Assembly (NCBI GenBank): GCA_947488345.1
Contig: CANKZQ010000002.1
Coordinates: 1 to 64,000 of the forward strand
Length of the DNA stretch: 64,000 nt
Direction: 5' to 3'
From: an uncultured Flavobacteriaceae bacterium
Lineage (GTDB): Bacteria; Bacteroidota; Bacteroidia; Flavobacteriales; Flavobacteriaceae
The position numbers and the translations under genes were made by a program. Shown piece after piece: positions 1-64,000 of this stretch (position 1 is the first letter of the stretch; every line of letters starts with the position of its first letter). The notes under the pieces were generated by a model. The model was not told where the DNA came from. It saw only the letters and a program-made list of their open reading frames with translations, and did no database searches.

Positions 1-33
1 AGAGTTAAGTATGAGTTTAATTCCTACAAGTAA

Positions 34-202
34 CTTTTCTCCTTACTATTTTTTTTAAAACATACTCCGCAAGGAGACAAAGAAAGGGGAGAAAGGAGAG
101 AAACATTTTTTTTATAGCTAACTACAACTGTTTTTCTCCTTATCATTTTTTCTAAAGCATACTCCGAAAAGGAGTGAACAACAGGGGAGAAAGGAGAGAA
201 GT
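34..202. repeat. Two copies of a ~70-base structured repeat
   Basis: Two similar units lie 97 bases apart, about 34-103 and 131-201. Each begins with TTTTCTCCTT (35-44 and 132-141) and ends with AAGGAGAGAA (93-102 and 191-200); these pair over ten positions with one G-U. Inside each is a second short hairpin: CTCC-GCAA-GGAG at 65-76 and ACTCC-GAAAA-GGAGT at 161-175. The arms are kept while the loops differ, so the fold rather than the exact sequence seems conserved. A third, degraded start (TCTCCTTTA) sits at 242-250. The block lies just past the 3' end of miaE. I do not recognise the family; it could be a dispersed repeat or a 3' UTR element. Confidence 0.6.
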
Positions 203-283
203 TAAAAATTTAAGCAAGTCTTAAATACTGATTTTAACTTATCTCCTTTATTTTTTTGTCTTTTTTTTAAACGTGGGTGCACA

Positions 284-865
284 TTACCCATGCACTTTCG
301 CCGTATTTCCTCTAGTTTTCATCATTTCTGCTTCATAGGCCAATAAATCATTCCATTTTTTATCAACGATTTCTCGATCTTGGTACTGTCTAGCGAAACC
401 TAAAAATGTCGTATAATGATTTGCCTCAGAAACCATTAGGTCTTTATAGAAGTTAGATAGTTCTTGATCTTCAAGATTTTCAGAAAAGACTTTAAAACGT
501 TCACAACTTCTTGCTTCTATGAGCGCTGCCACGAGTAAACGCTGAATCAGCGCTTCATTACGATCTTTGGTCTTTGTAAAAAATGATTGCAAATTTTTCG
601 CATAACTATTGGTTTGTTCTCTACCTAAAGTCATACCTCTGGCCACCATTAAATCATGTACCATTTTAAAATGTTCCATTTCTTCAATAGCTATTTTACT
701 CATTTCGGTAACCAATGCAGTTTCTTCCGAATAATTAATGATAATTGAAACAGCATTTGATGCCGCTTTTTGCTCGGCAAAAGCATGGTCAGTTAAAATT
801 TGCTGTAGATCATCTTTAGCGATTTCAGCCCACGAAGTTGCTGTTTCAAATTTAAGTCCAAGCAT
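284..865 (-). CDS. miaE: tRNA-(ms2io6A)-hydroxylase MiaE
   Basis: Predicted diiron monooxygenase that hydroxylates the isopentenyl group of ms2i6A at tRNA position 37. The 193-residue length fits the family. The ferritin-like four-helix ligand set is visible: Glu31, the EMEH motif with Glu62 and His65, Glu117 in a LIEARSCERF helix, and Glu147/His150 in SEANH. It is the last gene of a minus-strand run after dnaX, with 26 bases between them, so it is probably co-transcribed. Function is assigned from the motif set and overall similarity; the hydroxylation itself is family knowledge. Confidence 0.9.
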   Translation of the reverse strand: MLGLKFETATSWAEIAKDDLQQILTDHAFAEQKAASNAVSIIINYSEETALVTEMSKIAIEEMEHFKMVHDLMVARGMTLGREQTNSYAKNLQSFFTKTKDRNEALIQRLLVAALIEARSCERFKVFSENLEDQELSNFYKDLMVSEANHYTTFLGFARQYQDREIVDKKWNDLLAYEAEMMKTRGNTAKVHG

Positions 866-891
866 TATTTATTATTTTGATAGTCAGGTGT

Positions 892-2619
892 TTAAAGATC
901 AAGTTTGAAAGTATTTTTCAACTTTGCTAATGTCTTATTTTTCTCTAATAGTTTGTTGTACTTTTCTTGAGGAGTATAGGCGAATTTCTTTTCATTTTCT
1001 TCATTTACAATACTCTTAAAATCAACACTATAATTATTGAGTTTTTCTCTTAAGTATCGCAGAAGTTTTGGCTTCATTTTGTTGAATTCAGCTTCCATCA
1101 TACCATTTGGGAAAACAATCTCAATATTTTCAACATTTACTTTAGGTCTATTGGCGTTCATAATAGACGCAATAATTTTTTCACCGTTTTTATTCAACTT
1201 AAGAATATAATCATCCCATAGTTTTAAAAATTGGCTTTCAGTAAATGGATCTTTTGGTAAATCTTCATGATTCTCGGTCGTTTCAACAATTGATTTCTTA
1301 GTGGTAGGCTTCTTATGAATACTATTCAGCGACAGAGCTGAAGAACGTCGACGCCCCTCCTGAACAACCACGGGCTTTGTCTTTTTCTCTAATGAAATCT
1401 TTGTTGGTGTTGTTTTAAGAGGTGATTGGACAGAGGGCTTAGAAGCTATGTTTTTCTCATTTACATTTACATCCAATTTTTTCTCTGTAGGATTTTTTGA
1501 AGTGAGTCCTATAAAATTGATGGAAGGTATTATGAAGCTTTTAGATTTTTTTTTTTCGCCCTCATAACTGATAGAGGCCAACTGCATCAAGGTAAGTTCT
1601 ACTAATAAGCGCTGATTTTTACTCGTTCTATATTTCAGATCACAATCATTAGCCATATCTATGGCGGAAATCAAAAAAGACATAGAGGCCTTGATCGCTT
1701 GCTCCAAGTATTGTTTTTTTGCAGTATCGCCTACCTCTAAAAGATCTAGTGTAGCTTTATCTTTAGCCACAAGTAAATCTCTAAAATGAGAGGCTAAACC
1801 ACTTATAAAATGATGTCCATCAAACCCTTTACCTAGGATTTCATTAAAATGAATGAGTACTTGAGGAATATTATTCTCAAGTAATAAATCTGTAGTTTTA
1901 AAGTAAGAATCGTAGTCGAGAACATTTAAATTCTCAGCAACGGCTTGTCTGGTTAACTTGTTTCCAGAAAAACTCACGACTCTATCAAAAATAGATAGTG
2001 CATCTCGCATTGCCCCGTCAGCCTTTTGCGCAATTACGTGCAACGCGTCATCGTCGGCATCAATATTTTCTTGAGCTGCAATTTGCTTTAAATAATTCTT
2101 AGCATCTAAGACATTAATTCTCTTAAAATCAAATATTTGACAACGAGAGAGTATGGTTGGAATAATTTTATGTTTTTCGGTAGTCGCTAATATAAAAATA
2201 GCATGTGCGGGTGGCTCTTCTAAGGTTTTTAGAAAAGCATTAAATGCCGCCTGAGATAACATGTGCACCTCATCAATGATATACACTTTATATTGACCCG
2301 TTTGTGGCGGAATTCTAACCTGATCGGTCAAACTTCGTATGTCGTCTACTGAATTGTTAGATGCAGCATCAAGCTCAAAAATATTAAAGGCAAAATCCTC
2401 ATCAGGATTTACCTCCTGACCATCTTGGTTAATACGTTTGGCTAATATTCTTGCACATGTCGTTTTTCCTACACCACGAGGGCCTGTAAACAGAAGTGCT
2501 TGAGCAAGGTGATTGTTCTTTATCGCATTTTCTAAGGTATTTGTAATGGCCTGCTGTCCAACAACATCGTTAAATGTTTGTGGACGATACTTACGTGCCG
2601 ATACAATAAACTGTTCCAT
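892..2619 (-). CDS. dnaX: DNA polymerase III subunit gamma/tau
   Basis: ATPase of the clamp loader that links the replicative polymerase, clamp loader and helicase. The AAA+ core occupies residues 1 to about 350: Walker A GPRGVGKTT at 46-54, Walker B YIIDEVHM at 113-120, sensor 1 ILATTEKH at 143-150 and the SRC motif near 158-160. A low-complexity Lys/Thr/Ser linker (about 356-460) leads to a tau-like C-terminal domain (about 460-575). The four-cysteine zinc module found between Walker A and the DAASNNSVDD motif in the E. coli protein is missing, as I recall for other Flavobacteriia. At residues 356-358 the codons form an 11-A run where slippage would end translation at once (separate entry). 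Start chosen at the ATG giving MEQFIVSARKYRPQTF. Confidence 0.96.
   Translation of the reverse strand: MEQFIVSARKYRPQTFNDVVGQQAITNTLENAIKNNHLAQALLFTGPRGVGKTTCARILAKRINQDGQEVNPDEDFAFNIFELDAASNNSVDDIRSLTDQVRIPPQTGQYKVYIIDEVHMLSQAAFNAFLKTLEEPPAHAIFILATTEKHKIIPTILSRCQIFDFKRINVLDAKNYLKQIAAQENIDADDDALHVIAQKADGAMRDALSIFDRVVSFSGNKLTRQAVAENLNVLDYDSYFKTTDLLLENNIPQVLIHFNEILGKGFDGHHFISGLASHFRDLLVAKDKATLDLLEVGDTAKKQYLEQAIKASMSFLISAIDMANDCDLKYRTSKNQRLLVELTLMQLASISYEGEKKKSKSFIIPSINFIGLTSKNPTEKKLDVNVNEKNIASKPSVQSPLKTTPTKISLEKKTKPVVVQEGRRRSSALSLNSIHKKPTTKKSIVETTENHEDLPKDPFTESQFLKLWDDYILKLNKNGEKIIASIMNANRPKVNVENIEIVFPNGMMEAEFNKMKPKLLRYLREKLNNYSVDFKSIVNEENEKKFAYTPQEKYNKLLEKNKTLAKLKNTFKLDL
1546..1556 (-). promoter_or_regulatory. 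A11 slippage site inside dnaX
   Basis: On the coding strand the codons GGC GAA AAA AAA AAA TCT give eleven consecutive A's at residues 355-358, just after the third clamp-loader domain ends (LVELTLMQLASISYEG). Re-reading one A gives AAA ATC TAA, a stop after one extra residue (about 359 aa). Skipping one A gives AAT CTA AAA GCT TCA TAA, a stop after five residues (about 362 aa). Thermus thermophilus dnaX makes its gamma form by transcriptional slippage on a poly-A run, and E. coli by -1 frameshifting on an A-rich site. The position, run length and close stops in both frames support the same role here; no product has been observed. Confidence 0.65.
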
Positions 2620-2653
2620 AAATGGGCGTTACTTAGAAGTGCAAAGTTAAGAA

Positions 2654-4426
2654 TTAGCGATAAATTTTGTCGTATAAATCTTGATAGATTTTTTTAATTA
2701 CAACACGTTTCATTTTCATAGTTGGAGTTAACTCCCCGCCATCAATAGACCATATGTTCGGTGTCAATTCAAAACGTTTTATTTGTTCCCATTTACCAAA
2801 TTTTACATTGCATGCAGCAACTTCTTCTTGAATCTTTTTTATGACAATATCCGAAGAGGCGATACCATCATAAGATGTTTCTATAGTTAAATTTTCTTCT
2901 TCAATCCATCCTTTTATATATTCGAAGTTAGGTTGGATTAATGCTGCAGGCATTTTTTCACCTTCACCAACCACCATAATTTGCTCTATGAATAGTGATT
3001 GCTTGAATTCATTTTCTAATAAATTAGGAATAACATACTTACCTCCAGAAGTTTTGAACATTTCTTTCTTACGTCCGGTAATCTTGAGCATCCCATCACG
3101 ATCTATTTCCCCTTTATCACCAGTATGAAAATAATCACCCGTCATTACTTCGGCTGTTTTTTCTGGATCTTTGTAATAGCCCATCATTACATTTGGACCT
3201 TTAACTAAAATTTCACCATCATCGGCAATTTTTACTTCAACACCCTCAATAACTCTACCTACAGTACCAATTTTGAATCCGTTATTATTTACATCATTTA
3301 CAGAGGTAACCGGAGAAGTTTCAGTCAAACCGTACCCTTCCATAATGGGCATGCCAGCAGCAGCGAATACACGTGTTAGTCGTGGTTGTAGTGCAGCACT
3401 ACCAGAAACCATTAACTTTAACTCGCCTCCAAGGGCCGCTTGCCATTTTGTAAAAATTAATTTTCGAGCAAGACCTAATTGCTTTTCGTACCACCATCCA
3501 TTCGTACCATATGGTTCGTATTTCAATCCTAAGTTAATCGCCCAAAAGAATAACTTCTTTTTAATTCCCGTTAACTCGTCACCTTTCGCATAAATTTTAT
3601 CATATATCTTTTCATAGAGACGCGGCACAGCAGTCATGACATTTGGTTTTATCTCCTGTGCATTTTCACTTAATTTTTCTATCGATTCAGCAAAATATAT
3701 AGATACCCCACAATATTGATATAGATACAAAATCATCCTTTCAAAGACATGGCATATAGGTAAAAAACTCAAGGCAATGTCTTTACCATAATCCAGGGGT
3801 ACTCTCTTCTTACTTGCTAGTACATTCGACACGATGTTATTATGAGAAAGCATCACTCCCTTAGGTCTTCCAGTAGTTCCTGAAGTATATATTAAGGTGG
3901 CAAGATCTTCTGGTTTTACATTGGCCTTTCTATCTTCAACAACGTCTTGATTACTTGTATCCTTCCCTAATTCAAGAACCTCCTTCCAGTTTTTCTCACC
4001 AGCTATTTCATCAAAGGTATACACCCCTTTCAGTTTTGTATTTCCTTTTATTTGATTTAATTTTTCTAAAACGGCAACGTCCGAAACGAAACAGTAGGTA
4101 GCCTCCGAATGATTTAAAACATATTCATAATCTTCCTTTGAGATGGTTGGATATATAGGCACATCTTGTGCACCTATTTGCAAAATTCCAATATCCATAA
4201 CACTCCATTCTGTTCTGTTTGTTGAAGAAATAAGAGCAACCTTATCGTTGGTTTTTACACCTAACTTAATCAAGCCACGACTAATGGCATTCGCCTGATC
4301 TATGTATTCTTGATTAGAAGTTACTTTCCAAGCGCCTTTATGCTTTGTTATGAGCGCCTTTGAAAGGTTATATTTTTCTAATTGGTAATAGGGAATATCA
4401 AAAATACGTGTAATTTCAATCGGCAT
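2654..4426 (-). CDS. Long-chain fatty acid-CoA ligase (AMP-forming)
   Basis: ANL-superfamily enzyme that activates fatty acids to acyl-CoA through an acyl-adenylate. The P-loop-like motif YTSGTTGRPKG is at 180-190, the A5 motif GYGLTETSPV near 365, and the hinge motif YFHTGDKGEIDRDG with KITGRKKEMFKTSGGKY follows near 435-470. The 590-residue length and the ending fit bacterial long-chain acyl-CoA synthetases of the FadD/ACSL type. No membrane segment is evident. It is the first gene of a minus-strand group with dnaX 34 bases downstream, and is divergent from pheT. Chain length of the substrate cannot be read from sequence. Confidence 0.9.
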   Translation of the reverse strand: MPIEITRIFDIPYYQLEKYNLSKALITKHKGAWKVTSNQEYIDQANAISRGLIKLGVKTNDKVALISSTNRTEWSVMDIGILQIGAQDVPIYPTISKEDYEYVLNHSEATYCFVSDVAVLEKLNQIKGNTKLKGVYTFDEIAGEKNWKEVLELGKDTSNQDVVEDRKANVKPEDLATLIYTSGTTGRPKGVMLSHNNIVSNVLASKKRVPLDYGKDIALSFLPICHVFERMILYLYQYCGVSIYFAESIEKLSENAQEIKPNVMTAVPRLYEKIYDKIYAKGDELTGIKKKLFFWAINLGLKYEPYGTNGWWYEKQLGLARKLIFTKWQAALGGELKLMVSGSAALQPRLTRVFAAAGMPIMEGYGLTETSPVTSVNDVNNNGFKIGTVGRVIEGVEVKIADDGEILVKGPNVMMGYYKDPEKTAEVMTGDYFHTGDKGEIDRDGMLKITGRKKEMFKTSGGKYVIPNLLENEFKQSLFIEQIMVVGEGEKMPAALIQPNFEYIKGWIEEENLTIETSYDGIASSDIVIKKIQEEVAACNVKFGKWEQIKRFELTPNIWSIDGGELTPTMKMKRVVIKKIYQDLYDKIYR

Positions 4427-4573
4427 AATTTTATAAAAATTTGAGGACTTGCAAAGTATAAAAATTATAAGGATTTAACAAATTCAATATTTATGTCTGA
4501 TGGGCGTACGAATACTTCGGAATAATAAGTGAAAAATGTTAAAATGGAGCTATGGCTACTAAAATCTATTCTT

Positions 4574-4581
4574 TATCTTTG
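4574..4581 (+). promoter_or_regulatory. Possible -7 element for pheT
   Basis: TATCTTTG matches the Bacteroidota -7 consensus TAnnTTTG and lies 24 bases before the pheT start codon. No TTG at the expected -33 distance is present, so the promoter is only half supported. Confidence 0.4.
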
Positions 4582-4605
4582 CGAACTTATCAAAGAAGTT
4601 TTTGA

Positions 4606-7032
4606 ATGAAAATATCATATAGTTGGTTACAGCAATTTTTAAAAATTGATTGGGAAGCTGAGAAAGTTGGAACTTTATTAACTGATTTAGGTCTAGAAGT
4701 AGAGGGCATTGAAACCGTAGAGTCTGTCAAGGGAAGCTTGAAAGGAATTGTTGTTGGAGAAGTTTTAACCTGCGAGCAACACCCAAATGCAGATAGATTG
4801 AAGGTTACAACAGTGGATTTAGGCGAGGGAGATCCTGTGCAAATAGTGTGTGGTGCTCCAAATGTGGCCTCCGGTCAGAAAGTGCCAGTTGCAACAATCG
4901 GTACCATTTTATATGATAAAGAAGGAAATGATTTCAAAATTAAAAAAGGAAAAATAAGAGGTGAGGAAAGTCACGGAATGATATGTGCAGAAGATGAACT
5001 TGGACTCGGAGATTCGCATGATGGAATTTTAATCCTAGATGCTGCTACTGAAGTAGGAGCTAAAGGTGCTGATGTTTTTAATATTTCTACGGATGAAGTT
5101 TTTGAAATAGGACTAACGCCGAACAGAGCTGATGCCATGAGTCATTTTGGAGTTGCAAGAGATTTAAGAGCAGGCCTATTACAGCACGACATTGACCTAG
5201 AATTGATGACCCCTTCGGTCAGTAATTTTGACGTTGATGAACGCACAATGAAAATTGATGCAGAAGTAATAGATTCAAATCTTGTACCGCGATATGCAGG
5301 AGTTACGATAACGAATATAAAAGTAACAGAATCTCCGACATGGATTCAGGACAAATTAAAGGCGATTGGCTTAACACCGATAAACAATATTGTAGATATT
5401 ACAAATTACGTCTTACATGAACTCGGTCAGCCCTTGCATGCTTTTGACGCTTCAAAGATCAATGGAGGAAATATTCTAGTAAAAACCTTACCTGCCAAAA
5501 CAAAATTCACCACTTTGGATGGAGTAGAAAGAGAGTTACATGAAGAAGATATTATGATTTGTGATGGTGCTTCAAAACCTATGTGTATTGCTGGAGTTTA
5601 TGGTGGCTTAGAATCGGGTGTAACAGAGGGTACGACGGCTATATTTTTAGAAAGTGCCTATTTTAATCCTATAGCCATACGAAAAACGGCCAAAAGACAT
5701 GGGCTCAATACAGATGCTTCTTTTCGCTTCGAACGCGGCATCGATCCTAATATTACTGAGTATGCTTTGAAAAGAGCCGTTATTTTAATAGAAGAAATTG
5801 CAGGCGGAAAAATCACCTCAGATATTGTAGATATTTACCCTAACAAAATAGAGGATTATCAAGTTCATTTCTCTTATGAGAAGGCTTTTAGACTTATCGG
5901 TGAAGAAATTCCGAATGATACCATTAAGAATATTTTGGCGTCATTAGACATTCAAATAAATAATCAAACAGAAACAGGTTTAGGACTGACTATTCCGGCA
6001 TATCGAGTTGACGTGCAAAGAGAAGCAGATATTGTTGAGGAAATTTTACGAGTTTATGGGTATAACAATATCAAAACATCGCCTAAACTCAATACTTCTA
6101 TTTCATATTCAAATCCGATTGATGCCGATAAACTGCAGAATTTGGTGTCAGATCAATTGGTCTCTCTAGGCTTTTATGAAATGATGGCCAATTCATTAAC
6201 AAAGCCGGAGTATGAAAGTTTATCAGCTTCAATTAAAGAAGAATTTCATGTAGAAATGTTAAACCCTTTGAGCAACGATTTATCTGTCATGAGACAATCA
6301 CTTCTTTTTAGTGGTTTAGAAGCTGTTGCATATAATTTAAATAGAAAGAACAACAGGCTGAAACTTTTCGAATTTGGAAAATCTTACCATAAATATGAGA
6401 GTGGTTATGTTGAAGATAAACATTTGACATTGACTGTTTCTGGAAACAGAACGAAGGATAGTTGGAATGGGGTTTCAAGAGTCTCAGATTTCTTTTATAT
6501 GAAAGGAATAATTACCACGTTGTTTCAACGACTAGGAATATCAGTAGTATCAAGTCCTACCAAAAGCGATGTTTTTTCAGAAGGACTTTCTTTTAAATTA
6601 GGAAAGCATAAATTGGTCGATTTCGGTGTTATTAAAAAGACAATTGTAAAGAGCTTCGGTATTAAGCAGGAAGTATTGTTTGCGGATTTTGATTGGCAAC
6701 GAGTGATGGAAGCGGTTTCTACAAAATCGGTAAAAGTAAAAGACTTAGCCAAGTTCCCTATAGTGAAAAGAGATTTAGCATTGTTGTTAGACGAACAAGT
6801 ATCTTTTAATGAATTGTATATAAGATCTTTTCAAATTGAGAAGCAGTTGCTGAGAGCAGTAGATCTTTTTGATGTATATCAAGGAGATAAATTGGCTTTA
6901 GGGAAAAAGTCATATGCCCTTAGTTTTCAGCTGCAAGATGAGAACAAAACGCTTAATGATAAACAAATAGATAAAGTAATGAAGAAACTGCAAGTTGCTT
7001 TTGAACGTGATTTCAACGCAGAATTGAGATAA
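4606..7032 (+). CDS. pheT: Phenylalanine-tRNA ligase beta subunit
   Basis: Beta subunit of the alpha2-beta2 phenylalanyl-tRNA synthetase. Domain order in the 808 residues matches the family: an N-terminal piece, an EMAP/OB tRNA-binding domain at about 40-150 (GEVLTCEQHPNADRLKVT), the B3/B4 region, the B5 domain around 400-480 (RVDVQREADIVEEILRVYGY), a catalytic-like core, and the C-terminal FDX-ACB anticodon-binding domain from about 715 (AKFPIVKRDLALLLDE). pheS is not in the window, so the two subunits are unlinked. A short gap separates it from the next plus-strand gene, suggesting co-transcription. Confidence 0.97.
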   Translation: MKISYSWLQQFLKIDWEAEKVGTLLTDLGLEVEGIETVESVKGSLKGIVVGEVLTCEQHPNADRLKVTTVDLGEGDPVQIVCGAPNVASGQKVPVATIGTILYDKEGNDFKIKKGKIRGEESHGMICAEDELGLGDSHDGILILDAATEVGAKGADVFNISTDEVFEIGLTPNRADAMSHFGVARDLRAGLLQHDIDLELMTPSVSNFDVDERTMKIDAEVIDSNLVPRYAGVTITNIKVTESPTWIQDKLKAIGLTPINNIVDITNYVLHELGQPLHAFDASKINGGNILVKTLPAKTKFTTLDGVERELHEEDIMICDGASKPMCIAGVYGGLESGVTEGTTAIFLESAYFNPIAIRKTAKRHGLNTDASFRFERGIDPNITEYALKRAVILIEEIAGGKITSDIVDIYPNKIEDYQVHFSYEKAFRLIGEEIPNDTIKNILASLDIQINNQTETGLGLTIPAYRVDVQREADIVEEILRVYGYNNIKTSPKLNTSISYSNPIDADKLQNLVSDQLVSLGFYEMMANSLTKPEYESLSASIKEEFHVEMLNPLSNDLSVMRQSLLFSGLEAVAYNLNRKNNRLKLFEFGKSYHKYESGYVEDKHLTLTVSGNRTKDSWNGVSRVSDFFYMKGIITTLFQRLGISVVSSPTKSDVFSEGLSFKLGKHKLVDFGVIKKTIVKSFGIKQEVLFADFDWQRVMEAVSTKSVKVKDLAKFPIVKRDLALLLDEQVSFNELYIRSFQIEKQLLRAVDLFDVYQGDKLALGKKSYALSFQLQDENKTLNDKQIDKVMKKLQVAFERDFNAELR

Positions 7033-7039
7033 AAAATTG

Positions 7040-8173
7040 ATGAAAAAGATACTCATTTCATATTTCATTTTATTCTCAATTATTGTAAATGCACAAAAGT
7101 CTGGCTATAATTTTTCCAAAATAGATTCAATTGGATATGCGTTAGACTCGACAATCGCAAATGGTGATAAGACCTATTTTAATTCTGTTTTTAGTACACG
7201 CTTATTTATATCTAGATTTTTAATCATTACCGCTGATAAAAGTCTTGACGAATTTAATAGAGGCTTTGCTATTGGGTTTAGTAATAAGTTTGATTTTGGA
7301 CAGATTTTACTCAATGAAGTAGCAAGTGGTACCAATTATGACTACTTGAGATTTTATCTCGATAAGGATAAAAAATTTCACTTGGTTTTTAGACTATATT
7401 CAGATCAAGGACTTAACTATCATGATTATTTGCTCGAAGACACGACCGAAGGCTTCAAAATAGTCGATTTATACGTTTATGTTACTGGTGAGCATATGAG
7501 CGAAACAATTCAAGCTGTATATAAAGGATTATTGTCGAATGAGAAATTTGGCAAGGGTCTTACCGATGGATTTACTCAAAGTGTAATGAGCTTAAAAAAG
7601 ATTCGAGAATTAGTTGCGGATGGTAAATATCAAGATGCTTTCGATGAATACCAGAAAGTTTCAAAAGCAGCGAAGAAAAAGAAATTGTTTAAAATTACAT
7701 TAATTCAGATTACTAAGAATTTATCAGATGATAAGTATATTGAAGCTATTGAAGATTACAGGCAAGAATTTCCAAATGATGCTAGCTTGAATTTACTATT
7801 GATAGATACTTTTTATTTAAAAAAGAAATATGCCGAATGTTTACAGAGTATAGATGCTTTAGATAAAGCATTAGAAGGCGATACTTTTTTAGACCTTTTT
7901 AGAGGGAATATTAGTTATTCTCAAGGCGACCTAGAGAGCGCAATTACTTATTTTTCAAATATTACAACGAATTACCCTAATTTCTTCGAAGGATATGACA
8001 GCCTTTTGACCTTATATATTGAGTCAAATAAGATAGAAAAAACGCTGAACATCTTAGATATAATGATTGATCAATTTTCTTTTACAAAAGAGGAAATAAT
8101 TTCAAATATGGAAGAAAGTTTTTCGGATTTCTCAAAAAATGAAAATTTTATAAACTGGTCTAAAAACAATTAA
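7040..8173 (+). CDS. Secreted TPR-like protein
   Basis: Not recognised at family level. The protein begins with a signal peptide (MKKILISYFILFSIIVNAQ), so it should act in the periplasm or at the cell surface. Residues about 185-360 show helical tetratricopeptide-like repeats (for example ADGKYQDAFDEYQKV and the repeats after LLLIDTFYLKKKYAECL). The N-terminal half has alternating hydrophobic strands with no motif I can name. I use the ATG at 7040 rather than the in-frame TTG at 7037. It lies seven bases after pheT and directly before pyrD, which looks like an operon by position only. Confidence 0.6.
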   Translation: MKKILISYFILFSIIVNAQKSGYNFSKIDSIGYALDSTIANGDKTYFNSVFSTRLFISRFLIITADKSLDEFNRGFAIGFSNKFDFGQILLNEVASGTNYDYLRFYLDKDKKFHLVFRLYSDQGLNYHDYLLEDTTEGFKIVDLYVYVTGEHMSETIQAVYKGLLSNEKFGKGLTDGFTQSVMSLKKIRELVADGKYQDAFDEYQKVSKAAKKKKLFKITLIQITKNLSDDKYIEAIEDYRQEFPNDASLNLLLIDTFYLKKKYAECLQSIDALDKALEGDTFLDLFRGNISYSQGDLESAITYFSNITTNYPNFFEGYDSLLTLYIESNKIEKTLNILDIMIDQFSFTKEEIISNMEESFSDFSKNENFINWSKNN

Positions 8174-8182
8174 TTGCGCTCA

Positions 8183-9214
8183 ATGTATACATCTTTTATT
8201 CGTCCGATTCTGTTTTTGATTGATCCTGAAAAAGTGCATCACTTTACTTTTTCTATGATAAAAACACTGTTTAAAATTCCTTTGATACCTCGTATTATAA
8301 AAAAGATGTATCAAGTGAATGACAAAAGACTAGAGCGAAATCTTTTCGGATTGACGTTTAAAAATCCTGTTGGATTGGCAGCGGGATTTGATAAAAACGC
8401 TTTACTTATCGATGAGCTTTCTCATTTTGGATTTGGATTTATCGAAATAGGCACAGTAACACCCTTGGCGCAAGAGGGCAACCCGAAAAAACGCCTATTT
8501 CGTTTAAAGGAAGATAGTGGTATTATCAATAGAATGGGGTTTAATAATGCTGGCCTAGAAGAGGTTGTAAAAAAATTGAAAGCCAGAAAAACGACTGTGC
8601 TTATAGGTGGCAATATGGGGAAAAATAAGGTCACCCCAAATGAGGACGCTGCAGAGGATTATTTACTCTGTTTTAATGATTTATTTGAGCATGTAGATTA
8701 CTTCGTTGTAAATGTAAGTTCACCGAATACCCCCAATTTGAGGGCATTACAGGATAAAGAACCTTTAACCAAACTCTTAAAACTCTTGCAAACCGAAAAT
8801 AAGAAAATGGCTAAGTTTTGCCCAAATGGTAACACAAAGCCAATGCTACTAAAAATTGCTCCAGATTTGACTGATGAGCAGCTGTTAGATATTATTGACA
8901 TTGTGAAAGACACTGAAATTGATGGAGTGATAGCAACAAACACAACTATTTCTAGAGATGGCTTGACCTCAAAAAATAAAACCGAAATAGGTGGTTTAAG
9001 TGGTAAGCCTGTCAATAAAAGATCGACTGAAGTTATACGTTTTTTAGCAGAAAAGTCGAATAAGAGTTTTCCTATTATTGGAGTAGGAGGCATACATTCT
9101 GCCCAGGATGCCTTAGAAAAAATAAAAGCCGGGGCAGACTTAGTTCAAATCTACACCGGCTTTATATATGAAGGGCCTCAATTAATTAAGAAAATTAATA
9201 AGGCGTTACTTTAA
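8183..9214 (+). CDS. pyrD: Dihydroorotate dehydrogenase (quinone), class 2
   Basis: Fourth step of pyrimidine synthesis: oxidises dihydroorotate to orotate and passes electrons to the quinone pool at the membrane. The N-terminal amphipathic extension typical of class 2 enzymes is present. Motifs: AAGFDKNA near 67, GGNMGKNK near 140, [12 protein letters not shown] near 172 with the class 2 catalytic serine, ATNTT, GVGGI and YTGFIYEGP for FMN phosphate. I prefer the ATG at 8183 ([11 protein letters not shown]) to an upstream TTG at 8174 that abuts the previous stop. Its stop overlaps the stop of the convergent gene by four bases (TTAA). Confidence 0.95.
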
Positions 9215-9945
9215 TTACGATTCACTAAATATTTGTTGAAACTTTGTCCGTTGATCTTAGTGTACTTCGAATTAATACTATAAGCAACATCCATTCCTTT
9301 GATATCAAAGTCACCATTTACTTTGGTATATTTTAGATTTAGGTTTCCTTTGAATTTTGCATCACCAAATGAAACCCCTCTTCGGAATTCTGAATATTTA
9401 AAAATAGCATCTTCATCAAAGGTTGTATTGGCAAAACTCACGTTTTTGTCAAATTTGGCATATTTAAAAGTTGTATTCTCTTTAAAGGTCGATCCGCTAA
9501 AATCTGCATTGCGTTCGAAATCAGAATATTTGAATAGAGCATTACCTTTAAACGTACAGTTGGTAAATGCAACATCGTCTTCAAAATTAGCTATAAATGT
9601 ATATTCGCTATCCTCATCGTGGATGTAAGCAAATACATTGTCATCAAAAACACAATTTACAAAAGATACTTTTACCTCTATTTGCTCTTCAATAGAATTA
9701 CTGCCATTGTTTTTATACCATTTACGTTTCTTTGGGAGTTCAGGAGCTTTTTCATCCATAAAGGTAAGGTCTAGCGTTCCCGTAATAGTTACATTTTCAT
9801 AAGAAACGTCTTTGCCATTTTTAATGGCACTCATTATGTCTTTAGCATCAACTGTCTTTTGCGCTACTAAATTGGGTGCAACAAGCAAGGCGCACAATAA
9901 AAAAAGATAGGTAGTAATTTTCTTTGGGGTGATTTTAGTTTTCAT
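9211..9945 (-). CDS. Secreted pentapeptide-repeat protein (11-residue variant)
   Basis: Signal peptide at 1-29 (ending LVAQ). From about residue 126 to 215 the chain repeats every 11 residues with phenylalanines spaced 5 then 6 apart ([66 protein letters not shown]). This is the pattern I associate with the Pentapeptide_3 class, a right-handed quadrilateral beta helix. A degenerate start of the solenoid is visible from about 92 ([11 protein letters not shown]). Function of the family is not known. An inverted repeat lies just upstream of the start. Confidence 0.75.
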
Positions 9946-9952
9946 ATGTTTT

Positions 9953-9999
9953 CATGTTGATTTTTTATAAAAAAAGCCTGTTCATTCTATATCAACATG
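9953..9999. repeat. 9-bp inverted repeat upstream of the pentapeptide gene
   Basis: CATGTTGAT at 9953-9961 and ATCAACATG at 9991-9999 are exact inverted copies separated by 29 bases, beginning eight bases before the start codon of the minus-strand gene. The right arm is itself part of a near-palindrome, ATCAACATGTTTGAT. It could be an operator; chance occurrence is possible in AT-rich DNA. Confidence 0.3.
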
Positions 10000-10097
10000 T
10001 TTGATGTAGAAAAGTCGGACATGCTTTTTCATAAAATGGGTTAATTTAAAGTGTACATTATATAGACTGCCCCTTTTTACATTTGTTACAGTTTTGG

Positions 10098-12476
10098 CTA
10101 CTCTTTTATCAATTTCATAGTTCCAATACCCTGATCTGTTCGAATTCTCAAGATGTAAATGCCACTACTCAGAAGTTTTAAATCAACATCAGTCGAAGTT
10201 TTCAATAAAATATCTTGACGGAGAAGTTGACCATTTAAATTGTAAATTTCAATAACACTATTGGAAAGATCTGGTACTTTAACAGTTAATTTATCTTTAA
10301 TTGGATTCGGAAATACCTGTACACCAATCTTTTCCAAAGAAGCAATACTCAACGCACTTTGATCTATCATGGTAACTTTAAAATCATCAAAATAAAAACC
10401 GTCACGATTTAAGACAGCATCTGTAACAAGTTGAAAGCGAACTTTAATAGTTTCTCCTATATAAGCGCTCAAATCAATTTGCTCTAAGACCCATTTATTT
10501 TGAACACCATCATACATCGGCTGGCCATTGATACCTTGTATAGCATTTCCCTCAGAAGTGAAGAGACCACATTGAGGTTGCCATGTTGCACCGTTGTTCG
10601 TCGATACTTCAAATTGTACATAGTCAAAACCAGCTTCAATATCCCATTTAGTATAGAATGAAATGGCTGCTATGCCAGCATTCGTCAAATCTATTTCATT
10701 TGCGATTTCTATAGTACTACTCTGGCTATTGCTATAATTTCCGGAAGGAGAATCGGTAATAGAACTAGACGAAGAAACGAAGTCATTTGTGGTCACATTC
10801 CAGGAAGTGCCACTATTCCAATTAACCAAACTATTACCCGCATCTGTAACCAAGAACTGTGGCGCGCCATAAATTTTTGATATTAATTGTTCGGTAGTAT
10901 AGGTTCCGTTATCTATAACCAATTTGTATTCAATGGTTTCCCCTATATTGGTTGCGGAGTTTAATTGATAGCTTATCGACCCTTGGCGGGTTTCAAGTAC
11001 TGACAACCCATTGTGTTGATTTGAATTTCCGATCGAGGTAATGTTTGGCGATACAGGAACAATAGAAGCCGTAAAATTGGTAGAACCGGTTATTCCAATG
11101 CGTTGAATATCGTAAGACAAGGAGCCATTGATACTTGTTATATAGTTTTCTTGTGTATCTGATATGAGCGCATAATTTCTTGCTACATGCGCCACCATTA
11201 AATTCGTATACACCATATTTTTACAGATGGGGATGATTTCACTCTGAGCAGGCCAAAAGCTATCTCCAATTTCGGGTGTCATCGCAATTATTTTGTTATG
11301 AGTGCCTACAGTACCGTACATAAAATCATCACTCTCCCCAGCAAAGGGATTATCTCTTATCGGTGTATAGCTATTCTGACGCGTAAACTCATTGGTGATA
11401 GCGTAATAAGTATTTTCATCTGCTGTAGGAACGTCAGCGTATCCGAAAGGAAAATAAATCAACTCTCCAAAAGTATGATTGTTCACTGCAATGACAAATT
11501 CATGCTGTTCGACGAACCATTTCATTGCTTGATTTTCGGGTTCGGAAAATGCACTTGGTCCGCGATAAATTTCAGATCCCGTATTTGATGACGAGCCTGC
11601 GCCTCCCCAGCTATTATTGCTTGCATTTCCATCAATGTGATGACTGTAGTTCCTGTTGTTATCAACACCAAAAGTTCCGTTACCATTGTTCCGTCGATTT
11701 TTACGCCAAAAACCACCACCATTCGGATTGGTTGTTTCATTATATATATATCCATCAGGATTTACTACCGGAATGAAATACAACTCTGAGTTATCTACAA
11801 TTGATTTTACTTCCGTATTTGTTGAGTAATTTTCCAATAAATACCACATATAAAAAATGAGTTGCTGCATTGATGCGGGTTCTCGGGCATGATGTAATGA
11901 CGTATATAAAACTTCAGTTTCAGGCTCATCCGTTTCCGGATTATCAGATATTTTAACCCAGTGCAGCGAATTGCCGTTTTCTGTCATGAAACTACTTATC
12001 GTAGATTTTGCAGTGATTAAATTAGGGTAGGCTGCACGCATATCATCTAACTCTTGCAGCACTTCGGTATAGGTCAAATAGCCTCCCATAGAGCCAAAAT
12101 TAAAATTGCTTGGTGTTTGGTAGTCGATAGTGTTAGTGGCACAAGGCGTCGGATTTTTGGTTGAGACCTTCGCTGCGCTCTTGTTTCTTTGTAACACATG
12201 CGCTGTCATATCTTCAACTAAAACATCGACCTTATAACCAAGACGCTTTGCTATCGCAATTTCTTCGGAAGAAAAAACAGACTCTACATATTTTTTTGAA
12301 CGATGAATACCATGATCTATAGCAATACCACTGTTTAGTAGGTTCTTAAAATTAGGAACCGTAGTGAAATGAATTCTCGCCTTTTTGTAAATGGTAGTAT
12401 TACTTTGAGCGTTTACAAAACTACAGGTAAAAAGAAAAAGTGTAACAGTTGCAATTAAGTAGTGTCTTTTAATCAT
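10098..12476 (-). CDS. Secreted M14 zinc carboxypeptidase with T9SS sorting domain
   Basis: Extracellular metallocarboxypeptidase. A signal peptide (1-23, ending FVNA) is followed by a short propeptide-like region and the M14 catalytic domain at about 130-430. Zinc ligands are His196 and Glu199 (HHAREP) and His334 (VNNHT); the catalytic Glu is Glu402 (TPEIGDSFWP); the substrate-carboxylate region NNRNYSHH is at 273-280. A beta-sandwich region (about 545-700) has the style of MAM/CUB-like binding modules. The last ~75 residues (VFPNPIKDKLTVKV to GTMKLIKE) are a type A sorting domain for type IX secretion, so the enzyme should be secreted or tethered at the surface. Likely role is use of external peptides. 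Confidence 0.93.
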   Translation of the reverse strand: MIKRHYLIATVTLFLFTCSFVNAQSNTTIYKKARIHFTTVPNFKNLLNSGIAIDHGIHRSKKYVESVFSSEEIAIAKRLGYKVDVLVEDMTAHVLQRNKSAAKVSTKNPTPCATNTIDYQTPSNFNFGSMGGYLTYTEVLQELDDMRAAYPNLITAKSTISSFMTENGNSLHWVKISDNPETDEPETEVLYTSLHHAREPASMQQLIFYMWYLLENYSTNTEVKSIVDNSELYFIPVVNPDGYIYNETTNPNGGGFWRKNRRNNGNGTFGVDNNRNYSHHIDGNASNNSWGGAGSSSNTGSEIYRGPSAFSEPENQAMKWFVEQHEFVIAVNNHTFGELIYFPFGYADVPTADENTYYAITNEFTRQNSYTPIRDNPFAGESDDFMYGTVGTHNKIIAMTPEIGDSFWPAQSEIIPICKNMVYTNLMVAHVARNYALISDTQENYITSINGSLSYDIQRIGITGSTNFTASIVPVSPNITSIGNSNQHNGLSVLETRQGSISYQLNSATNIGETIEYKLVIDNGTYTTEQLISKIYGAPQFLVTDAGNSLVNWNSGTSWNVTTNDFVSSSSSITDSPSGNYSNSQSSTIEIANEIDLTNAGIAAISFYTKWDIEAGFDYVQFEVSTNNGATWQPQCGLFTSEGNAIQGINGQPMYDGVQNKWVLEQIDLSAYIGETIKVRFQLVTDAVLNRDGFYFDDFKVTMIDQSALSIASLEKIGVQVFPNPIKDKLTVKVPDLSNSVIEIYNLNGQLLRQDILLKTSTDVDLKLLSSGIYILRIRTDQGIGTMKLIKE

Positions 12477-12543
12477 AATTCAAAGGTAATAATTTATACA
12501 TCAAAAAATCTAAAGCGAACAGACATGTATTTATCTTTTGATG

Positions 12544-12573
12544 TTGGATAACTTAATAGAATACTTAAATTTG
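12544..12573 (+). promoter_or_regulatory. Bacteroidota-type promoter for the DUF2807 gene
   Basis: TTG at 12544-12546, a 19-base spacer, then TAAATTTG at 12566-12573: a full match to TTG-N19-TAnnTTTG. Transcription should start near 12580, 14 bases before the start codon. Confidence 0.65.
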
Positions 12574-12593
12574 AATAACTAAAGAATAACATT

Positions 12594-13346
12594 ATGAAAC
12601 ATTTTCTTAAAATCACCCTCCTTTTGCTTACGATTTCTATTTCTCAAATTACTGTTGCTCAGGACGAAAATATCGTTTTAAACGAAAATTTTGACAAAAT
12701 AATTGTGAGTCCGCATATTGAAGCGACTTTTGTAAAAGGTGAAAATCCAAGCATTGAAGTAGAGCAAATGACAATTCCAAGAGAAAAATTGCAATACGAG
12801 ATCATAAACAATACACTACAGGTTTATTTAGAAGGTGCCAAGACTGTAACAAAAACAAAAAAAATCAAAAATAATGGTTGGAAACGTAAAATTCCAATTT
12901 ATAAGAATACCATTGTTAAAGTTAAGATTACCTATGCAGCGGTAGATATGTTTTCATTAAGAGGTGAGGAGAAGATTACTTTTGAGAGCCCACTTGATCA
13001 AGAAAGATGTACCTTACGTATTTATGGTGAATCAGAAGTACTCATTAAGGAAGCGAAGTTAGAAGATTTGAGAGTAGCCATTTATGGTGAGAGCAATTTA
13101 ATCATTGAATCAGGAGCAATTGCTAAACAGAAAATAACTGCCTATGGATCAAGCAAGATGAGATCTCTAGATGTAGAAAGCAAAGAGGCAAAGATTACAG
13201 CATATGGAGAAGGTACCTATCAGTTTAATGTAACAGATCGATTAAAAGTGACATCGTATGGTGAGGCGAATATTTTATATAAAGGTAGCCCTGATCTGAA
13301 AAAAGGAATTGTAATCGGAGAATCTACTATTCGACGTATTAATTAG
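12594..13346 (+). CDS. Secreted DUF2807 (head-GIN) protein
   Basis: A signal peptide (1-22, ending TVAQ) is followed by a repetitive beta structure with recurring YGES/YGEG/YGSS turns spaced about 20 residues apart (from about 145 to 230). This is the pattern of the putative auto-transporter adhesin, head GIN domain (DUF2807), a beta solenoid common in Bacteroidota; its role is unknown. The N-terminal third contains the strand motif IIVSPHIEATFVKGENP typical of the family. A canonical promoter precedes it and a strong hairpin follows it, so it is probably transcribed alone. Confidence 0.8.
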   Translation: MKHFLKITLLLLTISISQITVAQDENIVLNENFDKIIVSPHIEATFVKGENPSIEVEQMTIPREKLQYEIINNTLQVYLEGAKTVTKTKKIKNNGWKRKIPIYKNTIVKVKITYAAVDMFSLRGEEKITFESPLDQERCTLRIYGESEVLIKEAKLEDLRVAIYGESNLIIESGAIAKQKITAYGSSKMRSLDVESKEAKITAYGEGTYQFNVTDRLKVTSYGEANILYKGSPDLKKGIVIGESTIRRIN

Positions 13347-13372
13347 TCGTTTTAGGAACTATATTTGACATA

Positions 13373-13407
13373 AGAAAGCAGCTTTTACTTTGTGAAAGCT
13401 GCTTTCT
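13373..13407. terminator. Bidirectional hairpin terminator
   Basis: A perfect 13-bp stem, AGAAAGCAGCTTT / AAAGCTGCTTTCT, with a nine-base loop sits between the convergent DUF2807 and purL genes. Only short T-rich tails follow on either side. Confidence 0.75.
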
Positions 13408-13418
13408 GTATATATCAA

Positions 13419-16400
13419 TTAAGATTGTTTATCTATCCAAAGTCGTGCGTTTACAAAAGCTTCTAACCAAGGAGAGACTTCATCTTTTCTGCCTTCAGGA
13501 TAGTTAGCCCAATTCCATTGAAAGGTTGAGCGTTCAATATGAGGCATAGTGACCAAGTGACGCCCTGTTTTATCACAAAGCATTGCCGTATTAAAATCAG
13601 AACCATTCGGATTATGAGGATAATCGGCATACCCGTATTTCGCACAAATGTTATATTCATTTTCAGCCAGTGGGAGACTAAACTTGCCTTCACCATGACT
13701 TATCCACACACCTAATGTAGTTCCAGCTAAGGTAGAAAGCATTACCGAATTATTCTCTTGAATTTTGACAGATGTAAAAGAGCTTTCATGTTTTTTGGAG
13801 TCGTTGTAAGTCATTTTACCATGTGTTTCATGCTCAGGATTGATCAATTCTAATTCCATCCAAAGCTGACAACCGTTGCAAATACCAACAGACAAGGTAT
13901 CTTTACGTTTAAAGAAATCATTGATTACTTTATTTGCTTTCTCATTGTATTTTATGGCTCCTGCCCATCCTTTAGCAGAACCCAATACATCTGAATTTGA
14001 AAAGCCGCCCACGGCTCCTAGAAATTGAATATCTTCAAGTGTTTCTCTTCCCGATATTAAATCTGTCATATGCACATCTTTCACATCAAATCCGGCCAAA
14101 TACATAGCATTTGCCATTTCTCGTTCAGAATTTGATCCTTTTTCTCTTAAAATGGCCGCTTTTGGTCTTGTTTTACCAGTAGCAAATAAAGGTAGTTTTC
14201 CAGTAAAATGAGTAGGTAAAGAGAACGATAAAGGCTGATTTTTATAATTATCAAATCTATCTTTGGCTAAGCCATTGGCAGTTTGTTTATCATCCAATAA
14301 ATACGATGTCATGTACCAAGTATCTCTTAAGCCATCAATCCAAAAACTAAAATTATCGTCACCATTGGCAATGCGCATTGTATCACTGTTGGTCACAGTA
14401 CCGATCTTTTTAAAATCGATATGATGAGCGCTAAGTTGTGTCTCTGCAATTTCATTATTCGCCACCTGAACGACGATTCCACAGTTTTCGGAGAACAATA
14501 ACTTGATACTATCTTGTTCGTTAAGTTCAATCAAATCTAAATCTGCCGCGAGATGTGTATCCGCAAAGCACATTTCTAAAAGCGTGGTAATCAATCCGCC
14601 GGAAGCAACATCGTGACCCGCAACAATTTGATCCTCTTTGATGAGAGTTTGTATGGTATTAAATACGGTTTTTACATAAGTCGCATCGTTTACCGTAGGG
14701 GCATTGGTTCCAATTTTGTTTAGAATTTGAGCGAATGAGCTTCCGCCAAGTTTATAAGAGTCTTGCGACAGGTTTATATAATAAATTGCACCTTTATTTT
14801 GTTTAAATACAGGCTCAACAACTTTGGTAATATCGTTGCAATTTGCGGCTGCCGAAATCACCACGGTACCGGGAGATATGACTTCTTCATTTGGGTATTT
14901 CTGTTTCATTGAAAGGGAATCTTTTCCCGTAGGAACATTGATACCTAAATCAATGGCAAACTCCGATACGGCTTCAACAGCTGCATATAAACGAGCATCT
15001 TCTCCTTCATTTTTACAGGGCCACATCCAATTCGCTGATAGAGACACAGATTGTAAACCATCTTTTAGTGGTGCCCATATGATATTGGTCAAGGCTTCCG
15101 TTATTGCATTTTTACTTCCCGCTGCCGGATCGAGTAATCCAGCAATAGGGGAGTGACCGATAGAAGTTGCAATACCTTCTTTACCTTTATAATCCAAGGC
15201 CATCACGCCAACATTGTTGAGTGGAATTTGCAACGGGCCTACACATTGTTGCTTGGCAACTTTACCACCTACACAGCGATCTACTTTGTTTGTTAACCAA
15301 TCTTTGCAAGCTACCGCTTCCAGTTGTAACACTTGATTCAAATAATCTGAAAGAAGATTGGTTTGATAAGAAAGCGCAGCATAATTTCTTGGTATGGTTA
15401 TATCAGTCATGATTGTTTTCGGAGAGCTCCCAAACATATCTTCTAAGGCCAAATCCATTGGTTTTTCTCCAGTTGTCTTCGATTCAAATGTAAAACGTTT
15501 GTTCCCAGTGACGTCTCCAACAGTGTACATAGGAGAACGTTCACGTTCAGAAATCTTTTGGAGTGTATCCATATGATCTTTACCGATCACTAATCCCATA
15601 CGTTCTTGAGATTCATTGCCGATAATTTCTTTAGCAGATAAGGTAGGATCACCAACAGGCAACTTATCTAAATTGATATGACCTCCCGTATCTTCAACCA
15701 ATTCGCTCAAACAATTTAAATGTCCACCAGCTCCATGGTCATGAATAGAAACAATGAGGTTTTCATCACTTTCCACCATTCCACGAATGGCATTTGCTGC
15801 TCGTTTTTGCATTTCAGGATTCGAACGTTGTACAGCATTTAATTCAATACCCGAGGCGAATGCTCCTGTATCGGCACTGGAAACAGCCGCACCACCCATA
15901 CCAATTCGATAGTTTTCACCTCCGAGAATTACGATCTTATCACCTTCACTAGGTATGTCTTTTATGGCTTGATCTGCTTTGCCATATCCTATTCCACCTG
16001 CTTGCATGATCACTTTATCAAATCCTAATTTGCGAGCCTCTTCCTCGTGTTCGAAAGTCAAAACAGATCCGCAAATTAAAGGTTGTCCAAATTTATTTCC
16101 AAAATCAGAAGCCCCATTACTGGCCTTTATCAAAATGTCCATAGGTGTTTGATACAGCCATTTACGAGGTTCGAAGGCCTGCTCCCAAGGTCGATTGACT
16201 TCTAAACGAGAGTAGGAAGTCATGTAAACAGCTGTTCCCGCTAAGGGCAAAGAACCTTTCCCACCTGCTAATCGATCTCTAATCTCTCCGCCTGATCCCG
16301 TTGCCGCTCCATTAAAAGGTTCGACTGTTGTCGGAAAGTTATGCGTTTCTGCCTTTAAAGAAATTACAGATTCGTAATCCTTGGTCTCATAAAAATCGGG

Positions 16401-17087
16401 TTTATCAGCAGTTTTAGGGGCGAATTGCTCGACGTTCGGGCCCTTAATAAAGGCCACATTATCTTTATACGCCGAAACAATATCATTAGGATGTTGCTTG
16501 GATGTTTCTTTAATTAATTTAAAGAGTGATGTAGGTTTTTCTTTGCCATCAATAATGAACGTTCCGTTAAAAATTTTATGACGACAATGTTCGCTATTCA
16601 CCTGCGAAAATCCGAAAACTTCAGAATCCGTTAAGGGACGTCCAATCTTATTAGAAACAGCGTTTAAATAGTCAACTTCTTCATCACTTAATGAGAGTCC
16701 CTCTTGTTCATTAAACGAAGCAATATCTTCAATATTTAAAACCGCTTCAGGTTCGATATCTATGTTGAATGACTCTTGATGTAACCCATTGAATTTTTCA
16801 GAAATCATGGGATCGAAATCTGACGAATCCTCAGAACAGGCATTAAAGGCTTCTATTCTTATAATACCTTCGATCCCCATGTTTTGGGTGATTTCAACAG
16901 CGTTTGTACTCCATGGAGTAATCATTGCCGCACGAGGACCAATAAAAAAAGCGTCTAAAGACGCTGCGTTTATTTTAGGTTGATTGCCAAAAAGCCAATG
17001 TAATTTTGAAATCGTTTCGCTTGTGAATTCTTTTGTTGCTTGAACAGCAAATACTTTACTGTTTTGGTTTCCGAAGAAATGAATCAT
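13419..17087 (-). CDS. purL: Phosphoribosylformylglycinamidine synthase, single-chain
   Basis: Fourth step of purine synthesis: ATP- and glutamine-dependent conversion of FGAR to FGAM. At 1222 residues it is the large fused form, slightly shorter than the ~1295-residue E. coli enzyme. An N-terminal domain is followed by the linker and the first AIRS-like half (LKAETHNFPTTVEPF, GSGGEIRDRLAGG), a second AIRS-like half (VGGKVAKQQCVGP, GHDVASGG), and a class I glutaminase domain from about residue 965. The glutaminase nucleophile Cys is in GICNGCQLW and the terminal His/Glu region is PHIERSTFQW. The gene stands alone between terminators. Confidence 0.97.
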   Translation of the reverse strand: MIHFFGNQNSKVFAVQATKEFTSETISKLHWLFGNQPKINAASLDAFFIGPRAAMITPWSTNAVEITQNMGIEGIIRIEAFNACSEDSSDFDPMISEKFNGLHQESFNIDIEPEAVLNIEDIASFNEQEGLSLSDEEVDYLNAVSNKIGRPLTDSEVFGFSQVNSEHCRHKIFNGTFIIDGKEKPTSLFKLIKETSKQHPNDIVSAYKDNVAFIKGPNVEQFAPKTADKPDFYETKDYESVISLKAETHNFPTTVEPFNGAATGSGGEIRDRLAGGKGSLPLAGTAVYMTSYSRLEVNRPWEQAFEPRKWLYQTPMDILIKASNGASDFGNKFGQPLICGSVLTFEHEEEARKLGFDKVIMQAGGIGYGKADQAIKDIPSEGDKIVILGGENYRIGMGGAAVSSADTGAFASGIELNAVQRSNPEMQKRAANAIRGMVESDENLIVSIHDHGAGGHLNCLSELVEDTGGHINLDKLPVGDPTLSAKEIIGNESQERMGLVIGKDHMDTLQKISERERSPMYTVGDVTGNKRFTFESKTTGEKPMDLALEDMFGSSPKTIMTDITIPRNYAALSYQTNLLSDYLNQVLQLEAVACKDWLTNKVDRCVGGKVAKQQCVGPLQIPLNNVGVMALDYKGKEGIATSIGHSPIAGLLDPAAGSKNAITEALTNIIWAPLKDGLQSVSLSANWMWPCKNEGEDARLYAAVEAVSEFAIDLGINVPTGKDSLSMKQKYPNEEVISPGTVVISAAANCNDITKVVEPVFKQNKGAIYYINLSQDSYKLGGSSFAQILNKIGTNAPTVNDATYVKTVFNTIQTLIKEDQIVAGHDVASGGLITTLLEMCFADTHLAADLDLIELNEQDSIKLLFSENCGIVVQVANNEIAETQLSAHHIDFKKIGTVTNSDTMRIANGDDNFSFWIDGLRDTWYMTSYLLDDKQTANGLAKDRFDNYKNQPLSFSLPTHFTGKLPLFATGKTRPKAAILREKGSNSEREMANAMYLAGFDVKDVHMTDLISGRETLEDIQFLGAVGGFSNSDVLGSAKGWAGAIKYNEKANKVINDFFKRKDTLSVGICNGCQLWMELELINPEHETHGKMTYNDSKKHESSFTSVKIQENNSVMLSTLAGTTLGVWISHGEGKFSLPLAENEYNICAKYGYADYPHNPNGSDFNTAMLCDKTGRHLVTMPHIERSTFQWNWANYPEGRKDEVSPWLEAFVNARLWIDKQS

Positions 17088-17176
17088 TTACAGATGTTTA
17101 GTAGTTATCATTAAGCCTGTAAATTTACTCATTCTTTAAGAAAAAGAATAAGATATGTTGATAAGATTGCAAAAAA

Positions 17177-17761
17177 TTATTTGCTCACGGCAGCAAATCC
17201 AATAGGCTTTCCGTTATACAGTATTTTTCCATATGTAAAGTTTGAATGCACGGGAAAATCTATATAGTAGGTAGCTTGTTTGCCTTTTATGATAACACTT
17301 TTAAGCGCTTTGATAGAAGATTTTGCATTTTTCTTTTTGCGTCCAAAAATATTTGGTTTAAATGTTTTTGCCTCCAAATTTGTATAACCTTCAACTGGCG
17401 TTTCTTTGAATTCATTATAATTTTGATTGACAGCTTTAGATTTAAAATAAATCTTTTTGTCAGCTCTATAATAGGCCACTTCATTAGGTCTGATCCTGAG
17501 TTTATGATCATCATCAAATAAGATGAAATCATCAAAATCCAATGGAGTGTTCTTTTGACTTTTTGGGTTGATGGTAATTTGTACGGTAAGTGACTTTAAT
17601 TCTTTATTTTCATATCTATATGGTTGTGCCCATAAAGATTTGTTCAATACAGTTTTACCAACGGTAATTTTTAAATTATCATCTGTTTGCGATTGTATTT
17701 CATTGTTCGGAGCTAATCCAATGAAAAGAACAAGAAATAGGATGTAGGTTAATTTTTTCAT
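17177..17761 (-). CDS. Secreted protein of unknown function
   Basis: I do not recognise this family. A signal peptide covers about 1-24 (MKKLTYILFLVLFIGLAPN). The mature part is strand-rich: LKITVGKTVLNKSLWAQPYRY, then a section with FDDFILFDDDHKLRIRPNEVAYY, and a C-terminal strand pair ending KPIGFAAVSK. It resembles small immunoglobulin-like periplasmic proteins but no motif is diagnostic. It is downstream of purL's start on the same strand, separated by an RNA methyltransferase on the far side, and has no obvious partner. Confidence 0.5.
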   Translation of the reverse strand: MKKLTYILFLVLFIGLAPNNEIQSQTDDNLKITVGKTVLNKSLWAQPYRYENKELKSLTVQITINPKSQKNTPLDFDDFILFDDDHKLRIRPNEVAYYRADKKIYFKSKAVNQNYNEFKETPVEGYTNLEAKTFKPNIFGRKKKNAKSSIKALKSVIIKGKQATYYIDFPVHSNFTYGKILYNGKPIGFAAVSK

Positions 17762-17873
17762 TTGATTCGTTTATTTTATCCCTAGAATGTATCTAAGAAC
17801 AACTTAAGAACGCACAAACCTTGCCATAAATTGTTGAAGCCTATTTAGAACTCAAAATTTTGAACGCTACTTT

Positions 17874-19079
17874 TTACTTTATACGCTCAATCAATGCCAT
17901 ATAAAAACCATCGAAACCACTCACAGATGGTAAGATCTTTCTTTCTGATATGAATTTAAATCCGTCATGCTGTTTCAAGAATTGTTCAACCTGCTGTTCG
18001 TTTTCCGAAGGCAAAATTGAACAAGTAGCATAGACTAATTGCCCACCAACTTTTAGCATTTGCGAATACTTACTTAATATCTCTGCTTGCGTTTCTTTTA
18101 TGGTATCAATAAATTCGGGTTGTAGTTTCCATTTAGCGCCGGGATTTCGCTTTAATACACCGAGGCCACTACAAGGTGCATCTATCAATACCCTATCGGC
18201 TTTATTGTAGAGTTTCTTGATAACTTTAGTCGAATCTATGTGTCTTGGTTCAATATTATGTGCCCCAGCACGTTTGGCTCTTCGTTTTAGTTCTTTTAAT
18301 TTGTTTGCATAGATATCCAATGCAATAATTTGCCCTTTGTTTTGCATTAAAGCCGCCAAATGTAACGTTTTTCCCCCGGCACCAGCGCAGGTATCTACAA
18401 CACGCATTCCTGGAGTTACTTGCAGATATTCAGCTACTAACTGTGAGGAAGCATCTTGCACTTCAAATAAGCCATTTTGAAAGGCGTCAGTTCGAAAGAT
18501 GCTTTTTCGCTCAACCAAACGTAAAGCATTTTCACATCCCTTAACCGTTTCAGTTTCAATACTATTTTCTAACAATGTTTTTTGAAGGCTGTTTTTAGTT
18601 GTTTTTAGGGTATTTGTTCTAAGAACTACTGCCGCCTGTTGATTGAGAGCCGTTATTTCAGTGTCCCATTGGTCTCCAAGTTCTTTCTTCCCTAATACAT
18701 CCATCCAATCAGGGATAGACTCTTTAAATACGCGCTGACTTTGTAGTTCGTCAAACTTTCCTTTAATACGTCTTACAGGTGTATCTGTAAACTGCTTCCA
18801 GTCAGGTAGTTGAATTCCTTTTAACGTTGCCCAAACAGTGAAAATTTTCCATAAATTCTCGGTAGTATAATGATCTTTAGTGCCTGCAATTTCATTGTAC
18901 AGTCGTTTCCATCGCACACAGTCATAAATAGTCTCGGCTATAAATTTTCTATCGCGAGCACCCCATCGTGTATCCCTTTTCAGTGTTTTCTCAACTACTT
19001 TATCGGCGTACAATCCATCGTTGAAAATATAGTTCAATGAATCAATAACTGCCAATACTAAATTTCTATGTAAACGCAT
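17874..19079 (-). CDS. RsmB/NOP-family RNA (cytosine-C5)-methyltransferase
   Basis: SAM-dependent methyltransferase of the RsmB/NOL1/NOP2/Sun family, which methylates cytosine in rRNA or tRNA. The SAM-binding loop DTCAGAGGKTLHLA is near 232-245. Both catalytic cysteines of the family are present: DAPCSGLGVLKRNP (near 300) and YATCSILPSENE (near 352). The N-terminal ~150 residues are a helical RNA-binding region. Whether the target is C967 of 16S rRNA (as for RsmB) or another site cannot be read from sequence. The next gene, TIGR02757, lies 46 bases upstream on the same strand. Confidence 0.88.
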   Translation of the reverse strand: MRLHRNLVLAVIDSLNYIFNDGLYADKVVEKTLKRDTRWGARDRKFIAETIYDCVRWKRLYNEIAGTKDHYTTENLWKIFTVWATLKGIQLPDWKQFTDTPVRRIKGKFDELQSQRVFKESIPDWMDVLGKKELGDQWDTEITALNQQAAVVLRTNTLKTTKNSLQKTLLENSIETETVKGCENALRLVERKSIFRTDAFQNGLFEVQDASSQLVAEYLQVTPGMRVVDTCAGAGGKTLHLAALMQNKGQIIALDIYANKLKELKRRAKRAGAHNIEPRHIDSTKVIKKLYNKADRVLIDAPCSGLGVLKRNPGAKWKLQPEFIDTIKETQAEILSKYSQMLKVGGQLVYATCSILPSENEQQVEQFLKQHDGFKFISERKILPSVSGFDGFYMALIERIK

Positions 19080-19125
19080 CTAAAATTATTAAGGCTGCAA
19101 AGGTAGCCAATATTACGAAGTAATG

Positions 19126-19890
19126 TCAAAACTTCTCAAAAACTCCTAGACCAAATAATGCAAAGTCGTATTTCACTGGATCTACCGAGTCGAGTTTGCG
19201 GAGATTCGTATCCAGTTCTTCCAAAGCCTTTGCATCATTCTGCTTTCTTTTAAGGAGACCTAATTTACGTGCTACCTTACCAGAATGTACATCTAAAGGA
19301 CAAGATAGTTCTGAAGGTGTAATTGTGTTCCATATACCAAAATCGACACCCGTGGCGTCTTGACGCACCATCCAACGTAAAAACATATTGATACGTTTTG
19401 CAGCCGATCCATTTAACGGATCAGAAATGTGCTTTTTAGTCCTTGAGGGATGCCTTATTTCAAAAAAAGTATTCTTAAATTGATGGATACGATGTTGCAG
19501 AAGATCTTTCTCGAATTTAGAAGAAAATAAATTTTCTAAACCACTGTATTTTAAATAAATATGTTTTAATGATTGAATAAAATATTTAATATCAATAGCG
19601 TTGAAGGTTCGATGTACAAATCCGTCAAAATTATCCAAATGATGTTCCTTGTGATTGATAATGAAATCGTAGGGAGAATTTCCCATTAGGGACATCATTT
19701 TCTGTGCATTGTTAATGATCATTTTACGGTTTCCCCAGGCAATAGTTGCCGTTAAAAAAGCCGCAATTTCAATGTCTTCTTTTAGTGAGAATTGATGTGG
19801 AATTTGAATAGGATCAGATTCAATAAATTTTGGATTGTTGTATTGAATTACTTTCGCATCTAAAAATTCCTTTAGTTCTTTTTGAGTCAT
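19126..19890 (-). CDS. TIGR02757 (DUF2400) family protein
   Basis: Cytosolic 254-residue protein matching the TIGR02757/DUF2400 family by the features I recall: the N-terminal PIQIPHQFSLKEDIEIAAFL, the AWGNRKMIINNAQKMM helix, and the C-terminal PLDVHSGKVARKLGLLKRKQNDAKALEEL with a helix-hairpin-helix flavour like that of DNA glycosylases. The molecular function is not established. It probably shares a transcript with the RNA methyltransferase downstream. Confidence 0.75.
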   Translation of the reverse strand: MTQKELKEFLDAKVIQYNNPKFIESDPIQIPHQFSLKEDIEIAAFLTATIAWGNRKMIINNAQKMMSLMGNSPYDFIINHKEHHLDNFDGFVHRTFNAIDIKYFIQSLKHIYLKYSGLENLFSSKFEKDLLQHRIHQFKNTFFEIRHPSRTKKHISDPLNGSAAKRINMFLRWMVRQDATGVDFGIWNTITPSELSCPLDVHSGKVARKLGLLKRKQNDAKALEELDTNLRKLDSVDPVKYDFALFGLGVFEKF

Positions 19891-19960
19891 TTTTTTGAAT
19901 AAGACTCAAAAATAACATTTTTCACTACAGATCGGTATATGACCTTAAAAAAAATGAGGA

Positions 19961-21691
19961 TCAAAAAATGGCTCCAGGTATTTTAAAATCCGCATGCTTC
20001 CAGGCCTGGTCAAACTCTTTTTTGACGCTTTTGGCTTCTTCAATTTTGCCTTGTAATTCTAGGCTTTGTTGCAGTCCTGTTAAAGACCATCCGTTTTGTC
20101 GTAGAGTTACTAAGTCTTCTTTAAAAACCTTTTCTGCTTCAGCATATTTATTGGCTTTTAATAAAATAGTGCCTAGATTTTGCCTAGTCGGTATATGCCA
20201 AGCGGCAGGTTCGGTATATACTAATTTGTCTTCATTACGAACTGCATTCTTTAAATGTTTTATAGCACTAGAATAATTACCTTTAAGGGCTGCTAATTCG
20301 CCGGCAACGACGTCATATGCAATCGTAGCAATACTTTTAGAGTTGTTATTTGCTGTGGCGACGAGATTTTCAAGCTCAGGATCATTTTTGAGTGTCGCAA
20401 TGGCATCCAGTTCTTCTTGTGCTTCTTGTATATTCCCTTTACGGATAAAGGCAATCCCGCGAGCATAGTGTCGTATGAGGCTGAGATGTTTGATACTTGA
20501 ATTCGGTGCCGGAACCGTTAGTATTTCATTCCATTTTCCGAATCTAGTATATGCCAACAATGGGGTGGCTGCAAAATCTTGTAAGAATGTTAAGGTCTCG
20601 AGTTCACCAACAGGCACTTTTTCAGCCGTTTTTTTTGCCGCATCAATGGCCGTTTTACTTTCGCCAACTAAACTTGCCGCGGACCATAAAAAATGAATGT
20701 TATGCGGATAATAGGCAAGGGGATATAAACCTTGCGAGAAACACTGAGAAATATAATCTTCATCGGCAAGAATAGCTGTTTTATTTACTTCTACAGCATC
20801 TTTATAGCGACCAACCCTAATGTATATGTGTGACGGCATATGAACAATATGACCAGCTCCAGGCATTAATGAAGCTAATTGATCAGCACTTTCAATACCC
20901 ATATCTGGATATGGTAACTCAACCATATGAATATAATAATGATGTGACCCTGGGTTTTTAGGTTCCAATTTCATTGCTTTTTCTAAAGCAGTTTTGGCCT
21001 GCTCGATATTTGGGGAGGGCTTTCCTTCTTTATCCCAATAGTTCCAAGGCACGGTATTCATAACTGAAGCGGCATACAATACCTGAATGTTTGCATCATT
21101 TGGATACTTTTTAACTACTTCGGCCATGGCATTCATATAGGCCATATTTAACTCACCAATATCCTTGGTTAAGTCCTCACTATATCTAGAAGCTAACGCA
21201 GTTATTAAGGCTTTTTCTTTTGCCGAGCTGGAACTCATTAATTTCAGCGCTTTTGCGATTGCTTCATTACATTTTTTCTTACGCTCTTCATCTGGTTGTG
21301 GATCATTGATATTCGGACCTAACGCGAAAGCTTGTCCCCAATAGTTCATCGCAATATTTGGTGCTAACCTTGCAGCTTCGAGAAATGAGCGATGCGACTC
21401 TGCATGATTAAAAGCATAACTCAGTTTCACTCCCTGATTGAAAAATGCTTGAACACGCTCGTTTTGAGTACTGATTTTAAAATGAAGATTTCCAAGATTA
21501 TTAAAAAGAGGAGAAATTTGCTTGGTAGTATCAACATTTTCTAAGAGGAATTTTGGTGCAGTACACTTCACAAAATTCATCGCTACTTTTGGTGGGTTTT
21601 TTTCATCACTTTGGGTGAGTTCATTTGTAACAAGAAAAGCCACCAAAAACAAAACAATGGCAGCAAGGCCTAAGGATAGTTTATTTTTCAT
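19961..21691 (-). CDS. Secreted TPR protein
   Basis: An N-terminal hydrophobic segment at 7-23 anchors or exports the protein. The rest is helical with TPR-like units: FFNQGVKLSYAFNHAESHRSF near 85-105, KTALEKAMKLEPKNPGSHH near 235-255, and a further set at about 465-560 (AEKVFKEDLVTLRQNGWS). Conserved-looking sequence such as NYWGQAFALGPNIN and HMPSHIYIRVGRY recurs, in my recollection, in a family of bacterial TPR proteins of unknown function. No catalytic motif is visible. It is a single gene with gaps of 70 and 131 bases on either side. Confidence 0.65.
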   Translation of the reverse strand: MKNKLSLGLAAIVLFLVAFLVTNELTQSDEKNPPKVAMNFVKCTAPKFLLENVDTTKQISPLFNNLGNLHFKISTQNERVQAFFNQGVKLSYAFNHAESHRSFLEAARLAPNIAMNYWGQAFALGPNINDPQPDEERKKKCNEAIAKALKLMSSSSAKEKALITALASRYSEDLTKDIGELNMAYMNAMAEVVKKYPNDANIQVLYAASVMNTVPWNYWDKEGKPSPNIEQAKTALEKAMKLEPKNPGSHHYYIHMVELPYPDMGIESADQLASLMPGAGHIVHMPSHIYIRVGRYKDAVEVNKTAILADEDYISQCFSQGLYPLAYYPHNIHFLWSAASLVGESKTAIDAAKKTAEKVPVGELETLTFLQDFAATPLLAYTRFGKWNEILTVPAPNSSIKHLSLIRHYARGIAFIRKGNIQEAQEELDAIATLKNDPELENLVATANNNSKSIATIAYDVVAGELAALKGNYSSAIKHLKNAVRNEDKLVYTEPAAWHIPTRQNLGTILLKANKYAEAEKVFKEDLVTLRQNGWSLTGLQQSLELQGKIEEAKSVKKEFDQAWKHADFKIPGAIF

Positions 21692-21822
21692 AGTGCAGGA
21701 TGTTTGATTAGTTTATGGTTATATAAATAATTGTGCAAAGCACGGCATATCAACAATCAACAATGGGTAGGTTTCGTAAATGTAGTGATTATTTATTAAA
21801 TACTGATTATTAGCGTGTTAAA

Positions 21823-22275
21823 TTAAATCCAGCGTCTTACTTTTTTACAATAATTGATATATTCATTACCAAATAGTTCAGATAGAACTTCTTCTTCAGG
21901 CTTTATTTGAAAAGTAGTGATGTACCAAACATATAGTGCTACTATTGGTAAGGTATAGAAATTACCTAAGCGAATGAAAAAGCCTACCAATAGGAAGAGC
22001 ATCCCTAAATACATAGGGTTTCGAGTGATTTTATAGATACTTACAATGACTAATTTCGATGCCTTGTCGGGATGTGTTGGATCAACAGTTGTTTGTGCCT
22101 TTCTAAATGCATACAACGCTATTATTCCAATGGCAACGCCAATACCAAACAATAACCGACTAACTTCTTTTTGATATTCGAAATTAATATGTTTTCCATC
22201 TGAAATCTTGGCAATTCCCCACATAGAGAACACACATATCACAAGGAGAAGAGCAGGAGGGATTTTAAGTTTCAT
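21823..22275 (-). CDS. Isoprenylcysteine methyltransferase-like membrane protein
   Basis: Four hydrophobic helices in 150 residues, with the ICMT/PEMT signature near 88-100 (IYKITRNPMYLGMLF) and the terminal SAM-binding part KPEEEVLSELFGNEYINYCKKV. In bacteria this superfamily methylates lipids or small hydrophobic molecules; the substrate is unknown. It begins two bases after the stop of the glycosidase-like gene, so it is translated as the last cistron of that operon, though its role there is unclear. Confidence 0.75.
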   Translation of the reverse strand: MKLKIPPALLLVICVFSMWGIAKISDGKHINFEYQKEVSRLLFGIGVAIGIIALYAFRKAQTTVDPTHPDKASKLVIVSIYKITRNPMYLGMLFLLVGFFIRLGNFYTLPIVALYVWYITTFQIKPEEEVLSELFGNEYINYCKKVRRWI

Positions 22276-22277
22276 TA

Positions 22278-24320
22278 TTACTTATTAAAACTAAAAGAAA
22301 TAGGTTTTTGTAGAGTTGTATTTTTATTCAATAGAACTGTACCATTTACATCGATAATTTTTACATTGGTTGTATTTCCTTTTCTACGTATTTCTATATC
22401 GAAATTTTCTCCAAAGGCTTTAATTTTTCGAAGTGCCATGTGATCCCATTTTTTAGGCAGTTTAGGAAGAACACTGAAGCTTTTTAAACCGGTCGGAATG
22501 ATGCCAAAAAGGCCCTCAACAAATACTCTGCAATACAAGCCGCTTTCGGCAGATAAATGTGCCATATTCCCTTCTGGATAGGCTTCTACAACATATGGTA
22601 CACGATTTCCGAGTAAACGCTTGTTCGAAAATTGCTCTAATTTCTCCATAGATTGATCAGTAGCACCAGACAAAAATGTACCTCGTAATGCATATAGCGT
22701 ACCTCTATCCCAAAAAATAGTTGAAATAGCTCTATTTGGGTTGTTTTTTTCGACATGAACACCATTGTCTGTCCATAGGCGATCAAACAAAGCCGTAATT
22801 GTTGCATCTTGCCTTTTGTTAATTCCAACAACTAATGGCAGACATACCCAGTGCCTCAAAGCATTATGTTCTTTGTAATACTTATAGGTATCTAGTCCTT
22901 CTATTCTAGCACCGAAGTAGGTCTCGATATTTTTAGCCATCTCCTTCGATTCATGTTCATAAGCATTGATTATTTTTCTCGATTTCTTTAATGATTTTCC
23001 TAAATCCACAGTTAGATTAAGGGCTCCATAATATAAAGAAGACGTCGCTAAGTTGGCAGTGCCTGTTTCTATACGACCTTCCATTTCATCTGATTCTGAT
23101 TGTACTACACCGTCCGTATTTAACTGTCTTTTACAATATTCAAGACACCAAGATATTAACGGCCATAATTCTTCTGCAATACTTTTATTTCCAGATGTCA
23201 AAGCATACTGACTGGCACCATAAGCAATCATGGCAGCATCTCCACGATCTAAAGGTGCAGGAGGCGGTAACCCTTCTACTTCAAAGGCGTAGGGTAATTT
23301 AGTGAACTCGGCATTCGTTTTTGTTGCAAAGGCTCGATAGGTATTCATCGCTGATATGTTTCCAATATCATAACCTAGGTATGGAAAAAATGGATTCACA
23401 TATTCAGCTTGATCATTGGCCCATATACCAACATAATATCGACCTCCTCCTGGTGAATGTATTAATCCCAGTTTAGACTCATAGATGCTCTCAGAAGCTC
23501 GAATTTTAGAAAATTCGAATAACGTATTAAGGGTTTGATTTGGAGTTTCTAAAACTAATGAACTTGATATTTTATCGAGAAAAATTTGTCGTTGTGTAAT
23601 AGCATCTTCTACCGTTTGATCTGGTAAGGACTCTTGATCAGTTTTGGCCATTATTCTTAGTGAAAAAGACACGGAGTCACCAGGTTTTAGCACAATATTT
23701 GAAGGAATGTTAGATGTGACTACCGTCGTAAAAGTTCCTTGGGTTCCCATATCTTTTAACTGTAAAGATGTATTTGTAGTGTTATACGACATCTTTTTTT
23801 TGGAGGTATTGATTAAAGTAAATTGCTCTACGAACAAACGTTGAGAAGGTGAAGGTGCCAACTGGCGTTTTAAAATAATTCCATTTTCTGACGGAAGGTG
23901 TTCAAAAGAAATCGTGCCATTGATGTCAATTCGTTTTAGTTTACCAGGAGCAAAACGTTTATTATTTGTAAAAAGTTTTGGCAAAATATCATCTGTAAAA
24001 GTGTGTTTCAAGTAAGAACGATATACAAACCAACTTGGATCATTTTCTTTTATATATGGATGCAATTGAGGAAAAAACACCTGACGCTCTATTGACAAGG
24101 TTCCTAGAGAATCAATCGCATAACTTACGATACCCGCTACACGTTTACCATCCATTTCTATGTTATCACTATATGGTAAGTTCTGACGTTCTTGAGCATT
24201 AAAATGGATAGCATTTTCAGAGGTAATTTTCCAGCGATTCTTCGATCTTTCTTGACTAAAAATGAAGAAATTCATAAATAATAGAATGAGTGTTACATTT
24301 CTCCTAATGATATTTTTCAT
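22278..24320 (-). CDS. Secreted (alpha/alpha)6-barrel glycosidase-like protein
   Basis: A signal peptide (about 1-23, ending FIFSQ) is followed by an N-terminal beta-sandwich (to about 260), a helical barrel at about 265-600, and a C-terminal beta-sandwich (IPTGLKSFSVLPKLPKKWD onward). That order is typical of six-hairpin glycoside hydrolases such as GH78, GH95 and relatives. Candidate acidic residues lie in GIWANDQAEYVNP, LDRGDAAMIAYG and QSESDEMEGRIE. I cannot assign a GH family or substrate. It sits in the middle of a five-gene operon with an SGNH hydrolase and an exported oxidoreductase. Confidence 0.68.
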   Translation of the reverse strand: MKNIIRRNVTLILLFMNFFIFSQERSKNRWKITSENAIHFNAQERQNLPYSDNIEMDGKRVAGIVSYAIDSLGTLSIERQVFFPQLHPYIKENDPSWFVYRSYLKHTFTDDILPKLFTNNKRFAPGKLKRIDINGTISFEHLPSENGIILKRQLAPSPSQRLFVEQFTLINTSKKKMSYNTTNTSLQLKDMGTQGTFTTVVTSNIPSNIVLKPGDSVSFSLRIMAKTDQESLPDQTVEDAITQRQIFLDKISSSLVLETPNQTLNTLFEFSKIRASESIYESKLGLIHSPGGGRYYVGIWANDQAEYVNPFFPYLGYDIGNISAMNTYRAFATKTNAEFTKLPYAFEVEGLPPPAPLDRGDAAMIAYGASQYALTSGNKSIAEELWPLISWCLEYCKRQLNTDGVVQSESDEMEGRIETGTANLATSSLYYGALNLTVDLGKSLKKSRKIINAYEHESKEMAKNIETYFGARIEGLDTYKYYKEHNALRHWVCLPLVVGINKRQDATITALFDRLWTDNGVHVEKNNPNRAISTIFWDRGTLYALRGTFLSGATDQSMEKLEQFSNKRLLGNRVPYVVEAYPEGNMAHLSAESGLYCRVFVEGLFGIIPTGLKSFSVLPKLPKKWDHMALRKIKAFGENFDIEIRRKGNTTNVKIIDVNGTVLLNKNTTLQKPISFSFNK

Positions 24321-24332
24321 GTAGATTTTTCT

Positions 24333-25415
24333 TTAGAATAGTATTCGTTCACTTTTGTTTGCCGCAGATTTAAAGATGGCTTCGACTACTTTAATATCTT
24401 TCATACCCTCTTCTCCAGGAACTAACGGCGACTTTTTGTTAAGTATTGCCAGAGCGTTATCATCCATTTGTTTTGCTTGTTGATTTCCCTGAAAAGGGGA
24501 AAGGGTTTTACCGTCGCTAGTGGTTCCGCGAACACCTGAATATGATTGCATCGGGCTCAATTGATACCAACCATTCTCACAATCAACTTTTAAAGTATTT
24601 ATGTTTGCGGCAAAAGTTGTTTTGCAAGTAGCGCTAATATCATTAGGGAATTCAAGATCAAAGATGGTTGTTTCATCTGCGATAAAAGCACTTCTCTCAC
24701 TATATTGTTTCGCGGTAACTGCGACAGGTTCTAATCCGGTAACATAGCGCGATGCGTTCAATGTATACACTCCCATATCAAACATCGCTCCGCCACCCAA
24801 TTCTTTGTGAAGCCTCCAATTCTTAGGATCTCTAGGGTTACTAAAAAATCCAGCTTCGGCATATAATGATTGTATCATACCGTAAGGTTTTGAGCTTCTC
24901 CATTTAATAATTTGTTGAGTCACAGGTTCATGTTGCATACGATAACCAATAGTTAGTTGAACCTTATTCTTAGCACAGGCAGTTATCATTTGTTGACATT
25001 CTAACACATTCATAGCCATGGGTTTTTCACACCAAACGTGTTTACCAGCATTTGCACCAATGATAGTGTATTTTTTGTGTAATCCGTTGGGTAACACAAT
25101 ATACACGATATCTATTTCGTCATTATTAGCGATTTCGTGCATGTTCTGATAGTTATATACGTTTTTGGCGGCAATGCCATATTTTTGTTGCCATATCGGG
25201 ATTTTTTCAGGTGAACCAGTCACAATACCTTTTAGTTCACAATGCTTTGTAAGTTGTAGGGCCGGCGCTAATAAATCTCGACTATAATAACCTAGACCTA
25301 CTAAAGCCACTCCTAATTTTTCCTTTTTTTTGGGAAGTATTAAATTGCACGATGGCATAATACTCACGGCAGTCAGCAATCCAGCTTTTTTAATGAAAGT
25401 TCGTCTGTTATCCAT
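24333..25415 (-). CDS. Exported Gfo/Idh/MocA-family oxidoreductase
   Basis: NAD(P)-dependent sugar oxidoreductase family. The N-terminus has a Tat-like motif (RRTFIKKAG) and a possible lipobox cysteine (IMPSC, residue 23), so the protein may be exported folded with its cofactor. The Rossmann fingerprint VALVGLGYYSRDLLAP is at about 36-51; the EKPMAMN motif near 131 carries the catalytic lysine of the family; the GGGAMFDMGVYTLNASRY segment near 205-222 is the usual substrate region. It starts one base after the SGNH hydrolase gene ends, so the two are probably translationally linked. Substrate is likely a sugar released in the periplasm, by inference. Confidence 0.87.
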   Translation of the reverse strand: MDNRRTFIKKAGLLTAVSIMPSCNLILPKKKEKLGVALVGLGYYSRDLLAPALQLTKHCELKGIVTGSPEKIPIWQQKYGIAAKNVYNYQNMHEIANNDEIDIVYIVLPNGLHKKYTIIGANAGKHVWCEKPMAMNVLECQQMITACAKNKVQLTIGYRMQHEPVTQQIIKWRSSKPYGMIQSLYAEAGFFSNPRDPKNWRLHKELGGGAMFDMGVYTLNASRYVTGLEPVAVTAKQYSERSAFIADETTIFDLEFPNDISATCKTTFAANINTLKVDCENGWYQLSPMQSYSGVRGTTSDGKTLSPFQGNQQAKQMDDNALAILNKKSPLVPGEEGMKDIKVVEAIFKSAANKSERILF

Positions 25416-25416
25416 G

Positions 25417-26106
25417 CTATTTGCCTTTTTCTAAAGCTTTTTTAATAGCAGCTTCTGCCAATGGAGCCATCACCTGATATCCTTTTTTGTTGGGATGTAC
25501 GCCATCATACGTGTAAGCCTCCTTTAATCCGTTTTGATCATTAACCATGGCTGAGAAATAATCAAGATATATGATGTTTTGTTTAGATGCATATTCTTTG
25601 AGTAGTTTATTCAGAGCCGGTATTTTTTCATTTGGTTTTAAACCTTTTCGCCAAGGGTAATCAAAAGCGGGGTGTACAGAAGAGATAATCACGGCAATAT
25701 CATTTGCTTTTGCTATTTCAGCCATAGAGCCAATATTATCTACAATCATTTTTAAGGTGCTTGGGCCTGTATTTCCGGCAATATCATTGGTGCCAGCCAA
25801 GATAACCACCACCTTTGGTTGTAAGTCTATAACATCCTGTTTAAAACGAATAAGCATCTGTGGTGTCGTTTGCCCTCCAATTCCACGATTTATGTAGGGT
25901 TTATTTTGAAAGAATGTCGAATCATGTTGGCTCCAACCTTCGGTGATAGAATTTCCCATAAAAACAACACGATTCTCATGTTTACCTAGAATTTTCAATG
26001 CTTTATTCTCCTGTTCAAAACGTTTTAGATTCGCCCAGTCTTGGGCTGTTATAGATTGTGTCATACAAATAGTTAATGCTATGCATACTAAAACAATAGA
26101 TTTCAT
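25417..26106 (-). CDS. Secreted SGNH/GDSL-type hydrolase
   Basis: Signal peptide at 1-21 (ending SITA). The four SGNH blocks are present: Ser in FMGNSITEGW (about 49-58), Gly in GIGGQTTPQ, Asn in ILAGTNDIAGN, and the Asp-x-x-His pair in YDGVHPNKKGY near the C-terminus. Such enzymes are esterases, often removing acetyl groups from polysaccharides or peptidoglycan. With the glycosidase-like and oxidoreductase genes downstream at 1-12 base spacing, carbohydrate deacetylation is the natural inference. Confidence 0.88.
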   Translation of the reverse strand: MKSIVLVCIALTICMTQSITAQDWANLKRFEQENKALKILGKHENRVVFMGNSITEGWSQHDSTFFQNKPYINRGIGGQTTPQMLIRFKQDVIDLQPKVVVILAGTNDIAGNTGPSTLKMIVDNIGSMAEIAKANDIAVIISSVHPAFDYPWRKGLKPNEKIPALNKLLKEYASKQNIIYLDYFSAMVNDQNGLKEAYTYDGVHPNKKGYQVMAPLAEAAIKKALEKGK

Positions 26107-26124
26107 AAATTATTAGTTTTTAAG

Positions 26125-26568
26125 TTAATCCCAAACGAATTTCCAGCTTCCGTCCGTTTGACGTTTCCAAACGGTATGAAAAATCCCAGTACTTTCTTTT
26201 TTTATTCCGGATGAATCTGTCGAAGTAAAGATGTAATTGCCATAAGTATATCCCATATCTCCTGATGCACTTACATCAACAAAGTTCGGTTTCCAGGTAA
26301 GAGTTTCATTAGGTCTTACATCTATTTTATACCATGCTCGAATGGCTTCATTACCTTTAATTACCTTTTTACCGCGTCTAATTACCCCATCATGTGCAGC
26401 GTAGGTATAAAAGGCTTTGGTGAGCCCTTCTTTTTGTGCTAGATCATTAAACTCCTTTTCAACCTGCATGATTTCAGACTTCCACTTTTGTATATCATTT
26501 TTATTCACTGATATGTTACAAGCAGCTAACACAAGAAAGAATAATAATGATATACGGGCTATCTTCAT
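26125..26568 (-). CDS. NTF2-like (DUF4440-type) lipoprotein
   Basis: Small lipoprotein with a SnoaL/NTF2-like cone fold. I prefer the ATG at 26568 (MKIARISLLFFLVLAAC), whose lipobox LAAC fits well; upstream ATG codons at 26592 and 26577 are possible. The mature part follows the fold's pattern: an N-terminal helix (WKSEIMQVEKEFNDLAQKEG), the GVIRRGKKVIKGNEAIRAW turn, and paired strands ending FHTVWKRQTDGSWKFVWD. No catalytic role can be assigned. It heads the minus-strand operon. Confidence 0.7.
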   Translation of the reverse strand: MKIARISLLFFLVLAACNISVNKNDIQKWKSEIMQVEKEFNDLAQKEGLTKAFYTYAAHDGVIRRGKKVIKGNEAIRAWYKIDVRPNETLTWKPNFVDVSASGDMGYTYGNYIFTSTDSSGIKKESTGIFHTVWKRQTDGSWKFVWD

Positions 26569-26664
26569 TCTGTACATTTTAAATTTCCTCACCCAAATAT
26601 AACCAATATTTTCAGTTTATTTTGAATCTTCAAATTAGTATATTCGTCATTAATTTAAGCACTA

Positions 26665-28770
26665 GTGTCAACACGCAATCTACATACTCCCATAGAATAT
26701 CTGAAAGGTGTTGGTCCCTCACGCGCCGATTTACTCCGAAAGGAGTTGGGCATTCGGACCTTGGCGGATTTAGTCAATTTCTTTCCCAATCGTTATATTG
26801 ATCGGACGCGGTTCTTTAAAATAAATCAGTTACAACAAAACAGCGCGGAGGTGCAGGTAATAGGAAGAATTACCCATATTAAAACGGTGAAACAAAAACG
26901 AGGCAGTAGGTTGGTCGCTACTTTTACTGATGAAACAGGCACTATGGAACTTGTATGGTTTCGGGGGGTAAAATGGATTAAAGATGCGTTAAAAGTGAAC
27001 GTGCCCTATGTGGCCTTTGGTAAGGTAAGTTTATTCGGCCATACTTTCAATATGCCACATCCTGAGTTAGAATTGGTTGCAGAGTATAAGAAAAGTCTGC
27101 AATCGGCCATGCAACCTGTCTATCCCTCAACCGAAAACCTTACAAATAAAGGAGTGACCAATAGGGCAGTTGTAAAAATGATGCAAAGCTTGTTTATCGA
27201 AACAAAAGGGACTTTTCAGGAAACATTGTCGAGTGAGTTATTAGATAAATTACAATTGGTATCAAAGAGCAAGGCCTTGTTTCATATTCATTTCCCTGAG
27301 AATCAACAAGCACTTACAAAAGCACAGCAGCGATTGAAATTTGAGGAGTTGTTCTTTATTCAGCTACAATTGATTCGCAAAAAACTAATTCACAAAGCAC
27401 GTATTAAAGGATTTGTCTTTGAGACGATAGGTAATGGTTTCAATTCATTTTATACCAATCATTTGCCTTTCGAACTCACCAATGCTCAAAAGAGAGTTGT
27501 AAAAGAAATCCGAAAAGATATGATGACTGGCGCACAGATGAATCGTTTGCTGCAAGGAGATGTAGGGTCTGGGAAGACAATAGTAGGTTTATTAGCCATG
27601 TTAATAGCACTGGATAATGGATTTCAAGCATCCTTAATGGCGCCTACAGAGATATTAGCAAAACAACATTACAATGCTATTTGTGAATTATTAGAAGGTT
27701 TAGACATACAAATAGGTTTGCTGACAGGTTCTACCAAAGTGAAAGAGCGAAAAGTATTGCATGAAGGTTTAGAGGATGGATCATTGCATATTTTAATCGG
27801 TACCCACGCTTTAATAGAAGACAAGGTACAATTTAAGAATCTCGGCTTGGCGATTATAGATGAACAGCATCGGTTTGGAGTAGCCCAACGCGCAAAATTG
27901 TGGATGAAAAACACGCTCCCGCCGCATATATTAGTAATGACAGCAACTCCAATCCCCAGAACACTGGCAATGAGTGTTTATGGAGATTTAGATATTTCGG
28001 TAATTGACGAATTACCTCCTGGACGAAAAGAGATAAAAACGGCACATCGATATGATAGCAATCGATTGAGTGTTTTTAAATTTATGAAAGAAGAAATTGC
28101 CAAAGGGAGGCAGGTATACGTAGTATATCCTTTGATTCAAGAGTCGCAAAAACTCGACTTTAAAGATTTAATGGATGGTTATGAAAGTATTGTTAGAGAG
28201 TTTCCTACGCCCAAATATCAAGTGAGTATTGTACATGGTAAAATGAAACCTGCAGATAAGGAATTCGAATTGAATCGTTTTCTAAAACAAGAAACTCAAA
28301 TTATGGTCGCAACAACGGTAATTGAAGTTGGTGTGAATATACCAAATGCGAGTGTCATGATTATTGAAAGTGCTGAACGTTTTGGGTTATCTCAGTTGCA
28401 TCAATTACGTGGAAGAGTAGGGCGAGGAGCTGAGCAGAGTTTTTGCATTCTAATGACTAGTTTTAAGTTGACACATGACGCTAAAAAAAGGTTAGATACG
28501 ATGGTAAGCACAAACGATGGTTTTGAAATTGCAGAGGTAGATTTAAAATTACGAGGTCCAGGAGATTTAATGGGTACACAACAAAGCGGTGTTTTAAATT
28601 TACGGATTGCTGATATTGTAAAAGATGCATCAATTTTAAAAAGAGCTCGTGAGGAAGCTATTTTGCTGTTGAAAAGTGATCCTAATCTTGCTGATGAACG
28701 AAATAAACATATACAGTTGACCTATCAGGAAATAAGTAAAAACAGAGCTATTTGGGCCAATATTAGTTAA
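26665..28770 (+). CDS. recG: ATP-dependent DNA helicase RecG
   Basis: Branch-migrating helicase that remodels stalled forks and Holliday junctions. An N-terminal HhH segment (TPIEYLKGVGPSRADLL) is followed by the wedge OB domain (about 60-150), then helicase lobe 1 with Walker A QGDVGSGKT near 295, DEQH near 398, TATPIPRTLAM near 425, and lobe 2 with the ERFGLSQLHQLRGRVGRG motif near 570-588 and the RecG C-terminal TRG region. I accept the GTG at 26665 because the next in-frame ATG would remove family-conserved sequence. 701 residues is normal for the family. Confidence 0.96.
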   Translation: MSTRNLHTPIEYLKGVGPSRADLLRKELGIRTLADLVNFFPNRYIDRTRFFKINQLQQNSAEVQVIGRITHIKTVKQKRGSRLVATFTDETGTMELVWFRGVKWIKDALKVNVPYVAFGKVSLFGHTFNMPHPELELVAEYKKSLQSAMQPVYPSTENLTNKGVTNRAVVKMMQSLFIETKGTFQETLSSELLDKLQLVSKSKALFHIHFPENQQALTKAQQRLKFEELFFIQLQLIRKKLIHKARIKGFVFETIGNGFNSFYTNHLPFELTNAQKRVVKEIRKDMMTGAQMNRLLQGDVGSGKTIVGLLAMLIALDNGFQASLMAPTEILAKQHYNAICELLEGLDIQIGLLTGSTKVKERKVLHEGLEDGSLHILIGTHALIEDKVQFKNLGLAIIDEQHRFGVAQRAKLWMKNTLPPHILVMTATPIPRTLAMSVYGDLDISVIDELPPGRKEIKTAHRYDSNRLSVFKFMKEEIAKGRQVYVVYPLIQESQKLDFKDLMDGYESIVREFPTPKYQVSIVHGKMKPADKEFELNRFLKQETQIMVATTVIEVGVNIPNASVMIIESAERFGLSQLHQLRGRVGRGAEQSFCILMTSFKLTHDAKKRLDTMVSTNDGFEIAEVDLKLRGPGDLMGTQQSGVLNLRIADIVKDASILKRAREEAILLLKSDPNLADERNKHIQLTYQEISKNRAIWANIS

Positions 28771-28775
28771 TAAAA

Positions 28776-28801
28776 AAGCTAGATGCAGACACATCTAGCT
28801 T
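28776..28801. terminator. Hairpin terminator between convergent genes
   Basis: A perfect 10-bp stem AAGCTAGATG / CATCTAGCTT with a six-base loop. On the minus strand it is followed by TTTTTT, a good intrinsic terminator for the DUF2911 gene; on the plus strand it may also end recG transcription. Confidence 0.75.
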
Positions 28802-28824
28802 CTTAAATATACTGTGGCAATATA

Positions 28825-29940
28825 CTATTGCATTTTTTCTCCTTTTTTGAGCCTATCAATATTTGCTTGGACTCTATCTTTATTTGCCTTCGCAGGAGCT
28901 AATTTTAAGGCTTTTGTTAAATACTTAATAGCTGTTTTGGTATTTCCTTGAGCTGCGTAAGCTCTACCTAAACCATAATTTACTGGCCATGTGTTTTTGT
29001 GATTGGCTGCATTCCATTTAAATACCTTAAACGCCTCATCATTGAGCCCTTGGTTCATTAGAGCTCTAGCATATCCATGAACTTGAAATACTGAACCGCT
29101 TTTTAATGATTCATTCATCAATTGAATACCTTCAGCTTGTTTCCCCATTTTATTTAAAATTCCAGCTTTCAACTGGGCGTTTGTAAATGTCTTCTGACTA
29201 AAGAACATACCTTCGCGTGCATTATTTACCCATTGCAAAGCTTCATTTAAATCTCCACCATTGTTCAATGCAAAACTCGCCGCTTGTTCCCAATTCTGTC
29301 TGCTAAACCCGGCTTGTCCTTGCATGCTCTTTTTAATATCAGCAATCACAATATCCGTTACAGGAACTTCGATTTTGAATGGGATTTGTTTTTTCTCCCA
29401 TATTAATGCCGCAGTCGTAGAGGTTGGTTGTACATCGATAAAATCATAGGTCAATAATTCTCTATGAGGGACTTCTTTTGTTTGAACCGATACAGTTACA
29501 GCATCTTCTGCTGGGTCATAAAAATAACTGCCCCATGCGGTATGGTTTTTCGATAGGATGATATCGGCATCTCCATTTTCTTGGATGACCATATGTAGGC
29601 CATATTTACCCGCCTTTACTGGCTTTCCTTCAAAAGAAACATCGTGGGTAAATTTGATTACAGTATTTTCATCAGCTCCAGCTCTCCATGGAGATTCTTT
29701 CGCTGTTCCGAAACCAAAATTATTCATACCATAAGGTACGAGTTTCCCCCATATTTCTCTGCCCCGTACACTAGGTCTAGAATAGGTTATATAGATGTCG
29801 GTAGTACCAACGGTCTGTTTAACTGTCGCTTTTTGGCTCCCTCTTGGCGTATTTAGTTGCGCTTCAATAGAATTTGTAGTCAGTGCCATAAAGGCGATCA
29901 TACAAATGGCCGTGATGTTTCTTACAAAATGATGTTTCAT
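28825..29940 (-). CDS. Secreted DUF2911 + TPR protein
   Basis: Signal peptide about 1-27 (ending SIEAQ). Residues about 35-175 match DUF2911: the motif ITYSRPSVRGREIWGKLVPYG, then PWRAGADENTVIKF and AGKYGLHMVIQENG. The C-terminal part carries TPR units from about 215 (the ALQWVNNAREGMFFS and LTKALKLAPAKANKD helices). DUF2911 is a secreted Bacteroidota domain of unknown function. The gene has its own terminator and is followed upstream by a long non-coding gap. Confidence 0.85.
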   Translation of the reverse strand: MKHHFVRNITAICMIAFMALTTNSIEAQLNTPRGSQKATVKQTVGTTDIYITYSRPSVRGREIWGKLVPYGMNNFGFGTAKESPWRAGADENTVIKFTHDVSFEGKPVKAGKYGLHMVIQENGDADIILSKNHTAWGSYFYDPAEDAVTVSVQTKEVPHRELLTYDFIDVQPTSTTAALIWEKKQIPFKIEVPVTDIVIADIKKSMQGQAGFSRQNWEQAASFALNNGGDLNEALQWVNNAREGMFFSQKTFTNAQLKAGILNKMGKQAEGIQLMNESLKSGSVFQVHGYARALMNQGLNDEAFKVFKWNAANHKNTWPVNYGLGRAYAAQGNTKTAIKYLTKALKLAPAKANKDRVQANIDRLKKGEKMQ

Positions 29941-30077
29941 AATTGTTTGGATTAGTTGAATAATATTTATTTAATAGTTGGACTGATTTTGGGTTGCTTA
30001 TTCGTCGTACAAGGTAACACTAGAACTAAAAACGAATAGTTATAGTAGTGTTAAAAAAAATAGATAGTTGTTAAATT

Positions 30078-30115
30078 AATAAAGCCTCAAAATGTTCACA
30101 TTTTGAGGCTTTATT
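30078..30115. terminator. Strong bidirectional hairpin
   Basis: A perfect 17-bp stem (AATAAAGCCTCAAAATG and its complement) with a TTCA loop. The A/T ends of the stem give a T-rich tail in both directions. It lies downstream of the endonuclease pseudogene on the minus strand and is probably that gene's old terminator. Confidence 0.75.
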
Positions 30116-30265
30116 TTGGGAAGAAAGAGTATTCAATCACAATATTGAATTTTCTTACTCAAATTAATGTATGAGTGTTTAAATATACTCATTTTTGGAG
30201 AAGTAATTAGTTAAAAAAATCATAAACCGCCTATCTTTCTCTCTGAAATATAATTACTTAACAAT

Positions 30266-30667
30266 TTAATTTTCTGTTATGTTTAATCCCTTAGATGAGG
30301 ATATATTCATAAGATATATCAGTTTTGCATGAGTAGAAATGTCTAATCTATACTCTAAAGATTCATTCTTGCCACATCGTTTAGATTTTTATTTCTAGTG
30401 CTAGCGGTAACATAACTACCATTATATAAATAAATAAAATAACAGTATTTTGAGAGGCATCATTCGAATCTAAATCTGTAACTTGTAATGCATTTCATAC
30501 GTGATAATAGGATACAAAACGGGTATGTGTTGCTGTTATTTTCGTTGCAAGTTCATTTTTCAATGTGACGCCGGTTAAAGACAAATTATCATCGGAGTAA
30601 TAAGCATGTATTTGCACTTTCGTGAATAAAGTAACTGATAGAAAGAAGAAAAATGTAATTCTTTTAT
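30266..30667 (-). pseudogene. Decayed secreted endonuclease I family gene
   Basis: Reading the minus strand from 30666 gives KRITFFFFLSVTLFTKVQ, a signal peptide whose start codon appears damaged (AT-AAAAGA where ATG AAA AGA is expected). It continues YYSDDNLSLTGVTLKNELA, TKITATHT and, after a TGA at 30497-30495 in place of a Trp codon, NALQVTDLDSNDASQNTVIL. A frame change in a TTTA/TATA run near 30425 then gives NGSYVTASTRNKNLND. This order (YYxxxNLxLTGxxLKxxL, THT, WNALxxTDLD, RxKxL) is the N-terminal third of secreted endonuclease I proteins as I remember them. The catalytic part is gone; a last frame ending at 30266 (LDISTHAKLIYLMN) may be a sorting-domain remnant. Confidence 0.7.
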
Positions 30668-30836
30668 GTGATTTTGATTGATTTTATTGTGGTTATCGCA
30701 AAAATATACTTTTGAATACTGCTTCATTTGGTGAAAAATTAAAATTATGAGCGCATTTTTTAACATTCTATAAAATTTGGTAATATCAAATGTTTTTGAC
30801 CAGCATTCTTTAACTTTACCGACCTAACTTTAGCCT

Positions 30837-31703
30837 ATGATTTTTATTGTTGATAGTGGTTCTACAAAATGCGATTGGATCGCAGTAGATGAGAATGGAA
30901 TTCAATTATTTGAAAAAGTAAGAACGAAAGGTTTAAATCCGGCGATTTTAACTCCGGATGAGTTATTAGGGCGTATTCAAGAGAATGAAGTCCTTAAAAT
31001 GCACAAAGATGCGGTAACGCATTTATATTTCTACGGGGCTGGTTGCGGTACTGAGGGTCCGCGATTGTCACTAGATCGAGTATTGAATTCATATTTTCAA
31101 AATGCCGAGGTTGAAGTTGCTGAAGATACTTTAGCAGCTGTATATGCTACTGTAGAGGATAATCAGCCGGCAGTGGTTTGTATATTGGGAACCGGATCAA
31201 ATTGTACGTATTATGACGGACATGTAGCACATCAAAAGATACAGTCTTTGGGTTATATTATTATGGATCATGCAAGTGGTAATTACTTTGGAAAGCAATT
31301 AATTAGAGATTATTTCTTTAATCATATGCCCGAAAATTTAAAGGTCTCTTTTAACGAAAAGTATAATTTAGAACCCGATTTTATCAAGTATAATTTATAT
31401 AAGAATCCAAACCCAAATGCCTATTTGGCTTCTTTTGCAGAATTTATGTTTCTCAATAAAGAATGCGACTACGTTAGAGATATGATTAAATTAGGCTTTA
31501 AACGTTTCACTAAAAATATGATTTATCAATTTAAAGATAAGTTACAAGATGTACCCGTGCACTTCGCTGGATCAATTGCTTTTCTTTCTCAAGAAGAAAT
31601 AAAAGAAGTCGCCCAAGAAATGGGTTTTAAAACGGGCAATTTTGTTAAAAGACCTATCGATGGTTTGGTGAAATATCACACTAAAAAGTTGGGCAAACAC
31701 TAA
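30837..31703 (+). CDS. BadF/BadG-type N-acetylglucosamine kinase-like protein
   Basis: ASKHA-fold ATPase. The phosphate-1 motif DSGSTKCDWIAVDENG opens the protein, the second phosphate motif is CILGTGSNCTYYDG near 118-131, and the adenosine region is FAGSIAFLSQEE near 240-252. The family includes N-acetylglucosamine kinases, so recycling of cell-wall amino sugars is the likely role. 288 residues is normal. The stop codon shares four bases (CTAA) with the stop of the convergent ridA. Confidence 0.8.
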   Translation: MIFIVDSGSTKCDWIAVDENGIQLFEKVRTKGLNPAILTPDELLGRIQENEVLKMHKDAVTHLYFYGAGCGTEGPRLSLDRVLNSYFQNAEVEVAEDTLAAVYATVEDNQPAVVCILGTGSNCTYYDGHVAHQKIQSLGYIIMDHASGNYFGKQLIRDYFFNHMPENLKVSFNEKYNLEPDFIKYNLYKNPNPNAYLASFAEFMFLNKECDYVRDMIKLGFKRFTKNMIYQFKDKLQDVPVHFAGSIAFLSQEEIKEVAQEMGFKTGNFVKRPIDGLVKYHTKKLGKH

Positions 31704-32083
31704 CTTTTTATAGCAATCATTGAAATTTCTACATTGACATTTTTTGGTAGACAAGCTACCTGAACCGTTTCTCTTGCCGGAGCTATGTCATTATTGAAAT
31801 AAGCTCCATATACTTCGTTAATGGCAGCAAAATCATTCATATCAGCGATAAAAATTGATGTTTTAACAACATCTGAAAAAGTCATATCCGCCGCCACTAA
31901 AACAGCTTTCATATTTTCCATAACCTGCTTTGTTTCAGCAGTTATATTATCTATAACTAATTCTCCTGTTGAAGGATGCAATGCAATTTGTCCAGAAGTG
32001 TAAAGCGTACCATTTGCCAAAACAGCCTGATTATAGGGGCCTATTGGAGCCGGCGCTTTCGAAGTTGTGATTATTTTTCTCAT
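31700..32083 (-). CDS. ridA: RidA family enamine/imine deaminase
   Basis: Trimeric Rid-family enzyme that hydrolyses reactive 2-aminoacrylate-type imines formed by PLP enzymes. Characteristic sequence: APIGPYNQAVLANGTLYTSGQ near 12-32, the catalytic Arg region PARETVQVACLPKNVNVEISMIA near 102-124, and the typical 127-residue length. It follows lptD on the minus strand with a 40-base gap. Confidence 0.92.
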   Translation of the reverse strand: MRKIITTSKAPAPIGPYNQAVLANGTLYTSGQIALHPSTGELVIDNITAETKQVMENMKAVLVAADMTFSDVVKTSIFIADMNDFAAINEVYGAYFNNDIAPARETVQVACLPKNVNVEISMIAIKS

Positions 32084-32123
32084 GGTTTTATGTTATATTA
32101 TTTAAGTATTCGAAAAAATGGTA

Positions 32124-34751
32124 TTAGAACAATCGTCTATCAGGTACTCTTCGCTGATCATACTTTAAATCACTAAATATAGAAGATTTCACACCGATGA
32201 AGAAATAGTAGGAAGTTCTGTTCCCAAATGGTACCCAATTAAAACTCATCCGCCAACTATCTAAATCTCGCTCGAAATTCAAGCTTGTAGGTGTAATGCC
32301 TTTACGTTTAAAATCATATCCAGATGAAACACCTACACTCCATTTAGGCGAGAGTTCAACATCTCCAGAAAACTGTAATGAATTATTCGAAATATCGCTT
32401 TCTCTTCTAGAATTCGAATAACCAAACGTATGTCTTAAGCTAATATTCCATGGTATACTGGATGCATACAATTTGGCTGTTTTTTTCTCTGGTTGTTGAC
32501 CATCATATTTACTCGTACGTGTTGTTAAATTATCTCCCAATAAATCATCACTTAAAGGATCTTTATTCTGAGTTTTATTACCATCTTTCTTTTCATCTTT
32601 TTTTGTAAAAACATCACTTGACAAGGAGTAACTGGTGTTAATGCTTGCTTGGGTTAATCGAAATAAACTTCCACCATTATTGATGTTAAAAGTATTGATT
32701 CGAGTATTATTGGCGTTCAGCGCATATGGATCTAGGGTTGCATTCAAATTCACCGTCAGTTTATTGTCAAAGAAATTGGTACTCGCGTTCATTCTCACTG
32801 GACTCCATTTTAATGAATCTGCTGCCATATTATAGCTTGCAGAGAAATTTAAGTTGTTGAGTAAGGTAATTTTTTTTGGTTCCGTTTCTGTTGAATCCTT
32901 CGACATAACTTTAGCTTCAAAGACATTATTGAGTCTAAAGGTAAGATTGCTAGACAATCCTCTAGAAGGTGTTCCAAAAATACCACCTTCAAAACGCGTA
33001 AATTCCAAGGTGTCGTCGGGGTCTTCACTTTGTTGAACTTCATCGTAAAAAAAACTAAAATCGGGTGTATAGTTAAAAGAAACCTCTGGTCGCATCGTGT
33101 GACGTATCGCTTTTAAGCGACCTCTTTTGAAGGTATATTGCCCATATAGGGTGGTAGATGCAGAGATACCACCAGAATATTGTCGAAACGAATCAAAACC
33201 GTTGACAGTATCTGTAACTACTTGGTTCCCGTCAAGAAGCGTTGGGTCAAAGCTTTTGGCAATGGTTTTGAGATAAGATACTTCACTATAATTTACGCTT
33301 GGTGATAGGGTAATATAATTTAGTGCTTTGATATTGGTACTGGCAGAAATATTTTGACGTAATCCGCTTCTAGCGTTATCAAACATCCCGGCTTTAAAGA
33401 AATCCTCATCCGTCGTTGTTACCCGGTTTTGTAAATCCATACTATACGTGACACCAATGTTATGAATAGGATTCTTTTTAGAACCATTTTTGGGTGCAAA
33501 AGGATAGATACGATCCATACTCACCTGAAGAGATGGTAAATTCATATCGATCAATTCAGTGTTCGTGTTTTGGGTATGTGTTAAGGACATATTCATATTA
33601 AAAGGAGTCCCCACAAATTTTTTATAATAAGAAATTGATGAGCTAAACGTATTCGTTATTCCTCGTCCAATATTTATTTCATTTAAAGACTCTCGAAAAT
33701 ATCGACTACTACCAAGATTGACGGAGGAAGCGAATCTTGAATTCGGATTCGACTTTGCATCCTGACTATGACTCCAGCGCAAATAAAAGTTATTACGCTG
33801 CGAAAAATCGTCAAACCCACGCTGACTTGTAATTAAATTTTCAAAACGCAAACTAAAACTCCCGGAGAACTTATATCTAAGAGCGTAATTCGATTCAAAA
33901 CGTAATCCCCAACTACCATTGGTGTAAATATCTCCTAAAATAGATAAGTCGACATAATCATTGATCGCAAAGTAATACCCTAAGTTTTGCAGAAAAAAAC
34001 CTTGTTGATTATTTTCACCCCAAGTCGGAAGTTTGATACCCGAAGCCGACTTTTCTTTTGTTAATGGAGCGTAAAAAAAAGGAAGTACTGCGGGGGTAGG
34101 AACACCTGCCAATATTAACTGTGATAAACCTCCAACAACTTTTTTGCCAGGCACAACTTTAATGATGTTGGTTCCTATATAATAATCAGGTTTTTCCTTT
34201 AATGAAGTTGTGAATTTTGCATTGCTTATGTACAACGTTGAATCATTCTCTCTTCGCGTCAAAGCACCATTAATAGTGATACCATTTTGTTCGGTGGTGG
34301 TATTGTAAATAACAGCACGTTCGTTTTTAAAATTATAGATGAGTGAATCTTGAATAGATTCTTGATCTGCTTGTTTGAAAATAGGACGTTGAGTGTAGAC
34401 GCCTGCTGTATCTACAATTCCCTTGGCGTAAGCCAAATTCTTTTCATAATCGATGATGATGATACCTGCTTTTAGCTCAATATCTTGATAATACAACTCT
34501 GCATTATTATACAGCGTCGTTGTTTTGGTGATAAAATTATTTGAGATATAATCAGTCGCTTTCTTTTTAATAACAGCTTCTAAAAACTCCTTTGGTTTGA
34601 TACTATCAATTTTGGTTGTATCGACAGCTACAGAGTCAATTTTCTTAACGGAAATAGTATCGTTTTGTTTAGTTTGTTGACCAAAACTGTACGTAATTCC
34701 AACACTAAAAAATAGTAAAACTAAAAGTATGTGCTTTAAATTTGTATACAA
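32124..34751 (-). CDS. lptD: LptD-like outer membrane LPS assembly protein
   Basis: Outer-membrane beta-barrel that inserts lipopolysaccharide. A signal peptide (about 1-25, ending FGQQ) is followed by an OstA/LptD N-terminal beta-jellyroll (YYQDIELKAGIIIIDYEKNLAYAKG around 90-115, and the repeating KNERAVIYNTTTEQNGITING units), then a long region of alternating amphipathic strands ending in an aromatic C-terminus (RRVPDRRLF). The GVPTPAVLPFFYAPLTKEKSASG segment is typical of the plug-to-barrel region. At 875 residues it fits Bacteroidota LptD. It is divergent from the amidase gene. Confidence 0.87.
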   Translation of the reverse strand: MYTNLKHILLVLLFFSVGITYSFGQQTKQNDTISVKKIDSVAVDTTKIDSIKPKEFLEAVIKKKATDYISNNFITKTTTLYNNAELYYQDIELKAGIIIIDYEKNLAYAKGIVDTAGVYTQRPIFKQADQESIQDSLIYNFKNERAVIYNTTTEQNGITINGALTRRENDSTLYISNAKFTTSLKEKPDYYIGTNIIKVVPGKKVVGGLSQLILAGVPTPAVLPFFYAPLTKEKSASGIKLPTWGENNQQGFFLQNLGYYFAINDYVDLSILGDIYTNGSWGLRFESNYALRYKFSGSFSLRFENLITSQRGFDDFSQRNNFYLRWSHSQDAKSNPNSRFASSVNLGSSRYFRESLNEINIGRGITNTFSSSISYYKKFVGTPFNMNMSLTHTQNTNTELIDMNLPSLQVSMDRIYPFAPKNGSKKNPIHNIGVTYSMDLQNRVTTTDEDFFKAGMFDNARSGLRQNISASTNIKALNYITLSPSVNYSEVSYLKTIAKSFDPTLLDGNQVVTDTVNGFDSFRQYSGGISASTTLYGQYTFKRGRLKAIRHTMRPEVSFNYTPDFSFFYDEVQQSEDPDDTLEFTRFEGGIFGTPSRGLSSNLTFRLNNVFEAKVMSKDSTETEPKKITLLNNLNFSASYNMAADSLKWSPVRMNASTNFFDNKLTVNLNATLDPYALNANNTRINTFNINNGGSLFRLTQASINTSYSLSSDVFTKKDEKKDGNKTQNKDPLSDDLLGDNLTTRTSKYDGQQPEKKTAKLYASSIPWNISLRHTFGYSNSRRESDISNNSLQFSGDVELSPKWSVGVSSGYDFKRKGITPTSLNFERDLDSWRMSFNWVPFGNRTSYYFFIGVKSSIFSDLKYDQRRVPDRRLF

Positions 34752-34853
34752 CGCTATTAATAGTATTTTTGTAAATAGAAAAACGGCTCAGTTTTTGAGT
34801 TTACAAACTTACATATATTTTTTATGAGGTTAAACTTAAAGAGACGTTAAAAA

Positions 34854-35993
34854 ATGAATACTATTATTACCCCAAATAATAATAAAATTGGAATGATCAA
34901 AAAGATGTTATTTCTTGCATTTCTTGCAGGGATGTTTTTATTACCAACACAGTTTATAGGAGCACAACAAAAATTTAAGGTTGTTTTAGATCCTGGTCAT
35001 GGAGGTTCTGATCCAGGGAATTTAGGAGCTCCCAAAAGTAAATACTTAGAAAAAGAAATCGTTTTAAAAATTGCTCTGAAGGTTGGCAAGTTATTAGAAC
35101 AAGACAAAGATATAGAAGTTATTTACACTCGTAAAGATGATACATTTATAGATTTAGATGTTCGTGGACAAATTGCACAGACATCGAAGGCTAACTTGTT
35201 CATTTCTATACATTGTGACGCTTTTACGAGTCCGTATGCTTCAGGAGCCGGAACTTTTGTACTTGGATTACATGAAAATGACCGTAATTTTGAAATTGCT
35301 AAAAAAGAGAATCAAGTAATCTTGCTCGAAGATAATTATGAAGAGAAATATGGAGGATTCAACCCTAATTCGCCAGAGTCGGTGATTGGTATTACCATGA
35401 TGCAAGAAGAATATTTAGACCAGAGTTTAACAATTGCAAGTCTGATACAAAATAAATTTGCTCAAGAATTAAAAAGGAAAGATCGTTTGGTAAAGCAAGC
35501 AGGATTTTTGGTACTTCGTAATACATTTATGCCGAGTGTATTAATAGAAACCGGCTTTTTAACAAATCCAAAAGAAGGGGCCTACTTAAACTCAGAAAAG
35601 GGACAAAAAGAAATGGCGAAAGCTATTTATGACGGAATTAAAGCCTACAAAAAAGAATATGACGCCAATGTTGTTGTAGAAGTAGAACCACCCAAGAAAC
35701 CTGTAGAAGTAAAACCAGCATCGAGAGTTTTTAAGAATGTAGAGTTCAAAGTGCAAATAGCTTCAAGTTCTAAAAAAGTAAAAACCGCACCATATAATTT
35801 TAAGGGATTAAGAGATATGGAACGTGTAAGAATAGGCGCACATCACAAATACTATTACGGAAAAACTTCTGATTATGAGAAGGCCAAGAATTTACGGGCT
35901 ATTGCAAGAGAGAAAGGCTACACTTCAGCTTTTATAGTTGCTTTTAAGTATGGAAAAAAGGTTCCAGTGAGAGATATTTTGAAATCTGAATAA
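34854..35993 (+). CDS. N-acetylmuramoyl-L-alanine amidase with C-terminal SPOR-like domain
   Basis: Zinc amidase that cleaves the bond between MurNAc and the stem peptide. A signal peptide ends near residue 39 (FIGAQQ); an internal ATG at 34893 could be the real start. The Amidase_3 domain runs from about 40 to 270: VVLDPGHGGSDPGN with the first zinc His, the EKEIVLKIA Glu, SIHCDAF with the second His, and the catalytic Glu in VLIETGFLTNP. After a Pro/Val-rich linker the last ~85 residues (VEFKVQIASSSKKV to ILKSE) look like a SPOR-type peptidoglycan-binding domain. It is followed by the MlaD-like gene, likely in one transcript. Confidence 0.92.
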   Translation: MNTIITPNNNKIGMIKKMLFLAFLAGMFLLPTQFIGAQQKFKVVLDPGHGGSDPGNLGAPKSKYLEKEIVLKIALKVGKLLEQDKDIEVIYTRKDDTFIDLDVRGQIAQTSKANLFISIHCDAFTSPYASGAGTFVLGLHENDRNFEIAKKENQVILLEDNYEEKYGGFNPNSPESVIGITMMQEEYLDQSLTIASLIQNKFAQELKRKDRLVKQAGFLVLRNTFMPSVLIETGFLTNPKEGAYLNSEKGQKEMAKAIYDGIKAYKKEYDANVVVEVEPPKKPVEVKPASRVFKNVEFKVQIASSSKKVKTAPYNFKGLRDMERVRIGAHHKYYYGKTSDYEKAKNLRAIAREKGYTSAFIVAFKYGKKVPVRDILKSE

Positions 35994-36059
35994 AAAGAAT
36001 TTACGCTTTCTACTCACAGAAATTATTAGTATTATTGCTTAACATCTAAACGTACTAAT

Positions 36060-37013
36060 TTGAAGATTTCAAGAGAATTAAAAACAGGTGTGATTGTTAT
36101 ATTAGGAATCGCACTTTTTATTTGGGGCTTTAGCTACATAAAAGGGGAAAGCCTATTTGAAAAACCAAGAATGTTCTATGCTGAATACGATAATGTTCAA
36201 GGTTTATTGACTTCGGGTAGTGTTACAATTAACGGACTTAAAGTAGGAAAAATAGAAGCGATTACCTTTCATCCTAAGAAAACCGGTCGATTAGTAGTGA
36301 AGTTTTCTTTAGAGAACGATTTTCAATTTTCTGAAAATAGTATCGCTCAAATTTATAGCCCAGATTTTATTAGCGGCAAATCAATTAAAATTGTTCCTAG
36401 CTATCAAGGAGCCAATGCTGTATCTGGAGACACCTTAACCGCAAAAGTAGAAACGGATATTTTGGGTTCTATAGGTGATCAATTAGTACCCCTTCAAGAA
36501 AAAATTACAAGCTTTATAACAAATGCTGATGCTACATTTAAAAAATTAGCCGATTTACTAGATGAAGATTCTAAGACGAATTTAAAACAATCGTTCGCTA
36601 AGTTGAATAGTACGCTTTCATCTTTTAATGGAGCTTCACAATCAATGAATAGATTATTGGCTAAAAACGGTAAAATTGACTCTGTGTTAACAAACGCAAA
36701 AGTCGCTTCGGTAAATTTAGCTCAGATGACCGACTCCTTGGCGAGTGCAAACCTTGCAGGTACAATTCATAAATTAGAAGGTACCCTGAAAAATTTCAAC
36801 GCTATCTTAGAAGATGTAGAACAGGGAAAAGGTTCTATGGGTAAATTACTAAAAGATGATGGTTTGTATAAAAACCTTGAAGGTGCCACGAAGGAAATGG
36901 AAGAATTACTACGTGAAATGAAGTTAAATCCGAAGCGTTTCGTCCATTTTTCATTATTTGGAAAAAAACCAAAACCCTACAAAAAAGGAGAAGAACCTAC
37001 AGAACAAAAATAA
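36060..37013 (+). CDS. MCE/MlaD-family lipid-transport protein
   Basis: Periplasmic, N-terminally anchored substrate-binding subunit of an Mla-type phospholipid transporter. The single transmembrane helix is at about 8-25 (LKTGVIVILGIALFIWGF), the MCE domain at about 35-115 (YDNVQGLLTSGSVTINGLKVGKIEAI), and the C-terminal third is helical coiled-coil-like. The start is taken as TTG at 36060 because the sequence from there (MKISRELKTGV) matches the usual N-terminus and no ATG is available upstream. Permease and ATPase subunits are not adjacent. Confidence 0.86.
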   Translation: MKISRELKTGVIVILGIALFIWGFSYIKGESLFEKPRMFYAEYDNVQGLLTSGSVTINGLKVGKIEAITFHPKKTGRLVVKFSLENDFQFSENSIAQIYSPDFISGKSIKIVPSYQGANAVSGDTLTAKVETDILGSIGDQLVPLQEKITSFITNADATFKKLADLLDEDSKTNLKQSFAKLNSTLSSFNGASQSMNRLLAKNGKIDSVLTNAKVASVNLAQMTDSLASANLAGTIHKLEGTLKNFNAILEDVEQGKGSMGKLLKDDGLYKNLEGATKEMEELLREMKLNPKRFVHFSLFGKKPKPYKKGEEPTEQK

Positions 37014-37158
37014 CCGAGTAAAAATTGCTGAAAAAAGTTATTAAAAATAGTTAATAACTAATTAAAACGAATCTTTAGAAAAATAAGATAATTAATTAGT
37101 TTTACGCTGCTTTCGAAATGGGTTGAATTTCGAGCTTTATTAATATCACAAATAGTAG

Positions 37159-38469
37159 ATGCAATATTTACCAAACATACTCTTCGCAGTTGTTTTAATT
37201 TTCGGAATTACTTTTTTCGTAAAGAACGTAAAAAAGCTACTTCGCAATATCAAGTTAGGCAAAGCTGTTGATCGTTCTGACAATAGTGCTTTACGTTGGA
37301 AAAACATGATAAAGATTGCACTTGGTCAATCTAAAATGGTACGTCGTCCTGTCTCAGGATTGCTGCACATTGTTGTTTATGTTGGTTTTATCATTATTAA
37401 CATTGAGGTCCTAGAAATCATTATAGATGGTTTATTTGGCACACATCGTTTATTTCAGAACTATGTAGGCGCTCAATTATATGGAGCCCTTATTGGTACT
37501 TTTGAAGTATTAGCTTTACTGGTGTTTGTTGCTGTTATCGTTTTTTGGATTCGACGAAACGTAATCACTATTAAACGCTTTTTAAATAAAGAAATGAAAG
37601 GTTGGCCGAAGAACGATGGTAACTTCATTTTATATTTTGAAATGGTCTTAATGACTCTGTTTTTAGTCATGAACGCTACAGATACTCCATTTCAGGAAGC
37701 GGGCATCGGAAATATAGTAAGTCAGTATATCGCTCCTTTGTTTAGTGATTTAACAGAGAGTACCATTCACTTGATTGAAAGAGGTGCTTGGTGGGCACAT
37801 ATTATAGGAATCCTCATTTTTCTGAATTACTTATACTATTCAAAACATCTTCATATTTTGTTGGCATTTCCAAATACTTATTTTGCCAATCTAAATGCGA
37901 AAGGTCAATTTGACAATCTCGCTTCGGTAACGAACGAGGTTAAATTAATGCTCGATCCAACTGCAGATCCTTTTGCAACACCGGCAGAAGATGATGCAGA
38001 AACAGTTCCTGAGAAGTTTGGAGCACAAGATGTATCAGATCTAAATTGGGTACAATTGCTAAACGCATATACCTGTACCGAATGCGGTCGATGTACTTCT
38101 GTTTGTCCGGCAAACCAAACGGGTAAAGAACTTTCACCGAGAGCGATTATGATGAAAACACGAGATCGTGTAGAGGAAGTAGGCAAAAATATTGACGCCA
38201 ACGGCAAGTTTGTAGACGATGGAAAAACATTGTTCGATACAATTGCAACAGAAGAGTTATGGGCCTGCACAAGTTGTAATGCATGTGTAGAAGAGTGTCC
38301 TGTAAATATTGACCCTTTATCCATTATTATGGATATGAGGCGTTATGAAGTGATGGAGAAATCAGCAGCACCGCAAGAATTGAATATGATGATGACCAAT
38401 ATTGAGAATAATGGCGCGCCATGGCAATACAATCAAATGGATAGATTAAACTGGAAAGATGAAGAATAA
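37159..38469 (+). CDS. Membrane Fe-S oxidoreductase subunit (HdrC/GlpC-like)
   Basis: A run of about five transmembrane helices in the first 240 residues (for example LLHIVVYVGFIIINIEVLEI and LIGTFEVLALLVFVAVIVFW), with histidines that could hold haem b. Then two [4Fe-4S] motifs: CTECGRCTSVCP near 311 and CTSCNACVEECP near 374. It should carry electrons between the quinone pool and the cytosolic CCG-domain partner encoded two genes downstream. The downstream HAD gene overlaps this one by 11 bases. Confidence 0.85.
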   Translation: MQYLPNILFAVVLIFGITFFVKNVKKLLRNIKLGKAVDRSDNSALRWKNMIKIALGQSKMVRRPVSGLLHIVVYVGFIIINIEVLEIIIDGLFGTHRLFQNYVGAQLYGALIGTFEVLALLVFVAVIVFWIRRNVITIKRFLNKEMKGWPKNDGNFILYFEMVLMTLFLVMNATDTPFQEAGIGNIVSQYIAPLFSDLTESTIHLIERGAWWAHIIGILIFLNYLYYSKHLHILLAFPNTYFANLNAKGQFDNLASVTNEVKLMLDPTADPFATPAEDDAETVPEKFGAQDVSDLNWVQLLNAYTCTECGRCTSVCPANQTGKELSPRAIMMKTRDRVEEVGKNIDANGKFVDDGKTLFDTIATEELWACTSCNACVEECPVNIDPLSIIMDMRRYEVMEKSAAPQELNMMMTNIENNGAPWQYNQMDRLNWKDEE

Positions 38470-38905
38470 ATTTAATAAAGAACTAGAAGAACTTAAAGAC
38501 GAACAAGGTAATTTAATAAGCCCGGGATTAGCCGAAGGCATTAAGAATTATCTAATTGATATAGACGGAACTATTTGTGATGATATTCCAAATGAAGAAC
38601 CAGAGCGTATGTTAACGGCTGAAGTATATCCGGATGCCTTAATTACCTTGAATAAATGGTATGATGAAGGACATATAATTTGTTTTTTCACTTCTAGAAC
38701 CGAAGATCATAGAACATATACAGAAATATGGCTTCGAGAGAATGGTTTTAAATACCATAGTTTACTAATGGGAAAACCTCGTGGAGGCAATTATCATTGG
38801 ATAGATAATCATTTAGTAAAAGCCACTCGATATAGAGGTAAATTTACGGATTTAGTTGATAAAGAAGTAACAATTCAAGTGTTTGACGATGGTCAACACG
38901 AATAA
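38459..38905 (+). CDS. HAD-like phosphatase/nucleotidase-like protein
   Basis: Small cytosolic 148-residue protein with HAD motif I (YLIDIDGTICDD at about 32-43) and a motif II-like FFTSRTEDHRTYTEIW at 75-90. A later KPRGGNYHWIDNHL near 104-117 resembles the region with motif III lysine and the acidic motif IV. It has the size of polynucleotide-kinase-type or nucleotidase-like HADs; sequences like this are sometimes labelled phosphoheptose isomerase, which I do not support. It overlaps the upstream Fe-S gene by 11 bases and precedes the other Fe-S subunit by 22, so it is inside that operon. Confidence 0.7.
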   Translation: MKNKFNKELEELKDEQGNLISPGLAEGIKNYLIDIDGTICDDIPNEEPERMLTAEVYPDALITLNKWYDEGHIICFFTSRTEDHRTYTEIWLRENGFKYHSLLMGKPRGGNYHWIDNHLVKATRYRGKFTDLVDKEVTIQVFDDGQHE

Positions 38906-38927
38906 AATTTAAAAATATTTCAGCAGT

Positions 38928-39704
38928 ATGAATGTACCTACAATGGCAGAAATGATGGCCCAAGGAAAACAACCAGAAGTGTTGTTTTGGGTTGGATGTG
39001 CAGGTAGTTTCGATGATAGAGCGAAGAAAATAACAAAAGCCTTTGTAAAAATATTACATAAGGCAAAGGTAGATTTCGCAGTGCTCGGTACAGAAGAAAG
39101 TTGTACTGGTGATCCAGCTAAACGATCGGGAAATGAGTTTTTGTTTCAAATGCAAGCTATGACAAATATCGAAGTGATGAATGCTTATGAAGTAAAAAAA
39201 GTGGTGACAGCATGTCCTCATTGTTTCAATACACTGAAGAATGAATATCCAGATCTAGGCGGAAACTATGACGTGATGCATCATACGCAGTTTTTAAAAT
39301 TGTTATTGAGCGAAGGACGTATTTCAATTGAAGGCGGCAGTTATAAAGGTAAACGTATTACATTTCACGATCCTTGTTATCTTGGAAGAGCGAATGATGT
39401 TTATGAAGCGCCGCGTGATTTGATTCGTAAGCTAGAAGGTGAACTGATTGAAATGAAGCGTTGTAAACGCAATGGCTTGTGTTGTGGTGCTGGTGGAGCT
39501 CAAATGTTTAAAGAACCAGAAAAAGGATCGAAAGATATCAATATAGAACGAACAGAAGATGCGTTAGAGGTAAAGCCTGATATCATTGCCACTGGATGTC
39601 CTTTTTGTAATACCATGATGACAGATGGTATTAAAAATAAAGAGAAAGAAGAAGTCAAAGTTTTAGATATCGTTGAACTAATTGCAAATGCACAAGATTT
39701 ATAA
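38928..39704 (+). CDS. Fe-S oxidoreductase, CCG-domain subunit (HdrB/LutA-like)
   Basis: Cytosolic subunit with two cysteine-rich CCG domains. First half: VGCAGSFDDRAKK near 22-34 and CPHCFNTLKNEYPDL near 98. Second half: HDPCYLGRANDVYEAPR near 148, CKRNGLCCGAGGAQMF near 182, and TGCPFCNTMMTDG near 222. These cysteines usually hold a noncubane Fe-S cluster. It is the catalytic-type partner of the membrane Fe-S protein encoded upstream. The substrate is unknown. Confidence 0.88.
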   Translation: MNVPTMAEMMAQGKQPEVLFWVGCAGSFDDRAKKITKAFVKILHKAKVDFAVLGTEESCTGDPAKRSGNEFLFQMQAMTNIEVMNAYEVKKVVTACPHCFNTLKNEYPDLGGNYDVMHHTQFLKLLLSEGRISIEGGSYKGKRITFHDPCYLGRANDVYEAPRDLIRKLEGELIEMKRCKRNGLCCGAGGAQMFKEPEKGSKDINIERTEDALEVKPDIIATGCPFCNTMMTDGIKNKEKEEVKVLDIVELIANAQDL

Positions 39705-39719
39705 AAACTCCTACATATT

Positions 39720-40358
39720 ATGCCTTATATTAAAGATAAGAATCTCGTAAATATATACGAAGAGGTAGACAAGGCCAATCAAACGATTGGTAAACTTACC
39801 GATCTTTTAAAAGAAGAAGAAGAACATAATTCGATTCTCAAGAAGCATCGCGTGATTCTTGGTTTTTTTGGATTGTTGTTGCTACTATTGTTTATTTGGT
39901 CTTTTTTAGGGAAAGAAGAAAAGCCGAATGATAAGTTTTTAATGCGAAATAATCTAACACTTATCGATACCGATAGTCTTGAGGCAATAAAAGCAAATTT
40001 AAAGCCAGTAGATACCACAAATATGAGTGGTATTGATGGAGAATTTACGAGCCTTGATGAAGATTTAGGTGGTATGGAAGGAGAAACAATTATCTACAGT
40101 GTTCAGATCGGTGCGTTTACAAATTTTAAGGCAAAGCTATTTTCAGATGATCTAGCTCATTTAAAAGAGTTCAAAGAAGGAGGCTTGAATAAATACGCAT
40201 TAGGTAATTTTATTACTTATAGTGAGGCAAAAACGTTAAAAGAAGATCTGAGAAGATTAGGTTTTGTAGATTGTTTTGTCATTGCTCAGTCTTATGGACA
40301 ACCTGTAAATATTAAAGAAGCACTTCAGTTAAGCGAAGAGATGCATTATTTAAACTAG
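39720..40358 (+). CDS. Membrane protein with SPOR-like domain
   Basis: Starts with a coiled coil (about 5-45), has one transmembrane helix at about 46-63 (VILGFFGLLLLLLFIWSFL), then a periplasmic linker and a C-terminal module (IIYSVQIGAFTNFKAKLFSD to the terminus, about 125-212). The VQIGAF motif and the later spacing suggest a SPOR/peptidoglycan-binding domain, so it may sit at the division site or on the cell wall. It starts 15 bases after the Fe-S gene and is followed by menA after a 10-base gap. Confidence 0.66.
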   Translation: MPYIKDKNLVNIYEEVDKANQTIGKLTDLLKEEEEHNSILKKHRVILGFFGLLLLLLFIWSFLGKEEKPNDKFLMRNNLTLIDTDSLEAIKANLKPVDTTNMSGIDGEFTSLDEDLGGMEGETIIYSVQIGAFTNFKAKLFSDDLAHLKEFKEGGLNKYALGNFITYSEAKTLKEDLRRLGFVDCFVIAQSYGQPVNIKEALQLSEEMHYLN

Positions 40359-40368
40359 CACTAATTCT

Positions 40369-41265
40369 ATGCTAAAGGCTTTTGTAAAAGCTGCAAGATT
40401 ACGCACCTTACCTTTATCGGTTTCAGGAATAGTATTAGGTAGTTTTTTGGCTGCTCAACAAGGGATGTTTAACATGAGTATCTTTGTGTTAGCCCTCATC
40501 ACGACTATCGGCTTTCAAGTAGTATCTAATTTTGCAAATGATTATGGTGATGGCGTGAAAGGTACCGACAATGCCAATAGAATTGGACCGCAAAGAGCAC
40601 TGCAAAGCGGTGCAATATCTCCAACCCAAATGCTCAACGCAATTAAAATCACAAGTTTGGTAACTTTTGTAGTGACCTTGGTGCTTATATACATAGCATT
40701 TGGTACAGCTCATTTAAAGTATATGCTCATCTTTTTGATTTTAGGAATTGCAAGTATCGCGGCCGCAATTAAATATACGATGGGAGACAATCCTTTTGGA
40801 TACAGTGGTTATGGCGATATTTTTGTTTTTCTCTTTTTTGGGCTGCTAGGTGTTATCGGAAGTTATTTTCTCTACACCAAACAACTCGATTATACTTTGT
40901 TACTTCCGGCTACGACTTTAGGTGCACTAAGTGCCGGAGTTTTGAATCTAAACAATATGCGTGATCGCGTATCCGACAAAGCATCCAATAAAAGAACATT
41001 GGTTGTAAAAATGGGACCAATCTATGCAAAATATTACCATTATTCCTTACTAATGCTGGCATTGACATGCGCTGTAATCTATACTTTATTCCATTTTAGA
41101 TCGTACCCACAATTCTTGTTCCTAATTGCCTTTATTCCAATTTTGAGACATTTAAAAGTAGTTCATAAAAATGAAAGTCCTGCCTTATTGGATCCTGAAT
41201 TAAAGATTTTAGCTTTGAGCACTTTTTTATTTGCCATCCTTTTCGGACTAGGACAAATACTCTAG
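40369..41265 (+). CDS. menA: 1,4-dihydroxy-2-naphthoate polyprenyltransferase
   Basis: UbiA-family integral membrane enzyme that attaches the prenyl chain in menaquinone synthesis. The first aspartate motif NDYGDGVKGTDNANRIG is at about 56-72 and the second, NNMRDRVSDKASNKRTL, near 190-206, with nine predicted helices in 298 residues. The two other menaquinone genes nearby (menC, menE) support this choice within UbiA. A gap of ten bases follows the SPOR-like gene. Confidence 0.93.
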   Translation: MLKAFVKAARLRTLPLSVSGIVLGSFLAAQQGMFNMSIFVLALITTIGFQVVSNFANDYGDGVKGTDNANRIGPQRALQSGAISPTQMLNAIKITSLVTFVVTLVLIYIAFGTAHLKYMLIFLILGIASIAAAIKYTMGDNPFGYSGYGDIFVFLFFGLLGVIGSYFLYTKQLDYTLLLPATTLGALSAGVLNLNNMRDRVSDKASNKRTLVVKMGPIYAKYYHYSLLMLALTCAVIYTLFHFRSYPQFLFLIAFIPILRHLKVVHKNESPALLDPELKILALSTFLFAILFGLGQIL

Positions 41266-41318
41266 TTTTGGCTTGTTTCTATTATTTAGTAACTTAGTTC
41301 CACAAATAACCAATATAA

Positions 41319-41996
41319 ATGAAAATCACGTATATAGGACATGGTGGATTAAGTATCGAAGTGTTAGATAAACACATTGTAGTAGATCCTTTTGTTACAG
41401 CGAATGATTTAGCCAAGCATTTAGATCCCAATGAGATAAAGGCGGACTATATTTTAATCACACATGCACATTTTGATCATATTGTCGATGTGGAACTTAT
41501 TGCCAACCGCACTGGTGCAAAGATTGTTTCAAATTATGAGATTTTCATGCACTTTAATAACAAAGGTCTCGAAGGACATCCGATGAATCACGGAGGGAGC
41601 TGGCAATTTGATTTTGGAAAGGTTACCTACACCAACGCCGTACATACCAGTTCTTTTCAAGACGGCAGTTATGGTGGTAATCCTGGAGGGTTTCTAATAG
41701 AGACATCAGAAGGTACTATTTATATAGCAGGTGATACCGCCTTGACATATGATATGAAGTTGATTCCTTTAATGGCGACTCTGGATTTAGCGGTGTTACC
41801 GATTGGAGACAATTTTACCATGGGGGTTGATGCGGCAATTGTGGCATCTGATTTTGTAGAGTGTAGTAAAATTTTAGGCTATCATTACGATACTTTCGGA
41901 TATATTAAAATTAATCATGAAGAAGCGAAATCAAAATTTTCAGCCAAAAATAAAGAATTAATCTTGTTAGATATAGGAGCATCAATTAACATTTAA
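41319..41996 (+). CDS. UPF0173 metal-dependent hydrolase
   Basis: Metallo-beta-lactamase-fold hydrolase of the UPF0173 family: N-terminal ITYIGHGGLSIEV, the metal motif THAHFDHI near 49-56, then NAVHTSSFQDG near 107 and IYIAGDTALTYD near 130. The substrate is not established. A weak promoter, TTG-N19-TAACTTAG, lies between this gene and menA, so it may have its own start as well as read-through. Confidence 0.88.
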   Translation: MKITYIGHGGLSIEVLDKHIVVDPFVTANDLAKHLDPNEIKADYILITHAHFDHIVDVELIANRTGAKIVSNYEIFMHFNNKGLEGHPMNHGGSWQFDFGKVTYTNAVHTSSFQDGSYGGNPGGFLIETSEGTIYIAGDTALTYDMKLIPLMATLDLAVLPIGDNFTMGVDAAIVASDFVECSKILGYHYDTFGYIKINHEEAKSKFSAKNKELILLDIGASINI

Positions 41997-42006
41997 AACC
42001 AAGAAC

Positions 42007-42534
42007 ATGGAAACATTTTTGTACATCATTGGAGCGATTATCGCATTGATCATTATTTTAGCGCTTATTGCGCCAAAATCGTATGCCGTAAGTAGGAGTA
42101 TTGAAATTAATAAACCTGCTAATGACTTATTTGAATATTTAAGATTTTTGAATAATCATGATGCTTGGTCTCCTTGGTTTGAAAGAGATCCAAATATGAA
42201 AAAAACATCCACCGGTACCGATGGAGAAATAGGATTTGTATCTGCATGGGAAAGTGATCACAAGCAAGTAGGTCATGGAGAACAAGAAATAACAGGACTC
42301 GTAGAGGGTAAAGTCATTAATATGGTACTTCGTTTTTTAAAACCTTTTAAGTCTACTTCAGACGCTTATTTAAAATTAGACGAAAGCAATAATGGTACAA
42401 CCGTTACTTGGGGCTTTTCAGGGAACAATAAATTTCCAGTGAGTATTATGATGTTATTTATGAATATGGATAAAGCTGTTGGTGGCGACTTTGAAGCCGG
42501 CTTGGCCAAATTAAAATCGGTTATGGAAAGCTAG
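42007..42534 (+). CDS. SRPBCC-fold membrane-anchored protein
   Basis: One N-terminal hydrophobic helix (about 5-22, FLYIIGAIIALIIILALIAP) is followed by a polyketide cyclase/START-like domain: VSRSIEINKPANDLFEYLRFLNNHDAWSPW near 30-60 and a later GTTVTWGFSGNNKFP. This fold binds hydrophobic ligands, and the location among menaquinone genes makes a lipid-quinone ligand conceivable, but that is speculation. It starts ten bases after UPF0173. Confidence 0.78.
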   Translation: METFLYIIGAIIALIIILALIAPKSYAVSRSIEINKPANDLFEYLRFLNNHDAWSPWFERDPNMKKTSTGTDGEIGFVSAWESDHKQVGHGEQEITGLVEGKVINMVLRFLKPFKSTSDAYLKLDESNNGTTVTWGFSGNNKFPVSIMMLFMNMDKAVGGDFEAGLAKLKSVMES

Positions 42535-42539
42535 TGCGT

Positions 42540-42929
42540 ATGGATTTACAAATGATTGGCTGGTTTGAAATACCAGTGTTAGATATGGATAGAGCGGTAA
42601 ATTTTTACAATGAAGTCTTTCAAATTGATATCAAGGTGCAACAATTTGGTCCAACGACTATGGGATGGTTTCCGTTTGCAGAAAGTAAAAATGCGACAGG
42701 CGCGAGCGGTTCTCTGATACATAACCCTGAACATTATAAACCCTCAGATCAAGGCGCATTGGTATATTTCAATTCTCGTTCTGGTGACCTCGCTGTTGAA
42801 TTGAATAGAATAGAAGCGGCTGGAGGTAAAATATTAAAACCTAAAACACATATTTCAGAAGAACATGGTTATATGGCACTTTTCAAAGATGTTGAAGGAA
42901 ATCGAGTAGCCTTATATTCTTCGAAGTAA
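42540..42929 (+). CDS. VOC-family (glyoxalase-like) protein
   Basis: Vicinal-oxygen-chelate fold with two beta-alpha-beta-beta-beta modules: MIGWFEIPVLDMDRAVNFYNEVF at the N-terminus and GALVYFNSRSGDLAVELNRIEAAGGKILKPKT in the second half, ending VEGNRVALYSSK. Potential metal ligands cannot be assigned with confidence. I prefer the ATG at 42540; a GTG at 42534 would overlap the previous stop. It lies in the same run of closely spaced genes as menC. Confidence 0.82.
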   Translation: MDLQMIGWFEIPVLDMDRAVNFYNEVFQIDIKVQQFGPTTMGWFPFAESKNATGASGSLIHNPEHYKPSDQGALVYFNSRSGDLAVELNRIEAAGGKILKPKTHISEEHGYMALFKDVEGNRVALYSSK

Positions 42930-42932
42930 TTT

Positions 42933-43964
42933 ATGCGGGCAACTTTTCAAAAACATGTGCTGAAGTTTAAACAAGCCAGTGGAACCTCACGTGGTGTTTT
43001 AAGAACGAAAGACACCTATTTTTTGGTGATCGAAGATAGCAACCAAAAGGGTATAGGTGAATGTGGTTTATTTCGAGGTTTGAGTAGCGATGACAGACCA
43101 GATTATGAAGAAAAGTTACAATGGGTTTGTCACCATATTAATTTAGGAAAAGAGAAACTATTAGAGCAAGTCTATGACATGCCATCGATTCAGTTTGGTA
43201 TAGAGCAAGCTTTTTTGTCTTTGAGAAGTATAAAACCCTTTGAATTGTACCCCTCTAAATTTACAAAAGGCGAGGAAGGCATTTCTATCAACGGTCTCAT
43301 ATGGATGGGAGATAAAGCTTTTATGAAGCAGCAAATCGTGGAAAAGATTGAAGTGGGATTTACAACCATAAAATTGAAAATAGGAGCGATAGATTTTAAG
43401 ACTGAATTAAATCTATTACAGTTTATTCGATCCCAATTCTCATCGCAAGAAATTGAATTGCGTGTAGATGCTAATGGTGCTTTTTCTCCCGAAAATGCTT
43501 TAGAAAAATTAAAGCGCTTGTCAGACTATGAACTACATTCTATTGAACAACCCATCCGACAAGGACAACTGAATGAAATGGCAGCCTTATGCGCCGAAAC
43601 GCCTTTACCAATTGCTTTAGATGAAGAGCTCATTGGTATTTTTCGTGATGCTGAAAAAGAAAAGATTTTAGAGACCGTCAAACCTCAATATATTATACTA
43701 AAGCCAAGTTTAATCGGTGGCTTCCGCGGAAGCAAGGCTTGGATACAATTAGCGAATAGATATAATGCTGGATGGTGGATTACTTCGGCCTTAGAAAGTA
43801 ACGTTGGTTTGAATGCAATTGCTCAATTCACGCATCATCTAAAAACTGAAATGCCACAAGGATTGGGCACAGGAGGGCTTTTTACCAATAATATAGATTC
43901 TCCATTATTTGTTGATGGGGGATATTTACGATATAACCCTGAATTAAATTGGAATTTTGAATGA
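42933..43964 (+). CDS. menC: o-Succinylbenzoate synthase
   Basis: Enolase-superfamily dehydratase converting SHCHC to o-succinylbenzoate. The signature residues are in place: KLKIGA (KxK base, near 139-144), RVDANGAF metal Asp near 177, SIEQPI metal Glu near 203, ALDEEL metal Asp near 229, and the second base lysine in ILKPSLIGG near 255. Dipeptide epimerases share this layout; location between menA and menE decides for MenC. A three-base gap separates it from the VOC gene. Confidence 0.9.
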   Translation: MRATFQKHVLKFKQASGTSRGVLRTKDTYFLVIEDSNQKGIGECGLFRGLSSDDRPDYEEKLQWVCHHINLGKEKLLEQVYDMPSIQFGIEQAFLSLRSIKPFELYPSKFTKGEEGISINGLIWMGDKAFMKQQIVEKIEVGFTTIKLKIGAIDFKTELNLLQFIRSQFSSQEIELRVDANGAFSPENALEKLKRLSDYELHSIEQPIRQGQLNEMAALCAETPLPIALDEELIGIFRDAEKEKILETVKPQYIILKPSLIGGFRGSKAWIQLANRYNAGWWITSALESNVGLNAIAQFTHHLKTEMPQGLGTGGLFTNNIDSPLFVDGGYLRYNPELNWNFE

Positions 43965-44001
43965 TAAAAATGTACTTTTAGAATCTAATTGAACTAGAAC
44001 A

Positions 44002-44955
44002 ATGAATTTTATACAACAAGCTTATAAAGGAAACAAAGAATGGTATTACTATATAATTACTATCATTATTGTTTTTAGTTTTTGGCAGATTCTAGGTGTT
44101 ATTCCACTTGGAGTCGTTGGTTTTATGAAAACCGGTAATGTTGCTGATTTTCAAGCAGCAGCGCTTGAAAACTTTACGACTATCGGCATTAATGCGAATC
44201 TCTATTTAGTATTAATGCTATTCACCCTGATTATGGGATTGGTAGGCTTGATGCTTGGGGTGCGCTTTATTCATAGAAGAACGGTAAAGACCCTAATTAC
44301 AAGTCGCGAAAAGATCGATTGGGGAAGAGTGTTTTATGCTTTCTTTTTATGGTTTGGCATAAGTGTATTCTTTCTTGTACTTGCCTATTTTTTAGAGCCC
44401 GAAGATTTGGTATGGAATTTTAAACCCATCCCGTTTTTAATTCTTGTAGTGATATCGTTCTTATTAATCCCATTGCAAACATCTTTCGAAGAGTTATTAT
44501 TCAGAGGCTATTTAATGCAAGGATTGGGTGTGTTGGTAAAGAATCGATGGTTTCCATTATTAGTTACTTCTATTGTCTTTGGATTGCTTCATGGAGCAAA
44601 CCCAGAGGTTGCTAAACTCGGATACGGTATTATGACATTTTATATTGGTACGGGGTTGTTATATGGAATTGCTACATTGATGGATGAAGGAACTGAAATA
44701 GCATTGGGTTTACATGCATCAAATAACATCGTCGCAGCAATCTTTGTGACTACTGATTGGACTGTGTTTCAAACAGATGCGTTATATGTTGATACTGCCG
44801 AACCTTCATTAGGTTGGGAGACATTCATTCCGGTATTTATAGTATATCCTATTTTGTTGTTGGTTTTCTCAAAAAAATATGGCTGGAGTAATTGGGGTGA
44901 AAAACTAACTGGTTCGATTGCGCTTCCATCACAAGATGATGATATATTAAACTGA
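44002..44955 (+). CDS. CPBP-family intramembrane metalloprotease
   Basis: Multi-pass membrane protein with the Abi/CPBP (Rce1-like) motifs: EELLFRGYLMQGL near 171-183 (catalytic Glu pair and Arg), FGLLHGANP near 195 with its His, and the third motif GLHASNNIVAAIF near 245. Eight hydrophobic helices are visible. Members cleave prenylated or membrane peptides, or act in bacteriocin immunity; nothing here points to a bacteriocin. It lies between menC and menE, five bases before menE. Confidence 0.86.
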   Translation: MNFIQQAYKGNKEWYYYIITIIIVFSFWQILGVIPLGVVGFMKTGNVADFQAAALENFTTIGINANLYLVLMLFTLIMGLVGLMLGVRFIHRRTVKTLITSREKIDWGRVFYAFFLWFGISVFFLVLAYFLEPEDLVWNFKPIPFLILVVISFLLIPLQTSFEELLFRGYLMQGLGVLVKNRWFPLLVTSIVFGLLHGANPEVAKLGYGIMTFYIGTGLLYGIATLMDEGTEIALGLHASNNIVAAIFVTTDWTVFQTDALYVDTAEPSLGWETFIPVFIVYPILLLVFSKKYGWSNWGEKLTGSIALPSQDDDILN

Positions 44956-44959
44956 TTAG

Positions 44960-46051
44960 ATGTGCATGACTCATCTTAGTATTCATAAAGATTTTATGCT
45001 CAATGGTCGCCAGTTTGCGTCAAATAATGATTTGTTAGCTTCTGCACGAAATATAGATTTGAAGTTGTTTTCTTTTTTATCAGATTGGTTTGAGGACACT
45101 TCCCATATGACCGTACAAACTTCTGGTTCTACAGGAACGCCCAAAGATATACAGTTAAAAAAAGAATACATGGTCAATAGTGCATTGGCTACAGGCGCGT
45201 ATTTTGGCCTATCGGCGAAAACAACAGTGTTATTATGTTTGTCTGCGGATTATATTGCGGGTAAAATGATGGTAGTTCGTGCCTTAGTTTTGGGTTGGCA
45301 TTTAGATATTGTTGAGCCAGTTTCTCATCCACTAAAAGCAGTACAAAAATCATATGATTTTTCGGCTATGGTTCCGTTACAAGTGCACAATTCAATTGAT
45401 GAGTTACATCAGATAAAAACTCTGATCATTGGAGGAGGAGTGGTATCGAAAGAATTAGAGCATAAAATAGCCGATGTCTCAACAGAAGTATATGCAACTT
45501 ACGGTATGACCGAAACCGTTACACATATTGCGATAAAAAAACTCAATCAGCACTTAAAATCCGACAAGAGCTTTCCATCTCATTACACAATTCTTCCGGG
45601 GATAAAAATTCATAAAGATGCGCGTGATTGCTTGATCATTGATGCCCCTCGAATTTCCGACGAAAAAGTGGTTACCAATGATGTTGTTAACTTAGTTTCA
45701 GAAACTGAATTCGAATGGTTGGGACGCTATGATAGTATAATTAATTCGGGTGGTATTAAATTAATACCTGAACAAATAGAACACAAGTTATCTGAGATTA
45801 TTGAGGAGCGTTTTTTTGTCGCAGGTCTTGCCGATGCTGTTCTTGGAGAAAAATTAGTGTTACTTATTGAACAAAATATCACATCAGGTGACGCCATAGA
45901 AAATCATAATTGTATGGAGAAGATTCGCAAGCTTACATCGTTATCTAAATTTGAAACCCCTAAACAAGTTTATTTCCTAGATCAATTCATAGAAACCGAG
46001 ACGAAAAAAATCAACAGACTTAAGACGGTAGAAAAACTATTGACACTATAA
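44960..46051 (+). CDS. menE: o-Succinylbenzoate-CoA ligase (short form)
   Basis: Acyl-adenylate-forming ligase of menaquinone synthesis. Motifs: TSGSTGTPKDIQLKK near 52-66, TYGMTETVTHIAIKK near 180, GRYDSIINSGGIKL near 251, and a C-terminal KINRLKTVE with the adenylation lysine. At 363 residues it is much shorter than the ~450-490 of proteobacterial and Bacillus enzymes, a shortening I recall as usual in Bacteroidota. The start can be 44960 or 44966 (both ATG). Its stop overlaps the convergent PagL-like gene by six bases. Confidence 0.88.
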   Translation: MCMTHLSIHKDFMLNGRQFASNNDLLASARNIDLKLFSFLSDWFEDTSHMTVQTSGSTGTPKDIQLKKEYMVNSALATGAYFGLSAKTTVLLCLSADYIAGKMMVVRALVLGWHLDIVEPVSHPLKAVQKSYDFSAMVPLQVHNSIDELHQIKTLIIGGGVVSKELEHKIADVSTEVYATYGMTETVTHIAIKKLNQHLKSDKSFPSHYTILPGIKIHKDARDCLIIDAPRISDEKVVTNDVVNLVSETEFEWLGRYDSIINSGGIKLIPEQIEHKLSEIIEERFFVAGLADAVLGEKLVLLIEQNITSGDAIENHNCMEKIRKLTSLSKFETPKQVYFLDQFIETETKKINRLKTVEKLLTL

Positions 46052-46678
46052 GTTCCAAGAGATTCCGGCTTCTATGTTCATTACATTATAGCCGCTATTC
46101 GGCAATTGAATACGTGCATTTGACACATGACTAAATGTTGGTCTTAAGGCTAAAAAAAGTTGCCTTGAAATGCGATAATGTAATGCGAAACCTATATTTT
46201 CCGTGAAGGTAAAGCCTTTTGCCAGACGCTCGGTTCGTGTATCAATAATTCCTGGCCCGACAGCAAAGAAAGCAGAAGCCTCAAGATTTTTAAAGATGTT
46301 GCGTCGCACACTTATTTCAAATGTCAGCGCGTATAAACGCATAGATTTTAATGTAGTGAATGTAATGCGGTCTTCCTCAAAGTTTTCTTCAATTTCTCTT
46401 ACAAAGAATCGATTAAGTAATTGGTGTTTCAGAAAATGAATTTGGGGCTGTACGGCCAGACGCCATTGATACTTTTTATGATTTAGAGCATACTGAAATG
46501 AGGCCTTAATATAGGAGGTCTTATATGAATAATCAGGATCATCAAATAGAAACGTATGCTCATTACCAATACCAGCATACAACCCAATCACATCGGGCAT
46601 CAGTTTATGGTCTTTGCTTTGTGAAAAAGATGAAATACACCCTAAAGTGACAAGAGTTATAAAGAGACGACGAAGCAC
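46046..46678 (-). CDS. PagL/acyloxyacyl hydrolase-like outer membrane protein
   Basis: A signal peptide (MLRRLFITLVTLGCISSFSQ) begins at a GTG at 46678, four bases after the previous gene's stop; starting at the ATG at 46759 would overlap that gene by 77 bases and add a charged tail. The mature ~190 residues are alternating strands of a small outer-membrane barrel. The C-terminal FSHVSNARIQLPNSGYN resembles the His-x-Ser-Asn site of lipid A 3-O-deacylases. Trimming of lipid A is the inference. The downstream menE converges on it. Confidence 0.6.
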   Translation of the reverse strand: MLRRLFITLVTLGCISSFSQSKDHKLMPDVIGLYAGIGNEHTFLFDDPDYSYKTSYIKASFQYALNHKKYQWRLAVQPQIHFLKHQLLNRFFVREIEENFEEDRITFTTLKSMRLYALTFEISVRRNIFKNLEASAFFAVGPGIIDTRTERLAKGFTFTENIGFALHYRISRQLFLALRPTFSHVSNARIQLPNSGYNVMNIEAGISWNL

Positions 46679-46682
46679 TTTT

Positions 46683-47576
46683 CTAAGAAAACTGTGTTGC
46701 CACTTTTTCTGCTTTTCTACTCTCGCTATAATCATAGAATCCTTCTCCAGATTTTGCACCTAATTTTCCAGCAGTGACCATATTTACTAAAAGAGGACAC
46801 GGAGCATATTTCGGGTTTCCGAAACCATCATGCAGTACATTTAAAATAGATAAACATACGTCAAGACCAATAAAATCAGCTAGTTGCAAGGGGCCCATTG
46901 GATGTGCCATTCCTAATTTCATGACGGTATCTATTTCATACACGCCGGCAACACCTTCGTACAATGAGTAGATGGCCTCATTGAGCATAGGCATTAAAAT
47001 GCGATTGGCAATGAAACCAGGATAATCATTTACTTCTACAGGTACTTTTTTGAGGTTCCGAGAAAGCTCCATAATGGTATTGGTAACTTCGTCAGAGGTG
47101 GAATACCCTCTAATCACTTCGACCAATTTCATAATCGGTACAGGATTCATAAAATGCATTCCAATCACCTTATCTGGTCGTGTGGTAACTGAGGCTATTT
47201 TGGTAATAGAAATTGAGGATGTATTACTGGCTAAAATAGTATCAGCTTCACATACTTGATCTAATTCTTTAAAAATATTCAGCTTTAGCTCAACATTTTC
47301 GGTAGCTGCTTCAACAACTAAATGCGCGTTTTTAACACCCTCCTTAATAGAAGTAAAGGTTTTGATATGAGAAAGTGTTGTTTGTTTGTCATCTTCGCTA
47401 ATGCGCTCTTTAGCAACCATTCGGTCTAAGTTTTTCGCAATGGTTGCTACACCTCTGTCGAGGGAAGCTTGTGAGATATCTATTAATTGTACGTTGTAAC
47501 CAAATTGCGCAAATGTATGTGCGATGCCATTACCCATGGTACCTGCTCCTATAACTGCTACGTTTTTCATATTCAT
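46683..47576 (-). CDS. 3-Hydroxybutyryl-CoA dehydrogenase
   Basis: NAD-dependent 3-hydroxyacyl-CoA dehydrogenase of the small, single-function type. Rossmann motif VAVIGAGTMGNGIAHTFA at about 5-22; the catalytic pair is in SNTSSISIT near 118 and GMHFMNPVPIMKLVEVI near 140; the C-terminal domain ends GEGFYDYSESRKAEK. At 297 residues it is slightly longer than the usual ~280. Likely role is beta-oxidation or butanoyl-CoA metabolism; a physical link with the Gfo/Idh gene upstream is positional only. Confidence 0.92.
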   Translation of the reverse strand: MNMKNVAVIGAGTMGNGIAHTFAQFGYNVQLIDISQASLDRGVATIAKNLDRMVAKERISEDDKQTTLSHIKTFTSIKEGVKNAHLVVEAATENVELKLNIFKELDQVCEADTILASNTSSISITKIASVTTRPDKVIGMHFMNPVPIMKLVEVIRGYSTSDEVTNTIMELSRNLKKVPVEVNDYPGFIANRILMPMLNEAIYSLYEGVAGVYEIDTVMKLGMAHPMGPLQLADFIGLDVCLSILNVLHDGFGNPKYAPCPLLVNMVTAGKLGAKSGEGFYDYSESRKAEKVATQFS

Positions 47577-47640
47577 TTATTTTGTACCCATTGATATGGG
47601 AATTTTGTGTTTCCGCGTCAGCGAAATTTTTGGTATTCGA

Positions 47641-48600
47641 TTAAAAACAATCTATTATTTGTTGTGCCACACGTAAGGCATTAGCTCCTTGACTTAGGGT
47701 CACAACGGGTGTTGTATCATGTATAATGGCCTCTGCAAAAGTTTCTAATTCGTCTAAAATGGCGTTATTCGACGCTACGGTTGGGTTTTCGAAATAAATT
47801 TGCTTTTTTACACCCTCGGCATTTTGCAATATCATAGCAAATTCATCAGGTTTTTCAGGCACATCTTTCATCTTCACTACTTCTGATTTCTTTTCTAGGA
47901 AATCAACAGATACGTACGCATCTTTCTGGAAAAAACGTGTTTTACGCATATTTTTTAAAGAAATTCTGCTTGCGGTAAGATTTGCTACGCATCCATTTTG
48001 AAATTCAATACGAGCATTAGCAATATCGGGTGTATCACTTATGACAGCTACACCACTGGCATTGATGTTTTTTACTTTAGAGTTTACAACACTCAAAATA
48101 ATATCAATATCATGAATCATCAGATCAAGTACTACCGGTACATCGGTTCCTCTAGGGTTGAATTCGGCCAATCGGTGTGTTTCAATAAACATGGGTTCAT
48201 TGATCATATCTTTTACAGCTGTAAATGCCGGATTGAAACGTTCTACATGTCCAACTTGGCCGCGCACGTGATACATGCTAGCTAAGGTTTTAATGGCTTC
48301 GGCTTCTGAAACCGTATTCGTAATAGGCTTTTCAATAAAAATATGTTTTCCTTTAGTAATGGCTTCTTTGGCACATTCAAAATGTGACAATGTAGGTGTC
48401 ACAATATCTACAACTTCAACGGCATCTATAAGTGCAGAGATAGAATCGAAGGCGGTATAGCCGAATTCCTGCGCTACTTTTTGCGCATTTTCTTTGATCG
48501 GGTCGAAAAAACCAACGAGTTCATATTTTTCAGACTGTTGTAATAATTTTAAATGAATTTTACCAAGATGACCGGCACCTAAAACACCTACTTTTAACAT
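47641..48600 (-). CDS. Gfo/Idh/MocA-family oxidoreductase (cytosolic)
   Basis: NAD(P)-dependent oxidoreductase with Rossmann motif VGVLGAGHLGKIHLKLL at 3-19, the IFIEKPITNTVSEAE lysine motif near 91-105, and the C-terminal domain segment VLDLMIHDIDIILSVVNSK near 155-175. There is no signal peptide, unlike the exported paralogue at 24333. The substrate is probably a sugar derivative; the Arg/Asp pattern does not let me say more. It is divergent from pcm. Confidence 0.88.
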   Translation of the reverse strand: MLKVGVLGAGHLGKIHLKLLQQSEKYELVGFFDPIKENAQKVAQEFGYTAFDSISALIDAVEVVDIVTPTLSHFECAKEAITKGKHIFIEKPITNTVSEAEAIKTLASMYHVRGQVGHVERFNPAFTAVKDMINEPMFIETHRLAEFNPRGTDVPVVLDLMIHDIDIILSVVNSKVKNINASGVAVISDTPDIANARIEFQNGCVANLTASRISLKNMRKTRFFQKDAYVSVDFLEKKSEVVKMKDVPEKPDEFAMILQNAEGVKKQIYFENPTVASNNAILDELETFAEAIIHDTTPVVTLSQGANALRVAQQIIDCF

Positions 48601-48686
48601 GGAGCATAATTTTGAACAAAAGTAGTAAATAAGAGTTTTTTAATTTGCTTTTTTACTAAAATATTTCCGTAATTTGATTTCGCTAT

Positions 48687-49331
48687 ATGAAAGACTTACC
48701 AAAACATAAAGGGCTTAGAAATCAGCTAGTTAAAATCGTTAGAGACAAGGGTATAACCGACGAGAAAGTATTATCTGCAATTGCCGAGATTCCGAGGCAT
48801 TTATTTATGGATTCGGGTTTCATAGATTTTGCCTACCAAGACAAGGCATTTCCTATTGCCGCTAGTCAGACCATATCGCAGCCCTATACGGTAGCTTTTC
48901 AAACAGAATTACTACACATTAAAAAAGGAGATAAAGTTTTAGAGATCGGTACAGGTTCTGGTTATCAAACGGCAGTCCTCATCGAATTGGGAGCTCAGGT
49001 GTATAGTATTGAGCGCCAAAAAGAACTATATGAGATCACACGTAAATTTTTACCAAGACTTGGCTATGTTGCTAAAAAACTAAATTTTGGTGATGGTTAT
49101 AAGGGTTGGCCTGAATTTGCACCTTTTGATAAGATCATTGTTACGGCTGGTGCACCTTTTGTACCGGCACCCTTGCTGACACAATTAAAAATAGGAGGTC
49201 GTTTGGTGATTCCTGTAGGTGATGATGTGCAAGTAATGACTTTATTCGTGAGAAAAGGTGAGAAAGAATTTGAAAAACATGAGTTTGGCGATTTTCGTTT
49301 TGTGCCAATGTTAAAAGAGAGTCAGAAGTAA
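48687..49331 (+). CDS. pcm: Protein-L-isoaspartate O-methyltransferase
   Basis: Repairs damaged aspartyl residues by methylating L-isoaspartate. The SAM motif VLEIGTGSGYQTAVLIELG is near 81-99; earlier residues show the substrate-recognition segments IPRHLFM and AFPIAASQTISQPYTVAFQ. 214 residues is normal. A short gap separates it from the convergent nadC. Confidence 0.94.
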   Translation: MKDLPKHKGLRNQLVKIVRDKGITDEKVLSAIAEIPRHLFMDSGFIDFAYQDKAFPIAASQTISQPYTVAFQTELLHIKKGDKVLEIGTGSGYQTAVLIELGAQVYSIERQKELYEITRKFLPRLGYVAKKLNFGDGYKGWPEFAPFDKIIVTAGAPFVPAPLLTQLKIGGRLVIPVGDDVQVMTLFVRKGEKEFEKHEFGDFRFVPMLKESQK

Positions 49332-49387
49332 TTCTAATCTCATATCGAATGACGAGAAACAAGCCGAATCACTTGACTGACGAATAT

Positions 49388-50245
49388 TTAAACTGCTTTC
49401 AGACTCAAATCCATGTTATAGACTGAGTGGGTGAGGGCTCCAGAAGAAATAAAGTCAACACCACAATCTGCATAGGCTCTCAGTGTGTTTTCATTGATAC
49501 CTCCAGACGATTCAGTTAAGCATTGATTTCCAATCATGGCAACAGCTTTACGCGTATCTTCATAATTAAAATTATCAATTAAGATGCGATACACCCCTTT
49601 AGATTGTAAAATTTCTTCAATTTCTGTTAAGTTTCTAGCTTCTACTATAATTTTTAAGTCACGCTTGCTGTCTTTCAAATAGGCATTCGTTTTTGCAATG
49701 GCTTTGGTAATACCTCCGGCAAAGTCAATATGATTATCTTTTAACATGATCATATCATAGAGCGCAAAACGGTGATTTTCTCCACCGCCAATTTTTACTG
49801 CCCATTTTTCTAAAGCACGAATCCCAGGAGTCGTTTTACGCGTATCTAATATTTTTGTTTTGGTACCTTCTAGCAAATCCATAAAAGAGCGTGTCTTTGT
49901 GGCAATAGCACTCATACGCTGCATTGCATTCAATACCAAGCGCTCTGCTTTCAAAATCGATTGTGAAGAACCTTCAACATAAAAGGCGATGTCGCCATAT
50001 TGTACGCGACTACCATCTTCAATCAAGGTCTCAATCTTCAGCTCTTTATCGACATAGTGAAATACTTGTTTCGCAAATTCAATACCAGCAATAATCCCTT
50101 CATCTTTGACGAGTAATTTGGCTTTTCCTTTTGTTTTCGCCGGAATACAAGCCAATGAACTATGATCCCCATCACCCACATCTTCACGAATGGCGTTGCT
50201 AATAATAAGTTCGAGTTCTTGTTGAAATTGTTTTTGGCTGATCAT
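49388..50245 (-). CDS. nadC: Nicotinate-nucleotide pyrophosphorylase (carboxylating)
   Basis: Quinolinate phosphoribosyltransferase of NAD synthesis. Family sequence is plain: IREDVGDGDHSSLACIPA near 12-29, LNAMQRMSAIATKTR, ILDTRKTTPGIRALEKWAVK (catalytic Arg/Lys) and the late segment AYADCGVDFISSGALTHS. I use the ATG at 50245 (MISQKQFQ); a TTG 21 bases upstream is in frame. nadA and nadB are not here. It is divergent from rlmH with overlapping promoters. Confidence 0.95.
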   Translation of the reverse strand: MISQKQFQQELELIISNAIREDVGDGDHSSLACIPAKTKGKAKLLVKDEGIIAGIEFAKQVFHYVDKELKIETLIEDGSRVQYGDIAFYVEGSSQSILKAERLVLNAMQRMSAIATKTRSFMDLLEGTKTKILDTRKTTPGIRALEKWAVKIGGGENHRFALYDMIMLKDNHIDFAGGITKAIAKTNAYLKDSKRDLKIIVEARNLTEIEEILQSKGVYRILIDNFNYEDTRKAVAMIGNQCLTESSGGINENTLRAYADCGVDFISSGALTHSVYNMDLSLKAV

Positions 50246-50255
50246 CTCATTAAAT

Positions 50256-50284
50256 TTGTGAAGCAAAAATAAGTTTTATATTTA
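50256..50284 (+). promoter_or_regulatory. Promoter for rlmH
   Basis: TTG at 50256-50258, an 18-base spacer, and TATATTTA at 50277-50284, one mismatch from TAnnTTTG. Transcription would start near 50291, upstream of the GTG start at 50322. Confidence 0.5.
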
Positions 50285-50292
50285 CGACTCAA
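50264..50292 (-). promoter_or_regulatory. Promoter for nadC
   Basis: On the minus strand: TTG (50292-50290), an 18-base spacer, and TATTTTTG (50271-50264), a full match to the Bacteroidota consensus. It overlaps the opposite rlmH promoter almost completely. Transcription would start about 12 bases before the ATG at 50245. Confidence 0.6.
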
Positions 50293-50321
50293 AATTATTT
50301 AAATAGTAAAATTACTATCCT

Positions 50322-50795
50322 GTGAAAATTAAATTAGTTGCTATTGGAAAAACAGATGATAAAGATTTGATGCGTCTCATTGAAAATTATCATAAGCGAC
50401 TGAATCATTATGTCAAATTCGAATTCAAGATTATTCCTGACCTTAAGAAAGCCAAAAACTTGTCAGAAGATCAGCAAAAGGAGAAGGAGGGAGCTCTTAT
50501 TTTAAAAGAAATAGTTGCCACAGATCAATTAATTTTGTTGGACGAAAAAGGCCATGAATTTCGTTCCATAGAATTTTCAAGATTCCTACAAAAGAAAATG
50601 AACTCTGGTGTTAAACAGCTTGTTTTCATTATTGGTGGACCCTATGGGTTTTCACAAACCGTGTACCAGAAAGCACAGGGAAAAGTATCATTATCTAAGA
50701 TGACATTTTCACATCAAATGATACGATTATTTATGGTAGAACAGTTATACAGGGCTTTTACCATTTTAAAAAATGAACCATATCACCATGAATAG
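50322..50795 (+). CDS. rlmH: 23S rRNA (pseudouridine1915-N3)-methyltransferase
   Basis: SPOUT-class methyltransferase acting on pseudouridine 1915 in helix 69 of 23S rRNA. Trefoil-knot motifs: LILLDEKGHEFRSIEFSRF near 68-86, VFIIGGPYGFSQTV near 101-114, and the C-terminal SHQMIRLFMVEQLYRAFTIL. 157 residues is the expected length. The start is GTG at 50322 (MKIKLVAIGKTDD), which matches the family's N-terminus. Confidence 0.96.
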   Translation: MKIKLVAIGKTDDKDLMRLIENYHKRLNHYVKFEFKIIPDLKKAKNLSEDQQKEKEGALILKEIVATDQLILLDEKGHEFRSIEFSRFLQKKMNSGVKQLVFIIGGPYGFSQTVYQKAQGKVSLSKMTFSHQMIRLFMVEQLYRAFTILKNEPYHHE

Positions 50796-50814
50796 TTTCT
50801 ATTACCTTGTGCAG

Positions 50815-51921
50815 CTATCGAATTTTGATGCCTTTCATATCTTTAAATCTACCAGTAACTAGCCAACCTCCAAAGTTCTCAGAAACGGCTAATAATAATT
50901 CATTCTTACCTTTCTGCAAATTGAGATAGGCGGCATCGAAGAGGCCTATACTACCTAAATAACGATAATCTCTCGAACGAAAAGTATTGTTTCCTCGATA
51001 TACGGGTTTCCCATTTAAAATTAGGACAACGCGATCGCTATACCCAAATTCGAAGAGTTTACTTTGAGTTTTATCAGAGTCGATATTAATTTTTGCAAAA
51101 ACGGTATTTCCTGGAACCTTGTTTCTTAGGTTGATTTGACGAGAAATATTCGCTGCCGTTCCTTCTTCAACCTGAATCTTTTTACCCCATTTTCTTGAGC
51201 TGATCACTGTTTTTAATTGCGCAGGATCCTCCAATAATTTTTCTTCAAACTTATCAGAAACTTCCCATTGTGGGATGAGTCCTTTAATCGGTTTTCTATC
51301 TACCGACTTAAAGTTAACCAATGCTGTTTTGCTTTTATCAATTTTAATATTCGCTATATGCATACCAGATCTATTACCACCCCGAAAGAAGAGTGTTCCT
51401 TCTTGAGTTGGATGAAAAAGATACCAAGATAAGTGGGCTTCTTCGGCATGATTCAGGAAAATTTGAGCTTTATTATCGTTTACTACAATTTTAACATGCG
51501 TCCAATCATCGTATATATACTTATAAACAAAGGAATGTCTGGCTCCAAAATACAATTGCCAGGGAGAAATGCCGCGAGTAATGGGTAGTACTTGAGTCGC
51601 ATCCGGATTGCCAGATTGATGAGGCCTCATATAAAACAGTTCAGCATTTTGTTCTTTGGTCATTCTAAAAATCACTCCTGGAAAAGCTTGCTCTTTTTTT
51701 AAATAAATATCAAATTCAATGGTACCGTTTAAAAAAGACATATTCTTAGGTGACAAAGTACCTCCTTGTATATAGATGGCATTTTGACCTTTATATTGTT
51801 CAATAACATATGATTGAGCATTGATCTCGAAATTGGTAGTATCAATGGCGATGATATCTTGTGCAACGCTCAATTGAATACAAAAGAGAGCGATAACTGT
51901 GTGTATTAGTTGTTTTTTCAT
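50815..51921 (-). CDS. Secreted protein with LamG/GH16-like beta-sandwich
   Basis: Signal peptide about 1-20 (ending LSVAQ). Residues about 30-195 look like a concanavalin-like beta-sandwich: NMSFLNGTIEFDIYLKKEQA, VIFRMTKEQNAELFYMRPH, then WTHVKIVVNDNKAQIFLNH, which is the usual laminin-G/family-16-like strand order. The C-terminal part (about 225-368) resembles a galactose-binding-like domain (VVLILNGKPVYRGNNTFRSRDYR, KNELLLAVSENFGGW). It should bind carbohydrate. It is divergent from a possible membrane regulator, with shared 10-bp repeats between. Confidence 0.6.
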   Translation of the reverse strand: MKKQLIHTVIALFCIQLSVAQDIIAIDTTNFEINAQSYVIEQYKGQNAIYIQGGTLSPKNMSFLNGTIEFDIYLKKEQAFPGVIFRMTKEQNAELFYMRPHQSGNPDATQVLPITRGISPWQLYFGARHSFVYKYIYDDWTHVKIVVNDNKAQIFLNHAEEAHLSWYLFHPTQEGTLFFRGGNRSGMHIANIKIDKSKTALVNFKSVDRKPIKGLIPQWEVSDKFEEKLLEDPAQLKTVISSRKWGKKIQVEEGTAANISRQINLRNKVPGNTVFAKINIDSDKTQSKLFEFGYSDRVVLILNGKPVYRGNNTFRSRDYRYLGSIGLFDAAYLNLQKGKNELLLAVSENFGGWLVTGRFKDMKGIKIR

Positions 51922-51975
51922 AATCTTCTATTTGATGTTTAAAAATCAATATTGTAACCGAAATACCGAAAACAA

Positions 51976-52005
51976 GTTCGTTCAAGTTCGCTCAATGTTG
52001 TTCAA
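51976..52005. repeat. Three tandem 10-bp repeats in a divergent promoter region
   Basis: GTTCGTTCAA (51976-51985), GTTCGCTCAA (51986-51995) and TGTTGTTCAA (51996-52005) follow each other without spacers; the first two differ by one base and the third is more diverged. The 10-base period puts all copies on one face of the helix. They lie between the divergent starts at 51921 and 52037, so they could be an operator for a cooperatively binding regulator. Confidence 0.5.
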
Positions 52006-52036
52006 TTCATAAATTTTAGTGAGTTTTGTATAGACT

Positions 52037-53275
52037 ATGAATACTTATCCAGAATATACGTTGGTTCAGAAATGTCTTCTAGAGATAGAGGGTAAGTTGG
52101 GCTGGGGAAATTCAAGCGCTTGGCATAACGATGTATTTATCGAATTGAGTGAAACCATACATCAGCATACTCAAGTACTACTGAGCCCTACAACCCTAAA
52201 GAGGGTCTGGGGTAGAATAAACTATGCTAGCGCACCTAGTATTAGTACATTGAATACCTTATCACAATTTGCCGGGTATGTAAATTGGAGGGATTTTAAG
52301 AATAGAGCAAAGGCGACCAAGCCAAATTGGTTAAGTAAAAAAATTGCAGAGAATATTGGCGTTATTGCTGGTACCGCCGCTCTTATGACACTTGTTTTCA
52401 TTTCGTTGTATTCTATGACAGGACGATCAAACACAAGTGAGATAGATACTGCAGATCTAGAATTTAGTAGCCAACCAGTAACAGAAGGGTTGCCGAATTC
52501 GGTGGTTTTCGATTTTAATGTAAGCTCAGTCCAATCGGATAGTATTTTTATCCAACAATATTGGGATAAAACGAAAACTATAAAAATTCAAAATCAACAA
52601 CAACAAGCCACAGGTATCTATTATTATCCGGGTTATTTTAGATCTAAGTTATTAATAGATGGAAACATTATAAAAGAACATGATCTATTCATTAAATCAA
52701 ACGGATGGGTTGGAACGATTGATTATCAGCCTGTACCCAAATATTTTGATGGATCTGAACTATCAGTTGATACAGCTTTGTTAGAAGAAATCGCGAACAA
52801 TGTTACATATATAGGCTCCTCTTTTCATTTTGTAAAAGATTTTGGAGATGTGTCTGGAGATCATTTGGAAATACAAAGTAGGGTTCAAAATTTATATCGA
52901 GATAAATGGGCGGTGTGTCAGGCATTTAGAATTGTAGTTTTGGGCACTGAAGGTGCCTTGAGTATTCCGTTTTCAATACCAGGTTGTGTATCAGATATAT
53001 GGCTGATGCTCAATGAGCGCTTTTGGAGTGGTAAAGAGCATGATCTTTCGGTGTTCGGACTTGATACTTCTACACCTCGCAACATCAATATTACCATCAA
53101 AGACAAGCAAATACAAATCTCGGTTGATCGCAAAGAAATCTTCCAAGATGCTTATCAAGAATCTATTGGTGATTTCGTCGGTATCCGCTATCGATTTGTA
53201 GGTGCTGGAAAAGTAACAGAACTCACGGTCAAAGATGAGAATGGAAGTACCATTCTTTCACAAAATGTTAATTAA
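52037..53275 (+). CDS. Probable membrane-anchored regulator/sensor
   Basis: Not a named family to me, though similar architecture is familiar from Flavobacteriia. The N-terminal ~95 residues are helical and contain LSPTTLKRVWGRI (49-61) and LNTLSQFAGYVNWRDF, which read like a helix-turn-helix with a recognition helix. A transmembrane helix follows at about 107-127. The remaining ~285 residues are strand-rich and presumably periplasmic, with a probable Ig-like stretch (about 150-240) and a beta-sandwich at about 250-410 (HLEIQSRVQNL, NINITIKDKQIQISVDRKEIF). The layout suggests a ToxR-like one-component regulator. Its stop overlaps the convergent gene by eight bases. Confidence 0.55.
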   Translation: MNTYPEYTLVQKCLLEIEGKLGWGNSSAWHNDVFIELSETIHQHTQVLLSPTTLKRVWGRINYASAPSISTLNTLSQFAGYVNWRDFKNRAKATKPNWLSKKIAENIGVIAGTAALMTLVFISLYSMTGRSNTSEIDTADLEFSSQPVTEGLPNSVVFDFNVSSVQSDSIFIQQYWDKTKTIKIQNQQQQATGIYYYPGYFRSKLLIDGNIIKEHDLFIKSNGWVGTIDYQPVPKYFDGSELSVDTALLEEIANNVTYIGSSFHFVKDFGDVSGDHLEIQSRVQNLYRDKWAVCQAFRIVVLGTEGALSIPFSIPGCVSDIWLMLNERFWSGKEHDLSVFGLDTSTPRNINITIKDKQIQISVDRKEIFQDAYQESIGDFVGIRYRFVGAGKVTELTVKDENGSTILSQNVN

Positions 53276-55331
53276 ATGTTTTTGTCCTTACTGTATTTGC
53301 TTTTACTTGTGCTGGTGTAAACCAAGCGTCACGCATTTCCTTTTTAGAGAATAATTCTAGTTGATCTCCATTATGTTTTGAATCTTTTTGAGTGGCATTG
53401 CCATAACTCAATAGTACTTTCGCCCGTACTTGAGTATCAAACTCAATAATGCCTACCCACGAATCTCCGCCACCAACATACATATTGGTATCATCTCTTC
53501 CTCCGGCCCATGCTACTCTAAAAACACCCATAGAACCGTCAATACCATTCGCTGGTAGATTTTTATCATTGTACTTGATTCTATAATAATCCCCCCATGG
53601 AGTATCGAGACTTCCAAATTTAGTCTCTATTTCGATGGCGGCCGTTTCCAATAGCTGTACTGCTTTGGCTGGATCTGCCAAACCATCTGGAGTTGTATTG
53701 GGTTTGTTGAAATTCCATTTTTCAGCATAATTTGAACTTTTCCATACATTAAACTTTCGGGCCCAGTTATAGAAGAGTAGCATACCTTTACTGTCGGCAT
53801 CAGCTTCGCGATCCCATGATTCCAAGACTTTTTTTGCCTCTTTCGCTTTCGCGGAAGTAGAGGCGTCTACAGCTGTGAAGAGATCATCTAAAATACGGTC
53901 TGCGAATTCGAGTTTAGTAGACAATTTATAAGCAACCAATTCATCAAAGGTGATAGAATCATCTTCTAGCAACATTCTGGCCGAACGCTGTGGTCTAAAA
54001 TTCATGCTTATAGGAGCCATGTAAGGTGGATAATCCTTTGGGTCTAACGCTGTTGGTATGGTGCTCGTCCAAGGTGGATCATTGGCATTTTGTAACCAAC
54101 CGGTAGTCGGATTTTTTAATTTAGGTAAATCTGCATAGTCATGAGTGCTCGTCCAGACATCAGAAGATTTTCCTCCCGGAATGATACGATCCCAGTAATT
54201 CCAATCCCCAGAACTTCGTTTCGGTACAAGACCATTAAATAAATAAAAAATATTCCCAGTTTTATCAGCATACATTACATTCCAAAATGGAATTTGTGCC
54301 ATTTTCAAAGAAGTTTCAAATTCTTCAAAGTTACTGCTATTGATCATTTTCCACCATTGTAAAAATGCATTCGGCTTGTCTAGACCTACCATCCTTAAAG
54401 CCAGTACTTTCCCTTCTTTTCTATTGACTACAGGGCCATGTACAGTGCGCATCAATGGAATTTCCTGATCGATCAATGTTCCGTCATCTTGTTTTATTTT
54501 AATAACTTTTTTCGAAGCGATAAAATCAGTTCGTTCGCCGTCAAGAAGATAGCCACCGTCTTTCACGTCTAATTCATACGTGTCTGCATTGTCAATAGTA
54601 TTATCGGTATGACTCCATCCAAGGTTTTTGTTAAAGCCAATGGCGATACCAGGAAAACCAACCAGCGTGGCTCCATACATACTTTTATCGTCGATATTTA
54701 AGTGTGATTCAAAAAATAAAAATTCTTTCCACCAAGGCAAGTGTGGATTTTGAACTAACATGGCTTTACCTGAAGTTGATTTTTTTGGACCAATTGCATA
54801 CGTATTGGATCCCATATCTGGCCATTGCTGTACACGTCCTAAATCGTTTCCTCCGATAAAACGAGTAAAAACAACATACATGCTATGCATATTTACATCT
54901 TTTGTCGTAATTGGTAGGACAACTTTGTGTTGTTCATCGATAGCTTCTGGATGGGCTTCAGCATACGCATTCAAACCTTTCACAAAAGCGGTATAAATAG
55001 CTTTCAATTCAGGATCTTGTGTTGTCTCCCATTCAGTGGCCAATTCCTCAAAGCCTAAGGTATGAATAAGCATATCGTTATCGAGCTTGCTTTTTCCCCA
55101 ATACTCAGCACCTTTACCACGAGAGCTACCATAAAGTTCTAAAATCATATTAGCATGATTATGCATTTGTGCCCAGCCCTGGGCGAAAAATAACTCATCT
55201 GTTGTTTGAGCATAGATGTGGGGTACTCCCCATGAGTCCCAATCAATACGAGTTTTTGTAACTTCTTGAGAAGTACATGCAGTTGTTAAGAATAAAATAG
55301 AAAGGACTAAGGAAAAAAAGGAGGTTTTCAT
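53268..55331 (-). CDS. Penicillin acylase-family (S45) lipoprotein
   Basis: Ntn-hydrolase made as a proenzyme that cleaves itself into two chains. I take the ATG at 55331, which gives a clean lipoprotein signal (MKTSFFSLVLSILFLTTAC, Cys19); a longer in-frame start at 55421 adds 30 residues of no clear use. The N-terminal chain has RIDWDSWGVPHIYAQTTDELFFAQG; the autoprocessing site with nucleophile Ser175 is in DMGSNTYAIGPKKSTSGK; later conserved sequence is LVQNPHLPWWKEF and SHTDNTIDNADTYEL. Substrates of this family range from beta-lactams to acyl-homoserine lactones and lipopeptides; none can be inferred here. Confidence 0.88.
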   Translation of the reverse strand: MKTSFFSLVLSILFLTTACTSQEVTKTRIDWDSWGVPHIYAQTTDELFFAQGWAQMHNHANMILELYGSSRGKGAEYWGKSKLDNDMLIHTLGFEELATEWETTQDPELKAIYTAFVKGLNAYAEAHPEAIDEQHKVVLPITTKDVNMHSMYVVFTRFIGGNDLGRVQQWPDMGSNTYAIGPKKSTSGKAMLVQNPHLPWWKEFLFFESHLNIDDKSMYGATLVGFPGIAIGFNKNLGWSHTDNTIDNADTYELDVKDGGYLLDGERTDFIASKKVIKIKQDDGTLIDQEIPLMRTVHGPVVNRKEGKVLALRMVGLDKPNAFLQWWKMINSSNFEEFETSLKMAQIPFWNVMYADKTGNIFYLFNGLVPKRSSGDWNYWDRIIPGGKSSDVWTSTHDYADLPKLKNPTTGWLQNANDPPWTSTIPTALDPKDYPPYMAPISMNFRPQRSARMLLEDDSITFDELVAYKLSTKLEFADRILDDLFTAVDASTSAKAKEAKKVLESWDREADADSKGMLLFYNWARKFNVWKSSNYAEKWNFNKPNTTPDGLADPAKAVQLLETAAIEIETKFGSLDTPWGDYYRIKYNDKNLPANGIDGSMGVFRVAWAGGRDDTNMYVGGGDSWVGIIEFDTQVRAKVLLSYGNATQKDSKHNGDQLELFSKKEMRDAWFTPAQVKANTVRTKTFN

Positions 55332-55410
55332 AAGATAGAATTGTATGGTAATTATTTCATTGTCAGTAGCTAAAAAAGATAGTGAAAGATACACTATACT
55401 TTTGATAATA

Positions 55411-55564
55411 AAAAATTTCAAGAGTGGGGGTAGGAATTTTTAGAGCGTAGTTGTTTTATGAACGTATGTACGCAAAAATCTATAAGTACAATTGGAGGAT
55501 TCGCTTATAATTGCTGCATACACTTAATTAAGAATTAAAGCATCTCGACGGAGATGCTTTTTTT
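55411..55564 (+). ncRNA. Candidate small transcript upstream of mscL
   Basis: A match to the -7 element, TACTTTTG, is at 55397-55404 on the plus strand, and a perfect intrinsic terminator ends at 55564, but no plus-strand gene of normal size lies between. A 26-codon frame (55458-55538, beginning MNVCTQKSIS) ends exactly at the terminator and could encode a peptide. No -33 TTG is at the expected place. mscL has its own promoter downstream. A small RNA, a short peptide gene or an attenuator are all possible. Confidence 0.35.
55537..55564 (+). terminator. Intrinsic terminator without an obvious gene
   Basis: AAAGCATCTC-GACG-GAGATGCTTT followed by more T's: a 10-bp perfect stem with a seven-T tail (55558-55564) on the plus strand. 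It lies in the gap between the divergent acylase and mscL genes. Confidence 0.85.
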
Positions 55565-55582
55565 ATGCTTCAACTTTTCATT

Positions 55583-55612
55583 TTGTTATCCACCATTTTA
55601 CAAATACATTTG
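55583..55612 (+). promoter_or_regulatory. Promoter for mscL
   Basis: TTG at 55583-55585, a 19-base spacer and TACATTTG at 55605-55612: a full consensus match. The start of transcription would be near 55619, 16 bases before the ATG. Confidence 0.75.
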
Positions 55613-55634
55613 TTACCGTTAAAAAACAGATATA

Positions 55635-56081
55635 ATGAAATTATTACAAGAGTTTAAAGAGTTTGCAGTTAAAGGAAATATGATGGATATGGCCATCGGG
55701 ATTATTATTGGTGCTTCTTTCAATACCATCATTGATGTATTGGTGAAAAAAGTACTATTACCACCTTTATCATTGTTGTCTAGTGGTATTCATATGGGGG
55801 ACAAGAGGATTATATTACGTGATGCGCAACTCGACGAAAACGGAGCGCAACTTGTTGAAGAAGTGGCTGTTGGTTATGGGGCCTTGGCGGAAGCAATGCT
55901 TGATTTTTTGATTGTCGGATTTACTATTTTTATAGTAGTGAAAGGAATGAATCGATTAAGATCAAAAGCACAAGACACGAAAGATGTGACGGTTGCAACT
56001 CCAAAAGATATAGAATTACTGTCAAGTTTAGAAGATTTGCTGATTCAACAAAATGAACTATTGAAGACCAAGCTGAAATAA
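55635..56081 (+). CDS. mscL: Large-conductance mechanosensitive channel
   Basis: Homo-oligomeric inner-membrane channel that opens under membrane tension and releases solutes on osmotic downshock. The N-terminal helix and TM1 are FKEFAVKGNMMDMAIGIIIGASFNTI, TM2 is AEAMLDFLIVGFTIFIVVKGMNRL near 85-108, and a short cytoplasmic helix ends the protein. 148 residues is usual. A small membrane protein gene follows after eight bases. Confidence 0.96.
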   Translation: MKLLQEFKEFAVKGNMMDMAIGIIIGASFNTIIDVLVKKVLLPPLSLLSSGIHMGDKRIILRDAQLDENGAQLVEEVAVGYGALAEAMLDFLIVGFTIFIVVKGMNRLRSKAQDTKDVTVATPKDIELLSSLEDLLIQQNELLKTKLK

Positions 56082-56089
56082 TATTACCT

Positions 56090-56356
56090 ATGAAATATCT
56101 CCAAAACAAATTATACAATGTATTGTTTATATTGGTTAGTACAATCCTTTGTTTATATCTATATCATGCCTCTGGTGTTTTAGACGGAATCGGTATGGCG
56201 GCGATGTTGTTAAATTGGCTACCCTTGTTTATTGGTCTAATTACTTTGGGGTTTTATTTACTTACACGTCTTATTACAGAAAAATACGGATGGATTCTCA
56301 CGGTATTGGGTGTTTTCATAAATGTATTTCTGGTGGTTAGCGCATATTGGGCATAA
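56090..56356 (+). CDS. Small membrane protein of unknown function
   Basis: 88 residues with three predicted hydrophobic helices (about 8-27, 35-57 and 68-87). No motif recognised. It begins eight bases after mscL, so it is probably on the mscL transcript; this suggests, without proof, a role at the membrane under osmotic stress. The convergent DoxX-like gene ends three bases past it. Confidence 0.55.
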   Translation: MKYLQNKLYNVLFILVSTILCLYLYHASGVLDGIGMAAMLLNWLPLFIGLITLGFYLLTRLITEKYGWILTVLGVFINVFLVVSAYWA

Positions 56357-56359
56357 ACA

Positions 56360-56725
56360 TCACTTTTTAACACTCCACGCCCAAAATATGAATAACGGTT
56401 GCAGTACAAGGAGTCTGGCCCAGGCCAACCAAAGTGGAACACAGTAAGCTGTGGGTATACAACCATCTTGTTCAATAACATACCAATGTGTAGGTACAAA
56501 TGCAACTAGTAGGACTACAATTCCTATGGCGGCCCAATAACGTGTTTTTGGAATTGCAACCCCAATGGCTAATAATATTTCCAGCGAACCCGCAACGTAA
56601 TTAATCAAAGATGAATTAGAAAAGTAAGGCGGTATTTGATCCAAATAGAAACTCGGATTGATAAAATGATAACTTCCAGCAAATAAGAAAAAACCAATAA
56701 GCAGTATCCTAAAAACTTGTTTCAT
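56360..56725 (-). CDS. DoxX-family membrane protein
   Basis: Four transmembrane helices in 121 residues. The opening FRILLIGFFLFAGSYHFINPSFYLDQIPPYF and the segment VAGSLEILLAIGVAIPKTR fit the DoxX/DoxD-like superfamily, some members of which interact with quinones or thiol redox. No cysteine pair is placed convincingly, although DGCIPTAYC has two. It is the last gene of a minus-strand series of very small genes. Confidence 0.75.
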   Translation of the reverse strand: MKQVFRILLIGFFLFAGSYHFINPSFYLDQIPPYFSNSSLINYVAGSLEILLAIGVAIPKTRYWAAIGIVVLLVAFVPTHWYVIEQDGCIPTAYCVPLWLAWARLLVLQPLFIFWAWSVKK

Positions 56726-56731
56726 AACGAT

Positions 56732-56881
56732 TTATAGATCTTGCTCCTTTGCTTTTTGAAGAATCACTTTGAGTCTCTCTTTTCGCAAAGCTGCGTCAGA
56801 TTTGAGCTTGTTTTTCTTTCGATTCAACAGCTTGGTGTGCTTTGCTTTATTCTTGGTATTTTTTTCTTTGCCTTTTTTCAT
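56732..56881 (-). CDS. 49-residue basic protein
   Basis: A short open frame, MKKGKEKNTKNKAKHTKLL to a Leu after KAKEQD, with about 17 lysines. It begins with ATG right after the stop of the 34-residue gene (four bases apart) and ends six bases before the DoxX-like start, so spacing supports translation in an operon. The composition suggests RNA, DNA or membrane-surface binding. It is not recognised; a fortuitous frame in AT-rich DNA is the alternative. Confidence 0.5.
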   Translation of the reverse strand: MKKGKEKNTKNKAKHTKLLNRKKNKLKSDAALRKERLKVILQKAKEQDL

Positions 56882-56884
56882 CTA

Positions 56885-56989
56885 TTATTTTGGAATCTGA
56901 CGATAGCACCATATTAAGAAGAGTATCCATAGAAAAACACTGATACCTACAAAGATTGAAAAGTACAGAATGATATCATTTGCTTCCAT
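56885..56989 (-). CDS. 34-residue single-pass membrane peptide
   Basis: The frame MEANDIILYFSIFVGISVF continues with a tryptophan-containing hydrophobic stretch and ends YRQIPK. It has one transmembrane helix of about 20 residues with an acidic N-terminus and a basic C-terminus. Its ATG overlaps the 3' end of the 62-residue gene by 14 bases. It has the layout of small membrane subunits or regulators. Confidence 0.5.
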   Translation of the reverse strand: MEANDIILYFSIFVGISVFLWILFLIWCYRQIPK

Positions 56990-57164
56990 TGTCTACAAGT
57001 TTAAAAAAGATCATAATTCCGATTAGCATCGGAGCCCATAACCCTAAAAAGAGACCATGCATTTGATCGCCAGAAAGGAACATATATTCAGCTAAAATGA
57101 TAATAATAGCGCATAAGATGAGCATCAGAAAGTAACCAATCCCCATTTTTTTAATAAAATTCAT
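56976..57164 (-). CDS. 62-residue membrane protein
   Basis: Two transmembrane helices (about 10-28 and 38-55) with the loop AEYMFLSGDQMHGLF between them. No named family. First of four minus-strand genes that are nearly contiguous (62 aa, 34 aa, 49 aa, DoxX-like) and divergent from the pseudouridine synthase. Confidence 0.55.
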   Translation of the reverse strand: MNFIKKMGIGYFLMLILCAIIIILAEYMFLSGDQMHGLFLGLWAPMLIGIMIFFKLVDNGSK

Positions 57165-57255
57165 AAATGTAATATCGTATTTGAACTTCTAATTTAAGGA
57201 TTTTTATCTTATAAATGTAACTACCAAAAGTTTAAAATCTTATAATTGCAGTCCA

Positions 57256-57837
57256 ATGCACAAACACCAACATTTTATGCTGCACAAGCCACATGGTTAT
57301 TTGAGTCAGCTAATTAACAACCAAAACAAACGGAGAAATAAGAAGTTACTCGGAGAGTTGTATGGATTTCCAGATGGGACCATGGCTATTGGTCGTCTCG
57401 ATGAAACTTCTGAAGGATTATTACTATTAACGACTGATGGTAAAGTGAGTGAATATATTCGAAGTAGTAAGGTAGAAAAAGAATATTATGTGTTGGTTGA
57501 TGGTATCGTTGGTGCTGATGCAATTAAACAATTGCAACAAGGGGTAGCGATTAGTGTCAATGGTAAACCGTATACAACGAAGCCTTGTGTGGCATATATG
57601 AACCCAGTGCTCGATCAATATCCAATATGTGAGCGAAATGTGCGCGATGCACGCCACGGTCCGACAAGTTGGCTAAGTATTACAATCACAGAAGGAAAAT
57701 TCAGACAAGTTCGTAAAATGACTGCTGTTGTTGGTTTTCCTACGTTGCGACTCATACGAGTTCGAATAGGAACGATACATCTTAAGACTGAAGTTGGTAC
57801 GGTACAAGAAGTTAATTATGATATGATAAAATTGTAA
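57256..57837 (+). CDS. RluE/RsuA-type rRNA pseudouridine synthase
   Basis: Isomerises uridine to pseudouridine in rRNA. The chain starts directly with the catalytic domain (HFMLHKPHGYLSQ), so no S4 domain is present, as in RluE. The catalytic Asp is in IGRLDETSEGLLLLTTDG near 46-63, then KEYYVLVDG, and the late EGKFRQVRKMTAVVGFPTLRLIRVRIG motif. The exact uridine cannot be decided; the single-domain layout favours an RluE-like 23S target. Confidence 0.88.
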   Translation: MHKHQHFMLHKPHGYLSQLINNQNKRRNKKLLGELYGFPDGTMAIGRLDETSEGLLLLTTDGKVSEYIRSSKVEKEYYVLVDGIVGADAIKQLQQGVAISVNGKPYTTKPCVAYMNPVLDQYPICERNVRDARHGPTSWLSITITEGKFRQVRKMTAVVGFPTLRLIRVRIGTIHLKTEVGTVQEVNYDMIKL

Positions 57838-57869
57838 AGAATTCATCAAAAAAGAATAATTTAGCCTTT

Positions 57870-58310
57870 ATGAATAAAGATAATCTAGATTGGCTTGACT
57901 GCAGCCTCTTTTTAATGCTAGCCAGTGCTGAAATTACTGATCATTACTTAACAGAAGAAGAAATCAATGCGATTCTCGAAAAAGCACAAGGCTTAACCAA
58001 TTTATTTCCGTTGGCCGAAAGTGTTTATGATCGTGAGCTTATTATCGATAAGTTCAACAAAGCATCTCAATGGTATAATTATATTGGTGAAACAGCGCCA
58101 CAAGGTAAAATGAACAAAGTATTGATGCATGAAGTCTTTGAACTGACCGCACACATGAAGGCACAAGATTGGTTTAGTGAGAATTTTGCCAAAACCCTAT
58201 TAGATGATTTAGTAGTCATTGCTCAATCAGACGGTGAAGTCATAAGGAATGAACAGCAGTTGATAAACAGAGTGGCCGATAACTGGAATTTGGTCCAGCC
58301 CTTTGATTAA
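57870..58310 (+). CDS. TerB-like helical protein
   Basis: 146 residues, all helical, with the acidic TerB-type pairs: LMLASAEITDHYLTEEEINAIL near 17-38 and IAQSDGEVIRNEQQLINRVADNW near 116-138. Domains of this type occur with tellurite-resistance and stress proteins; no metal role is shown here. It starts 32 bases after the pseudouridine synthase. Confidence 0.65.
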   Translation: MNKDNLDWLDCSLFLMLASAEITDHYLTEEEINAILEKAQGLTNLFPLAESVYDRELIIDKFNKASQWYNYIGETAPQGKMNKVLMHEVFELTAHMKAQDWFSENFAKTLLDDLVVIAQSDGEVIRNEQQLINRVADNWNLVQPFD

Positions 58311-58337
58311 GTCAGTATAGCATTCAAAAGACCTCAT

Positions 58338-59039
58338 ATGAATTGCATCTCTTGTAATTATGAACATGATGAAAAATTCTGCCCAAATTGTGGGGAGAAA
58401 AACGGCATAAAAAAGATTACATTGCCTTCAATAATGGAAGATACATTTGTATCTGTGACAGATATGGATAAAGGCTTTTTGTTCAATTTAAAGGCACTTA
58501 TTTTAAATCCTAAGAAAATTACTACTGACTATATCAATGGTAAGAGAAAAGGAATATTAAATCCAGTTTCATTTCTGATCCTCTCGGTAACATGTTATAT
58601 CATTATAATGGCCTTGTTTAAAATGCCGACATCTTATGGTGATAAGGATGTTGTTCTTTCGAGTTCTTATGGCAAATTCGGATTTGTAATCGGGAAGTTT
58701 ATTACGACCAATTTGAAGTTTTTTTGGATATTTTCTATTATTCCTTTAGGTCTGTCAATACACTTAATATTTAGAAGATATAATTTTATAGAAAATTTAG
58801 CTGTGAGTTCATTTGTGATGGGGCAGGCTATTTTAGGAATAGCCATTAGTTATCTCTTTTTTAGAATCCCAATAATCTTTGATCCAGTATTATATCTTAT
58901 TATATTTTGGATGATCTATAGAATTTTTAAGGAGCCAAAGAATAAAAGTGAAATTTTTATATTAGCGGCGACATCATTATTTCTATTTCTCCTTCAGTTA
59001 TTTTTAATTTTGATGGTAATCGGAGTGCTCCGCTCATAG
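58338..59039 (+). CDS. DUF3667 zinc-ribbon membrane protein
   Basis: An N-terminal zinc ribbon (CISCNYEHDEKFCPNCGEKNG, with CxxC twice) is followed by the DUF3667 signature MDKGFLFNLKALILNPKKITTDYINGKRKGILNP near 47-80 and then several transmembrane helices. Family function is unknown. It begins 27 bases after the TerB-like gene. Confidence 0.88.
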   Translation: MNCISCNYEHDEKFCPNCGEKNGIKKITLPSIMEDTFVSVTDMDKGFLFNLKALILNPKKITTDYINGKRKGILNPVSFLILSVTCYIIIMALFKMPTSYGDKDVVLSSSYGKFGFVIGKFITTNLKFFWIFSIIPLGLSIHLIFRRYNFIENLAVSSFVMGQAILGIAISYLFFRIPIIFDPVLYLIIFWMIYRIFKEPKNKSEIFILAATSLFLFLLQLFLILMVIGVLRS

Positions 59040-59069
59040 ATGAGAGGTTCACTATTTAATATTTAATAT

Positions 59070-59780
59070 ATGAAAAAAACAATTCTATGTATTACAGGCC
59101 TTATGATTTCAATTTCTATGCAAGCACAAAGTTTGATTGGAGCTTGGGAAATGAAACATATATCTGAAGCAGGAACTCCCTTAAGAAGTGTGGTTATTTT
59201 CTCAGATGGCTATCAAGTGATCAGTACCTTTGAGGCAACATCAGGGAAATTTATCAGTAGTAATGGTGGTACCTGGAAATTGAATGGAGATACTATTACT
59301 GAAAAAGTAGAATTTGACACCAAAAATTCAGAACGTGTGGGTACGGAGGTTAGTTTTAAGGTGTCTATGAATGATTCAATTTTAAAAGCGGTTGGTAGTG
59401 ATATGGAACTCAAAAGAATTGATAAAGGCCTCCCTGGAAAGTTGCAAGGCGCTTGGTTAATGTCGGGTAGAAAACGAGATGGTAAGATTCAACAACGCGA
59501 TACGAATCGGCCAAGAAAGACCATGAAAATACTGTCGGGCACGTGCTTTCAATGGATCGCCTATAATACCGAAACCAAACAATTTATGGGGACTGGCGGT
59601 GGTACCTATACCACAAAGAATGGGACGTACACCGAACAAATTGAATTCTTTTCTAGAGATGATACCCGGGTAGGAGCGAGCCTGCAGTTTGACTATAGCT
59701 TGGTTGATGGGGCATGGCATCATTCAGGGTTATCAAGCAAGGGAAAACCCATATATGAAATTTGGAGTTTGCGTAAATAA
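59070..59780 (+). CDS. Secreted tandem lipocalin-like (DUF4488-type) protein
   Basis: Signal peptide 1-19 (ending SMQA). The mature protein holds two related units of about 100 residues: the first begins GAWEMKHISEAG and includes NGGTWKLNGDTITEKVEFDT; the second begins GAWLMSGRKRDG and includes GGGTYTTKNGTYTEQIEFFS. The matching GGTW/GGTY, TEKVEF/TEQIEF and RVGTEVSF/RVGASLQF show an internal duplication. The fold looks like the small lipocalin-like beta barrel of DUF4488-type proteins; the ligand is unknown. Confidence 0.68.
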   Translation: MKKTILCITGLMISISMQAQSLIGAWEMKHISEAGTPLRSVVIFSDGYQVISTFEATSGKFISSNGGTWKLNGDTITEKVEFDTKNSERVGTEVSFKVSMNDSILKAVGSDMELKRIDKGLPGKLQGAWLMSGRKRDGKIQQRDTNRPRKTMKILSGTCFQWIAYNTETKQFMGTGGGTYTTKNGTYTEQIEFFSRDDTRVGASLQFDYSLVDGAWHHSGLSSKGKPIYEIWSLRK

Positions 59781-59857
59781 GGTTAGCAAACTAATGATAA
59801 GAGCAACCAAGGATTAATAGCTAAACCTCAATGATAAATAGTCATTGGTTTTAACAG

Positions 59858-60991
59858 ATGAAAAAAACACTAAAAATCATAAAAAAAATGTTGATCTGGT
59901 TAGGAATTGTGCTAGGTGTTCTAGTAATTATTGGAATATTGTTTGTGAATTTGAGTCCCGAATTTGGCGGAAAAGCCACCAAGGAACAGCAAGCCGAATA
60001 TACCAAATCTAAGAACTATAAAGACGGTAAGTTTATCAATATTGGTAATGTGACCATGGAAATGAGTGGCGGTGACGCTTGGAAAGCTATGAAAGGCATG
60101 CTCAGTCCACGTGCAGATAGCAAACCTTCGAAGAATATTGAGGTTGAAAAAATCGACTCATTAGCGCTTGTAAATTATAAAGATAAGACCCGTTTAGTTT
60201 GGTTTGGGCATTCAACTTTTTTGGTGCAAATGAGTAACAAGAATGTTTTGATTGACCCGATGTTTGGTGATGTGCCTGCACCACATCCATTACTCGGGGT
60301 AAAACGATTTGGCAAAGAATTACCTATTACCATTAAAAAACTTCCTCAGATCGATGCTGTTTTAATATCGCATGATCATTATGATCATTTAGATTATGGA
60401 TCGATCCAACAATTAAAAGATAAGGTGAAGGCCTTTTATGTGCCTTTAGGCGTAGGCGTACATCTAGAAGCTTGGGGCGTAGAGCGAACTCGTATTACCG
60501 AACTCGATTGGTGGGAAGAAGCATCGCTAGGAGACTTAACATTTAGAGCGACTCCTGCCCAACATTTCTCTGGGCGAGGTTTTTCTGACAGAGCAAAAAC
60601 CTTATGGTGTTCATGGATACTGCAATCGTCTACCGAAAACATCTTCTTTAGTGGTGATAGCGGGTATGCCGAGCATTTTAAAGAGATAGGAGCGAAGTAT
60701 GGTCCTTTTGATTTTGCTATGTTAGAATGTGGACAGTATAACAAACTGTGGCCAGTAGTTCATATGTTTCCTGAAGAAACCGTGCTAGCGGGGGCCGATC
60801 TCAAAGCGAAGACGATAATGCCTATTCATTGGGGAGCGTTTAAATTGGCGCACCATTCATGGACAGATCCTGTAGAGCGTGTCATTAAAAAAGCCAATGA
60901 ATTAGAGGTAGATCTTATCACACCTGTGATTGGAGAATCAATAGAACTAAATAATTTAGAAAAGGTAGGTTCTAATTGGTGGGCGTATTAA
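59858..60991 (+). CDS. Metallo-beta-lactamase-fold hydrolase (NAPE-PLD-like)
   Basis: One N-terminal transmembrane helix (about 12-32) anchors a metal hydrolase to the inner membrane. Motifs: LVWFGHSTFLVQM near 113, the metal site ISHDHYDHLDYGS near 170-182, TPAQHFSGRGFSDRAKTLWCSW near 233-254, FFSGDSGY near 265 and PIHWGAF near 323. The HSTFLVQ and PAQHFSGRG sections fit the N-acylphosphatidylethanolamine phospholipase D-like group. Substrate is inferred only by family. Confidence 0.85.
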   Translation: MKKTLKIIKKMLIWLGIVLGVLVIIGILFVNLSPEFGGKATKEQQAEYTKSKNYKDGKFINIGNVTMEMSGGDAWKAMKGMLSPRADSKPSKNIEVEKIDSLALVNYKDKTRLVWFGHSTFLVQMSNKNVLIDPMFGDVPAPHPLLGVKRFGKELPITIKKLPQIDAVLISHDHYDHLDYGSIQQLKDKVKAFYVPLGVGVHLEAWGVERTRITELDWWEEASLGDLTFRATPAQHFSGRGFSDRAKTLWCSWILQSSTENIFFSGDSGYAEHFKEIGAKYGPFDFAMLECGQYNKLWPVVHMFPEETVLAGADLKAKTIMPIHWGAFKLAHHSWTDPVERVIKKANELEVDLITPVIGESIELNNLEKVGSNWWAY

Positions 60992-61042
60992 GTAACCTAA
61001 AATTATTGCGACTATCTAATCCGTTTGAGTTGCATAGCACTC

Positions 61043-61735
61043 TTAACACACTCCCGTCACTGGGTCACAACTAGCTCCTTTACTCCCAATAGCTTCAATA
61101 GGCGCGACTTGAGCAAAGGCTTCTAAAAATACACTCGCTGGTTGAGCTCCACTAATACCGTATTTGTCATTAATAATGAAGAAGGGAACCCCAGAAACAC
61201 CACGTTGTTGGTAATGGGCAATCTCTTTTTGTACCGTTAAGGCAATCCGATCATTAGCTATTACGTGTTTGGTTTTCTCAGCATCCCAATTATATTCGGC
61301 CATGATATTAACTAATACTTCGATATTATTAAGGTGCAGATTTTCATCAAAATATGCTTTCAAAAAACGCTCTTTGAGAATATCTTTAAAACCTTCTTCT
61401 CCGGCAACATGAAGTAATTGATGTAAAGGCAAGGTATTTACAGCTAACCATTCATTACCAAAATTAAAGGTGATACCTTCATCGACTCCTGCCTCCTTCA
61501 AGCGATCGGTCATCGCTTTGGTACTCTCGAGATCTCCAAATTTATTGATAAGGTAGGTGTCACGGTCTAAACCAGCTTCGGGGATGCTAGGATCTAATTG
61601 AAACGGATGCCAGGTCACTTCTATCGGAGCACCTTTCCATTGTTTAAGAGCAGTTTCTAATCTTCGTTTCCCTACATAACACCAAGGGCAAGCCACGTCT
61701 GATACAACGGCTATTTTTATTGTTTCTTTCTGCAT
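61043..61735 (-). CDS. DsbA-family oxidoreductase (FrnE-like)
   Basis: Cytosolic thioredoxin-fold protein with the active site CPWC at 17-20 (VSDVACPWCYVGKRRLE), a helical insertion, and cis-Pro region RGVSGVPFFIINDKYGISGA near 185-204. There is no signal peptide. The C-terminus carries another Cys pair (CDPVTGVC). FrnE-like proteins act in oxidative stress or in polyketide synthesis; the role here is open. A 12-bp palindrome lies 18 bases upstream of the start. Confidence 0.9.
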   Translation of the reverse strand: MQKETIKIAVVSDVACPWCYVGKRRLETALKQWKGAPIEVTWHPFQLDPSIPEAGLDRDTYLINKFGDLESTKAMTDRLKEAGVDEGITFNFGNEWLAVNTLPLHQLLHVAGEEGFKDILKERFLKAYFDENLHLNNIEVLVNIMAEYNWDAEKTKHVIANDRIALTVQKEIAHYQQRGVSGVPFFIINDKYGISGAQPASVFLEAFAQVAPIEAIGSKGASCDPVTGVC

Positions 61736-61752
61736 TACAAAATGAATGTATT

Positions 61753-61764
61753 AGTGTTAACACT
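61753..61764. promoter_or_regulatory. 12-bp palindrome upstream of the DsbA-like gene
   Basis: AGTGTTAACACT is a perfect 12-base palindrome, 17 bases before the start codon of the minus-strand gene at 61735. It could be an operator; it may also be chance. Confidence 0.3.
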
Positions 61765-61884
61765 TAGACGTCAAAGTTGAGGAAACATACGTCCTATTAT
61801 AAATTATTGAGCCTCTTAACGACAGAGTACTGCAATATTTTTATTTTTTAATAATCACGAAGCCTCAATAACCAAGTTCTTCAA

Positions 61885-63240
61885 CTACCTAATTTTCTTT
61901 CCTTTTTTTATTACTAGATCTACATCTTGTAAGAGACTGATATGGCGTAATACATCACCTTTCACAGCAATGATGTCAGCATATTTACCTTCAGAAACGG
62001 TACCAAAGTCCTTATCAACACCCATAGCAACGGAAGGCCAATAGGTAGCTGCCTTAATTGCTAGCATGGCATCGTATTCTAATTCATTAACCCATACATC
62101 AAACTCATGCCAGGTAGATTGACTATGAAATTTCATAGGGATACCACTATCCGTACCAATTAATAAAACCACTCCCGCATCTTTTAGTTGTTGAAATTTT
62201 CTCGCTAAGGTGGGTTTGCGGTATGGTGTGATTTGAAAATAAGACAAGCGATTGGGGTATTCAATAGATTTTTTAATATCTGCTATGATATCATCTGGTA
62301 GGCCCATATGCCAGGAGGTATTGTCTAAATGCTCACCGTAGTCTCTGTTGTATTCATAATTCCAGAGACCTTCAATGGTAGGTGTCCAAAATAATTTCTT
62401 GCCAGAAGCGGTTCGTTCCTTGATCATTTTCATCACATCTTCAGGATATTCTGGTGCTGTAGCATGGCCTGTATGTTCAAAACAGTCAACACCCGCTAAC
62501 AATCCACGTCGAATTTCTTCGGGGCGATGAGAATGCGCCACCACAGGTAATTGGTGTTTGTGAGCTTCGTCAACTATGGCTTTTACCTCCTCTATAGTCA
62601 TTTGATCTTGATCTACCAGTTTGATACAGTCAACTCCGGCCTTTGCCAATTTTTTTACCTTAGCTCGGGCATCTACAACGCCGTTGATACCCCAGCGAAA
62701 TTGCTCTGTCCCAGGATAGGGTTGATGCTGCAGAAAGGGCCCAGACATATACATCGTAGGACCTTCTAATTCTCCAGCATTGATTTTATCACGTATATAG
62801 ATACTCTCCTTTAACGGAGCTCCTAAATCACGTGCGCTTGTCACTCCAGCATGCAATAACTGCTTCGCGGAAGCAGGCATAATCACATCTCTAAATTTTG
62901 GAGGATAGGTTTTGTCCCAGTAGGCATAATCTGCATGTCCGTTAATCATTAAATGAACATGCATGTCCCATAAACCAGGTAAAATACTCATACCTTCAGT
63001 GGAAATAACTTCAGCACCCGCTGGAACTTTCAAGGTGCCTACTTGTCCCACGGCTTTGATTCGTTCACCTTCAATAATAATAACGCTATTAGAAATCGGA
63101 TTACCACCAAATCCGTCAATCAATCGTCCACCAACAAGAGCTTTGATTTTTTTTGATGTTTTTTGAGTATACGCTGTCGTTGGAAGAAAAAGTAATAGTA
63201 CAAAGCAGCAGCTAAGAAGCGCAAGGTTATAATTTTTCAT
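61885..63240 (-). CDS. Secreted amidohydrolase-family protein
   Basis: Signal peptide about 1-25 (ending TAYTQ). It is a TIM-barrel metal-dependent hydrolase of the imidazolonepropionase-like group: metal site WDMHVHLMINGH near 91-102, the lysine in GVDCIKLVDQDQ near 202 that may be carbamylated, His residues in VVAHSHRPEE near 234 and FEHTGHA near 255, and the metal Asp in IGTDSGIP near 365. Exported members hydrolyse peptides or amides; the substrate is unknown. Confidence 0.9.
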   Translation of the reverse strand: MKNYNLALLSCCFVLLLFLPTTAYTQKTSKKIKALVGGRLIDGFGGNPISNSVIIIEGERIKAVGQVGTLKVPAGAEVISTEGMSILPGLWDMHVHLMINGHADYAYWDKTYPPKFRDVIMPASAKQLLHAGVTSARDLGAPLKESIYIRDKINAGELEGPTMYMSGPFLQHQPYPGTEQFRWGINGVVDARAKVKKLAKAGVDCIKLVDQDQMTIEEVKAIVDEAHKHQLPVVAHSHRPEEIRRGLLAGVDCFEHTGHATAPEYPEDVMKMIKERTASGKKLFWTPTIEGLWNYEYNRDYGEHLDNTSWHMGLPDDIIADIKKSIEYPNRLSYFQITPYRKPTLARKFQQLKDAGVVLLIGTDSGIPMKFHSQSTWHEFDVWVNELEYDAMLAIKAATYWPSVAMGVDKDFGTVSEGKYADIIAVKGDVLRHISLLQDVDLVIKKGKKIR

Positions 63241-63339
63241 TGATTTGAAGTGTCTTAGGGTTTGTGTTTAGTAAATATACAGATTTTAATCGGAGAAGAT
63301 GATTCAATACCCGAAGCCTAAAAATACCTACTAATGATA

Positions 63340-63627
63340 TTAGTCATTATAACTAATTCTATCACGAATACCACCACTTTTTCTATGAATAATTACGTCA
63401 GCCTTACGCTTTCGCGCCAAGCTTTTTGCTTTGCGAATGGCCGTTTCTTGCTTTCGGTGTTTCGAAGTAATTTTTTTATTGCCTTCACGGCGCACTGCCC
63501 AGCCGTCTTCATGAGGTACCACATGCTGATGCCAAGTTCTTTTCTTGTTACGAGAACTTTTAAAAAAGACATCAACGAGTTGACTAATAAAATCTAAAAT
63601 AATACGAGAAGTACTTCGGTCTGCCAT
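63340..63627 (-). CDS. DUF2188-family small basic protein
   Basis: 95 residues, very rich in Lys and Arg. Residues about 32-92 match DUF2188: WHQHVVPHEDGWAVRREG, a repeat of KxxS/A in the helix, and VIIHRKSGGIRDR. The family is of unknown function, often in stress contexts. It lies three bases after the truncated serine hydrolase gene and is probably on the same transcript. Confidence 0.8.
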   Translation of the reverse strand: MADRSTSRIILDFISQLVDVFFKSSRNKKRTWHQHVVPHEDGWAVRREGNKKITSKHRKQETAIRKAKSLARKRKADVIIHRKSGGIRDRISYND

Positions 63628-63630
63628 AAA

Positions 63631-64000
63631 TTAGTTTAATTTTTGTTCATAACGTTCGAGTAACTTCCAAGTTCGAAAAAAGGACTTAATAACTTCTACA
63701 TTACTATCATAATCGGTATTGATAAAGAGTATTTTTCCGATGCTGGTTTGAGGATCGAAGTACATAAAGGTCAATACTCCTGGATCACCGCCATTATGTC
63801 CTACACCATATTTGCCAAAATCCATGAAGATACCCATATTACTATCATTATCGTCCTCACCACCTAATTGATTTGCTGATAATTGTTTTGTGAAAAGTTC
63901 AGTATAACCTTCTTTACTTAGTAAAGTACCATTACCGTTGTAGCCTTTTATCAATTCACCAAGATAAAGGCTTAGATCTCGGGTTGAGGTAATCATACCA
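63631..64000 (-). CDS. Serine beta-lactamase-like hydrolase, C-terminal part (cut by window edge)
   Basis: The visible 121+ residues are the C-terminal part of a class C-like serine hydrolase: MITSTRDLSLYLGELIKGYNG (normally preceded by the GG of the family motif GGMxSTxxD), then KYGVGHNGGDPGVLTFMYFDP, where the HxGG motif (usually HxG) forms the third active-site element, and a last strand ILFINTDYD. The Ser-x-x-Lys and Tyr-x-Asn motifs must lie outside the window, so the start is not shown. Confidence 0.8.
   Translation of the reverse strand, partial: GMITSTRDLSLYLGELIKGYNGNGTLLSKEGYTELFTKQLSANQLGGEDDNDSNMGIFMDFGKYGVGHNGGDPGVLTFMYFDPQTSIGKILFINTDYDSNVEVIKSFFRTWKLLERYEQKLN

Follow-up and report, generated by a model that had tools for sequence, protein, structure and literature searches.

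A poly-A run behind the clamp-loader core of dnaX in Bacteroidota as a probable site of programmed transcriptional slippage

The window analysed here, which is the whole stretch of 64,000 nucleotides, carries close to its start a dnaX gene whose open reading frame scores 706.5 bits against the NCBIfam profile PRK14971 and 386.9 bits against TIGR02397. The gene and its features are as follows.

892 to 2619, minus strand: dnaX, DNA polymerase III subunit gamma/tau, 575 aa (open reading frame and profile matches)
1567 to 2619, minus strand: clamp-loader core, domains I-III, common to both predicted products
1558 to 1579, minus strand: predicted RNA hairpin directly 5' of the A run, CCTC (1574-1577) pairing with GAGG (1560-1563), plus G1579-C1558
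1546 to 1556, minus strand: putative slippage run of eleven A's (A11), made of the AA of GAA and three AAA codons, residues 355-358
1541 to 1543, minus strand: TAA closing the frame reached by +1 base, 359-aa product
1530 to 1532, minus strand: TAA closing the frame reached by -1 base, 362-aa product; within ATA ATA in the tau frame
892 to 1545, minus strand: tau-specific C-terminal part

Against solved structures, the core matches the gamma/tau subunits of E. coli clamp loaders. In the dnaX coding strand, A11 fills GAA AAA AAA AAA, and its codons (355-358) begin four residues after the end of Pfam domain III (PF12169, residue 351), exactly where an earlier note on this DNA had placed it, just after the clamp-loader core. 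The same note had claimed near stops in both other frames, and this is confirmed: counted from the sequence, one base gained gives 359 aa ending in KKKI and one base lost gives 362 aa ending in KKNLKAS, the two off-frame stops lying 2 and 13 nt past the end of A11. The run is the sole one of at least nine A's on both strands of the 64-kb window, in which 3 overlapping matches to nine or more A's were observed against a mean of 16 in shuffles. Merging of overlapping matches leaves 20 distinct A/T runs of at least 10 in the 3.8-Mb genome, 4 of which reach at least 11; apart from the one in dnaX, two of these four lie outside any ORF of at least 60 codons, and the last is at the extreme 3' end of a 151-codon ORF. 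Runs of A10 are less special in the same genome, with about nine other ORFs carrying one on the coding strand, approximately half of them no more than 40 nt from the start.

Related dnaX genes were gathered in genus, family, order, class, phylum and named-genome sets, which overlap in lineage. Genes with a core match below 150 bits, genes whose core ended before residue 300 and duplicates judged by a 600-nt core stretch were dropped; a fragment (G147) and two further genomes (G238 and G266) were also left out, and one family gene (L137) is truncated at a contig end. A full or split dnaX was obtained from 15 of 17 genus genomes (G009 and G013 gave only paralogue matches), 77 of 80 named loci were kept, and genomes with no match at the search cut-offs applied numbered 4 of 120 in the family, 2 of 60 in the class, 2 of 30 in the order and 2 of 61 in the phylum. 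All 15 dnaX genes found in the genus, our own included, have A9-A11 at the same place, and the run, for which the earlier note had proposed a comparison with close relatives, is unbroken in each of the 14 others. Runs of at least nine A's were also found in 111 of 113 further family genes (88 of them exactly A10), 24 of 26 genes of the order set and 42 of 53 of the class set (22 and 40 of these, respectively, close to the end of the core), 32 of 52 of the phylum draw and 67 of 77 from named genomes.

Across the whole sample of 336 distinct genes, in which run length ranges from A8 to A13, 291 carry A9-A13 and 222 exactly A10. The run falls between -50 and +110 nt of the core end in 287 of the 291; the other 4 sit 122-158 nt past the core and may represent another site. 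Within the core, by comparison, nine or more A's occur in only 1 of 336 genes (L194), and none were counted in a tally of 282 genes whose run lies close to the end of the core. Even among genes with GC3 of at least 0.75, 9 of 15 have exactly A10, although AAA accounts for 24% of their core Lys codons and their longest core A run averages 4. Counted by family codes or names, some of which may overlap because coded and named families stand side by side, 72 of 96 have the run in at least one gene, and the other 24, Bacteroidaceae included, have none. The earlier placing of the trait in Flavobacteriaceae therefore holds for that family but is too narrow, the trait being spread over the phylum, and an A10-recoded dnaX had in part been described in 2013.

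Altogether, 45 of the 336 sampled genes lack the run, Bacteroidaceae among them. Several Bacteroidales (L332, L358, L343, L370 and others, including Bacteroidaceae) have an in-phase tau and no run, and may thus produce a single DnaX, or another short form by other means. Two small family genomes, L136 (G036) and L273 (G111), have lost the run or retain A8 with tau still in another frame, and GAA AAG TAA in L136 might be a ribosomal -1 site. Outside the class, L288, L291 and L293-L301 (family codes f70 and f72) carry A9-A10 approximately 43-74 nt past the core with tau mostly out of phase, while L302, of the same code group, has tau in phase; these lineages are perhaps the Chlorobi cases of Antonov et al. 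2013.

The stops behind the run are maintained as well. In 118 of 124 family genes, both other frames meet a stop within 20 nt, compared with 25% of core codon positions. A hydrophobic pair followed by Pro comes after the run in 94 of 126 family genes, and the codon test in the family was made on these 94. In 92 of them the spelling of the motif closes the +1 frame with TAA or TAG; where the first residue of the pair is Ile it is written ATA in 79 of 81 genes, versus 24% of core Ile codons. Considering these two counts, we read the stop-preserving choice of codons as probable selection on an overlapping signal. The conservation of the near stops at the synonymous level, which had been put forward as a check, is thus found at the codon level in the family.

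The frame of the tau part could be assigned in 326 of the 336 genes (10 had no clear frame). It is in phase with the core in 244, as in the window, and out of phase in 82, with 73 in which the two parts would be joined by a -1 shift or the gain of a base and 9 in which the opposite would be required. Five of five Flavobacterium rows in the table of named genomes are shifted, four of them the same way, with gamma as the in-phase product of the DNA and tau in the -1 frame. On a FastTree tree of the 336 core proteins, the frame has changed at least 45 times, 20 of these within the own-family sets, both counts being minima that depend on the tree. Some of the shifted frames may be assembly errors. 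The shifted tau parts nevertheless remain open over approximately 600 nt, and differences at codon positions 1, 2 and 3 sum to 3799, 2855 and 5390 in 45 nearest-relative comparisons drawn from 80 shifted genes (a few pairs being counted both ways), with 34, 30 and 93 in one near pair, which suggests that the tau part is under purifying selection where tested. Since tau often lies in another frame than the core, these relatives are hard to explain without recoding. A10 is dominant regardless of frame, in 159 of 205 in-phase and 59 of 79 shifted genes with a run, and because of this equal dominance the length of the run itself seems to be selected. It may match the RNA-DNA hybrid of RNA polymerase, which is 9-10 bp as described in PMC5009743.

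Directly 5' of the run, the window RNA is predicted to form a hairpin with a 28-nt minimum free energy of -7.2 kcal/mol and a z of -2.8 against synonymous shuffles, reaching P 0.05 but not 0.01 with 200 shuffles. Its 3' arm includes the GAGGG that the earlier note had pointed out two bases 5' of the run; the motif is present, and its reading as a Shine-Dalgarno (SD) stimulator was ruled out, as it pairs with the upstream CCTC and the ribosomes of Bacteroidia do not use SD signals. In the family, a scan with 28-nt windows gives a mean z of -2.27 where the window abuts the run; a shift of four bases upstream brings it to +0.5, downstream values are positive, and a weaker dip (z -0.8) lies at 60-70 nt upstream. 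Perfect stems of at least 7 bp ending no more than 4 nt from the run occur in 67 of 126 family genes compared with 3.5% of 8055 core windows, and where the hairpin is present its 3' arm touches the run or ends a few bases short of it. The commonest family hairpin is CUCUAUCA-CUUU-UGAUGGAG followed by A10, and in other members the arms differ in sequence but remain complementary, as in CUCCCAA-AGAU-UUGGGAG, CAUCAC-GGCCA-GUGAUG and CCAUCG-ACUU-CGAUGG.

In the other sets, the mean z of the abutting window is -1.76 (class), -1.67 (named), -0.92 (phylum) and -0.73 (order). Genes at P<=0.05 against synonymous shuffles number 67 of 111 in the family, 7 of 14 in the genus and 24 of 67 among named genomes, and outside the family 11 of 40 in the class, 4 of 22 in the order and 3 of 32 in the phylum; with one gene per family outside the own family, 17 of 70 reach this level and 23 of 70 rank among the top 5% when set against windows of their own core. 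Low folding energies 5' of the run were also seen in Rufibacter, Hymenobacter and Mucilaginibacter. No good hairpin was found in the genus members L003, L005, L010 and L016, the first of which (G015) is one of the two nearest relatives and has a z of -0.7. On these predictions, the hairpin appears strong in the family and weaker and patchy elsewhere.

Pairing in a fixed register covers 66.3% of cells in comparison with 59.0% in 500 shuffles (maximum 62.0%), and 75 cells are compensatory against a shuffle maximum of 60. However, the 28 pair types are not above the shuffles (maximum 30), and sliding one arm by 2-3 bases still yields 68-72 compensatory cells, though pairing then drops to 47-50%, so that covariation by itself provides moderate evidence for the hairpin. 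Of the 126 sequences 96 are distinct, and much of the resemblance is therefore inherited. As a control, we examined the 19 other runs of at least ten A's in the same genome, and one has a comparable 5' hairpin. It lies in a pspC-like gene (L226:355-2190, minus strand; G000:C1, around 428529) with Pfam PspC, PspC transmembrane and toast-rack domains, whose A10 has a strong 5'-adjacent hairpin of -8.4 kcal/mol. This A10 is not at a conserved place in the family homologues, 13 of 28 of which carry A9 near nt 550 with weak 5' folding (-0.2 to -4.7). It is possible that the pspC-like gene is a second slippage gene.

We consider it probable, at roughly 0.8, that the A run of dnaX is a site of programmed transcriptional slippage from which both a tau-like and a gamma-like DnaX are made. 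While ten or eleven A's are transcribed, the 9-10 bp hybrid would consist of rA:dT pairs only. Immediately behind it, the emerging RNA would in most family members fold into a hairpin within the exit channel. Both would favour realignment, so that a fraction of the mRNAs would gain or lose A's. In-phase mRNAs would give the full-length tau-like protein, and translation of out-of-phase mRNAs would end a few codons past the run, yielding a gamma-like protein of approximately 360 residues that comprises no more than the AAA+ core and domain III. Selection would hold the run near ten A's and preserve the stops that close the two other frames, together with the hairpin in many lineages, leaving the DNA-encoded in-phase product rather free to drift. 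The earlier reading of a slippage that makes a short DnaX is supported by the sequence tests. From the observed run, stops, hairpin, frame drift and purifying selection on tau where tested, we infer that slippage takes place at some rate, that the hairpin has a part in it and that the clamp loader incorporates the short protein.

The tau C-terminal part is predicted to be a compact alpha-beta domain, with a mean pLDDT of 79 over 160 residues and better values for the last 120. A fold search with this part gave weak matches to chains from entries that, judging by their titles, are DnaA domain I, DciA and E. coli tau (best E 0.018); none was under E 0.001, and several had poor rmsd (13-16 Å for the DciA and tau chains). 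A profile search of the same part against solved structures gave only chance-level matches. As the C-terminal part is modelled as a compact domain, the short form would be the AAA+ core devoid of its presumed partner-binding domain.

The same pair of products could in principle be made by ribosomes. In programmed -1 frameshifting of the E. coli type, ribosomes would slip on A_AAA_AAA/AAN and reach a stop, giving gamma, or enter the tau frame where the frames are reversed. A runs are slippery for ribosomes too (PMC3711429), unpublished E. coli-like signals in Chlorobium dnaX are cited in PMC5009743, and the lopsided drift agrees with this explanation in that 73 of the 82 shifted genes fit a -1 shift, although they fit one added base equally, and 9 need the opposite shift. 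The +1-frame stop is maintained too (92/94). As described in PMC5009743 and PMC3711429, the E. coli signal is A_AAA_AAG with a downstream stem-loop and an SD-like stimulator. In comparison, among 86 in-phase family genes with A10 the run is followed by T in 48, by G in 25 and by C in 13, and A_AAA_AAG is therefore not favoured. In the window, the run is followed by T and the heptamer is absent, and there is no SD-like stimulator at the E. coli spacing, which is approximately 10 nt upstream, as GAGGG lies 2 nt from the run. A downstream stem-loop was not found in the family tested as a set, its windows folding more weakly than the core average with 2 of 124 in the top 5%, though downstream windows of the phylum set dip slightly, to z -0.5. 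Stimulation by SD pairing is unlikely to work here because the ribosomes of Bacteroidia hide the anti-SD and block such pairing, according to PMC9976891; frameshifting in prfB is described as low in F. johnsoniae (PMC12421855); and, both in a 70S system and in human cells, -1 frameshifting is described as attenuated by an upstream hairpin that abuts the slip site (PMC6321510). We thus regard ribosomal frameshifting as an unlikely explanation of the dnaX pattern in its entirety, and a ribosomal share beside transcriptional slippage is possible.

Under replication slippage, the run would be a mutable contingency tract by which some cells express tau and others do not, and both the range of run lengths from A8 to A13 and the 45 or more frame changes on the tree are what such phase variation might leave behind. 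However, dnaX is a core replication gene, related species share their frames (as in four of the five Flavobacterium rows), and the codon-level retention of both stops and the adjacent hairpin would serve nothing, which makes this explanation very improbable. We give equally little credence to the absence of any recoding, according to which a Lys-rich linker would acquire A runs by chance in AT-rich genomes, where off-frame stops are common likewise. Among the core Lys codons of the family, AAA does make up 76%, and A9-A10 is also found in other genes, but runs of at least nine A's are present in 291 of 336 genes at the site and in a single gene inside the core, the run persists at high GC3, and in 82 genes the out-of-frame tau part keeps a long open frame and, where tested, shows conservation. 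Chance in AT-rich sequence was rejected on the window shuffles, codon choice, GC-rich genes and counts of core runs.

Transcriptional slippage at dnaX has a precedent in Thermus thermophilus, where RNA polymerase slips on nine A's and gamma and tau are made at about 1:1 (Larsen et al. 2000, as reported in PMC5009743 and PMC1088944). The Bacteroidota genes resemble it in having a sense-strand A run, tau in phase, stops in both other frames and, as we predict here, gamma from out-of-phase mRNAs; the window has at least nine A's in the dnaX sense strand with stops in both other frames shortly after. They differ in that their run, A11 in the window, is A10 in most cases as opposed to A9, and in that it is retained over much of a phylum with a drifting frame. 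A hairpin adjacent on the 5' side is not mentioned in the descriptions of Thermus dnaX in these two papers. For the hairpin, the closest parallel is the IS630 transposase of Roseiflexus, in which a nascent stem-loop stimulates slippage (Penno et al. 2015, as reported in PMC5009743). There, too, an inverted repeat lies directly 5' of the slip motif and is placed in the RNA exit channel, and in the window the predicted 1558-1579 hairpin lies directly 5' of the run. The Roseiflexus element, however, has a T5C5 motif and hairpin-dependent slippage that removes one base, while the present case concerns a homopolymer in a cellular replication gene.

Recoded dnaX genes with A10 are already partly known. 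Antonov et al. 2013 (PMC3711429) listed 17 two-ORF dnaX genes, nine of them with A10, named Chlorobi species and proposed transcriptional slippage for the A10 genes; the species of that set may include Bacteroidota. Our 73 of 326 genes with tau in the -1 frame resemble it, whereas the window gene, with tau in phase, is not of the two-ORF -1 type. As described, that set comprises -1 differences only, and the in-frame form, the opposite shift, the maintained stops, the phylum spread and the hairpin are different from it. For the hairpin, the in-phase A10 form and the phylum spread, we found no description in the literature searched on dnaX slippage and frameshifting, which mostly excluded subscription papers, and found nothing on dnaX in the available text of PMC3971599. 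E. coli dnaX is the same gene and yields the same pair of products, as predicted here, but by a signal that differs in its A_AAA_AAG end, its downstream stem-loop and its SD pairing.

Considering the whole sample, we lean, at little better than even odds, towards a broader scenario in which early Bacteroidota acquired a terminator-like element, a nascent hairpin abutting an A10 whose length matches the RNA-polymerase hybrid, through which polymerase slippage determines the proportion of two replication proteins. The run and the hairpin would be under selection and the frame would not, so that dnaX would have no privileged frame, and tau and gamma would have been swapped as the DNA-encoded product many times without the loss of either. 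If this holds true, RNA-polymerase slippage would be a common Bacteroidota route to the clamp loader rather than a Thermus oddity, and many lineages would carry a testable stimulatory hairpin at dnaX, whose natural variants could reveal how a nascent hairpin and hybrid length set slippage. Such a case fits a phylum whose ribosomes do without Shine-Dalgarno signals. In such genomes, those of Flavobacterium included, dnaX may risk being annotated as a frameshifted gene or as a single product.

Further repeats were observed near the start of the window. Downstream of a MiaE-like gene (284 to 865, minus strand), positions 35-102 and 132-200 are two imperfect copies of approximately 70 nt, 84-87% alike and 97-98 apart, with CTCC/GGAG parts and T runs. 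Just 3' of the same gene, an inverted repeat at 190-249 has 18-nt arms that are 94% complementary and 24 nt apart, and is perhaps a terminator.
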